Source: Pelagibacteraceae bacterium AG-345-F21
GTDB taxonomy: Bacteria; Pseudomonadota; Alphaproteobacteria; Pelagibacterales; Pelagibacteraceae
Reading direction: 5' to 3'
DNA length: 36,635 bases
NCBI GenBank assembly: GCA_003281795.1
Contig: QCAW01000011.1
Coordinates: 1 to 36,635, forward strand
A program made the translations under genes and the position numbers. The notes below the pieces were generated by a model. It saw only the letters and a program-made list of their open reading frames with translations. It ran no database searches and was not told the origin of the DNA. Shown piece after piece: positions 1 to 36,635 of the stretch; positions within the stretch are counted from its first letter, which is position 1, and each line of letters opens with the position of its first letter.

Positions 1-201
1 ACAATTTCCGAACAAATTAAAAACATTAGTATTTTGTTAAATCCAATAATTCCTGAGGCAACAGAAAAAGTTTTAAATGCCATTAATTTAAGTAAAAACA
101 ATATTTCTTTGGAAAATATTAATAAAAAAAATTTGTTAAGTCACAATAAGGAATTGAAAAATTTAGAAATATTATTTAAGAAGATTGAAAATGATAATTG
201 A
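1..201 (+). CDS. metG: Methionyl-tRNA synthetase, C-terminal end (partial)
   Basis: The reading frame is open from the left edge to a TGA at 199-201 and gives about 66 residues. The segment ILLNPIIPEATEKVL followed by a weaker stretch ending in LFKKIE matches the last helix and tail of the anticodon-binding domain of alphaproteobacterial MetG, where an LLxPxxPETAEKI-like helix precedes an LFPRIE-like end. MetG charges initiator and elongator tRNA-Met in the cytoplasm. The placement fits the common alphaproteobacterial order metG-tatD-metallo-hydrolase. Its last 11 bases overlap the tatD start, suggesting translational coupling. Only the C-terminal tail is visible, so the call rests on this short match plus gene order. 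Confidence 0.72.
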   Translation, partial: TISEQIKNISILLNPIIPEATEKVLNAINLSKNNISLENINKKNLLSHNKELKNLEILFKKIENDN

Positions 202-967
202 TTCTCATTGCCACCTTACATATGAGCCTATGGTTCTTGCTTTAAAAAAAACTATAAAAAGAGCAAATAATGATGGCGTTAAGTATCTTTTAACAATTTC
301 AACAGAAGATAAGAGTTATCCAAATATACTTAAAATTGTTAATGAACATAAATGCGTATACGGAACATACGGTATTCACCCTCATGAAGCAAAACACCAT
401 AAAAATTTAAATACCTCTGATATAATTAATAAATTAAACAAAAATAAAAAAATAATAGGAGTCGGGGAAACTGGACTAGATTTCTTCTATAATCACTCTG
501 AAAAGTCTGATCAAATTGGTCTTTTCAAAGAACATATACAGGCCTCACAATTAACTGGTAAACCTTTAATAGTTCATACTAGAGCCGCAGAAGACCAGAC
601 TTTAGAAATATTGAAAGAAGCTAAAAAGAAAAAAGATTTTAAATTACTTATCCATTGTTTTACTGGATCTAAAAAATTTGCTTTAGATTTATTAGAGTTA
701 GGAGCTTATATTTCAGCTAGCGGAGTAATAACATTTAAAAAGTCTGAAGATTTAGTTAATACTTTTAAGGAAATTCCCATAAATCGTATTTTGGTAGAGA
801 CAGACTCTCCTTATTTATCTCCTGTTCCTTTAAGAGGAAAATCAAATGAACCAAGTCATATAATTCACACCGTTCAGTTTTTGTCAAAGTTAAAGAACAC
901 TTCATTCGATGAACTTTCAAATGTTACGTCAAAAAATTTTTTTAATCTGTTTGGTAACTTTAGTTGA
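191..967 (+). CDS. tatD: TatD family metal-dependent hydrolase / DNase
   Basis: This 258-residue protein is a typical TatD-family TIM-barrel hydrolase. The metal-binding SHCH motif is at the N-terminus (His6, His8), the barrel glutamate lies in GVGETGLDFF, a histidine in IVHTRAAE and the aspartate in VETDSPYLSPVPLRGK. The family contains metal-dependent 3'-5' exonucleases implicated in DNA repair, RNA quality control and D-Tyr-tRNA hydrolysis, so the physiological substrate is not certain. I choose ATG 191 rather than the upstream in-frame TTG 185 because family members begin directly with M-hydrophobic-DSHCHL. The gene overlaps the metG tail by 11 bases, and its TGA (965-967) overlaps the next start codon TTG (964-966). 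It is probably in one operon with both neighbours. Confidence 0.93.
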   Translation: MIIDSHCHLTYEPMVLALKKTIKRANNDGVKYLLTISTEDKSYPNILKIVNEHKCVYGTYGIHPHEAKHHKNLNTSDIINKLNKNKKIIGVGETGLDFFYNHSEKSDQIGLFKEHIQASQLTGKPLIVHTRAAEDQTLEILKEAKKKKDFKLLIHCFTGSKKFALDLLELGAYISASGVITFKKSEDLVNTFKEIPINRILVETDSPYLSPVPLRGKSNEPSHIIHTVQFLSKLKNTSFDELSNVTSKNFFNLFGNFS

Positions 968-1731
968 AAAATAAATTTACTATATTAGGGTGTGGAAGTT
1001 CTTTGGGTTCTCCATGGATAACTAATTATAGAGGAAGTTTAAAAAAAGATAAAAAAAACAATAGAACAAGATGTTGCGCCCATATACAAGCCGGTAATTT
1101 GTCAATTTTAATTGACACGTCTCCAGATTTGAAAAATCAAATATTAAAAAATAAAATTAAGTCAGTGGATGCTGTAATGTATACCCATGATCATGCCGAT
1201 CAAACTTCAGGTATATTTGAATTAAGACCTTTTTTTTGGAAAAAAAAAAATAAAATTCAAGTTTATGGAAGCAAAAGAACTATTAAATCTCTAATAAATA
1301 GCTACACATATTGTTTTAAGTCTCGATTTGGTTACAAACCAATAATGAGTGCGAATTCCGTAAAAGATAATTTTAAAGTTAAAAATAAAAATAATTTTAT
1401 TCAATTTAAGGAATTTGAAGTTAAACATGGCTTGATAAATGCTTCAGGTTTTCTTTTTAATAATATAGCTTACATTAGTGACTGCAATAAAATTCCCCGA
1501 CAAAGTTTGAAAAACCTTTTTAATTTGGAGTATTTAATAATTGATTGTCTCAGAAAAAAAAAACACCAATCTCATTTTAATTATGACGATGCTTTAGAGT
1601 TAATAGATTTTATTAAACCAAAAAAAGCAATATTAACAAATTTACATGTAGACTTGGACTATTTTAAGCTTAAAAAAAAATTACCAAAAAACATAGTTCC
1701 AGCCTTTGATGGTTTAAGCTTTAATTTTTAA
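964..1731 (+). CDS. MBL-fold metallo-hydrolase (PhnP-like phosphodiesterase family)
   Basis: This 255-residue metallo-beta-lactamase-fold protein resembles the PhnP/phosphoribosyl cyclic phosphodiesterase branch that follows tatD in many alphaproteobacteria. The N-terminal LGCGSSLGSP motif, the metal motif THDHADQ (residues 74-80), KHGLINASGF, the aspartate in YISDCNKIP, HQSHFNYDDALELI and the C-terminal TNLHVDLDY are all in family order. The usual HxHxDH motif reads HDHADQ here: the last histidine, a metal ligand in most members, is Gln80. The start codon is TTG 964, which overlaps the tatD stop; no ATG lies nearby and the family N-terminus begins at this point. Its stop overlaps the convergent peroxidase gene by 11 bases. 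The exact substrate cannot be read from sequence. Confidence 0.85.
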   Translation: MKNKFTILGCGSSLGSPWITNYRGSLKKDKKNNRTRCCAHIQAGNLSILIDTSPDLKNQILKNKIKSVDAVMYTHDHADQTSGIFELRPFFWKKKNKIQVYGSKRTIKSLINSYTYCFKSRFGYKPIMSANSVKDNFKVKNKNNFIQFKEFEVKHGLINASGFLFNNIAYISDCNKIPRQSLKNLFNLEYLIIDCLRKKKHQSHFNYDDALELIDFIKPKKAILTNLHVDLDYFKLKKKLPKNIVPAFDGLSFNF

Positions 1732-2263
1732 TTTCTGCTTCTAAAGCACTTAAAAACTTCTTTGAACTTGGTTTGGTGAAAGAGGCAAATGTATCAATGA
1801 TTTTACCATTTTTACCAATTACTATTTTATGAAAATTCCATTTTGGTATAGCTCCAATACCATAATCTTTACGAGCCCATTTGTAAAATGAATGTGCTTG
1901 ATTTCCAATAACATTTGTTTTTTCAGTTAAGGGAAAACTGATCCCAAAATTTGTTTCACAAAAATCTTTAATTTCTTTATTTGATCCCGGTTCTTGCTTA
2001 AAATTGTTTGTTGGAACTCCTATTATAACTACATTTTTTTTTTTATAATTTGTCCATAATTTTTGCAAATCATCATACTGAGGTGTATACCCGCATCTGC
2101 TCGCTACATTAACAATAACAATAATTTTTTCTTTATAATCACTTAGTTTTATTAAATTGCCATCTATACTATTGAAAGTGAAGTCATAGGCTAAGTTGTT
2201 ATTGTTAGCTAATAAATTATTAAATAAATTAAACATTAAAATTATTAAAAGTATTTTCCTCAT
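1721..2263 (-). CDS. Glutathione peroxidase-like thiol peroxidase with signal peptide
   Basis: This roughly 180-residue protein belongs to the GPx/BtuE family, which reduces hydroperoxides with thiols. The peroxidatic cysteine lies in NVASRCGYTPQYDDLQ, where selenocysteine GPx enzymes have Sec. The catalytic Trp-Asn pair is in PKWNFHKIVI. The classical FPCNQF stretch is VPTNNF, so that cysteine is absent; a second cysteine occurs in DFCETNFGISFPL. The first 20 residues are hydrophobic and end near LANNNN, consistent with export, so it probably acts in the periplasm. I place the start at ATG 2263, whose last context is TGATG with the upstream gene's stop; a TTG three bases earlier is possible. 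It is the last gene of a nhaA - scaffold - GPx operon and converges with the metallo-hydrolase gene. Confidence 0.9.
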   Translation of the reverse strand: MRKILLIILMFNLFNNLLANNNNLAYDFTFNSIDGNLIKLSDYKEKIIVIVNVASRCGYTPQYDDLQKLWTNYKKKNVVIIGVPTNNFKQEPGSNKEIKDFCETNFGISFPLTEKTNVIGNQAHSFYKWARKDYGIGAIPKWNFHKIVIGKNGKIIDTFASFTKPSSKKFLSALEAEIKN

Positions 2264-2667
2264 CAATTCAATTTAAATGCTTTCAATAAAGCTTCCATGG
2301 GCAATATGACACAATTAATTCGGTTCAAAGTTTTATTATTAAGCAAATTATTGAATTCCTTAAATCTAGTAGGCAAATATATTTTTTTATCTCTCTTAAT
2401 ATTTTTAAAATTGTCAAAATATTTCTTTAGATCTTTTATGGAAAAATTTTGTATCTTATTAGCAAGTAAACTTGCAGAGGCCTCACATAATATACATGAC
2501 TCCGTTTCATAACGCATTGACTTAATTTTAGCCTTACTAGCTATCAATTCAATTTTAATAAAATCACCGCAAATGTGATTTTTAGCTGATGATTTATGAG
2601 TATATTTTTTTTTTAAACCTTCAAATTTTGTATTAGAGGCTATTTTAATTATTTTTTTACTAATCAT
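2263..2667 (-). CDS. NifU/IscU-like iron-sulfur cluster scaffold (SufU-type)
   Basis: This 134-residue protein is an IscU-fold scaffold. Three cysteine-containing motifs are in order: CGDFIKIEL (usual xPxCGDxI), ESCILCEASASLLAN (usual GCAISxASASMM) and NCVILPMEALLKA (usual RxxCVLLPWEAL). The last motif ends the protein, as in the short SufU-like scaffolds common in alphaproteobacteria. Such proteins hold a transient Fe-S cluster or zinc and hand clusters to target proteins in the cytoplasm. It is shorter than canonical IscU. The gene overlaps the nhaA stop by 4 bases (ATGA) and its own TGA overlaps the next ATG, so the three genes are probably co-translated. The functional link with an antiporter and a peroxidase is not obvious. 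Confidence 0.82.
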   Translation of the reverse strand: MISKKIIKIASNTKFEGLKKKYTHKSSAKNHICGDFIKIELIASKAKIKSMRYETESCILCEASASLLANKIQNFSIKDLKKYFDNFKNIKRDKKIYLPTRFKEFNNLLNNKTLNRINCVILPMEALLKAFKLN

Positions 2668-3836
2668 TTTTTTGAAAAAATTAGTAATAGAAAATAACCA
2701 AAAACAGTTGAAAGCAAAGACCCTGTAAGAACACCAATTTTAACACCATCAATATAAGCCATATTATTAGCAAAAGCTAAATTTCCTACAAAAAGACTCA
2801 TAGTGAACCCAATACCAGTTAATATCGAAACAGCATAGAAAGTTGGCCATGTTGAGTTATTCGGTTTGTCTGCAAACTTTAATTTAACTGCAATATACGA
2901 AAGCACAAAAACACCTATTTGCTTTCCAAAAAACAAACCTAAGACAATTCCAAGAGGCACTGGGTTTAATAAAGTTTTAAAAGTTAACCCTTCTAATGAA
3001 ACTCCTGCATTTGCAAATGCAAAAAGTGGCATTATTCCAAAAGCTACATAGGGCGAAAGGCTATGCTCTAACTTAAGTAGCAATGATTGTTTATTATTTT
3101 TAGCGTTATGTGGAATAGTGAGTGCTAATAAAACTCCAGCTATAGTGGCATGTATTCCTGATTGGTGAGTAAAGTCCCACAAAAAAACTCCTACAATTAA
3201 ATAAGGTAAAAAATTCTTAATTTTAAATTTATTTAGACTTATTAATAGAATTATTGAAACAAACATTAAGATCAAATAATTTGTTTCTATATTACCAGAG
3301 TAAAAGAATGCTATAATTACGATTGCTCCTAAATCATCAATTATAGCCAGTGCTGTTAAAAAAACTTTAAGAGAAATGGGAACTCTTTTTCCCAAAAGAG
3401 ACAAAACACCTAAAGAAAAAGCAATGTCTGTAGCTGAAGGTATAGCCCATCCTCTTAATGTTGCAGAATCTGAAAAGTTTACAACAATATAGAAAAGAGC
3501 TGGTACAACCATTCCACCAACTGCTCCAATAATTGGCAACAATGCTTGTTTTGGATTAGATAGTTCTCCCTGTAGAAATTCTCTTTTAATTTCCAAAGAT
3601 ACAAAAAAGAAAAATATTGCCATTAAAACATCATTGATCCAATGAAGAACACTTAATTTTAATCCAAATTCTTTAGTACCGAGAATTATGTATTTTTCTA
3701 AAGTAGAAAAATATAATACACTAAAACTACCATTGCTAATTATTAGTGCAAGAATTGCCGCAAAAAGCAAAACCAAACCAGATGAAGCTTCTAATTTAAA
3801 AAAATATTTAAACGGTTTTGTAATGTGTTGGATCAT
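2664..3836 (-). CDS. nhaA: Na+/H+ antiporter NhaA
   Basis: This 390-residue inner-membrane protein has the length and about 12 hydrophobic segments of NhaA. It has diagnostic stretches: EASSGLVLLFAAILALIISN at the N-terminus, FFFVSLEIKREFLQGELSNP, ATDIAFSLGVLSLLG, the ion-binding double aspartate in LAIIDDLGAIVIIAFFYSG, and GIMPLFAFANAGV. NhaA exchanges sodium for protons and controls cytoplasmic pH and sodium, which suits a marine cell. It is the first gene of a leftward operon with the scaffold and peroxidase genes. Its ATG lies 74 bases from the divergently placed tRNA-Pro gene, so promoters for both directions must be squeezed into 3837-3910. Confidence 0.97.
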   Translation of the reverse strand: MIQHITKPFKYFFKLEASSGLVLLFAAILALIISNGSFSVLYFSTLEKYIILGTKEFGLKLSVLHWINDVLMAIFFFFVSLEIKREFLQGELSNPKQALLPIIGAVGGMVVPALFYIVVNFSDSATLRGWAIPSATDIAFSLGVLSLLGKRVPISLKVFLTALAIIDDLGAIVIIAFFYSGNIETNYLILMFVSIILLISLNKFKIKNFLPYLIVGVFLWDFTHQSGIHATIAGVLLALTIPHNAKNNKQSLLLKLEHSLSPYVAFGIMPLFAFANAGVSLEGLTFKTLLNPVPLGIVLGLFFGKQIGVFVLSYIAVKLKFADKPNNSTWPTFYAVSILTGIGFTMSLFVGNLAFANNMAYIDGVKIGVLTGSLLSTVFGYFLLLIFSKK

Positions 3837-3883
3837 AGGTATTATTTACTTCTATAGAGCCCATCTTTCAATTGCCAAAAAGG

Positions 3884-3889
3884 TATAAT
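3884..3889 (+). promoter_or_regulatory. Perfect -10 box (TATAAT) ahead of tRNA-Pro and the + strand operon
   Basis: A consensus TATAAT occurs 21 bases before the tRNA-Pro 5' end, placing a start site near 3896. The -35 region is poorly conserved (TTCAAT at 3867-3872 is too close to be ideal). No other good promoter is visible between the tRNA and the downstream genes, so this element may also drive the catabolic operon by read-through. Confidence 0.5.
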
Positions 3890-3910
3890 TAACCTATAAA
3901 AACAGTCAAT

Positions 3911-3987
<77 letters not shown>

Positions 3988-3993
3988 ATCAAT

Positions 3994-6216
3994 ATGAGTA
4001 TAAATAAAGTAGTAGTTATAGGATCTGGAACAATGGGAAGCGGAATAGCTGCTCACTTATGTAATGCAGATATCTCTGTTGTTTTGTTAGATTTAAAAAC
4101 AGAAATTGCAGAAAAAGCAAAAGAAAGAATCTTAAAATCTAGACCTCCTTTGTTATTTGAAAAAGGAAAAATTAATAGCTTGAAGGTCGGGAACATCAAT
4201 GAAGATTTTGACAATGTTTCTGATGCTGACTGGATAATTGAGGCTGTTGTTGAACGAATAGACATAAAACATGCAATTTACAAAAAAATTTTTCATAAAA
4301 GAAAGAAAAACTCAATAGTTTCATCGAACACATCTACAATACCATTAAAAGTTTTATCAGAAAAATCATCCATTGAAGATAAAAAGGACTTTTGCATAAC
4401 ACATTTTTTTAATCCTGTAAGATATATGGGATTACTTGAAATAGTTAGAGATGAAATCAATGATCAGAATAAAATAAACTCTTTAAAGAATTTTTGTGAG
4501 GAAAAATTAGGCAAAGGTGTAATAGTTTGTGGTGACACGCCTGGTTTTTTAGGAAATAGAATTGGTGTTTACGCTATGCAAGTAGCTATGACTGAAGCTG
4601 TAAAAATGAATCTTTTAGTTGAAGAAGCTGATGCTGTATTTGGTAGACCTATGGGGATACCTAAAACAGGTGTTTTCGCTTTATATGATTTAATCGGCAT
4701 TGATTTAATGTCGGATGTTTTAAAAAGTTTTCAAAAAGAATTATCAACTGAAGATGAATTTCAAAAAGTTGTTTCTGGTTTACCAGTTATAAAAAAATTA
4801 ATTGAAACAGGATATACAGGCAGAAAAGGTAAAGGGGGGTTCTATAGAATAAATAAATTAGAAGATAAAAAAATTTTAGAAGCACTTGATTTAAATAAGA
4901 ATGAATATTTTCCTGTTAAAAAAATTGATTTAAAAATAGATAAAATAAATCTTTTAGAATTGATCAATAGAAATGATAAATATGGAAAATACGCATGGTC
5001 TGTGTTATCAAAAATTATTTTGTATTCATCATCTTTAGTGCCTTCTATTACAAAAGAGTATAACGATATAGATGAAGCTTTGAGATTAGGATTTAACTGG
5101 TTAATGGGCCCATTTGAAATGCTCGAATCAATAGGGTTAAAAACTTTCTTTTCAAAAATTGGAGATATTAATCATAATAAATTTTTAAAAAGTCTTAAAG
5201 AAAAAAATTTAGAAAATTTCTATGACCAACGACAAAAATATACAACTTTGCAAACTCTTGGTAAGATAAAAAAATCAGTTATTAAAGTAGATAAAAATGA
5301 CTCAGCAGAAATATATAGATTTAAAGATTTTAATATTGTTGAGTTTAATACTAAAGCAAATGCATTGGATTATAATTCAATGGACGCTCTTAAAAAAGCA
5401 ACAGATAAACCTCTTATTATAATAAATGAAAGCATGCAATTTTCAGCGGGCGTAAACCTTAACTATGTAATGGAATTTATTAATAATAAGGATTTGAAAT
5501 CTGTAGAAAAATTTATCAAATATTTTCAAGAAACTTGTAAACACTTAAAGTATTGCAAAAATCCAGTTATATCTGCTCCTTCTGGTTTAGCTTTAGGTGG
5601 TGGTGAGGAAGTAGTCCTGCAGAGTAATTATGTAGTTTCACATACTAATATTGTAATGGGTCTAGTAGAAACAATCGTTGGACTAGTGCCCGCTGGAGGT
5701 GGCTGCAAAGAATTACTATGGAGGTGGTCAAAAACTGATGATTCTAAATTAGATCCAGATTATGCATCGTTAAAAGTATTCGATATTATTGGTTATGCAA
5801 AAACTGCTACTTCTCCTCAAGAGGCAAAACCACTACTATTTTTAGATACTAACCATAAAGTAATAATTAATAGAAATGAATTATTACCTGCTGCAAGAAA
5901 ATTGCTTAAAAATAATGCAGATATATCTCCTTCAGAGGAATGTAAATTTAAATTATCTGGTAAAAATGCCAGAGAAAAAATGCACAAAATACTTGAAGCA
6001 CTATATAATGACAAAAAGATTCTAGAACACGGTATGGAAGTTGGTAAGGAATTAGCATATGTTTTAAGTGGTGGGGATACAGATTTAAGTAAAGATGTAA
6101 CAGAAGACCAAATGTATAAATTAGAATTGAATAGTTTTATGAATTTAATCGAAAATAAAAAAACTCAAGATAGAATTATTCATACATTAAAAACAGGAAA
6201 ACCATTGATTAATTAA
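3994..6216 (+). CDS. 3-hydroxyacyl-CoA dehydrogenase / enoyl-CoA hydratase fusion (FadJ-like, HADH first)
   Basis: This 740-residue bifunctional protein has the dehydrogenase domain first, the reverse of E. coli FadB. The NAD-binding motif GSGTMG is at residues 10-15. The catalytic His137 lies in HFFNP, with Glu149 twelve residues on, as in HADH enzymes, and SSNTST is at about 110-115. The C-terminal third is a crotonase domain with LALGGGEEV and [15 protein letters not shown]; Glu539 and Glu559 are 20 residues apart, matching the two catalytic glutamates of enoyl-CoA hydratases, so both activities look intact. It should hydrate an enoyl-CoA and oxidise the 3-hydroxyacyl-CoA. It heads the operon 6 bases after tRNA-Pro and abuts the dehydrogenase gene. 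In ordinary beta-oxidation a thiolase gene usually lies nearby; none is present here. Confidence 0.92.
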
Positions 6217-7977
6217 ATGACTACTTACAATGCTCCAGTTGAAGATATGATGTTTCTTTTTGACAATTTAAAAGATAATAAAAATTACAAAGAAATTGAT
6301 AAATTTAAAGAAATTAATTCTGATTTAGTAAAAGATATTTTGGATCAAGCGGCAAAAATTAATAAAGAAATTGTTCATCCTTTAGCAAAAATTGGAGATG
6401 ATAGTCCATGTGTATACGAAAATGGAATAGTTAGATCTCCACCAGGTTATAAAGAAGCATATAAAAAGTATATTACTGATGGATGGACCTCTTTATCTTG
6501 TGATCCTAAATATGGAGGTCAAGGGATGCCTAAAACTGTTAGTACTTTTTTTGAAGAAATGTTATCTTCAGCGAGTTTATCTTTCAAACTGTACAGTGAA
6601 TTAAGTATAGGCGCTTATAATTGTATCCTCCATCATGCTGATCAAAAGATTAAAGACAAATTTCTTCCTAAAATAGTAGAGGGTAAATGGAGTGGCACAA
6701 TGTGTTTGACAGAATCTCAATGTGGTACCGATTTAGGATTAATAAAAACAAAAGCAAATAAAAATTCAGATGGTTCATTTTCATTAACTGGACAAAAAAT
6801 ATTCATAACATCTGGTGATCATGATCTGACAGAAAATATTATACATTTAGTTTTGGCAAAAATTCCAGGGGCACCTCAAGGAACAAAAGGAATTAGCTTA
6901 TTTTTAGTTCCTAAATTTAATGTAAAGGAAAATGGCTCTATTGGGTCAAGAAATGGAGTTAGTACTTTATCTATTGAAACTAAAATGGGAATTAAGGGTT
7001 CACCTACTTGTGTTCTTAATTTTGATAATGCTAGAGGCTATCTTATTGGAAAAGAAAACAAAGGTTTAAATTCAATGTTTACAATGATGAACTTAGAAAG
7101 AATAATTGTTGGAATACAAGGGTTAGGTATTGCTGAAACTGCCTACCAAAATTCATTAACTTATTCTAAAGAAAGAAAGCAAGGTAAATCAAATGATAAT
7201 AAAAATAACGAAACTGATCTTATAATAAAGCATGCTGATATAAGAAGAAGTTTAATGAACATGAGATCAATAATTGAAGGTCAAAGATCTTTGGCTTTTT
7301 GGTTGTCTCAACAAGTAGATGTAAGTTTAAATCATTCTAATGAAAATATTCGAAATGAGGCAGATGAAATGGTCTCATTGATGACACCTGTAGTAAAATC
7401 TTTTTTCTCAGATATGGGAATGGAAATAACCAACGAAGCAATACAAATTTTTGGAGGATATGGCTACACAAGAGATCAAGGTATTGAACAGTTATATAGA
7501 GACAATAGAATTACTCCCATTTATGAGGGAACAAACTCTGTCCAAGCTATTGATTTAGTTTTTAGAAAAGTCCTTAGTAACCGAACATTAGATAAATTTG
7601 TATCTTTAGTTCAAAATGAAATACATAATTCTGAAGATAATTTAGAACTAAAAAGATTATCCAGTATACTAGAAAAAAAAATAATTATTATACAAAACTT
7701 TTCTAAATGGCTAGACGACAAATTAAAAAGTCAAAAAGACGATGTAAGTGCAGCTTGTAATGACTTTTTAAAAGTCCTTGGATATGTTTCTTTAGGTTTT
7801 TCTTGGCTTAAGATGACCAAAGTAAGTTATGCAAATTCTAGTAAAAATAAAGTTTTTTATGAGGAAAAAATCAATACAGCTAAATATTTTTTTGATAAAA
7901 TACTACCAAGAATAGATAGTCATTATTATTCAGCAATAGCAGGCAGTGAAAGCATGATGAAAGCTAAATTCAATTGA
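6217..7977 (+). CDS. Acyl-CoA dehydrogenase, large type (DmdC-like, candidate MMPA-CoA dehydrogenase)
   Basis: This 586-residue flavin-dependent dehydrogenase is of the long class with an extra C-terminal domain; ordinary short enzymes have about 380 residues. The N-terminus TYNAPVEDMMFLF is typical of this class, which includes DmdC. The FAD/substrate motif MCLTESQCGTDLG is at residues 162-174, and FGGYGYTRDQGIEQLYRDNR leads into IYEGTNSVQAIDL, where Glu437 is the expected catalytic base. It introduces the 2,3 double bond into an acyl-CoA; in DMSP catabolism this makes methylthioacryloyl-CoA from MMPA-CoA. The ATG directly follows the previous stop with no gap. Sequence alone does not separate DmdC from other long acyl-CoA dehydrogenases; the DMSP assignment rests on the DmdA-like gene downstream. 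Confidence 0.88.
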   Translation: MTTYNAPVEDMMFLFDNLKDNKNYKEIDKFKEINSDLVKDILDQAAKINKEIVHPLAKIGDDSPCVYENGIVRSPPGYKEAYKKYITDGWTSLSCDPKYGGQGMPKTVSTFFEEMLSSASLSFKLYSELSIGAYNCILHHADQKIKDKFLPKIVEGKWSGTMCLTESQCGTDLGLIKTKANKNSDGSFSLTGQKIFITSGDHDLTENIIHLVLAKIPGAPQGTKGISLFLVPKFNVKENGSIGSRNGVSTLSIETKMGIKGSPTCVLNFDNARGYLIGKENKGLNSMFTMMNLERIIVGIQGLGIAETAYQNSLTYSKERKQGKSNDNKNNETDLIIKHADIRRSLMNMRSIIEGQRSLAFWLSQQVDVSLNHSNENIRNEADEMVSLMTPVVKSFFSDMGMEITNEAIQIFGGYGYTRDQGIEQLYRDNRITPIYEGTNSVQAIDLVFRKVLSNRTLDKFVSLVQNEIHNSEDNLELKRLSSILEKKIIIIQNFSKWLDDKLKSQKDDVSAACNDFLKVLGYVSLGFSWLKMTKVSYANSSKNKVFYEEKINTAKYFFDKILPRIDSHYYSAIAGSESMMKAKFN

Positions 7978-7979
7978 AG

Positions 7980-9608
7980 ATGAGTATTTACGAAAAAAAT
8001 TTAGATAAAAATAATGCAAATTTTGTTCCTTTAACACCACTTACATTTTTAAAAAGAGCAAAAGATATTTACCCAAATTACGAAGCATTAATTTATGAGG
8101 ATCGTAAATATTCTTGGTTTGATGTTTATAAAAGATGTGTAAAATTTGCTAGTGCTCTTTCAAAAATTGGAATTAAAAAAGGTGATACCGTATCTTTTCT
8201 AGCCTACAATACACCTGAAATATTCGAAGCTCATTATTCTGTACCCATGTCGGGGGCTGTTTTAAATACCATTAATATTCGATTAGACGCGAAAACTATT
8301 TCATATATTTTAGAACACGCAGAAGCAAAAGTTTTAGTCGTGGATCGTCAATTACATATTGAAGTAAAGAAAGCTTTAAGCACCATTAAAAGAAAAATTA
8401 CTATTATCGACATTAATGATAAATTTGCAGATCAATCAAAATGTGAAAAAATTGGAGATAGTGAATACGAAGAATTTTTAAATACTGGCGATGAAAATTT
8501 TGAATGGAAAATGCCAGACGATGAATGGCAAGCTCTTTCTCTAAGTTATACCTCTGGAACAACTGGAAATCCGAAAGGAGTAGTTTACCACCATAGAGGA
8601 TCTTACTTAATGTCTACGGGCAGCGCAACAGCTTGGGATATGCCAAATAGACTTAATTTTTTAACAATTGTTCCAATGTTTCACTGCAATGGATGGGGGT
8701 ACCCTTGGACTGTACCGATGTTGATAGGTCGAACAATTTGTTTAAGAAATATTAATGTAAAAAAAATTTTTGAATTAATTGATAAATACAACGTAACTCA
8801 CTTTGGAGGAGCTCCAATAGTTTTAAATATGATTACCGGCGCCCCTGAAAAAGATAGAAAAAAATTAAAACAAAAAGTTTATGTTTTAACTGCTGGTGCG
8901 CCACCACCTAGTATAATTTTTAAGAAAATGGAAACGCTCGGTTTTGAAGTTATGCATGTGTATGGTTTGACCGAAACTTATGGGCACGTAACACAATGTG
9001 CCTGGAATGAAACTTGGAATGATTTAAATGAGGAAAAACAAAATGAAATTAAAGCTCGTCAAGGAGTACGCTATCCAAATACAGAAGGTATTGCAATTAT
9101 GGATCCTGAAACTATGAAAGAAGTCCCCAAGGACGGTAAAACTATCGGTGAAATTATGATCAGAGGCAATGTAGTTATGAAGGGGTACTTTAAAGATAAA
9201 GAGGCCACAGACAAAGCGATGAGGGATGGTTGGTTCCACTCAGGAGATTTAGCAGTAATGCATGAGGATGGCTACGTTAAAATTCAAGATCGTTCAAAAG
9301 ATATTATAATATCAGGAGGAGAAAATATATCATCTATCGAAATTGAAAACACTTTATCAAAACATCCGTCGGTGTCGATTGCTGCAGTTGTTGCCAAACC
9401 AGACAAAAAATGGGGAGAAGTGCCTTGTGCTTTTATTGAAATAGTCAAAGATAAGCCTGTAACAGAAAATGAATTAATAATGTTTTGTAAGGAAACCTTA
9501 GCGAATTTTAAAGTTCCAAAAAAAGTTCAATTCTGCGATCTTCCAAAAACATCAACGGGAAAAATTCAAAAATTTGAGTTAAGAAAAAAAGCTAAAAATT
9601 TAAATTAA
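7980..9608 (+). CDS. AMP-forming acyl-CoA synthetase (DmdB-like candidate)
   Basis: This 542-residue adenylate-forming CoA ligase has the P-loop-like motif LSYTSGTTGNPKGVVYHH, VYGLTETYG, the aspartate motif WFHSGDLAVMHEDGYVKIQDR, the hinge KDIIISGGENISS and the C-terminal catalytic lysine in PKTSTGKIQKFELR. It activates a carboxylic acid with ATP and CoA. The N-terminal part, with NFVPLTPLTFLKRA and AGAVLNT-like spacing, resembles a subfamily that acts on short or medium chain acids; in this context it could make MMPA-CoA. I use ATG 7980; the in-frame TTG 7974 overlapping the previous stop is less likely. The start is separated from the preceding stop by two bases. Confidence 0.9.
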   Translation: MSIYEKNLDKNNANFVPLTPLTFLKRAKDIYPNYEALIYEDRKYSWFDVYKRCVKFASALSKIGIKKGDTVSFLAYNTPEIFEAHYSVPMSGAVLNTINIRLDAKTISYILEHAEAKVLVVDRQLHIEVKKALSTIKRKITIIDINDKFADQSKCEKIGDSEYEEFLNTGDENFEWKMPDDEWQALSLSYTSGTTGNPKGVVYHHRGSYLMSTGSATAWDMPNRLNFLTIVPMFHCNGWGYPWTVPMLIGRTICLRNINVKKIFELIDKYNVTHFGGAPIVLNMITGAPEKDRKKLKQKVYVLTAGAPPPSIIFKKMETLGFEVMHVYGLTETYGHVTQCAWNETWNDLNEEKQNEIKARQGVRYPNTEGIAIMDPETMKEVPKDGKTIGEIMIRGNVVMKGYFKDKEATDKAMRDGWFHSGDLAVMHEDGYVKIQDRSKDIIISGGENISSIEIENTLSKHPSVSIAAVVAKPDKKWGEVPCAFIEIVKDKPVTENELIMFCKETLANFKVPKKVQFCDLPKTSTGKIQKFELRKKAKNLN

Positions 9609-9612
9609 ATAT

Positions 9613-10062
9613 ATGGGTAAAATATCTATAGATTTGTTATGGAAAATTGGTGATGGAAAAATGGCGCCCGGAAGTTATTCAAATGAACACCAGATTACTT
9701 TCACGCCTAATATAAAAATTATTGGTGACTCCGCCCCAGACTGGAAAGGAAACGAACTAAATAGCAATCCTGAACAAACATTAGCTGCTTCATTAAGCAG
9801 TTGTCATATGATGACTTTTTTAGCTTTAGCAGCAAAAATGAATTGGCCAGTAGTAAGCTATAAAGACTACGCAATTGCAACCCTAGGAAAAAATTCTAAA
9901 GGTCAAATGTCAGTTATTAAAATAGAATTAAATCCAAAAGTTACTTTTTTAAATAAATTTAGTGTTAATTCAGAAGATATGAAAAAAGTTCAGGACAGAG
10001 CTCATAGATATTGTTTTATAGCGAATTCTTTATCAGAAGAAGTAAAAGTTTTAATTAATTAA
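9613..10062 (+). CDS. OsmC/Ohr family protein
   Basis: This 149-residue OsmC-fold protein has both conserved cysteines: one in ASLSSCHMMTFLALA, the helix that opens the second half, and one in RAHRYCFIANSL. OsmC and Ohr proteins use this pair to reduce organic hydroperoxides; some relatives act on persulfides or other small thiol compounds. It lies 4 bases after the CoA ligase gene and 5 before the crotonase gene, so it is part of the operon. Its place next to a possible DMSP demethylation route, which releases methanethiol, suggests handling of reactive sulfur or peroxide products, but that is inference. The basic GDGKMAPGSYSNEH start is typical of cytoplasmic members; no signal peptide is seen. 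Confidence 0.88.
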   Translation: MGKISIDLLWKIGDGKMAPGSYSNEHQITFTPNIKIIGDSAPDWKGNELNSNPEQTLAASLSSCHMMTFLALAAKMNWPVVSYKDYAIATLGKNSKGQMSVIKIELNPKVTFLNKFSVNSEDMKKVQDRAHRYCFIANSLSEEVKVLIN

Positions 10063-10067
10063 AAACC

Positions 10068-10877
10068 ATGAACACCAAATTAAATAACGTAATTTTAAAA
10101 ACTTCACTAAACGAAGATGGAATTATGAAACTTACTCTCAATTCCCCAGCCAATCATAATGCATTATCTGATGAAATGATGTCTAACATTCAATCAGTCT
10201 TAGATAATTCAATCAATGAAAAAAAAATAAGAGTAATAATAATTTCAGCAGAAGGTCCTACATTTTCAGCTGGTCATGATCTTAAAGAGCTAACACTCAA
10301 TCGTAAAAATTCTGATAATGGAAGAAACTATTTTAAAGAAACAATGGCTAAATGTTCTAAATTAATGCAAACAATAGTAAACAATCCAAAACCTGTAATT
10401 GCTGAAGTCTCCGGAATAGCTACTGCAGCAGGATGTCAATTAGTTGCTAGTTGTGATTTAGCTTATGCAAGTAAATCTGCTAAATTTGCAACTCCAGGGG
10501 TAAACATTGGTCTCTTTTGTTCAACTCCGATGGTAGCCGTATCAAGAAATATATCCAATAAACATTCAATGGAGATGCTTTTAAGTGGTGAGCTTATCTC
10601 TGCAGAAAAAGCAGAAAAAATTGGATTGATTAATAAAGCTGTAGAAAATAATTTATTAGAGAATTATACTTTAAATATAGCTCATAAAATATCTAAGAAA
10701 TCAGCAATAACATTAAAAATAGGCAAAGAGGCTTTTTATAAACAAATTGATATGACTTTGTCAGAAGCTTATGATTATGCCTCAAACGTTATGGTTGAAA
10801 ACATGTTGAAACTCGATGCTCAAGAGGGCATTGGCGCTTTTATTGATAAAAGAAAACCAAAATGGCAAGATAAGTAA
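10068..10877 (+). CDS. Enoyl-CoA hydratase/isomerase family protein, ECHDC3-like, catalytic glutamates absent
   Basis: This 269-residue crotonase-fold protein has the FSAGHDLKEL oxyanion/CoA region and ATAAGCQLVASCDLAYAS followed by FATPGVNIGLFCSTP. These two stretches match the ECHDC3 branch of the family. At the positions of the two catalytic glutamates of enoyl-CoA hydratase it has Gln124 (GCQL) and Gly144 (TPGV), exactly 20 residues apart. It should therefore not be a standard hydratase, nor a canonical DmdD, which uses a glutamate pair. The oxyanion hole looks kept, so it may act as a hydrolase, isomerase or CoA-binding partner. It lies 5 bases after the OsmC gene. A crotonase domain with intact glutamates is present in the fusion protein at the head of the operon. 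Confidence 0.88.
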   Translation: MNTKLNNVILKTSLNEDGIMKLTLNSPANHNALSDEMMSNIQSVLDNSINEKKIRVIIISAEGPTFSAGHDLKELTLNRKNSDNGRNYFKETMAKCSKLMQTIVNNPKPVIAEVSGIATAAGCQLVASCDLAYASKSAKFATPGVNIGLFCSTPMVAVSRNISNKHSMEMLLSGELISAEKAEKIGLINKAVENNLLENYTLNIAHKISKKSAITLKIGKEAFYKQIDMTLSEAYDYASNVMVENMLKLDAQEGIGAFIDKRKPKWQDK

Positions 10878-10904
10878 TCTTTAATTTCAAAAAAAGGAAT
10901 ATAA

Positions 10905-11681
10905 TTGGATTTTTCAATTAATAACAATAAAGTTTTTTCAATGGACACCGGTGAAGACTTTGACAGTTCAAAAGAAACAATAATACTTTTACATGGAAGT
11001 GGTCAATCTCATGTTGTTTGGTCTCTGACTGCACAATATTTATCTGATCAAAATTATAATGTATTCTCAATTGATTTACCTGGGCATGGAAATTCGGAAG
11101 GTGAAAGTCTAAAATCGATTGAGGACATGGCTGAATGGTTAAATAAAATAGTAATAAAACTTAATATCAAAGATCTCAATTTGATAGGCCACTCGCAGGG
11201 TTGTTTAATTGCACTAGAGTATGCAAATATGTTTCCCTCAAATCTAAAAAAATTGATTTTCATTGCCGGATCCTATGCAATACCAGTTAATAAAAGTTTG
11301 ATCGAATTAGCACTGTCTGGGAATATGGACTCTCTCAATTTAATGATGAAATGGGGCTATGGAAATTCAAAACAATTTATAGGAGGAAATCCTCTACAAA
11401 AAATACTTAATTCCCCCAGAGAGGTGAGAGACGTTTTGGCTATAGATTTAATTGCTTGTAATAATTATAAAAATGGAGAACTAGCTGCAAAAAACATTAA
11501 ATGTCCCACATTTTTTATTTTTGGAGAATTAGATAAAATGATAAAACTTGAAACAGGAAAAAAATTTGCTGAATTTATAAATAATTCAAAAATTCATATT
11601 ATTAAAAATTGTGGACATATGATAATTCTTGAAAAAGCTTTTGAAATGAGAGAAAAAATTGTAAATTTTTTAAAACAATGA
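10905..11681 (+). CDS. Alpha/beta hydrolase
   Basis: This 258-residue alpha/beta hydrolase has a full catalytic triad. The nucleophile Ser97 is in the elbow LIGHSQGC, Asp210 is in FGELDKM and His238 in NCGHMIIL. The oxyanion segment LLHGSGQSHVVW is at about residues 28-39, and IDLPGHGNSEG follows strand 4. It could be a thioesterase or esterase for a CoA or small ester intermediate of the operon; the substrate cannot be read. The start is TTG 10905, supported by an AAAGGA ribosome-binding site 7-10 bases upstream and by the N-terminus needed for the first strand. The 27-base gap before it is the largest inside the catabolic part of the operon. Its TGA overlaps the next ATG (ATGA). Confidence 0.88.
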   Translation: MDFSINNNKVFSMDTGEDFDSSKETIILLHGSGQSHVVWSLTAQYLSDQNYNVFSIDLPGHGNSEGESLKSIEDMAEWLNKIVIKLNIKDLNLIGHSQGCLIALEYANMFPSNLKKLIFIAGSYAIPVNKSLIELALSGNMDSLNLMMKWGYGNSKQFIGGNPLQKILNSPREVRDVLAIDLIACNNYKNGELAAKNIKCPTFFIFGELDKMIKLETGKKFAEFINNSKIHIIKNCGHMIILEKAFEMREKIVNFLKQ

Positions 11682-12787
11682 AAAAAATTATCATATCTAA
11701 GTCTAGAAGATTGAGAAGCACACCTTTTACTTCAAGAATAGAGGAGCAGGGAGTAAAAAGTTACACCGTTTATAATCACATGTTATTACCTACAACTTTT
11801 TCAACTCCAGAAGATGAATATAATCATTTAAAAAAATATGTTCAGATTTGGGATGTTTCAGTCCAAAGAGAAATTGAAATTTCTGGAAAAGACTCTTCAA
11901 AATTAATCCAATTAATGACTTGTAGAGATTTATCAAAAGCACAAAAAGGCGGATGTTATTACGCTCCGTTAGTTGATGGGGATGGTAAAATGATTAATGA
12001 TCCATTAATTTACAAATTAGAAGAAGATAAATGGAGAGTTTGCATAGCTGATTCTGATGTCATGTTATTTGCAAAGGGAATATCATCAGCAAAGAATTTA
12101 AGTGTTAACATATTTGAGGCAAATGTTGATACATTAGCAGTACAAGGTCCAAAATCTCTCGAGATAATGAAAAAAGTATTTGGTGAACAAATTAAAGATT
12201 TGAAATTTTTCAAATTTGATTTTTTTAAATTTGACAATAAAAAATATTTAATTTCAAGGTCTGGATACTCAAAACAAGGAGGTTACGAAATTCATATTGA
12301 AAACAAGGATGCTGGTCTCAAGCTTTATGATTATTTTTTTGAAATAGGAAACGATTTCAATTTAAAACCAGGCACACCTAATCATCCTGAACGAATTGAG
12401 GGAGGTTTATTATCGTATGGAAACGATATGGATATTGGGGATAATCCATATGAATGCGGATTTGATCAGTATGTCAATTTAGAATCAGATATAACGTTTT
12501 TAGGAAAAGAAAGTTTAAAAAAAATAAAATCAGAAGGAATTAAAAGAAAACTTATGGGTGTTAAAATAAACATAAAGTCTATTAATCTGATTAATGAAAT
12601 ACCTATTTTTAGTACATCAAAAAAAAAAATCGGTGAATTACGATCAGCTGCACTTTCTCCAAAGTTTGAAAAAATTGTTGGTATTGCAATGATAAATAAA
12701 GAATTTTGCAAACCTTTTCAAAAATTTGAAATAAAAATAAATAATAATTTAATTGAAGGTGAAATCTGTAATTTACCAATCTTGTAA
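11678..12787 (+). CDS. dmdA: DmdA-family demethylase (DMSP demethylase or close relative)
   Basis: This 369-residue GcvT-fold protein resembles DMSP demethylase more than glycine-cleavage T protein. It has the DmdA-type N-terminus SRRLRSTPFTSRIEEQGV then YTVYNHMLLP, the segment YVQIWDVSVQREIEISG, LMTCRDLSKAQKGGCYY, LAVQGPKSLEIM, ISRSGYSKQGGYEIHIEN and PERIEGGLLSYGNDM. DmdA moves a methyl group from DMSP to tetrahydrofolate and leaves MMPA in the cytoplasm. The length equals that I recall for SAR11 DmdA, but several positions differ (for example CGFDQYVNLESD near the end of the substrate region), so it may be a divergent clade or act on another methylated compound. It overlaps the hydrolase gene by 4 bases and is followed 2 bases later by the NDUFS4-like gene. 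Confidence 0.78.
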   Translation: MKKIIISKSRRLRSTPFTSRIEEQGVKSYTVYNHMLLPTTFSTPEDEYNHLKKYVQIWDVSVQREIEISGKDSSKLIQLMTCRDLSKAQKGGCYYAPLVDGDGKMINDPLIYKLEEDKWRVCIADSDVMLFAKGISSAKNLSVNIFEANVDTLAVQGPKSLEIMKKVFGEQIKDLKFFKFDFFKFDNKKYLISRSGYSKQGGYEIHIENKDAGLKLYDYFFEIGNDFNLKPGTPNHPERIEGGLLSYGNDMDIGDNPYECGFDQYVNLESDITFLGKESLKKIKSEGIKRKLMGVKINIKSINLINEIPIFSTSKKKIGELRSAALSPKFEKIVGIAMINKEFCKPFQKFEIKINNNLIEGEICNLPIL

Positions 12788-12789
12788 TT

Positions 12790-13074
12790 ATGAAAAAAGC
12801 TAGAATTTATATACCTTCTAAAACTGCCATGCAGTCAGGTAGAGCGAAACAAAAAAAATGGGTTTTAGAATTTTTAACTAAAGACCCAAAAATCAATCCG
12901 CTGATGGGATGGGAGTCTTCAACGGATACCATGGAAGAAGTTATATTAAAGTTTTCTACTAAAGAAAAAGCAATTGAGTACGCAAAAGCGAATAATATTT
13001 CATATAAAGTTATTGAGCCAAAAACAAAAGAATTTGTTATTAAATCATATGCTGACAATTTTCTTAAAAATTAA
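12790..13074 (+). CDS. NDUFS4-like NADH dehydrogenase accessory subunit (ETC complex I conserved region)
   Basis: This 94-residue protein matches the alphaproteobacterial homologue of the mitochondrial 18-kDa (AQDQ, NDUFS4) complex I subunit. It begins ARIYIPSKTAMQSGRAKQK, then WVLEFLTKDPKINPLMGWESSTDTM, KFSTKEKAIEYAKAN and ends with a basic KSYADNFLKN. NDUFS4 binds the peripheral arm of complex I near the NADH-binding module and stabilises it. Its position 2 bases after a demethylase gene and 2 before a transporter gene makes it part of the same transcript. The link may be a need for respiratory NADH oxidation during catabolism, or just streamlined packing. The whole domain is present and no truncation is seen. 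Confidence 0.9.
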   Translation: MKKARIYIPSKTAMQSGRAKQKKWVLEFLTKDPKINPLMGWESSTDTMEEVILKFSTKEKAIEYAKANNISYKVIEPKTKEFVIKSYADNFLKN

Positions 13075-13076
13075 TC

Positions 13077-14081
13077 ATGTGGCGTAGTTTTTTTACTGAT
13101 AAAAAATGGTTGCTTTGGTCTTGGGGAGGTTTCTTCTTTATAATTTTGTCCCTGTTAGCTCAAACATATATAGATGTTAAAATTAACGAGTGGTACAAAG
13201 GTTTTTATGATTTATTACAAGAGGCACCTAAAAGAGATTTAGCCGAATTCTATGAGGGGATTGCTTTATTTATGAAATTGGCAATACCTTATGTAATTAT
13301 TTACACTATAACCAATTATTTCACTAGAATTTGGGCTTTTAGATGGAGAGAAGCTATGACTTTTTCTTATATGCCTTATTGGAGGGCAGTAGACGCACAA
13401 GTTGAAGGCGCTTCACAAAGAATTCAAGAAGACTGCATGAATTTTGCTAAGATTGTTGAAAGCTTAGGCTTACAAGTGGTTAGAGCCATTATGCTATTAA
13501 TTGCTTTCTTACCAATACTCTGGGGTTTATCTTCAAACGTTGTTATTCCTTTTTTTAAAGATATTTCAGGTTCACTAGTTTGGGTTTCATTAACTGCGAG
13601 TTTAGGAGGTCTTATTATAAGTTGGATAGTAGGTATAAAATTACCGGGCTTAGAATATAATAATCAAAAAGTTGAAGCAGCATTCAGAAAAGAACTTGTT
13701 TACGGTGAGGATGATAGAAAAAACTATGCACAAGCTCCAACAGTGTTGCAATTATTTACTGGGATTAAATTTAATTACCACAGATTATTTTTACATTATG
13801 GTTACTTCGATTTATGGATAATTATGTATAATCAAACTATGATAATTGTACCTTATCTTCTTATGGGTCCAGGCTTGTTTACAGGGGCAATGACGTTAGG
13901 TGTATTAATACAAACTTCTAGTGCTTTTAGAGAAGTTCAAAGTAGTTTTTCATTGTTTCTTCAGAACTGGACCAGAATTACTGAGCTTAGATCTATTTAT
14001 AAACGTTTAATGGAATTTGAAACTGCCATAAATTTTAAAAATAAGTTGAGAAAACCAAAAAAATCTGATGTAAGAGCTTAA
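13077..14081 (+). CDS. SbmA/BacA-like transporter
   Basis: This 334-residue membrane protein matches the SbmA/BacA family by WSWGGFFFIILSLLAQTYIDVKINEWY near the N-terminus, FEG-type segments such as RIWAFRWREAMTFSYMPYWR and EGASQRIQEDCMNFAKIVES, IKLPGLEYNNQKVEAAFRKELVYGEDD and IQTSSAFREVQSSFSLFLQNW. E. coli SbmA and rhizobial BacA are proton-driven inner-membrane importers of peptides, antibiotics and truncated cobalamin-like compounds. The visible protein is shorter than E. coli SbmA (about 400 residues), mainly at the C-terminus. It has no ATPase domain. It starts 2 bases after the NDUFS4-like stop and its own stop shares a base with the next ATG. The substrate is unknown. Confidence 0.82.
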   Translation: MWRSFFTDKKWLLWSWGGFFFIILSLLAQTYIDVKINEWYKGFYDLLQEAPKRDLAEFYEGIALFMKLAIPYVIIYTITNYFTRIWAFRWREAMTFSYMPYWRAVDAQVEGASQRIQEDCMNFAKIVESLGLQVVRAIMLLIAFLPILWGLSSNVVIPFFKDISGSLVWVSLTASLGGLIISWIVGIKLPGLEYNNQKVEAAFRKELVYGEDDRKNYAQAPTVLQLFTGIKFNYHRLFLHYGYFDLWIIMYNQTMIIVPYLLMGPGLFTGAMTLGVLIQTSSAFREVQSSFSLFLQNWTRITELRSIYKRLMEFETAINFKNKLRKPKKSDVRA

Positions 14082-14980
14082 TGGAGCTCTATATAAAGTT
14101 ATTTGATGTTATTTTTCCCGTTTTTTTTGTTATTGGAGTTGGTTACTACTTAGGAGTAAAAGATCCAAACTTTGATACTAAATTTATAACCAACTTTGCT
14201 GGAAATATTGGAACTCCAGCTATGATTTTTTATACAATAACAACAACCGGAGTTACTCTAAATATATTTATTGAGTATTTTATATACGCTTTAATTATAA
14301 TTGGAGGTTTTTCAATTATAGGTTTGTTTTTTTTGTTTATATTGAAAAAAGATGTAATCAGTGAATTACCACCTTTAATTTTACCAAATACCGGCAACAT
14401 GGGTATTCCAATTTGTCTTTTTGCTTATGGTACAGCGGGGTTAGGGGTAGCTTCAGCTATAGCATCAGTGATAATTTTATTACACTTCACTGTGGGCGTG
14501 TTATTAGCAAAAAAAAGTTTTTCACTAAAAATATTAGTTAGTAATGTACCCATATATGGAATTATAGCTTCTGTAATTTTTCTTTATTTTGAATGGGAAG
14601 TTCCTGGCTTCATAGAAAACACAACCTTTTTGTTAACTTATACAACAATTTTTTTAGTTTTAATGTCTCTAGGAATAGCACTATCTAGATTTCAAGTTAT
14701 TTCGTGGTCTCATGCATCAATATTAGGTGGCGTTAGGGTGGTAATAGGACCTTTAATTGGTTTAAGCTTAATAAAATATTTAGATCTAGATGGATTTGCC
14801 GCTGGGGTTTTGTTGATACAATCCTCAATGCCGAGCGCAGTTTTAACTTATTTAGTTGGTTCTATGTATTCAGAGAAGAAAGTAGTAGATAGCGTTGCTA
14901 GTGTAATTGTAACTTCAACAGTGATGTCTATAATAACAATTCCATTAGTTGTTTTTTATAGTCTAAAATATTTTCAATAA
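14081..14980 (+). CDS. AEC family transporter (auxin efflux carrier type)
   Basis: This 299-residue membrane protein has about ten hydrophobic segments and the AEC signature pattern: an N-terminal VIFPVFFVIGVGYYLG, then the central NTGNMGIPICLFAYG where the asparagine-glycine-proline break is typical, and a C-terminal LLIQSSMPSAVLTYLVGSMY. AEC carriers move organic acids or similar small metabolites; the substrate here is not known. The gene overlaps the SbmA-like stop by one base (TAATG), so the two are probably coupled. It is the last gene of the rightward operon. The 410-base gene-free stretch follows it, and I see no clear hairpin-plus-T terminator at its end. Confidence 0.88.
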   Translation: MELYIKLFDVIFPVFFVIGVGYYLGVKDPNFDTKFITNFAGNIGTPAMIFYTITTTGVTLNIFIEYFIYALIIIGGFSIIGLFFLFILKKDVISELPPLILPNTGNMGIPICLFAYGTAGLGVASAIASVIILLHFTVGVLLAKKSFSLKILVSNVPIYGIIASVIFLYFEWEVPGFIENTTFLLTYTTIFLVLMSLGIALSRFQVISWSHASILGGVRVVIGPLIGLSLIKYLDLDGFAAGVLLIQSSMPSAVLTYLVGSMYSEKKVVDSVASVIVTSTVMSIITIPLVVFYSLKYFQ

Positions 14981-15390
14981 AAACAGTTATTTAGATTAAA
15001 TACTTAAAGTGATTTAGCAATATATAAGGAAGTATTACTTACTTAAATAAGAATATACATAAAAAAAACATTGATAAACAAAGAAAATTTAAGCAACAAT
15101 AAAAATTAATAAATAAAAAATACAAAGAAATCTTTAAAAAAATAAAGAAAAACAACATAATTCAAATAATAAAAACTAAATATTTCAACAATATCAACAG
15201 TTTTAGATGATTTATTTGTTGCAAATATCAACACTTTTAGAAGCTTTGCAGTTAAGGAATATAGCGTTTAAACGGCCATAGAGGGGGTATTTTTTTGAAT
15301 TAAAGGTTTAATAGTGCAACTGCAAGGCGAATAGATAAATTAAAGCTAAGGGCAGGGGATAACTGCTAAATCGCCCGTAAAATAACAATT
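14981..15390. other. 410-bp gap without a recognisable gene
   Basis: This is the longest gene-free stretch. The first 200 bases are almost pure A/T. From about 15240 the base composition rises in G+C: GGCCATAGAGGGGGTATTTT (15275-15294), a GGGCAGGGG tract and TCGCCC near 15371-15376. A 10-bp palindrome CGTTTAAACG is at 15265-15274. No open frame over 30 codons was found in the GC-richer half; one + frame gives a basic stretch with ARRIDKLKLRAGDN and then a stop, which could be a gene remnant. No tRNA fold was found. It is adjacent to the recombinase-containing segment, so it may be a scar or attachment region. Confidence 0.5.
15191..15243 (+). repeat. Pair of imperfect 19-bp direct repeats, 34-bp period
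   Basis: ATATCAACAGTTTTAGATG (15191-15209) recurs as ATATCAACACTTTTAGAAG (15225-15243), with 17 of 19 bases identical. The spacing is 34 bases. The pair lies in the gene-free gap. It could be a protein-binding iteron or arm site, or chance similarity in AT-rich DNA. Confidence 0.45.
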
Positions 15391-15687
15391 CTAGATGAAA
15401 AAACACTCTTTTTTTAGAAGTTTTCTTTTAGTTTTAACTCCACCTTTTCCAGAATATCCTCCTAATTTTCCATCAGATTTGATAACTCTATGACAAGGTA
15501 TTGAAATTGGATATGGGTTTTTTCCAATTGCATTTGCCACGGCTCTTACTGATGTAGGCCTTTTTATTGCTATTGCTACTTCTTTATAGGTTTTGACTTG
15601 ACCTTTTTTAATGTTTTTTAGGTAATTCCAAACTTTTTTTTGAAATTTAGTACCTGAAAAACCTTTATTTGACGCTTGATTTGGCAT
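15391..15687 (-). CDS. ogt: Methylated-DNA-protein cysteine methyltransferase (short, C-terminal domain only)
   Basis: This roughly 98-residue protein contains the MGMT catalytic domain. FQKKVWNYLKNIKKGQVKTYKEVA opens the DNA-binding helix-turn-helix, RAVANAIGKNPYPISIPCHRVI carries the recognition helix with its arginine finger and the methyl-acceptor cysteine in PCHRV, and GGYSGKGGVKTKRKLL closes it. Because the cysteine is present it should be a real O6-alkylguanine repair protein rather than an ATL alkyltransferase-like protein. The N-terminal regulatory domain of Ada/Ogt is missing, as in short bacterial forms. I use ATG 15687; a longer frame from 15735 overlaps the cupin-like gene by 71 bases, the shorter by 23. 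No strong ribosome-binding site is visible. It follows the cupin-like gene on the same strand. Confidence 0.85.
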   Translation of the reverse strand: MPNQASNKGFSGTKFQKKVWNYLKNIKKGQVKTYKEVAIAIKRPTSVRAVANAIGKNPYPISIPCHRVIKSDGKLGGYSGKGGVKTKRKLLKKECFFI

Positions 15688-16072
15688 TTTTCGAGTATTT
15701 TGCATACTGTTTAGAACCCTTATTAGGCCCCACAAATAAGAGTGTTAACGCTGATTTACCATCAGGTATTCTTAAACTGTGCCTATTTTGGCTATTTCTG
15801 AAGCCAATATATCCGGGACCTCTCCAAAAAGTTCCATTTTTTGTAGTTTCCCAATATCCACCTTTAAGGATTATAGTTAAATATGACCAATAATGATCGT
15901 GAAGGTCTCCTAAATCGCTTTTAAGTATCTTATGAATGAAAATATTAAAAGGAAACCATCTGGGCCTTTTTCTAAATAACAAATAATATCTTATCATAAA
16001 AGGTTTGGCTTTATGAAAGTCCGGCCAGCTAGGACCACGGTCTAAAAATAATTTTTTTCGATTCTCAAACAT
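15665..16072 (-). CDS. Cupin-fold protein of unknown function
   Basis: This 135-residue protein has a cupin-like metal motif: LHDHYWSYLTIILKGGYWE, with His58, His60 and Glu75, followed by RGPGYIGFRNSQNRHSLRI. This resembles the small RmlC-like cupins that carry HDHPW-type motifs and occur in phages and marine bacteria. The N-terminal 50 residues are rich in Arg, Phe and Trp (RYYLLFRKRPRWFPFNIFIHKI). No enzyme activity can be assigned; cupins include dioxygenases, isomerases and sensory folds. It lies just upstream of and overlaps the MGMT gene, and is divergent from the recombinase gene across about 72 bases, which hold the inverted repeat described below. This makes it part of the accessory region. 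Confidence 0.6.
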   Translation of the reverse strand: MFENRKKLFLDRGPSWPDFHKAKPFMIRYYLLFRKRPRWFPFNIFIHKILKSDLGDLHDHYWSYLTIILKGGYWETTKNGTFWRGPGYIGFRNSQNRHSLRIPDGKSALTLLFVGPNKGSKQYAKYSKNAKSSVK

Positions 16073-16116
16073 TCCAAATATTAATCATTGACATGAATTT
16101 TTAAATAATATATTAA

Positions 16117-16141
16117 TTCCGATAATTAATGGTTATCGGAA
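16117..16141 (+). repeat. Perfect 9-bp inverted repeat with 7-bp spacer before the recombinase start
   Basis: TTCCGATAA (16117-16125), spacer TTAATGG, TTATCGGAA (16133-16141). The arms are perfect inverse complements and the right arm ends 3 bases before the recombinase ATG (16145). Arms of this length and a 6-8 base spacer are what tyrosine recombinases use as core crossover sites; a self-repression operator is the alternative. Confidence 0.7.
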
Positions 16142-16144
16142 ATT

Positions 16145-17059
16145 ATGAACGATCTAACTTCAGAAATTAAAAAACTAGAAATTGAAACTTTAGATAATTT
16201 AAAAATGTCTAAAGCTAAAAATACTGTACGTGCCTATAAATCTGATTTTAACGATTTTGCATTATTTTGTAATAAACATGGAATGGAAAGCTTGCCAACA
16301 AACCCCAAAATTTTATCTCTTTATTTTACCCATCTTTCAAAAAAATCAAGGTATAGCACTCTTAAAAGACGATTAGCCTCGATTAAGGTAATGCATAAAT
16401 ATAAGGGTCATTATCTGGATACAAAACATCCTATTATAGTCGAAAACCTCTTAGGGATAAAAAGACAGATAGGTATTTATCAAAAAGCTAAAAAACCATT
16501 ATTATTCAATGAGATAAAACAAATAATTAAACAAATTGATGATTTTAAAGGCAATGGATTTAAAAAGTTAAGAGATAAAGCTCTAATTCTAGTAGGTTTT
16601 GCAGGAGGTTTCAGAAGATCAGAATTAGTAGCTATCTTAAAGGATGATGTTGAATTTGTTAATGAGGGGGTCAAAATATTCGTTAAAAAATCAAAATCTG
16701 ATCAATCTGGTGAAGGAATGGTTAAAGCTATACCCTCTTTTAAATTTAAAGAATATTGCCCAGTAGAAAGCTTAAGGATTTGGATGTATGAAAATAGAAA
16801 TGATCTAGTTTTTCCTATTTCAGACAAAAATGTAGCTTTAATTATTAAGAAATATACACAAAAAGCAGGGTTAGATCATAACAAGTATTCTGGTCATAGT
16901 TTGAGATCAGGATTTGCAACCTCTACAGCTGAGTCTGGAGCAAGTGAAAGAAATATTATGGCTATGACGGGACATAAATCAGTTGATATGGTTCGAAGAT
17001 ATATAAAAGAAGCAGACTTATTCAAAAATAATGCATTAAATAAAATTACTGACCAATAG
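16145..17059 (+). CDS. Tyrosine recombinase / integrase
   Basis: This 304-residue phage-integrase-family protein has an N-terminal SAM-like core-binding domain (residues 20-110, SKAKNTVRAYKSDFNDFALF) and a C-terminal catalytic domain. The six expected residues can be placed: Arg157 in GGFRRSEL, a lysine in the KKSKSDQSG hairpin near 184, His251 and Arg254 in GHSLRSGFA, His277 in MTGHKSVDMV and the nucleophile Tyr286 in RRYIKEA. It should cut and rejoin DNA at a short inverted core site. It is distinct from XerC/D in context and lacks an integron-type insertion that I can see. The stop TAG abuts the convergent glycosyltransferase stop with zero spacing. The inverted repeat directly upstream is a candidate core site or operator. 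Confidence 0.92.
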   Translation: MNDLTSEIKKLEIETLDNLKMSKAKNTVRAYKSDFNDFALFCNKHGMESLPTNPKILSLYFTHLSKKSRYSTLKRRLASIKVMHKYKGHYLDTKHPIIVENLLGIKRQIGIYQKAKKPLLFNEIKQIIKQIDDFKGNGFKKLRDKALILVGFAGGFRRSELVAILKDDVEFVNEGVKIFVKKSKSDQSGEGMVKAIPSFKFKEYCPVESLRIWMYENRNDLVFPISDKNVALIIKKYTQKAGLDHNKYSGHSLRSGFATSTAESGASERNIMAMTGHKSVDMVRRYIKEADLFKNNALNKITDQ

Positions 17060-17944
17060 TTAAAGGTTAATTATTTTTTGATAAATATAAACAAGTTTAT
17101 TTAATAAAAGATTACTAAAATAAGAAAAATTTTTATCAGGTTCTTTTAAAGGACCGTCATATTCATAACAATACAATTTTCCATTTTTTGATACGCAACC
17201 TCTTAAATAATACTTAGTAAAAAACTTAATTTTAAAACCCCATTTTTTTAAAAAGATTTTGTCACCTTTGCTTCCAGACTCTGTTTTTATACTTTTATCT
17301 TTAAATTTACGAGTAACAATAGAACCAAAATGATAAACTTTACAATGTTGTAGTCCCTTAAAGATTCTAACACCCAACTTCCATAATTTCATGTTTAAAT
17401 CTGGGTCGGATCCAGTTCCTGGAAAATATTCTTCACTAAAACCACCAACCTTATTCCATGTGTTTTTATGAATTAAGTGAGGAGCCCAAGTAGAACCTTG
17501 AAAATCGTGATAATTAATATTTCGATATTCTTTAAGAAGTTTGATCTCATCGAATGACTCTAAATCACTACCGCAGTCGAGACTTACTTGACCATTTTGA
17601 ACCATAGTGCCAGACAAATAATATAAGTTATTTGGGATTTTTTTAATTTCCTCATAAAAAATAGTATCCCAATCAGGTAAAAAATAAAAATCATCATGGG
17701 CGTACACTATATAATCTCGGGTAGCATTTTTTGCAGCTGTATTAACTCCTTTTGGGATTCCTGAATTAATCTCGGTGTATGTAAATTTAATTTTATTTTC
17801 TTTGAGGTATTTTATAGTTCCATCACTGCCAATGTTAACATGAACTATTATTTCATGATTAAATTTAGAATTTTTTTTAATACTTTCTAAACATATTTTT
17901 AAATAGTTTAAATTATTTAAAGATGGAATTATTATTGAAAACAT
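17060..17944 (-). CDS. Glycosyltransferase family 2
   Basis: This roughly 294-residue GT-A fold transferase begins FSIIIPSLNNLNYLKICLESI, then VNIGSDGTIKYLKENKI, GIPKGVNTAAKNATRDYIVYAHDDFYFLPDW, where HDD is the metal/nucleotide-sugar aspartate motif, and FPGTGSDPDLNMKLWKLGVRIF. It transfers a sugar from a nucleotide donor, probably onto cell-surface polysaccharide. I place the start at ATG 17944, whose first base is the last base of the upstream stop (TAATG), rather than the TTG at 17956 that gives a longer frame; a GGA lies about 8 bases upstream. It is the last gene of the leftward ALDH - GIY-YIG - glycosyltransferase series and converges with the recombinase gene with no gap. Surface polysaccharide genes next to a recombinase fit a hypervariable region. 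Confidence 0.88.
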   Translation of the reverse strand: MFSIIIPSLNNLNYLKICLESIKKNSKFNHEIIVHVNIGSDGTIKYLKENKIKFTYTEINSGIPKGVNTAAKNATRDYIVYAHDDFYFLPDWDTIFYEEIKKIPNNLYYLSGTMVQNGQVSLDCGSDLESFDEIKLLKEYRNINYHDFQGSTWAPHLIHKNTWNKVGGFSEEYFPGTGSDPDLNMKLWKLGVRIFKGLQHCKVYHFGSIVTRKFKDKSIKTESGSKGDKIFLKKWGFKIKFFTKYYLRGCVSKNGKLYCYEYDGPLKEPDKNFSYFSNLLLNKLVYIYQKIINL

Positions 17945-20061
17945 TATTTGTTCCAATAAAATTTCTTTTTATTATTTATATTTAAAGTCTTATTTATGAT
18001 AAATTCAGCAACTAGAGTTGAATTAAAGTATTTAAAATATTTATTTCTTCCATTTTTAGCAATTAAGTTTCTGTACTTATCATCATTACTATATTTTGTT
18101 ATTTTAGAAGCCAGGTCGTTTATACCATCATAAAAAACCATTTCTTTATTTGAAAAAAAATCATTAAATCTTGTATTTATATCGATCATAACCAATAAAC
18201 CATTTCCAATAAGTTGAGCAAATCTATCACTACTATAATATTTAACTGGATTGCCTTGACTTAAATTTAAGCCCATTTTTGACTGGGAGATTGCATTTAT
18301 ATAATTATCAGCCCATACTGGTTGATTTGATTTCATACCGTATAAATCAAATCTAATATTAGGGGTTTTTTTCATTAATCTATCTATAAAATCCTCTCGT
18401 TTATCGAATTTTCCTTGTTTTAAAACTCCGCGATGTACTCCATGACTCATTGCAAAAAACACATCATTATTAAATGATTTATTTTTATAATTTTGAAGTT
18501 TTTCTAAAGACTCATCAACTGGATTAGGTATAAAGTGAATCTTGTGTTTAGAGGGTAAGTTTAATGTTTTTGGATCAGATGTACAAAAACTAGCATCTAC
18601 AACGTCAATATTTCTCAAAAATCTATCTTTATTAAATTTCCACTCGGTGTCCATTCTGTCTAAAAACCATTGAGCAATTTTAATATCTGGGTAGTTTTTT
18701 TTAATCAATACAAGGGTCTCTTTATTAATTAAGTCAGCATGACCCAAAATAATTAAATCTGGAACGAAATTGCTGATTACTTCAATTAATTTATTATTTA
18801 ATTTTTTAGATCCTTTTAAATCATTTAAAGATCTATAGTAACTAACAATATCTCTATCGCTGAACTCTAAAACACTATGATCAAGTCTAATTAAACCATT
18901 GTTTATACGTCTGCCGGTATTGTAAAAAAGTCTTCCATTATGTCTTTCATTGAAGTTTGTTACATGTAAAATTTTTAATTTACCAAATTTTTTATTAGTA
19001 AAAAAATTAATTTTATCTTTTTCTAAAATAACATTTCTATAATGGTCGATTTTATTAGATATGTGTTTATTAGTTAGGTAAAAATTTTGTAAAGATAATT
19101 TTTGAAGATTTTTTCTATATTTTTCTTTTTTAATAAGATTATCAATAGCTTTAAAAACGCTTTTATTGTTTAAATTTCTTATTATAACACCATTTGTTAT
19201 AGTTTCAGGTAACCCGCCCCTATTAGAAATTATTACTGCACATCCTCTGCTTGAAGCCTCTAAACTTGTCCTACCAAATGGTTCTTCCCATCGTGAACAA
19301 ACCACAGCTATACTTGTTTTTTTATAAACATTTAATACTTTTTTATGATTTAAAAAACCTAAAATACTCAAATTTTTATGTACTGCAGTAATTTTTTCTC
19401 TTGCTTCATCACCTATAACAAGTGATTTCCAATTTTTATGTTTATCAAGAATTTTATTAATAGAATTTGCAAATAAGTCATATCCTTTTGCTGTGTTTAA
19501 TTTACCTACAAATGTGATTAATTTTTCTTTCTTTTTTATGTTAACTTTCTCTTTATCAATACTTTGATGTATAACTTGTAGTTTCGATGATTTTTCATAA
19601 AACTTTTCTAAATCTTTTAAAAATCTTCGTTTGGACCATTCACTATTAAATATAATTTTATTGCAAATATTTAAAAGTCTTAAACGTTCAATTTTTTTTT
19701 TTGATCCATTCATTGAAATTGGATCATTATGAAAATATAATACTAATTTAGTCTTAAGATTTTCTAAAAATTTTATGTATATCGGTCTATTATGCACCTC
19801 AATAATATTAGATGGATTTTTTTCCTCTAATTGTATAAATTTTTTAACATATTCCACACTTTGACTTGAAAGAAACTTTTTATTTAAAGGTATATTGGTA
19901 TATTTTAATTTATATCTTTTTTTAAATTTTGTATTACCAAAAACAGTAATTAAATTTTTGTATCTACTTAAATTTGTAACCGAATTTATAAAAATTGATA
20001 CAGCGCCTGGGTACTCTGGGGAAAAATTCTCTTTATAAGGTAAAAGAATTGATATTTTCAT
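17944..20061 (-). CDS. Two-domain glycosyltransferase (GT4 fused to CgeB-like GT)
   Basis: This 705-residue protein carries two GT-B units. The first, residues 1 to about 350, is GT4-like: a start KISILLPYKENFSPEYPGAVS, a donor-binding domain beginning LITFVGKLNTAKGYDLF and the E-x7-E motif WEEPFGRTSLEASSRG. The second starts near residue 366 at KILHVTNFNERHNGRLFYN and resembles CgeB-type transferases: FDRMD-like QWFLDRMDTEW, FIPNPVDESL, FDLYGM and SDRFAQLIGNGLLVMIDI. Such fusions usually add two successive sugars, or keep a donor site and a processing site together. It overlaps the GIY-YIG gene by 4 bases and its stop overlaps the GT2 start by one base. The acceptor and sugars are unknown. 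The protein is cytoplasmic or membrane-associated; no signal or membrane helix was seen. Confidence 0.85.
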   Translation of the reverse strand: MKISILLPYKENFSPEYPGAVSIFINSVTNLSRYKNLITVFGNTKFKKRYKLKYTNIPLNKKFLSSQSVEYVKKFIQLEEKNPSNIIEVHNRPIYIKFLENLKTKLVLYFHNDPISMNGSKKKIERLRLLNICNKIIFNSEWSKRRFLKDLEKFYEKSSKLQVIHQSIDKEKVNIKKKEKLITFVGKLNTAKGYDLFANSINKILDKHKNWKSLVIGDEAREKITAVHKNLSILGFLNHKKVLNVYKKTSIAVVCSRWEEPFGRTSLEASSRGCAVIISNRGGLPETITNGVIIRNLNNKSVFKAIDNLIKKEKYRKNLQKLSLQNFYLTNKHISNKIDHYRNVILEKDKINFFTNKKFGKLKILHVTNFNERHNGRLFYNTGRRINNGLIRLDHSVLEFSDRDIVSYYRSLNDLKGSKKLNNKLIEVISNFVPDLIILGHADLINKETLVLIKKNYPDIKIAQWFLDRMDTEWKFNKDRFLRNIDVVDASFCTSDPKTLNLPSKHKIHFIPNPVDESLEKLQNYKNKSFNNDVFFAMSHGVHRGVLKQGKFDKREDFIDRLMKKTPNIRFDLYGMKSNQPVWADNYINAISQSKMGLNLSQGNPVKYYSSDRFAQLIGNGLLVMIDINTRFNDFFSNKEMVFYDGINDLASKITKYSNDDKYRNLIAKNGRNKYFKYFNSTLVAEFIINKTLNINNKKKFYWNK

Positions 20062-20306
20062 TTATACGTATCTTTAATTTTGTTTCTTAAAGTTTTGTTA
20101 TTCTTTATATAATATTCTCTGGAAATTGCTTTATTTTTTGATAAAAATTTTTCTTTATAAATCAACTTCCATTTTCTCCCTCTTGTAAATTTTGCTCCTT
20201 TTCCACAATTATGAAGTCTGATTCTATTCTGTAATGCTTTTGTATAACCAACATATGTTATTGATTTTTTTTGCAGGGATTTGAGCATATAAACATAATA
20301 GCTCAT
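20058..20306 (-). CDS. GIY-YIG nuclease family protein (small, YhbQ/UPF0213 type)
   Basis: This 82-residue protein is a stand-alone GIY-YIG domain. The first strand YYVYMLKSLQ supplies the GIY-like triplet and TYVGYT the YIG-like triplet. NRIRLHNCGKGAKFTRGRKW carries the conserved arginine and the KGAKxTRxR loop typical of the small family, and SREYYIKN supplies the conserved glutamate. Members are tiny nuclease-fold proteins of mostly unknown function. It begins 5 bases after the aldehyde dehydrogenase stop and overlaps the glycosyltransferase gene by 4 bases, so it is within the operon. A housekeeping role in nucleic-acid repair and a remnant of a homing-type element are both possible; the short length favours the former. 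Confidence 0.88.
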   Translation of the reverse strand: MSYYVYMLKSLQKKSITYVGYTKALQNRIRLHNCGKGAKFTRGRKWKLIYKEKFLSKNKAISREYYIKNNKTLRNKIKDTYK

Positions 20307-20311
20307 TAATT

Positions 20312-21751
20312 TTATTTAACGCCAAGATGAGTATATTTTACATTTAAGTAGTCTTTTATAGCCATTGAACCTCCTTCTCTACCATATCCAGTTTGCTTTA
20401 TTCCTCCGAAAGGAGCCTCTGGTAAAGCCACTACCCCTGTATTAACTGCTACAGTACCTGTCTCCATTAGTTCTGATGCTTTATGAGCTTTTTCAAGATT
20501 ATTAGTGTAAATATAACTTGCTAAACCTAAATCATTATTATTTGCTCTTTTCACCACTTCATCAAAATTTTTAAAAGAAAGTATTGGAACTAATGGACCA
20601 AATGGTTCTTGATTCATAATTGTAAAATCATCCTTAATATCATCAAATATAGTAGGTTCATAAAAATAACCTTTATTAAAACCTGCAGGTTTTTTTCCGC
20701 CACAAAGAATTGTTGCACCTTCATTTTTTGTAGTTTCTACTAAAGACTCAATTTCCTGTAACCTTTTTTTAGTTGTTAATGGACCTAAAATTGTGTTTTT
20801 ATCCATTCCATTTCCAATTTTCAATTTTTTTGTTTTTTCAACCATTAATTTTGTGAAATCATTTTTCTTATTTTCATGAATATAAAAGCGACTTGGAGAA
20901 ATGCAGACTTGACCGTTATTTCTAAACTTAGCAAATATAGCTATATCAGTAACTTTGTCTAAATTAACATCATCAAAAACTATAAAGGGAGAATGTCCAC
21001 TTAGTTCCATTGTTACTCTTTGAACCTTTTCAGCTGCTTTTTTTAAAATTAGTTTACCAACACGAGTAGATCCAGTAATTGAAACTTTTTTTACAATATC
21101 TGAGGAAAGTAATTGATCAGAAATATAAGCAGGATCTCCAGATAACAGATTCACTACACCTGGAGGAACTCCAGCCTCATTACATATATTTACTAATTCC
21201 ATAACTGCACCAGGGGTAATAACGTCTGGTTTTACAATTACAGAACATCCTGCTGACAAAGCAGTCGAAATTTTTCTTGAAGCAAGTGTAATTGGAAAAT
21301 TCCATGGAACTAAAGCCGCTACAACACCAACTGGTTGGTAATAAACATGTATTCTAGTATCAGGCGATCTTCCAAGTAAAGTTTCGCCATAGATTCTTTT
21401 AGCTTCTTCCGAGCTCCATTCAAAAATATCTGCAGCTCCGTTTGATTCTCCAACTCCTTCATTTAAAGGTTTGCCTACTTCTAATGTTAACCATTTAGCA
21501 AGAGTTTCATTTTTTTTTCTTATTAATTCAGAAATTTTTCTTATAATTTTTGATCTTTCCCAGGGTGAAGTATTTTTCCAAATCTCAAAACCTTTTTCAG
21601 CAGACTTGAGACACAAACTAATATCTTCATTATTCGCTTTCGAGGCTTTACCAATTACTTCTTCTGTAGCTGGATTTATTACATTATAAGTTTCACCGCT
21701 AGATGATTTTTGCCATTTACCGTTTATAAATTGACCAAATTTTTCATACAT
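20312..21751 (-). CDS. NAD(P)-dependent aldehyde dehydrogenase (succinate-semialdehyde dehydrogenase-like)
   Basis: This 479-residue ALDH has Glu249 in VTMELSGHSPF and the nucleophile Cys283 in NNGQVCISPSRFY, with PWNFPITLASRKISTALSAGCSVIVKP (cofactor site) and GSTRVGKLI upstream, EPFGPLVPI and the terminal YGREGGSMAIKDYLNVKY. The overall pattern, with MYEKFGQFINGKWQ and a C-terminal PFGGIKQTGYGREG, is closest to the succinate-semialdehyde/glutarate-semialdehyde group, but ALDH substrates cannot be told apart by eye. It oxidises an aldehyde to an acid in the cytoplasm. It sits 42 bases after tRNA-Glu on the same strand, and a GIY-YIG gene follows 5 bases later. It could also consume acetaldehyde made by DMSP breakdown, but it is not in that operon. 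Confidence 0.9.
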   Translation of the reverse strand: MYEKFGQFINGKWQKSSSGETYNVINPATEEVIGKASKANNEDISLCLKSAEKGFEIWKNTSPWERSKIIRKISELIRKKNETLAKWLTLEVGKPLNEGVGESNGAADIFEWSSEEAKRIYGETLLGRSPDTRIHVYYQPVGVVAALVPWNFPITLASRKISTALSAGCSVIVKPDVITPGAVMELVNICNEAGVPPGVVNLLSGDPAYISDQLLSSDIVKKVSITGSTRVGKLILKKAAEKVQRVTMELSGHSPFIVFDDVNLDKVTDIAIFAKFRNNGQVCISPSRFYIHENKKNDFTKLMVEKTKKLKIGNGMDKNTILGPLTTKKRLQEIESLVETTKNEGATILCGGKKPAGFNKGYFYEPTIFDDIKDDFTIMNQEPFGPLVPILSFKNFDEVVKRANNNDLGLASYIYTNNLEKAHKASELMETGTVAVNTGVVALPEAPFGGIKQTGYGREGGSMAIKDYLNVKYTHLGVK

Positions 21752-21793
21752 ATTAATTTACTAAGTTATATTTAAAATGCATCATTTTCAAGA

Positions 21794-21868
21794 TGGCGGT
21801 CCCAAGGGGAATCGAACCCCTCTTTGTTGGATGAAAACCAACTGTCCTAACCGATAGACGATGGGACC
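21794..21868 (-). tRNA. tRNA-Glu (anticodon UUC)
   Basis: Read on the minus strand, GGTCCCA pairs with TGGGACC, followed by discriminator G and an encoded CCA (21794-21796). The anticodon stem GTTGG/CCAAC encloses TTTTCAT, with the TTC anticodon for glutamate. The T arm has GGGGTTCGATTCCCC. The total is 75 nt including CCA. Its first 22 bases are also the last codons and stop of recJ. Confidence 0.97.
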
Positions 21869-23631
21869 TTATTTTTGAGTGTCTTATTAACAGAAATATC
21901 ATCGATAATAAACTCTACATTTGATTGCCCTCTCCATTCATTTAAGGATAGTTTTCCTGCAATATTAAATAGTTTATTATCTTTTTTAAGTAAAAAAGCA
22001 CCTATTTTGTTTTCTACGGCATTAAAAGCTATTGTTTTTATATTTGATCCATCCTCACCCACGAGGATCGATTTAATATGTTTATCCTTAATAATTTTAT
22101 TATTAATAGATTTTACATTCTCAATTATAAATTTTGGTTCAGGGTTTCCAGAGCCAAATGGAGATAAAACATTTACTTTATTGTAAAAATCTAAATTAAT
22201 TGCTGTTATAGAAATTGCACTATCTAATAGTAGAGGCTTATCTTTACTTAAATCTTCGTTAATACTTTTGAATTTACGAAATATAAAACTTTTAAATTTA
22301 TCAATATTTTCTGGCTTAATAGAAAAACCACCAGCCATTTTGTGTCCACCACCTTTTATTAAAATGTTTTTTTGAGTTGCAGAAATAATATTTGATCCAA
22401 TATCAAATCCCATAACCGATCTTGCAGATGCTTTTCCTATTTCATTTTTTATTGAAATAATAATAACAGGTTTGTTATATTTATCTTTCAACCTAGAAGC
22501 AACTATACCAATTACACCTTCATGCCAATTTTTACCACTAAGAATTAATACAGGGTCATTAATAATATTATTGCTCTCTTTTAAAATTTTTTCTAAGACA
22601 TCTTTTTCTAACATTTGTCTTTCTTTATTAAAATTTTCTAACTCAAAAGCTAATTTAAATGCCTCTTTGGGATTAGAATTTAATAATAAATTAGCTCCGT
22701 GAGATGATTTTCCAACTCTGCCTCCAGCATTAATTCTTGGACCTAAAATATAACCAATATGATAAATAGTTGGTTTACTTTCAATTTTACACACATCTAT
22801 TAAAGTTTTTAATCCTAAGTTCTTTCTAGATTTTAATATTTTTAATCCTTGGTGAACTAAGGCTCTATTGAGACCTATCAAAGGAACCACATCACACACT
22901 GTTCCTAATGAAACTAAATCCAAATATTTAATTAAATTAGGTTCATTTAGATTGTTATTTTTAAACCAATTTATAGATCTTAATTCTTTATTAACAGAAA
23001 CTAAAAACATAAATGTTACACCAGCCGCGCATAGATAATTCAAATTTGACTTATCATCGAAACGATTTGGATTAATTATTGAGAAAGCTTTAGGAAGTTT
23101 TATTTCAGACTGGTGATGATCTAGAACAATAACATCAACATTATTTTTTTGTGCATATTCTATAGCATCAAAAGATAATGTCCCGCAGTCTACTGTGAAT
23201 ATAATTTTGATACCTTTTTTTATAAACTTTTGAAAAGCTTCTATTGATGGTCCATAACCCTCTTTTTGTCTATCGGGTATATAAATTTCATATGGTAATT
23301 TTAATTCATCAAAATATTTACCTAGTAAAGCTGTTGATGATGCACCATCAACATCATAATCTCCAAAAATTCCAACTTTTTCTTTATTTTTTATAACATC
23401 TACTGTCCTTATTGAGGATTTTTTCATATCGGTTAAAATTTCAGGGTTTGGTAAGAAATTCTTAATTGTAGGATTTAAAAAACCAGCAATATCTTCTTTT
23501 TTTATTTTTCTTATTGATAAAAGTCTGGAAGTTATTTCGTCTAATGAAAAACTTTCTTTTAAAAATAATATTTCTTGTTGATTATATTTTTTTAAAATCC
23601 ACTCTTTACCACTTATCGAGAGCGATTTCAT
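21847..23631 (-). CDS. recJ: Single-stranded-DNA-specific exonuclease RecJ
   Basis: This 594-residue protein is RecJ, the 5'-3' single-strand exonuclease of recombination and mismatch repair. The DHH-family motifs are in order: GIFGDYDVDGASSTALLGKY, VDCGT, VLDHHQSE then NPNRFDD, LCAAGVTFMFL and LGTVCDVVPLIGLNR; the DHHA1 part has GGGHKMAGGFSI and the OB-fold follows. The natural end appears to be near FIIDDISVN, after which about 14 residues run on and use VPSSIG and TAG encoded inside tRNA-Glu (bases 21847-21868). The gene overlaps glpX by 4 bases at its start (ATGA). See the finding on the shared end. Confidence 0.96.
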   Translation of the reverse strand: MKSLSISGKEWILKKYNQQEILFLKESFSLDEITSRLLSIRKIKKEDIAGFLNPTIKNFLPNPEILTDMKKSSIRTVDVIKNKEKVGIFGDYDVDGASSTALLGKYFDELKLPYEIYIPDRQKEGYGPSIEAFQKFIKKGIKIIFTVDCGTLSFDAIEYAQKNNVDVIVLDHHQSEIKLPKAFSIINPNRFDDKSNLNYLCAAGVTFMFLVSVNKELRSINWFKNNNLNEPNLIKYLDLVSLGTVCDVVPLIGLNRALVHQGLKILKSRKNLGLKTLIDVCKIESKPTIYHIGYILGPRINAGGRVGKSSHGANLLLNSNPKEAFKLAFELENFNKERQMLEKDVLEKILKESNNIINDPVLILSGKNWHEGVIGIVASRLKDKYNKPVIIISIKNEIGKASARSVMGFDIGSNIISATQKNILIKGGGHKMAGGFSIKPENIDKFKSFIFRKFKSINEDLSKDKPLLLDSAISITAINLDFYNKVNVLSPFGSGNPEPKFIIENVKSINNKIIKDKHIKSILVGEDGSNIKTIAFNAVENKIGAFLLKKDNKLFNIAGKLSLNEWRGQSNVEFIIDDISVNKTLKNKVPSSIG

Positions 23632-24569
23632 TTAGTATAGATATTTGTAATAGTCTTATTAATTTTTTGACTTTTATGTAATGCAAAAGTAGACACTTCA
23701 TAATTGTTGTCAGTTTCTCTAACTCCTTTTGCTAAATCTCCTGAGGTAACACCAGAAGCACAAAAGATTACATCACCTTTTACCATGTCATCAATGTTAT
23801 ATTTCTTTGTAAAATCTTTAATTCCCAATTTTTCTGCTCTTATTTTTTCATTATCATCTAAAACTAGACGACCTTGTATTTGACCTCCATAACATGATAA
23901 AGCCGAAGCAGCCAAAACACCTTCAGGCCCACCTCCTGTGCTGTAATAAATGTCGTTTTTTGCATTTTCACCTATTACACTTAATACTCCTGCTATATCT
24001 CCATCACTAATAAAATTAATTTTAACCTCCATTTTTATTAATTCTTTAACTATATGATCGTGTCTAGGTCTCTTAAGAACACAAGCTGTAATCTCTGAAG
24101 TTTTTTTATTTTTTGCTTTCGCTAACAACTCAATATTTTTTCTTACGCCAAAATCTATGTCTATTAAATTTTTTGGCAAATTAGATCCAATAGCAATTTT
24201 TTCCATATATGTATCTGGAGCAGATAGTAAATGTCCTTTATTTGACACAGCTAATACCGAAAAAGCGTTAGGCTGATTATTGGCAGTAAATTTTGTTCCT
24301 TCTAATGGATCTACCGCAATATCTAACTTAGGACCTTTTAAAGTACCTAGTTTTTCACCTATATAAAGCATTGGAGCTTCATCCATTTCACCCTCACCTA
24401 TTACCACAGTCCCTTCCATATCTATTTTATTTAATTCACTTCTCATCGGATCTACGGCACCTTTGTCTGCTGAAATTTTATCTTGTTTACCTATAAATTT
24501 TGATGCTCCAATAGCAGCTTTTTCTGTGGCGTTGATAAATAAATCTAAAAATTTTGAGTCAATTTTCAT
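23628..24569 (-). CDS. glpX: Class II fructose-1,6-bisphosphatase
   Basis: This 313-residue GlpX-type phosphatase has the hallmark metal and phosphate motifs: EKAAIGASKFIGKQDKISAD, GTVVIGEGEMDEAPMLYIGE, VDPLEGTKF and YYSTGGGPEGVLAASALSC. It removes the 1-phosphate of fructose-1,6-bisphosphate in gluconeogenesis, in the cytoplasm, with a divalent metal. I use ATG 24569, which shares its first base with the stop of the homoserine dehydrogenase gene (TGATG); a TTG one codon earlier is the alternative. Hom-glpX-recJ is a gene order seen in alphaproteobacteria, and all three overlap, suggesting one operon. No oddities. Confidence 0.96.
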   Translation of the reverse strand: MKIDSKFLDLFINATEKAAIGASKFIGKQDKISADKGAVDPMRSELNKIDMEGTVVIGEGEMDEAPMLYIGEKLGTLKGPKLDIAVDPLEGTKFTANNQPNAFSVLAVSNKGHLLSAPDTYMEKIAIGSNLPKNLIDIDFGVRKNIELLAKAKNKKTSEITACVLKRPRHDHIVKELIKMEVKINFISDGDIAGVLSVIGENAKNDIYYSTGGGPEGVLAASALSCYGGQIQGRLVLDDNEKIRAEKLGIKDFTKKYNIDDMVKGDVIFCASGVTSGDLAKGVRETDNNYEVSTFALHKSQKINKTITNIYTK

Positions 24570-25861
24570 CAATTATCGTCAATTCTAATTAATTTAGGTT
24601 TTTCAATAACATAAGATTTTTTGTTAATGATTTTTATAATTTTATTAAGAAATTTATCTTTTGAGTCGTGTGTAATAATAATTACTGATGAAGATCCTTT
24701 ATTTTTATTCGGATTTTGAATAAGTCTTTTTATAGAAACATAGTTTTTAGAAAAAACATTTGTAATATTAGACAAAACACCAGGTTTATCTAAGACTTCA
24801 AATCTTAAGTATGCAGAAAAATATCTTTCTGTAATATTTCTAAACTTCAGTTTTTTTCTCTCTTTATCTGAAATAGAAAAAGGAAATTTGATATTTCCTC
24901 TTAATATAGAGGATATATCTGACACAAGAGCTGAAGTTGTTGCTTCTGGTCCTGCACCTTCACCTTGTATAACACTCTTACCAACAGGGTCTCCATCAAC
25001 AATTACTGCGTTTAACACGCCATCAATACTAGCCACATAGGAACTTTCTTTAATTAAAGTTGGGTGCACTCTTTGATAAATATAATTATTTATTATTTCT
25101 GAAAAACCTAATAATTTTATTTTATAACCTAGTTTTCTAACGTTTTTGATGTCTTCATTATCAATATGTTTGATTCCCTCTACATGAATATTATTATTTA
25201 AAAAAGAATTAAAACACAACGAAGTTAATATTTTTAATTTTGCTGAAACATCTTCCCCGCTAATATCAGCAGAAGGATTTGACTCTGCGTAGCCAAGTTT
25301 TTTTGCCTCATTTAAAACTTCATTAAATGTTTTATTTTTTTTATCCATTGATGATAAAATATAATTTGATGTCCCATTAAATATTCCAAAGATCCTATTA
25401 ATTTTATTTGCGATCAAACCTTCCTTAAGAGATCTTATGATAGGAACTCCTCCGCATACTGAAGCCTCGAATTCTAAGTTAACTTTATTTTTTTCTGCTA
25501 TTTTAGACAACTGGTTTCCGTATTTAGCAATTAATGCTTTATTTGCAGTAACTACATGTTTTTTATTTTTTAAAGCGTTAAAGACTAATTTTTTTGCAGC
25601 GCCTTCTGCTCCACCAATTAGTTCAATTATTAAATCTACTTCTTTAATTTTGGTTGCATCTAAATAATTATTAAGCCACTGTTGTTTATTTATATTGAAA
25701 CCTCTCTTTTTGCTTTTATTTTTTGCTGAAACAAATAAAATATTTGGAATACAATTATTTTTTTTAGATAAAATTTTTTTATTTTTTTTTAAATACTTAA
25801 ATAAATAGGAGCCTATATTACCTAAACCAATAATTGCAATATTTAGTTTTTTATTTTTCAT
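24569..25861 (-). CDS. hom: Homoserine dehydrogenase
   Basis: This 430-residue protein has the Rossmann start IAIIGLGNIGSYLFKYL, VVTANKALIAKYG, the catalytic stretch FEASVCGGVPIIRSLKEGL and GIFNGTSNYILSSM, then the conserved LGYAESNPSADISGEDVSAKL. The C-terminal 80 residues form an ACT domain (RFEVLDKPGVLSNITNVFSK), the usual site of feedback control by threonine. It reduces aspartate-semialdehyde to homoserine on the path to threonine and methionine. The length and domain order are standard; there is no fused aspartokinase. It overlaps glpX downstream by one base and begins right at the end of the lipoprotein gene upstream. Confidence 0.96.
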   Translation of the reverse strand: MKNKKLNIAIIGLGNIGSYLFKYLKKNKKILSKKNNCIPNILFVSAKNKSKKRGFNINKQQWLNNYLDATKIKEVDLIIELIGGAEGAAKKLVFNALKNKKHVVTANKALIAKYGNQLSKIAEKNKVNLEFEASVCGGVPIIRSLKEGLIANKINRIFGIFNGTSNYILSSMDKKNKTFNEVLNEAKKLGYAESNPSADISGEDVSAKLKILTSLCFNSFLNNNIHVEGIKHIDNEDIKNVRKLGYKIKLLGFSEIINNYIYQRVHPTLIKESSYVASIDGVLNAVIVDGDPVGKSVIQGEGAGPEATTSALVSDISSILRGNIKFPFSISDKERKKLKFRNITERYFSAYLRFEVLDKPGVLSNITNVFSKNYVSIKRLIQNPNKNKGSSSVIIITHDSKDKFLNKIIKIINKKSYVIEKPKLIRIDDN

Positions 25862-26374
25862 TTATTGTCTTCTTGTAATATTAGGAAAATCCTTTTGCTT
25901 ACCCTTTTTTATTAAGTATTTAGATATTTCTTCTATATTACATTTATCAATTATTGTGCAGATATCTACTACATTATACTTAGTTTTACTTTCTGTTCTA
26001 TTTTGAATTATAATTTTCTTTGCAACTTTTATTTCATTTTCATTTGTTTTTTGATTTTTCTTATTTTTAAGTTGTTCTTTCTTAATTTTAATTTCTTTTT
26101 TTGATAAAGTTTTTAAATCTTTTATAGGATCATTTTTCTTTGTAATAAAAATTTCTTTTTTCCCATTTTCTTTGTTTAAATTAAGCTCAACTAACTTTAT
26201 AGGCTTTTTATCTTTTCTGTCGATTACTTTAACTTCTAATGATAAATTTTCTTCAAAATATTGCTTTGCTTCTGCTTTATTAATACAAATGTGATCTCCA
26301 CATATGAAGACAGTTTTAGGCTTATTGCAGGAATTTAAAAAAAAAATAAAAAACAATAAAAAAAATGATCTCAT
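25862..26374 (-). CDS. Putative lipoprotein, lysine-rich, unknown function
   Basis: I do not recognise this 170-residue protein. The N-terminus is a lipoprotein signal, FFLLFFIFFLNSC with Cys16 as the likely lipidated residue. A short domain follows with VFICGDHICINKAEAKQYFEENLSLEVKVID, then a highly charged Lys/Glu/Asn-rich linker (about residues 80-125) and a C-terminal segment with VVDICTIIDKCNIEEISKYLIKKGKQKDFPNITRRQ. The two cysteine pairs (CGDHIC and CTIIDKC) may form disulfides if exported. The gene overlaps the argC stop by 4 bases and touches the hom start. It appears to be one of the small lineage-specific envelope proteins common in streamlined marine alphaproteobacteria; function unknown. 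Confidence 0.7.
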   Translation of the reverse strand: MRSFFLLFFIFFLNSCNKPKTVFICGDHICINKAEAKQYFEENLSLEVKVIDRKDKKPIKLVELNLNKENGKKEIFITKKNDPIKDLKTLSKKEIKIKKEQLKNKKNQKTNENEIKVAKKIIIQNRTESKTKYNVVDICTIIDKCNIEEISKYLIKKGKQKDFPNITRRQ

Positions 26375-27402
26375 TTTAATCCTATATTTTCTGAATAATT
26401 ATACATCAAATTCATATTTTGTATTGCTTGACCCGAAGCTCCTTTTACTAAGTTATCTATTGCAGAAAAAATAACAATTTTTCTCTTTATTCTTGTGTTG
26501 CAAATTGAGATTTCACATTTATTGGTATTTATTACATTTCCTGTACCGATACTTGTGTTTAATTTTAAAATATTTATAAATTTATTTTTTTTATAAAATC
26601 TAATTAATTCATTTCTAATTTTATTTTCAGATGATTTATTTGTCATTTCCACATAAATTGCAGATAAAATCCCTCTAAATGTAGGAAGCAAATGGGGATT
26701 AAAAGTATATTTAATATTTTTTCCTATAAGCTTCTTAAGTTCTTGATCAATTTCAGCAATATGTCTATGATTTTTTGTATTATAAGCAAATATAGAGTTA
26801 TATAAATTTTTGTGTTTGAATTTCATTTCTAAATTTTTTCCAGCCCCTGAAAAACCTGATTTCGAGTCAATAATTAAAGACTCTTTAATTAATTTTTTTT
26901 TTAGTAATGGAACTAACGGTATTTGTATTGATGTTGGGTAACAACCTGGATTTGCAACAATTCTGTATTTTCTTATATTCTTTCCAGTAAATTCAGAAAT
27001 TGAATAAATCGAATCTTTAATAAGATCTTTTGCACTATGATTTAATTTATAATTTTTTTTATATTCTTTAACATTAGTTATTCTAAAATCTGCAGATAAA
27101 TCTATAAATTTGGTATTTTCATTTTTGTAATATACTTTTTTAATTAGTTTTTGAGCCTTCCCATTGGGTAAAGATAGAAATGCTAAATTGATTTTATCCC
27201 AATTGATATTTTTAGATAGACTAATTCTAGGTAGATTCTTTTTTATCCTTTTATCAAAGTAAGAAATCTTCTTCCCAATTTTTTTTGTAGCACACAAATA
27301 ACAAATTTGTATTTTAGGGTGTTTCGATAGGTAATAGACTAAATCTAATCCTGTATACCCAGTAGCTCCTATTACAGCAATATTAATTTTATTTTTAGAC
27401 AT
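26371..27402 (-). CDS. argC: N-acetyl-gamma-glutamyl-phosphate reductase
   Basis: This 343-residue protein has the NADP-binding start IAVIGATGYTGLDLVYYLSKHP, the phosphate/catalytic region ANPGCYPTSIQIPLVPLL with the nucleophilic cysteine in NPGCY, KSGFSGAGKNLE, then PHLLPTFRGILSAIY and the C-terminal NLVKGASGQAIQNMNLM. It catalyses the third step of arginine synthesis, reducing N-acetylglutamyl phosphate to the semialdehyde. The length is standard. It lies 44 bases downstream of rpsI on the same strand, an order (rplM-rpsI-argC) seen in other alphaproteobacteria, and the lipoprotein gene follows with a 4-base overlap. Confidence 0.97.
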   Translation of the reverse strand: MSKNKINIAVIGATGYTGLDLVYYLSKHPKIQICYLCATKKIGKKISYFDKRIKKNLPRISLSKNINWDKINLAFLSLPNGKAQKLIKKVYYKNENTKFIDLSADFRITNVKEYKKNYKLNHSAKDLIKDSIYSISEFTGKNIRKYRIVANPGCYPTSIQIPLVPLLKKKLIKESLIIDSKSGFSGAGKNLEMKFKHKNLYNSIFAYNTKNHRHIAEIDQELKKLIGKNIKYTFNPHLLPTFRGILSAIYVEMTNKSSENKIRNELIRFYKKNKFINILKLNTSIGTGNVINTNKCEISICNTRIKRKIVIFSAIDNLVKGASGQAIQNMNLMYNYSENIGLK

Positions 27403-27446
27403 TATAATCTTATAACATTGTCCAGTTAATTATTAAATTTAAATGA

Positions 27447-27887
27447 TTATCTTTTAGAGAATTGGAAACTTCTTCTGGCTTTTCTATGGCCGTATTTCTT
27501 TCTCTCAACAACTCTAGAATCACGGGTGGTAAGCTTATCTTTTTTTAAATTCTTTTTTAATACTTCGTCGTGTGAAATAAGCGCTTTAGAGATACCTAAG
27601 ATTATTGCTCCTGCTTGTCCAGATAAACCTCCTCCTTTAACCGAACATTTAACATCATAGTTAGATCTAACTTCAGAAATCTCCAGAGGCCTTGTAACTA
27701 TTATCTGATGAACAGGTCTTTTAAAGTATTCATTCATTTTAATACCATTAACATAAATCATGCCTGTTCCCTTTTTCACCCAAACTTTTGCTATAGACCT
27801 TTTTCTTCTACCTGTTGCATATTTACTTTCCTTAAAATCAAGCTTAATTTTTTTTATATTTTTTTGTTCTGTATTTAAATTTTCCAT
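27447..27887 (-). CDS. rpsI: 30S ribosomal protein S9
   Basis: This 146-residue protein ends with the S9 signature: LTTRDSRVVERKKYGHRKARRSFQFSKR, with GGGLSGQAGAIILGISKAL in the middle and YATGRRKRSIAKVWVKKGTG near the start. The C-terminal basic tail reaches the P-site tRNA in the 30S subunit. A roughly 20-residue N-terminal extension, as in alphaproteobacteria, precedes the domain. The first base of its ATG is the last base of the rplM stop, so the two are translationally coupled as in most bacteria. Confidence 0.98.
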   Translation of the reverse strand: MENLNTEQKNIKKIKLDFKESKYATGRRKRSIAKVWVKKGTGMIYVNGIKMNEYFKRPVHQIIVTRPLEISEVRSNYDVKCSVKGGGLSGQAGAIILGISKALISHDEVLKKNLKKDKLTTRDSRVVERKKYGHRKARRSFQFSKR

Positions 27888-28348
27888 TAATTTTTAACTA
27901 TATTTTTTTTATTTAATTTTAAAAAATCGATTAACTTTGGTTTTTGAATATCATGTGGATGTTTGTCTCCACTGTAAATTTTTAATTTGGTTAGTTGTTT
28001 TTTTGCTAGTGGACCACCAGGTAGCATTCTTTTAACTGCTAATTTTAAAATATCTTGGGATTTGTTTTTTTGACTAAGCATTAGAGGACTGGTTTCTTTA
28101 ATACCGCCAGGATGACCAGTATGCTTATAATATTTTTTATTTTGAAATTTTTTACCTGTAAATTTAATTTTTTCTATGTTTGTTACTATTACAAAGTCAC
28201 CGTTATCAATATGTTCATTAAATGTTGGTTTGTTTTTACCCCTCAAAACTTTAGAAATATAAGATGCAAGTCTTCCGACTGCAGCGTTTTCAGCGTTTAT
28301 TATATACCAGTCTTTTTTAATATCTTTTTTTTTAATAAAGGGTGTCAT
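27887..28348 (-). CDS. rplM: 50S ribosomal protein L13
   Basis: This 153-residue protein matches L13: DWYIINAENAAVGRLASYISKVLRGKNKPTF near the start, GDFVIVTNIEKIKFTGKKFQNKKYYKHTGHPGGI and AVKRMLPGGPLAKKQLTKLKIYSGDKHPHDIQKP near the end. L13 is an early assembly protein of the large subunit. It is the first gene of the rplM-rpsI pair, with a promoter candidate in the 42 bases between ctaA and its ATG. The C-terminal tail is slightly longer than in E. coli. Confidence 0.98.
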   Translation of the reverse strand: MTPFIKKKDIKKDWYIINAENAAVGRLASYISKVLRGKNKPTFNEHIDNGDFVIVTNIEKIKFTGKKFQNKKYYKHTGHPGGIKETSPLMLSQKNKSQDILKLAVKRMLPGGPLAKKQLTKLKIYSGDKHPHDIQKPKLIDFLKLNKKNIVKN

Positions 28349-28359
28349 AATTTATGGCG

Positions 28360-28389
28360 ATAATTACTAATTATATCTTAGAATGTCAA
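28360..28389 (-). promoter_or_regulatory. Candidate promoter for rplM-rpsI
   Basis: On the minus strand the 42-base gap between ctaA and rplM contains a perfect TTGACA (complement of 28384-28389). A perfect TATAAT (complement of 28370-28375) lies only 8 bases after it, too close to pair with it. A weaker AATTAT (28360-28365) is 18 bases from TTGACA. Either hexamer could be the -10, so the exact start is uncertain. Confidence 0.4.
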
Positions 28390-28390
28390 T

Positions 28391-29416
28391 TTAATTTATG
28401 TAATTATAATAGAGATTTAAGACACTTAAAATAAGCAACAAACTACATATTTGATGAGCAGAAGCTAAATAAATGTTTAATCCACTTGTTAGAGTGATTA
28501 TACCTAAAAAAATTTGAAAAAAAATAAAAAGACTTACAAGATAAAAAGGCTTTATTAAATTTTTAAGGTTATTTTTATAAATTATGTATCCTAAAAAAAA
28601 AACATAAATTATAATTAAATAAGCTATATTTCTATGATAAAATTGGACTAAACTTTGATTGTCAAAATTAAAAAAGTCTTTAAAACTATTTATTTCAAAA
28701 TCATCGGGAAAATAAGAATAATTCATAAGCGGCCATGTTTGATAAATTTTACCTGCATCAAGTCCAGAAACAAAAGCACCAAAAATTATTTGTAAAAAAA
28801 TCAATAAAAATAAAAAATAAAAAAGATAATTCTTCTTTTTGTATTTGAAAAAATTTTTATATGATTTGTTTTTAAAGTTTATCAATACCCAAAAAATTGA
28901 TGAAATTATGAAAAAAGCACATGTTAAATGTAATGAGAGTCTGTAATGACTTACGGTTACTTTATTTGATAAACCACTCTTAACCATAAACCAACCAATT
29001 ATTCCTTGAACAAGAATTAATAAAAAAATGTATGTACAAATTAAAAGGTATTTTTTATTAATTTTTGAATAAAAATAAAAATAAATTAGAGGAATTAAAA
29101 AAAATATTCCTATTATTCTTCCTAAAAATCTATGAACATATTCCCAATAAAATATTATCTTAAATTCACTTAGCGACATATCGGGATTTACTAATTGATA
29201 TTGCGGAATTTTTTTATATAACGCAAAGTATTCATTCCAATCGGAATTATTTAACGGTGGGAGTATCCCCTTAAATAATTCCCATTGAGTTATAGAAAGC
29301 CCAGAATTTGTTAATCTTGTAAGACCACCTATTATCACCATGATGTAAATCAATAAAAATGATGAAAGTAGCCAATAGAAGAATAATTTAGTATTTTTTT
29401 CAGCAATTGTTGACAT
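28391..29416 (-). CDS. ctaA: Heme A synthase (COX15/CtaA)
   Basis: This 341-residue membrane protein has about eight hydrophobic helices and the COX15-type motifs: GGLTRLTNSGLSITQWELFKG followed by PPLNNSDW, the histidine motif WEYVHRFLGRIIG, SHYRLSLHLTCAF, FYHRNIAYL and SAHQICSLLL in the last helices; the four histidines should bind the two heme groups. It oxidises the methyl group of heme O to a formyl group, making heme A for aa3-type cytochrome oxidase. The length is that of the type found in alphaproteobacteria and mitochondria. It is divergent from the chorismate mutase gene, with their starts about 50 bases apart. Confidence 0.95.
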   Translation of the reverse strand: MSTIAEKNTKLFFYWLLSSFLLIYIMVIIGGLTRLTNSGLSITQWELFKGILPPLNNSDWNEYFALYKKIPQYQLVNPDMSLSEFKIIFYWEYVHRFLGRIIGIFFLIPLIYFYFYSKINKKYLLICTYIFLLILVQGIIGWFMVKSGLSNKVTVSHYRLSLHLTCAFFIISSIFWVLINFKNKSYKNFFKYKKKNYLFYFLFLLIFLQIIFGAFVSGLDAGKIYQTWPLMNYSYFPDDFEINSFKDFFNFDNQSLVQFYHRNIAYLIIIYVFFLGYIIYKNNLKNLIKPFYLVSLFIFFQIFLGIITLTSGLNIYLASAHQICSLLLILSVLNLYYNYIN

Positions 29417-29466
29417 CGAATTTAATATACATTCAATTTATTAAAATGGTAATATTTAATGTCGCT

Positions 29467-29745
29467 ATGAAAAACAAAAATATAATTAAAATTAGAAAAA
29501 GGTTAGATAAATTAGATGACTCTTTTTTGAACTTGATTAAAAAAAGAACTCATCTAGTTGACAAAGTATTATCTAATAAAAAAAACAAGAAAGATATAAT
29601 TGATAAAAAGAGAATTTCAGTCATCTTGAGAAATATCAAAAGCAAATCACAAAAAAAAAACATTGATCCTAAAATAACTAAAAAAATATGGAAATCAATG
29701 ATAAGAGCTTTTATTGAATATGAATTTAGAAATTTTAAAAAATAG
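29467..29745 (+). CDS. Chorismate mutase, AroQ type
   Basis: This roughly 92-residue all-helical protein has the pattern IIKIRKRLDKLDDSFLNLIKKRTHLVDKVLSNK, which matches the AroQ first helix with its catalytic arginine and lysine, and a second helix IKSKSQKKNIDPKITKKIWKSMIRAFIEYE. It should convert chorismate to prephenate for phenylalanine/tyrosine synthesis. I use ATG 29467 because it puts the first helix at the N-terminus and avoids overlap with the divergent ctaA start; an upstream frame from 29407 would add 20 residues that do not look like the family. The gene converges with rpmG, the stops being 2 bases apart. There is no fused dehydratase or dehydrogenase. Confidence 0.8.
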   Translation: MKNKNIIKIRKRLDKLDDSFLNLIKKRTHLVDKVLSNKKNKKDIIDKKRISVILRNIKSKSQKKNIDPKITKKIWKSMIRAFIEYEFRNFKK

Positions 29746-29747
29746 AT

Positions 29748-29939
29748 TTACTTACTATGAGGAGGAAGTTTCTTTTCAACAAATATTTCGTGTTTACGAG
29801 TATTTGGATTGTATTTTTTTAGCTTAAGTTTATCTTTTGCTTTTTCTCCTTTAGTAGGTTTTTTAGCGTAATAAATGAACTTACTATCAGGATTGTTTTC
29901 TGGAACCATTCTAACTTTAATATGTGTTTTTTTTGCCAT
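29748..29939 (-). CDS. rpmG: 50S ribosomal protein L33
   Basis: This 63-residue protein carries the L33 pattern: MAKKTHIKVRMV, then KFIYYAKKPT, and LKLKKYNPNTRKHEIFVEKKL near the end. L33 normally has about 50-55 residues, so this one is slightly long, with extra residues in the first loop and at the end. It lacks the zinc cysteines found in some L33 forms. It overlaps the MerR-type gene upstream by 23 bases and converges with the chorismate mutase gene with a 2-base gap. Confidence 0.92.
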   Translation of the reverse strand: MAKKTHIKVRMVPENNPDSKFIYYAKKPTKGEKAKDKLKLKKYNPNTRKHEIFVEKKLPPHSK

Positions 29940-30297
29940 GTCTTTTTAACTTTCTAATTTTTTCTAAAATAATTTTGCTTTTATTTGCAACTTTTTCTTT
30001 TAAGTAAACAGCTTTTAAACTATTTGAATTGTATACGTCAAGACTATTTACATTCGATTTAAGTATTTTTTTGACACCTTTAATTGTCATTCCTTTGTCT
30101 TTTAACAAAAATTTGATTAATTTTATTAATTCAATATTTTTTTTGGAATAATATCTTCTTTTTTTGTAAATAATTGGTTTAATTTCTCTAAATTCTTTTT
30201 CCCAGTATCTTATAATGTGATTAGATGGTTTTCGACTCTTTAAATTTATCAAATTTAAAGATTTGGATAACTCAGATATATTAATAAGTTTTTCCAT
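29917..30297 (-). CDS. MerR-family transcriptional regulator
   Basis: This 126-residue protein has the MerR winged-helix domain in the form common in alphaproteobacteria next to ihfA: NISELSKSLNL, a region SNHIIRYWEKEFREIKPIIYKKRRYYSKKNIELIKLIKFLL, KDKGMTIKGVKKIL and a lysine-rich coiled C-terminal tail. There is no cysteine pattern for metal sensing and no effector domain, so it is a DNA-binding protein of unknown signal. It starts right at the ihfA stop (ihfA ends at 30298) and overlaps rpmG by 23 bases. The targets are unknown. Confidence 0.88.
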   Translation of the reverse strand: MEKLINISELSKSLNLINLKSRKPSNHIIRYWEKEFREIKPIIYKKRRYYSKKNIELIKLIKFLLKDKGMTIKGVKKILKSNVNSLDVYNSNSLKAVYLKEKVANKSKIILEKIRKLKRHGKKNTY

Positions 30298-30594
30298 TTA
30301 TTTATTTAATTTATTAATTAAACTTTTAGAAACTTTGAATTTAACAACTTTTCTTGAATTTATTTTGTATTCTATTTGAGTTTTTGGATTTCTACCAACT
30401 CTTTCGTTTTTATCTGTAATTTTAAAGGAAGCAAAATTTTTGATATTTAATTCTTTCGTTTTCAAAATATTTATTAAAATACTAAGTAGATCATTAGTAA
30501 CTTCTTCAATATATAAAAATGAAAAACCTATTTTTGAATGAATTGTTTTAGATATATCTTTTTTAGTAAAGTTAGTTTTTTTAGTTTCCGGCAT
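30298..30594 (-). CDS. ihfA: Integration host factor alpha subunit
   Basis: This 98-residue protein is an HU/IHF-family DNA-bending subunit. It has FTKKDISKTIHSKIGFS, IKNFASFKITDKNERVGRNPKT, with the DNA-intercalating proline in RNPKT, and a basic C-terminal VVKFKVSKSLINKLNK. The position between plsX and a MerR-type gene matches the alphaproteobacterial ihfA locus, so alpha is preferred over HU or IHF beta. It overlaps the plsX end by 14 bases. It would be a candidate helper for the recombinase upstream in this window, since IHF bends DNA at attachment sites. Confidence 0.88.
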   Translation of the reverse strand: MPETKKTNFTKKDISKTIHSKIGFSFLYIEEVTNDLLSILINILKTKELNIKNFASFKITDKNERVGRNPKTQIEYKINSRKVVKFKVSKSLINKLNK

Positions 30595-31618
30595 CTAAAT
30601 GTTTTAAATTAGACTTAATTTCATTCATCAGATCTCCTTTAATTATTCTATAACACAAATCAATAGAGTAATAAAAACCCAATGCATTAGTTCCTCCATG
30701 ACTTTTTACGACAGGCCCGCTTAGACCTAAAAAAATTGCTCCGTTATATTTACTTGGATCTAATCTAGATTTAAATCTTTTCAGTGAAAAATATGAAAAA
30801 ATAAGAGATATTTTTGATAAAATATTTTCTGTAAGTGAAGCTTTTAAGCTGTCAGTTATAAACTTTGCAGTTCCTTCAGCAGTTTTAAGAGCTACATTTC
30901 CTGTAAAACCATCTGTTACAATAACGTTAGTTTTTCCATCCATTAATTGATTTCCTTCAATATAACCATTAAATAAAAAGTTAGACTCATTACTTAATTC
31001 ACTCAGTTTAGTGTAAGCTTTTTTTAGATGTTCTGTTCCTTTAATTTCTTCAGATCCTATATTTAGAAGTGATACATAAGGTTGTTGATTAGGGAATATA
31101 GATTTATATAAAGCAGCGCCCATCTCAGAAAAATCTACTAGATTTTTATCGTCACATTCGATGTTAGCACCTAAATCCAAGACAACGCTCATACCTTTTT
31201 TGCTAGGCCACAAACCTGCTAAAGCGGGTTTACTAACTTCTTTCATCATTTTTAAAATCATTTTAGATATAACTAGAAGAACTCCAGTATTTCCAGCAGA
31301 TAGTGTTATATCTGCTTTTCCTTCAATTTGTGATTTTACAGCATTCCACATACTGCTATTTTTGGAGTTTTTTATTGCGGTTAAAGGCGTCTCTTCATCA
31401 GAGACAACATTTTCAGTATGAATAATATCTATTATTTCTAGAGGAAAATTAAAATTCTTTATTTCCTTGTCCAAAATTTCTTTATTTCCATATAAAATAA
31501 TATGAAAATCTTTTTTTTTAAGATTCTTCTTAACAAAAATCTCTAATCCCTCTAGATTTTTTCTAGGTGCATTATCACCACCCATTGCATCGATAGCAAT
31601 AGTAATTTTTTTTGTCAT
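30581..31618 (-). CDS. plsX: Phosphate acyltransferase PlsX
   Basis: This 345-residue protein starts with ITIAIDAMGGDNAPRKNLEG, the PlsX signature, and contains AGNTGVLLVISKMILKMM, KGMSVVLDLGANIECDDKNLVDFSEMGAALY and VIVTDGFTGNVALKTAEGTAKF, with YNGAIFLGLSGPVVKSHGGTN near the end. It makes acyl-phosphate from acyl-ACP to start phospholipid synthesis at the inner membrane. It lies 9 bases after rpmF. Usually fabH follows plsX, then ihfA; here ihfA follows directly with a 14-base overlap and fabH is absent from this locus. Confidence 0.97.
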   Translation of the reverse strand: MTKKITIAIDAMGGDNAPRKNLEGLEIFVKKNLKKKDFHIILYGNKEILDKEIKNFNFPLEIIDIIHTENVVSDEETPLTAIKNSKNSSMWNAVKSQIEGKADITLSAGNTGVLLVISKMILKMMKEVSKPALAGLWPSKKGMSVVLDLGANIECDDKNLVDFSEMGAALYKSIFPNQQPYVSLLNIGSEEIKGTEHLKKAYTKLSELSNESNFLFNGYIEGNQLMDGKTNVIVTDGFTGNVALKTAEGTAKFITDSLKASLTENILSKISLIFSYFSLKRFKSRLDPSKYNGAIFLGLSGPVVKSHGGTNALGFYYSIDLCYRIIKGDLMNEIKSNLKHLDAGN

Positions 31619-31627
31619 GATAAATAA

Positions 31628-31801
31628 TTAAATATCTAGGATTTTTTTTCCGTTGTAATAACCAGATTTTAAATCGACATGATGAGATAGTTTATATTCA
31701 CCACTCTTTTTGTCTTCTACTATATTTAATGTAGCCAGTTTATGATGAGATCTTCTCATTCTTTTCTTTGATGTAGATGTTTTTCTTTTTGGTACTGCCA
31801 T
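31628..31801 (-). CDS. rpmF: 50S ribosomal protein L32
   Basis: This 57-residue frame is short enough to be missed by length filters. It translates as [19 protein letters not shown] followed by [38 protein letters not shown]. The start [19 protein letters not shown] and the ending HHVDxxxGYYxGKxIL are diagnostic for L32. The cysteine pair seen in some L32 proteins is absent. The gene begins one base after the CBP3-like stop and ends 9 bases before plsX, the conserved rpmF-plsX pair. Confidence 0.97.
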
Positions 31802-31802
31802 T

Positions 31803-32297
31803 TTAAACCTTAAATTTGATTGCCTTTTTTATCATAGTTTTATGATCTAATTCAAAACAAAAATGATAAAAATCAACAAAATATTGATCAAAAAGCTGAT
31901 AATTATCATTATTTGCTCCTTCAAACTCAGAAAAATACTTTAAAACTAATTCTTTATTAATTTTTATTTCATTTTTTGATGAATTTATTTTTAGTAAAAT
32001 ATCATAAAAAATTTTATTAAAGTCCTTCATCTTTTTATTAACTGATACATCACCGAATCCCATTTCCCGTAAGTTATTTTCTATGCAGAAAAAAAAACTA
32101 TCGTATTCTTTTTGTTCAAATTTAATCTCTTTAATTTTGTGTATTATCAATATTGTAGAAAAGTGCATAAACATTAGATAAATTCTGGTTTCAAACGTAT
32201 CTTTAAGAGATAATTTATTATAAAAAAACAAATTACGGGACAATGACAATAATGTGTTATAAAGATCTGAGTTATGTTTATTAAAATTAAAAATCAT
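31803..32297 (-). CDS. Ubiquinol-cytochrome c chaperone family protein (CBP3-like)
   Basis: This 164-residue protein resembles the bacterial CBP3 (ubiquinol-cytochrome c chaperone) family: [38 protein letters not shown], then [31 protein letters not shown]. In mitochondria CBP3 helps assemble cytochrome b of complex III; a similar role in the bacterial bc1 complex is inferred. It sits between bamE and rpmF, the usual alphaproteobacterial neighbourhood; a DUF177 gene normally between the chaperone and rpmF is missing. The ATG at 32297 places 24 bases of the start inside the divergent bamE coding sequence; the next Met (residue 43) is too late to keep the conserved YNTLLSLSR stretch. Confidence 0.78.
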
Positions 32298-32741
32298 TCT
32301 TATATAAAATTATTTCTTATATTAGTAATTTTGCCTGCATGTCAACTGCAAGATCCTGATAAAAACCACGGAATCTTATTTTTAGAAAATAGATCAAATA
32401 AATTAACAATAAACAATAATAATAAAAACGATGTAGTTAAGATTTTTGGACATCCTCACTATATATCAATAAACGATGAGGATACATGGGTTTATTTTGA
32501 AAGAATACTAAGTAAAGGAAAATATCATAAACTCGGTAAGCACACTCTTAAAGAGAACAACACACTTGTTCTTAAATTTGATAAATATGGAGTTTTAGAG
32601 AAAAAGCAATTTCTAAGTAAAACTGATATAAAAAAGTTAAAGTTTTCTGCTAAAACTACTGAGTATGAACTTTCTAAAAAAAGTTTTGTTGAAAGCTTTC
32701 TACAAAGTGTAAAACAAAAAATGTATGGTCGTAAGAAATAA
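32274..32741 (+). CDS. bamE: BamE/SmpA-like outer-membrane assembly lipoprotein
   Basis: This 155-residue protein has a lipoprotein signal, LFLILVILPAC with the lipidated Cys23, followed by a BamE-like fold: NKNDVVKIFGHPHYISINDEDTWVYFERI and LVLKFDKYGVLEKKQFL. The segment from N46 to Q111 is the short alpha-beta-beta domain typical of SmpA/OmlA. BamE is a small component of the BAM complex that inserts beta-barrel proteins in the outer membrane. The gene is divergent from the CBP3-like gene with overlapping 5' ends and convergent with hppA, whose stop it abuts with no gap. The C-terminal 40 residues are lysine/serine-rich, with no assignable function. Confidence 0.85.
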   Translation: MFIKIKNHSYIKLFLILVILPACQLQDPDKNHGILFLENRSNKLTINNNNKNDVVKIFGHPHYISINDEDTWVYFERILSKGKYHKLGKHTLKENNTLVLKFDKYGVLEKKQFLSKTDIKKLKFSAKTTEYELSKKSFVESFLQSVKQKMYGRKK

Positions 32742-34844
32742 TTAATGAGCAATAACAGCTAATAATAATAAAGCTACTATATTGGTTATTTTAATCATAG
32801 GATTTACAGCTGGTCCAGCCGTATCTTTATAAGGATCTCCAACCGTATCACCAGTAACAGCTGATTTATGAGCTTCTGAACCTTTTCCTCCAAAATTTCC
32901 ATCTTCAATATATTTTTTTGCATTATCCCAAGCGCCTCCACCTGCTGTCATAGAAATAGCAACAAATAAACCAGTGATAATCACACCAAGCAACATGGCA
33001 CCTAAAGATGAAAGTGCAGCTTCAATACCTCCTATTTGAAGTATTACAAAATATAAAATGATAGGTGATAATACCGGAAGTAAAGAAGGTATTATCATTT
33101 CTTTAATTGCAGCTTTAGTTAATAAATCAACAAGCTTTCCATAATCTGGTTTTCTTTTCCCTTTCATTATTCCAGGAATTTTTTTAAATTGTCGTCTTAC
33201 TTCAATTACAACTGCTCCACCAGCTCTACCAACAGCTTGCATTCCCATTGAGCCAAAAAGATATGGCAACATTCCACCAATCAGTAAACCCGCGACAACA
33301 AACGGGTTAGATAAATCAAAAGTCACATTTACACCTTCCAGAGCAGAGTTTTTTACTGTAGAAAAATATTTTATATCTTCTGTATATGCAGCAAACAAAA
33401 CTAAAGCTCCTAGACCCGCTGAGCCTATAGCGTAACCTTTGGTAACTGCTTTAGTTGTATTGCCCACTGCGTCTAAGGCGTCGGTAGTTTTTCGTACATT
33501 TTTTGGAAGTTTTGACATTTCTGCGATACCACCAGCATTATCAGTGACAGGTCCATAAGCGTCTAATGCGACCACCATCCCAGTTAATGCTAACATCGAA
33601 GTAACTGCTATTGCTATACCGTATAGACCAGCTAAATTATTAGTATAAAGAATTCCTGCAACTATTATTAAAGCTGGGATGGCTGTAGCTTCCATAGAAA
33701 CAGCTAAACCCTGAATTACATTTGTCCCGTGTCCAGTTGTGGATGATTTTGCAACTGATTGAACAGGTCTAAAATTAGTTCCAGTATAATATTCTGTAAT
33801 CCAAATTAACAGTCCCGTGATAATGAAACCTACAACTCCACAAATATATAGGTTTAAACCCGAAAATTTAATTCCATTATTTTCATATACATTTGTCAAT
33901 CCAACTAAAGCATCCGTGACTGGATATAAAATAACAAGAGAAGATATAGATGTAACGATGAAACCTTTATAAAGAGCAACCATAATATTTTTAGATTTTC
34001 CTAATTTAACAAACCATGTTCCAATTATTGATGTGATTATACAAGATCCGCCTATCGCTAAAGGATATATCATTAAATTATAATCTAAAGGAAAGAAAAT
34101 AGAAGATAAAACCATAGTAGCTACTATTGTAACAGCATAAGTCTCAAATAAATCTGCAGCCATACCCGCACAATCTCCAACATTATCACCAACGTTGTCA
34201 GCTATTACAGCAGGGTTCCTAGGATCATCCTCAGGAATACCAGCTTCAACTTTACCAACTAAATCAGCACCTACATCTGCTCCCTTAGTAAAAATACCTC
34301 CACCAAGTCTTGCAAAAATTGATATCAATGAAGCTCCAAAACCTAAAGCGACTAAAGCATTAATAATTTCTCTACTATCAACATTTAAAGAAATTAAAAT
34401 AATGTAATAAATTGTAATAGCTAGTAAAGCCAATCCAGCAACTAACAACCCTGTAATTGCTCCAGATTTGAAAGCAATCGTTAAACCTGCTTGTAAACTT
34501 TTTCTAGAAGCTTCAGCTGTTCTTACATTTGCTTTAACTGAAATAAGCATACCTACATAGCCTGCAACTCCTGATAAAAATGCTCCTATAAAATAACCTA
34601 AGCCAACTAAGTAATTAAAAAAATAAGTGACTATCGCAAGTACCAAAATTCCTACAACAGCAATTGTTTTATATTGACGATTTAAATAAGCTTTAGCTCC
34701 AATTTGTATAGCCTCAGCAATTTCTTGCATTCTTGAATTTCCAGGACTAGAAGCCATGATTTGACCAGACAAAAGATAGCTATAAGCTACTGCAATAATT
34801 CCTGAAAAAGAGATAAGATATAATAATTCTAAATAGTTGTTCAT
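32742..34844 (-). CDS. hppA: K+-independent H+-translocating pyrophosphatase
   Basis: This 700-residue protein, with about 16 hydrophobic helices, is a membrane-bound pyrophosphatase. The substrate loop [45 protein letters not shown] is diagnostic, and the second DNAGGIAEM and the third [21 protein letters not shown] complete the active site. In the motif [14 protein letters not shown], Lys465 occupies the position that separates K+-independent (Lys) from K+-dependent (Ala) enzymes, so it should pump protons without potassium. It couples pyrophosphate hydrolysis to proton export at the inner membrane, saving energy in slow-growing cells. It lies 66 bases after nusB on the same strand; the stop codon abuts that of bamE. 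Confidence 0.97.
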
Positions 34845-34910
34845 ATTATTTAATTATGAGGGATAAATGCCAAATAAATTTAAAAAAGGCAAGCTAAACT
34901 TATAGTTTAT

Positions 34911-35309
34911 TCATTGTTTTCTAACTAATTTTGATATTTTGTCTAAAATAGCATTTAAATATTTGATTTGAGCTCTCTCTAAAAAAAACTCAGATGCATT
35001 AACATACTCATTAATTACTACATTTTTTGGAGTATTGTGCTTAAAAAGAAGTTCAAAAACACCTGCAAAAAGTATTATCTTTAAAATTTTATCAGTTTTA
35101 TCTAATTTAATATCTTTTCCAACACAATTAACGATTGTTTCTTCTATAAATTCAGTTCTCTCTAATGTTCCAGAAACAACATCCTTAATGAATTTTTTAT
35201 ATTGGTTTTTTGAGTAGATTATTTTTTCATCAGGATTCATTAAAGATCCATAAATTTTTTGTATGACTTTTATTCTAGGTGAGGAGTTTTTAAATTTTTT
35301 TTGGTTCAT
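34911..35309 (-). CDS. nusB: Transcription antitermination factor NusB
   Basis: This 132-residue helical protein follows ribH, the standard place of nusB. The sequence shows SSPRIKVIQKIYGSLMNPDEK, DVVSGTLERTEFIEETIVN and FAGVFELLFKHNTPKNVVINEYVNASEFF, the last two matching the NusB helices with the conserved ELLF-xxTPxxVxINEYVxLAk pattern. NusB binds boxA RNA with S10 and supports rRNA transcription antitermination. It overlaps the ribH end by 20 bases. Downstream, 66 bases separate it from hppA; a small AAACT-ATA-AGTTT hairpin directly after its stop has no long T run behind it. Confidence 0.93.
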   Translation of the reverse strand: MNQKKFKNSSPRIKVIQKIYGSLMNPDEKIIYSKNQYKKFIKDVVSGTLERTEFIEETIVNCVGKDIKLDKTDKILKIILFAGVFELLFKHNTPKNVVINEYVNASEFFLERAQIKYLNAILDKISKLVRKQ

Positions 35310-35718
35310 TTTCTAGTATGGAAATTAAAGCTTCCGCAGCCTCTTTGCCCTTGTTGGGTTTATGTCCATTTATATTTAAAGAACTTCGTTGACGAGCTTG
35401 TTTCATATTTAATGCTGTTATAATGCCATTTGTAACTGGTTTATTATAATCTAATGAGATTTGAATAATTGATACAAAGGTAGAATTACAAATTAATTCA
35501 AAATGTGGAGTCTCACCCTTAATCACACATCCTAAAGCAACAAAACCGTCATACTTTTTTATGTTTTTACGAATTGTTATTGGTATTTCAAAGATACCAG
35601 GTACATGAATTATATGTAATAGAAATTTTCTTTTATTTAAGATTATCATTGCTTTTGAAATTAAATCTTTTGAAATATCTTTATAGTAATTTGCATTAAC
35701 AATTAGTATTTTCTTCAT
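35290..35718 (-). CDS. ribH: 6,7-dimethyl-8-ribityllumazine synthase
   Basis: This 142-residue protein matches lumazine synthase: ILIVNANYYKDISKDLIS near the start, the substrate loop VPGIFEIPITIRKNIKKYDGFVALGCVIKGETPHFELIC and PVTNGIITALNMKQARQRS, where KGETPHFE contains the catalytic histidine. It condenses 3,4-dihydroxy-2-butanone 4-phosphate with the ribityl pyrimidine to form lumazine. It starts within the end of the ribBX-type gene (4-base overlap, ATGA) and ends inside nusB (20-base overlap), giving the order ribBX-ribH-nusB. Confidence 0.97.
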   Translation of the reverse strand: MKKILIVNANYYKDISKDLISKAMIILNKRKFLLHIIHVPGIFEIPITIRKNIKKYDGFVALGCVIKGETPHFELICNSTFVSIIQISLDYNKPVTNGIITALNMKQARQRSSLNINGHKPNKGKEAAEALISILENEPKKI

Positions 35719-36635
35719 TTTATAATTTCTTGTTTTTTTATTTTTAATCCAAAACCCTCTAAACCAATTATTTTCTTTTTTGTTCTTGTAACAAGTATCA
35801 TATTTTTTACTTTCAGATCCTTAATTATTTGAGCGCCTATACCGTAATATCTTAATGTGATATTGTCTTTTTCTAGTTCATTCCTTTTAGTCTCATTATT
35901 TATCACAATTAATGCAAAATTTGAATATTTTGACAAATATTTTAAAGATTCTTTGATTTTTAAATTTTTTAAAATTTTACTTAACTTTTTAATTTCAGTT
36001 GAAATTACTCTTATGCGAGTTAATTTTTTTGGATTTATTTTTCCTTTTTTTAAAACATAACTGTCTTTTTTATTCAGTTTATTTTTATAAACTAAAAACT
36101 CGATATTATCTTTTCTATTTGCTTTTATTTGCTTGTTAAAAGATTTATAAATTAATTTTTCATTTCTTAACCTATAAGCAATTAAATCCTCAATTGATGC
36201 AATTTTTATTTTATGTTTCAGCGAAAATTTATGTAGGTCTTCTAATCTAGCCATTCGACCGTCTTCATTCATAACTTCACAAATTACAGCACTCGGGTTA
36301 AGTCTAGACAACTTTGAAATGTCTACTGATGCTTCCGTGTGACCAGCTCTTTCTAACACTCCACCTATTCTTGAAACTAAGGGAAAAACGTGACCAGGTG
36401 AAACTATGTCATTTTTATTTGAATTTTTACTAATAGCAACTTTGATAGTTTTAGCTCTATCATATGCTGATATCCCTGTTGTGATACCTTTTTTTGACTC
36501 AATAGAAATAGTGAATGCTGTTTGCATTCTAGATTTATTAGTTGGGGACATCAAAGGTAGTTTCAACTTATGAATTTGATCTTTGGTTAGAGCCAAACAT
36601 ATAAGACCTCTGCCATGTTTAGCCATAAAATTAAT
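35715..36635 (-). CDS. ribB: 3,4-dihydroxy-2-butanone 4-phosphate synthase with degenerate GTP cyclohydrolase II domain (RibBX-type, 5' end cut)
   Basis: The frame is open to the right edge, where INFMAKHGRGLICLALT shows that the first 40-50 residues of RibB lie beyond the window; the ATG at 36626 is internal. The RibB half has GISAYDRAKTIKVAIS, VSPGHVFPLVSRIGGVLERAGHTEASVDISKLS and AVICEVMNEDGRMARLEDL. The second half resembles GTP cyclohydrolase II only at its end (RYYGIGAQIIKDLKVKNMIL, KKIIGLEGFGLKI). The zinc motif CxDxxxSxRCDC and the catalytic RQEGRGIGL are missing, so GTP cyclohydrolase II activity is unlikely. RibB makes the four-carbon riboflavin precursor. This matches RibBX variants known in proteobacteria. 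Confidence 0.92.
   Translation of the reverse strand: MNFMAKHGRGLICLALTKDQIHKLKLPLMSPTNKSRMQTAFTISIESKKGITTGISAYDRAKTIKVAISKNSNKNDIVSPGHVFPLVSRIGGVLERAGHTEASVDISKLSRLNPSAVICEVMNEDGRMARLEDLHKFSLKHKIKIASIEDLIAYRLRNEKLIYKSFNKQIKANRKDNIEFLVYKNKLNKKDSYVLKKGKINPKKLTRIRVISTEIKKLSKILKNLKIKESLKYLSKYSNFALIVINNETKRNELEKDNITLRYYGIGAQIIKDLKVKNMILVTRTKKKIIGLEGFGLKIKKQEIIK

Follow-up and report, generated by a model that had tools for sequence, protein, structure and literature searches.

According to PMC5069961, Pelagibacter and Roseobacter are the primary consumers of DMSP, a compound made by algae, and P. ubique yields methanethiol without DmdD, by a gene described there as unidentified. PMC8547437 describes a like gap for SAR116 and suggests a non-orthologous replacement. 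A locus of Pelagibacteraceae bacterium AG-345-F21 raises the question of which protein could take this place. In the window (the whole stretch of 36,635 nucleotides that was analysed), seven adjacent genes are best explained as a DMSP-demethylation block in which a fusion protein, FUS, is the candidate MTA-CoA hydratase; judged from sequence, we give this reading slightly better than even chances.

Eight open reading frames follow one another on the plus strand, separated by intergenic gaps of 0, -4, 4, 5, 27, -4 and 2 bases. The sequence-only reading of this DNA had described a run of eight genes in one direction, none more than 27 bases from the next; our recount gives the same maximum, and Pfam assigns the families that it had named (Table 1). 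The survey of other genomes that it called for finds the gene order again in other members of the genus and in one further genus, which indicates that the juxtaposition did not arise by chance. The right border of the eight-gene set is arbitrary, because the transporter and permease genes behind it continue on the same strand at +2 and -1 bases. The tRNA-Pro ends 6 bases before the ATG of FUS, and the block may be transcribed from it. An RNA search of the window for regulators returned two tRNAs and nothing else, and a promoter scan was uninformative (71 matches versus about 60 expected by chance).

Table 1. Features at and around the locus (window coordinates).
Feature	Position	Strand	Basis or remark
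NhaA antiporter, resident left flank	2664..3836	-	profile match
tRNA-Pro (TGG), CCA encoded	3911..3987	+	site anchor
FUS, HADH N-terminal + crotonase C-terminal, FadB-type	3994..6216	+	Pfam 3HCDH + ECH
ACAD, acyl-CoA dehydrogenase, 586 aa, DmdC-like, Glu437	6217..7977	+	Pfam Acyl-CoA_dh
LIG, AMP-forming acyl-CoA ligase	7974..9608	+	Pfam AMP-binding; DmdB-like by position and similarity to Pelagibacter dmd-cluster ligase
OsmC-like protein	9613..10062	+	Pfam OsmC
CROT, ECHDC3/PRK08139-type crotonase	10068..10877	+	Pfam ECH
ABH, alpha/beta hydrolase, Ser-Asp-His triad motifs	10905..11681	+	Pfam Abhydrolase
DmdA, putative DMSP demethylase	11678..12787	+	Pfam GCV_T; NF009133
NDUFS4-like complex I accessory protein, resident flank	12790..13074	+	Pfam NDUS4
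SbmA/BacA-like transporter, resident flank	13077..14081	+	+2 bases after NDUFS4
Auxin-efflux-type permease, resident flank	14081..14980	+	-1 bases after transporter

The unit itself is smaller than the eight genes first grouped together. It comprises seven genes, FUS-ACAD-LIG-OsmC-CROT-ABH-DmdA (3994-12787), between tRNA-Pro and a resident NDUFS4. In the dmdA-less genomes of the genus (20 fetched of the 50 that bear NDUFS4), NDUFS4 lies directly behind the same tRNA-Pro, which rules it out as a member of the pathway. The protein itself exceeds the Pfam NDUS4 threshold (117.8 versus 31.9 bits). The seven-gene block is mostly all there or all missing among genomes of the genus; block counts are taken from loci L165-L184 and L204, since L065-L076 represent the same genomes as fetched regions. 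Only g1 and g2 were seen to carry OsmC within the block. Because the g1 genes form one block, their co-occurrence within g1 is not independent. There is no sign that the block is a mobile island that brought an integrase to the tRNA; the integrase-family gene at 16145-17059 is also present in most dmdA-less loci. With NDUFS4 left out of the count, the block at one tRNA site provides a clean presence/absence marker for DMSP demethylation in the genus.

The demethylase of the sequence-only reading is borne out by NF009133 (503 bits against a cut-off of 410), a cut-off that the second SAR11 DmdA type likewise exceeds. The window DmdA matches the Pelagibacter DmdA of PDB 3tfh over its full length (507 bits, 59% identity, compared with 47% for the second type) and groups on the 3tfh side of a small tree, which was built without the DmdA-family protein of G554. 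By homology, it is probably a DMSP demethylase. The genome G026 carries the P. ubique DmdA itself (368 of 368 residues of 3tfh), and LIG and ACAD share 76% and 67% identity with their counterparts next to its dmdA. The ligase of that cluster has been assayed. The assignment of ligase and dehydrogenase to DMSP thus stands insofar as both are counterparts of Pelagibacter dmd genes, but LIG falls outside the MMPA-CoA ligase equivalog NF005426/PRK07008 (347 bits, cut-off 822), and its best family is PRK08162 (853 versus 677 bits). ACAD scores 528 bits to 8png, a 'probable acyl-CoA dehydrogenase', and slightly less, 503 bits, to 6ijc, which PMC11890623 identifies as an MMPA-CoA dehydrogenase; the Glu of its YEGT motif is residue 437, as predicted from sequence. 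As an argument against the assignment, the sequence-only reading had named a ligase and dehydrogenase that group with enzymes of fatty acid or amino acid catabolism from genomes lacking dmdA; this check comes close to being passed. Across 197 family genomes (E up to 1e-60), ACAD appears in the DmdA-less genera in one genome only, G054 (76% complete), which carries FUS-ACAD-LIG-ABH and in which no DmdA was found.

FUS is the most informative gene of the set; the sequence-only reading had listed the fusion without a step of its own. The two positions Glu539 and Glu559 of its crotonase domain are both Glu in 43 of 43 sequences. A PF00378 search retrieves nothing but FUS and CROT from the window's genome, and nothing but FUS and a CROT-like protein from G026, G063 and G078 (99-100% complete); this elimination is confined to the crotonase fold, and hydratases of other folds escape it. 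We propose that the crotonase domain of FUS may be the MTA-CoA hydratase, a candidate to replace DmdD, which SAR11 lacks. Against this, the HADH domain appears intact, with His137 and Glu149 conserved, and would be superfluous for MTA-CoA hydration. An AlphaFold model of FUS, built from 9 sequences, was too poor (pLDDT 51.5) and was set aside. With the terms searched, the open-licence literature yielded nothing joining SAR11, DmdD and 3-hydroxyacyl-CoA dehydrogenase.

The distribution of FUS follows that of DmdA. Within the genus, FUS is present in 30 of 34 DmdA+ genomes versus 2 of 87 DmdA- genomes. Within the family the figures are 101/110 versus 12/87, where 'DmdA present' means 1e-100, a threshold chosen after the values were seen and one that the second DmdA type can pass. 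In g4 (Pelagibacter), dmdA and FUS lie apart and the neighbours of FUS are, by eye, ABC-transporter genes; here FUS occurs in 47 of 50 DmdA+ genomes; G178, which has the second DmdA type only, is counted among both the 110 and the 50. FUS was not found in nine of the 110 DmdA+ family genomes, among them G069 (99% complete), G001 (95%), G164 (95%) and G188 (94%), which counts against the proposal. In the tree, SAR11 FUS groups with that from three outside genomes (clade B) and separates from thiolase-cluster FadB with support 100, and 14 signature columns set the two apart; the tree is without two of the 20 class-level loci (L261 and L262, both within the 17 'other' genomes), which the ORF filter missed. 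Away from FUS, all three outside genomes also encode a DmdA-family protein that exceeds the cut-off. In G505 and G375 this protein belongs to the Pelagibacter type; in G556 it belongs to a second type, which lessens the weight of that genome as support. The gene order is FUS-LIG-MetY-ABH in G505 and MetY-ABH-FUS in G556, and both MetY proteins exceed the NF006004 cut-off. MetY serves methanethiol assimilation.

By homology, DmdA would demethylate DMSP to MMPA with tetrahydrofolate as the methyl acceptor, LIG would convert MMPA to MMPA-CoA, and ACAD would oxidise the latter to methylthioacryloyl-CoA (MTA-CoA). The crotonase domain of FUS could then take over the step of DmdD in Ruegeria and hydrate MTA-CoA to an unstable hemithioacetal, whose collapse would give methanethiol and malonate-semialdehyde-CoA, so that no thiolase would be needed. 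ABH might hydrolyse malonate-semialdehyde-CoA, a thioesterase role that is conjecture; at 36 of 68 additional dmd loci of the Pelagibacteraceae it is absent, which counts against an essential role. It is likewise conjecture that the HADH domain serves an acrylate branch (acryloyl-CoA to 3-hydroxypropionyl-CoA to malonate-semialdehyde-CoA), in which case both DMSP routes would end in one product. The roles of CROT and OsmC are also conjectural. More broadly, and doubtfully, FUS may be the founder of a thiolase-free family of FadB-type fusions that stands in for DmdD in SAR11 and in two or more other lineages of Alphaproteobacteria, the crotonase acting on MTA-CoA and acryloyl-CoA, HADH on 3-hydroxypropionyl-CoA and ABH, where present, on malonate-semialdehyde-CoA, so that one enzyme would join the demethylation and cleavage routes.

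FUS, ACAD and LIG might instead be a beta-oxidation set for short-chain fatty acids in general that accepts MMPA as well, with FUS an ordinary enoyl-CoA hydratase/3-hydroxyacyl-CoA dehydrogenase, a thiolase encoded elsewhere and another enzyme freeing methanethiol. We regard this as rather unlikely. The promiscuity of DmdB and DmdC (PMC5395565) is consistent with such a set, as are the end-to-end match of FUS to Staphylococcus FadB (below the family cut-off), the slightly higher score of ACAD to 8png than to 6ijc, and the gene set of G054. A thiolase gene occurs in 30 of the 34 genomes searched, DmdA+ or DmdA- alike, and an argument for FUS from a genome without thiolase was dropped for this reason; in the Pelagibacter G063, a FadA-type thiolase adjoins FUS, unlinked to dmdA. 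However, of the clade-B FUS stretches that were scanned, G063 alone shows a thiolase, as against 16 of the 20 class-level FUS loci. The DmdA-less genera encode a thiolase in 6 of 7 tested genomes, yet 29 of 31 are without FUS. Moreover, in two lineages the neighbours of FUS and ABH include MetY, which has no place in beta-oxidation.

It is improbable that a protein of another fold, or non-enzymatic hydration, carries out the methanethiol step while FUS, CROT and ABH belong to the metabolism of acrylate or other C3 compounds linked to DMSP; to our knowledge, no such protein of another fold is known. AcuH-type hydratases take acryloyl-CoA and MTA-CoA alike (PMC5395565), so association with DMSP genes alone cannot separate the two substrates, but the presence of MetY next to FUS and ABH speaks for methanethiol rather than acrylate. 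Very improbable is the view of the sequence-only reading that CROT is the DmdD/AcuH-type hydratase: it lies in the block (genus, 32 of 34 DmdA+ versus 0 of 87 DmdA- genomes), has a CROT-like relative elsewhere in the genome in other SAR11 genera and exceeds the cut-off of PRK08139, a family named enoyl-CoA hydratase (386 versus 313 bits), but Gln and Gly replace both catalytic glutamates in 9 of 9 CROT and 10 of 10 CROT-like proteins aligned, which rules out a canonical DmdD/AcuH hydratase, and the G161 block is without CROT, as are the dmd loci that were read in g3, g6, g8, g10, g13 and g14.

With FUS as the candidate hydratase, the question of the missing DmdD becomes directly testable, as there is a named gene with coordinates, an expected catalytic pair (Glu539/Glu559, window numbering) and, in CROT, a built-in negative control. 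If the proposal is true, FUS would be the long-missing enzyme for methanethiol release by SAR11, abundant bacteria of the ocean.

For Pelagibacter, a core of dmdA, hydrolase, ligase and dehydrogenase genes is already in print: PMC3160333 gives the dmd cluster of Candidatus Pelagibacter ubique as dmdA, mhpC, fadD and mmgC. DmdA, an alpha/beta hydrolase, the ligase and the dehydrogenase stand in the same order in G026, but there, by eye, leuB and asd/sdh flank them, and FUS, a protein of 740 aa, is encoded elsewhere in the genome (C1:1268373-1270592, minus strand). In the window, the block also holds FUS, OsmC and CROT and occupies the tRNA-Pro/NDUFS4 site. The proposed chemistry through MTA-CoA resembles DmdABCD/AcuH of Ruegeria pomeroyi (PMC5395565); unlike in that organism, none of the separate crotonases found here carries the glutamate pair, and a FadB-type fusion is present instead. 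FUS shares the glutamate pair with DmdD/AcuH and may act like DmdD, but, as a fusion, it is not a DmdD. The thiolase-FUS-ACAD clusters (FadA-FadB-FadE type) of other Alphaproteobacteria contain homologous, adjacent FUS and ACAD, whereas the block has no thiolase and its FUS belongs to the separate clade with the signature columns. Staphylococcus FadB (NF052272) has the same arrangement, HADH first and crotonase second, and matches FUS end to end, but FUS reaches 503 bits against a cut-off of 999.

The window genome (975 kb, 85% complete) carries on this 36,635-base contig eight same-strand ORFs, which encode a HADH-crotonase fusion (FUS), an acyl-CoA dehydrogenase (ACAD), an acyl-CoA ligase (LIG), an OsmC-like protein, a stand-alone crotonase (CROT), an alpha/beta hydrolase (ABH), DmdA and an NDUFS4-like protein. 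Their spacing is 0, -4, 4, 5, 27, -4 and 2 bases, in agreement with the sequence-only reading of eight co-directional genes of these families with gaps of at most 27 bases. An SbmA/BacA-like transporter ORF follows at +2, and then an auxin-efflux-type permease ORF at -1. The call of a DmdA-type enzyme also holds: the window DmdA scores above the cut-off of the DmdA model NF009133 and is 59% identical to the DmdA of a P. ubique-type genome (G026), whose sequence matches that of the Pelagibacter ubique structure 3tfh at 368/368 residues. The 80 named relatives of the window DmdA that the scan retained bear the labels Pelagibacteraceae, Pelagibacterales or Candidatus Pelagibacter, which places the genome in SAR11. 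LIG scores 347 bits against the 822-bit cut-off of the NCBIfam MMPA-CoA ligase equivalog and so lies outside it. ACAD scores about equally against 6ijc (503 bits), an MMPA-CoA dehydrogenase according to PMC11890623, and 8png (528 bits), labelled 'probable acyl-CoA dehydrogenase'.

Positions of the genes and inserts discussed in the text
Feature	Position	Remark
tRNA-Pro, CCA end encoded, with the spacer up to the FUS start	window 3911-3994	
Eight same-strand ORFs, FUS to NDUFS4	window 3994-13074	
SbmA-like neighbour	window 13077-14081	
Two opposite-strand ORFs between tRNA and FUS	L171:1369-4023	G102
Two ORFs between nhaA and tRNA	L181:3219-4594	G161
Methylenetetrahydrofolate-reductase-like gene between ACAD and LIG	L192:12049-12945 and L193:12341-13237	dmd operon, g3 and g8 loci
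Second DmdA-like type	L291:2297-3460	G109
MetY beside FUS and ABH, outside the family	L254:12015-13325 and L273:5745-7043	genomes also with DmdA-family proteins

ACAD, LIG, ABH and DmdA are adjacent in G026. Among 68 further named loci (L077-L144), 31 hold all four genes, 36 hold ACAD, LIG and DmdA without ABH, and one holds ABH and DmdA only. For DMSP, PMC3160333 lists dmdA, the alpha/beta hydrolase gene mhpC, fadD and mmgC, so SAR11 was already known to carry a dmdABC cluster. The reductase-like product of the g3 and g8 operons scores 184.5 against an NCBIfam cut-off of 453; its role there could be to oxidise methyl-THF that DmdA produces. A second DmdA-like type was seen in G109 and also in G014, G035, G170, G178, G505 and G556. 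It is 47% identical to the window DmdA, forms a separate group in the tree and directly precedes a thiolase in G014, G035, G109 and G170; NF009133, whose cut-off it exceeds (about 518-535 bits in SAR11), does not tell it from the Pelagibacter type. It may be another DMSP demethylase.

To define the unit, we compared genomes of the window's own genus (g1). Of its 121 genomes, 34 match DmdA and 84 match NDUFS4, the latter being 34/34 DmdA-bearing genomes and 50/87 others; the remaining 37 match neither. Twenty of the 50 dmdA-less, NDUFS4-bearing loci were fetched, and all show the order nhaA, tRNA-Pro, NDUFS4, SbmA and permease, with NDUFS4 2-9 bases behind the same tRNA-Pro. In dmdA-bearing genomes FUS-ACAD-LIG-OsmC-CROT-ABH-DmdA sits between this tRNA and NDUFS4. 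The unit is thus seven genes plus a resident NDUFS4, not the eight genes first proposed.

The gene order recurs in other SAR11 genomes. In 12 of 20 fetched dmdA-bearing g1 genomes (L165-L184, L204) a single contig spans the tRNA to DmdA and beyond, the other eight being broken by contig ends, and 11 of these 12 sites hold all seven genes in order; the exception, G161, has neither OsmC nor CROT. A second genus, g2, shows the same order and site in 4/4 of the DmdA-bearing loci fetched. Among the ordered sites, 2.7 kb separates the tRNA from FUS in G102, the right flank is inverted in G150, the crotonase of CROT is in two pieces in G110 (L174), and DmdA is broken by an internal stop in G227 (L182). 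G331, cut by a contig end, has no OsmC between LIG and CROT. Stops also occur in the FUS of G344 (C1) and G174 (C3). The inserts in G102 and G161 indicate that the tRNA-Pro site accepts other inserts too. On flanking-gene trees of 39 loci, block presence and absence needs 3-4 changes vs a mean of ~13 with shuffled labels, so the block is inherited and was lost or gained a few times. The SbmA-like neighbour falls into two classes of identity to the window copy (~67-75% and 87-95%), which do not track the dmd block and suggest recombination at this site.

FUS starts 6 bases from the end of tRNA-Pro. The distance from the tRNA CCA end to the next start codon is 3-7 bases in 24/25 dmd-bearing loci (some sharing one genome) and 2-9 bases in 20/20 empty sites, which is too short to hold the usual ribosome site; the tRNA promoter may drive the block, giving a near-leaderless mRNA. 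Short spacers are general in SAR11, and this spacing may thus be ordinary.

The crotonase had been read as the hydratase (DmdD/AcuH). Aligned with crotonases bearing the glutamate pair from other SAR11 genomes (L229, L230, L241), 9/9 CROT and 10/10 CROT-like proteins of other SAR11 genera have Gln and Gly at the two catalytic glutamate positions, so that, judged by its residues, CROT is an unlikely enzyme for the methanethiol step. In FUS, Glu539 and Glu559 of the crotonase half are kept in 43/43 aligned sequences, and His137 and Glu149 of the HADH half are kept. Searches for PF00378 found no crotonase beyond FUS and CROT or CROT-like proteins in the window genome, in the DmdA-bearing g1 genomes G027, G102, G110, G117, G128 and G195, or in G026, G063 and G078 (99-100% complete); G003, G017 and G035 each hold one more. 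FUS is a better candidate than CROT for this step.

FUS also co-occurs with DmdA. In g1 it is found in 30/34 DmdA-bearing vs 2/87 DmdA-less genomes. Of the four exceptions, G141, G267 and G316 reach contig edges inside the block and G265 has a partial DmdA match (locus not fetched); of the two, the G155 copy lies at a contig end and the G319 copy is a fragment from an assembly that is 7% contaminated. Across 197 family genomes the counts are 101/110 vs 12/87, where the 110 include G178, which has the second DmdA type only. Pelagibacter (g4) has FUS in 47/50 genomes (46/49 without G178), with dmd genes out of reach in 15/15 FUS stretches fetched. FUS lies inside the dmd locus in loci read from g3, g6, g8, g10, g13 and g14, whose flanks, where seen, are leuB and asd by eye. 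In five genera where DmdA was not found, FUS matches 2/31 genomes: a 60-residue fragment in G011, and a FUS-ACAD-LIG-ABH operon of 40-61% identity in G054.

Outside SAR11, 16/20 other alphaproteobacterial loci hold a FUS homologue in a thiolase-FUS-ACAD cluster, which is the layout of a beta-oxidation operon. The ML tree of 43 FUS proteins splits 15 (14 from thiolase clusters plus the thiolase-free G454) from 28 (the SAR11 proteins entered plus G054, G375, G505 and G556) with support 100, and 14 columns separate the groups cleanly, nine of which fall in the crotonase half. Of the 28, G375, G505 and G556 come from outside the family, and each has a DmdA-family protein above cut-off elsewhere in the genome, vs 2/17 other genomes (Fisher 0.009, from a small sample with kinship ignored). 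The DmdA of G505 (68% identical to 3tfh) is well within the Pelagibacter type, alongside a second-type copy; that of G375 (55%) groups there with weak support (59); G556 has only the second type among the proteins placed (59% to the g4 second type, 46% to 3tfh). The operon order is FUS-LIG-MetY-ABH in G505 and MetY-ABH-FUS in G556, and these ABH have the triad motifs of the window ABH as well as other invariant residues in common with it. Both MetY score above the cut-off of 636 for O-acetylhomoserine aminocarboxypropyltransferase (645.6 and 652.6); PMC5069961 attributes methionine synthesis from methanethiol in P. ubique to MetY.

From the observed families, gene order, residues and co-occurrence, DmdA, LIG and ACAD would take DMSP to methylthioacryloyl-CoA (MTA-CoA), and FUS would hydrate it with release of methanethiol. 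We lean slightly towards this as the best explanation: a DMSP-demethylation block with the FUS crotonase domain as putative MTA-CoA hydratase. ABH might then hydrolyse the CoA ester, and the HADH half might serve an acrylate branch. Matches to TIGR01722, a CoA-acylating methylmalonate-semialdehyde dehydrogenase, occur in 62/80 stretches (L065-L144; 711 vs 448.5 bits for the L083 copy); they would fit a malonate-semialdehyde product, though the enzyme is also general. Against the FUS assignment stand a thiolase in 30/34 genomes, the FadA-type thiolase adjoining FUS in G063, the module without DmdA in G054, and DmdA without a FUS match in G001, G049, G068, G069, G082, G141, G142, G164 and G188 of the family. 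Gene association does not discriminate between MTA-CoA and acryloyl-CoA as the FUS substrate. A wider reading, in which a DmdD-replacing FUS would also join the DMSP demethylation and cleavage routes, HADH half included, is rather doubtful. The second DmdA type in G556 and the lack of ABH in more than half of the further loci (36/68) slightly lower the odds of both readings. The DMSP interpretation is partly supported: NDUFS4 drops out of the unit, and the fusion takes the place of the crotonase as candidate hydratase.

What is most useful here is that FUS gives SAR11 a concrete candidate for its missing methanethiol-releasing enzyme. According to PMC5069961, P. ubique has no DmdD, yet its formation of methanethiol was demonstrated, and the responsible gene is reported there as not identified. 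In DmdD the glutamates of rat enoyl-CoA hydratase are conserved, according to PMC5395565. SAR116, like SAR11, is described in PMC8547437 as lacking dmdD, with non-orthologous replacement suggested, and in most SAR116 subclades the step is assigned to dmdD or acuH in PMC12262181.
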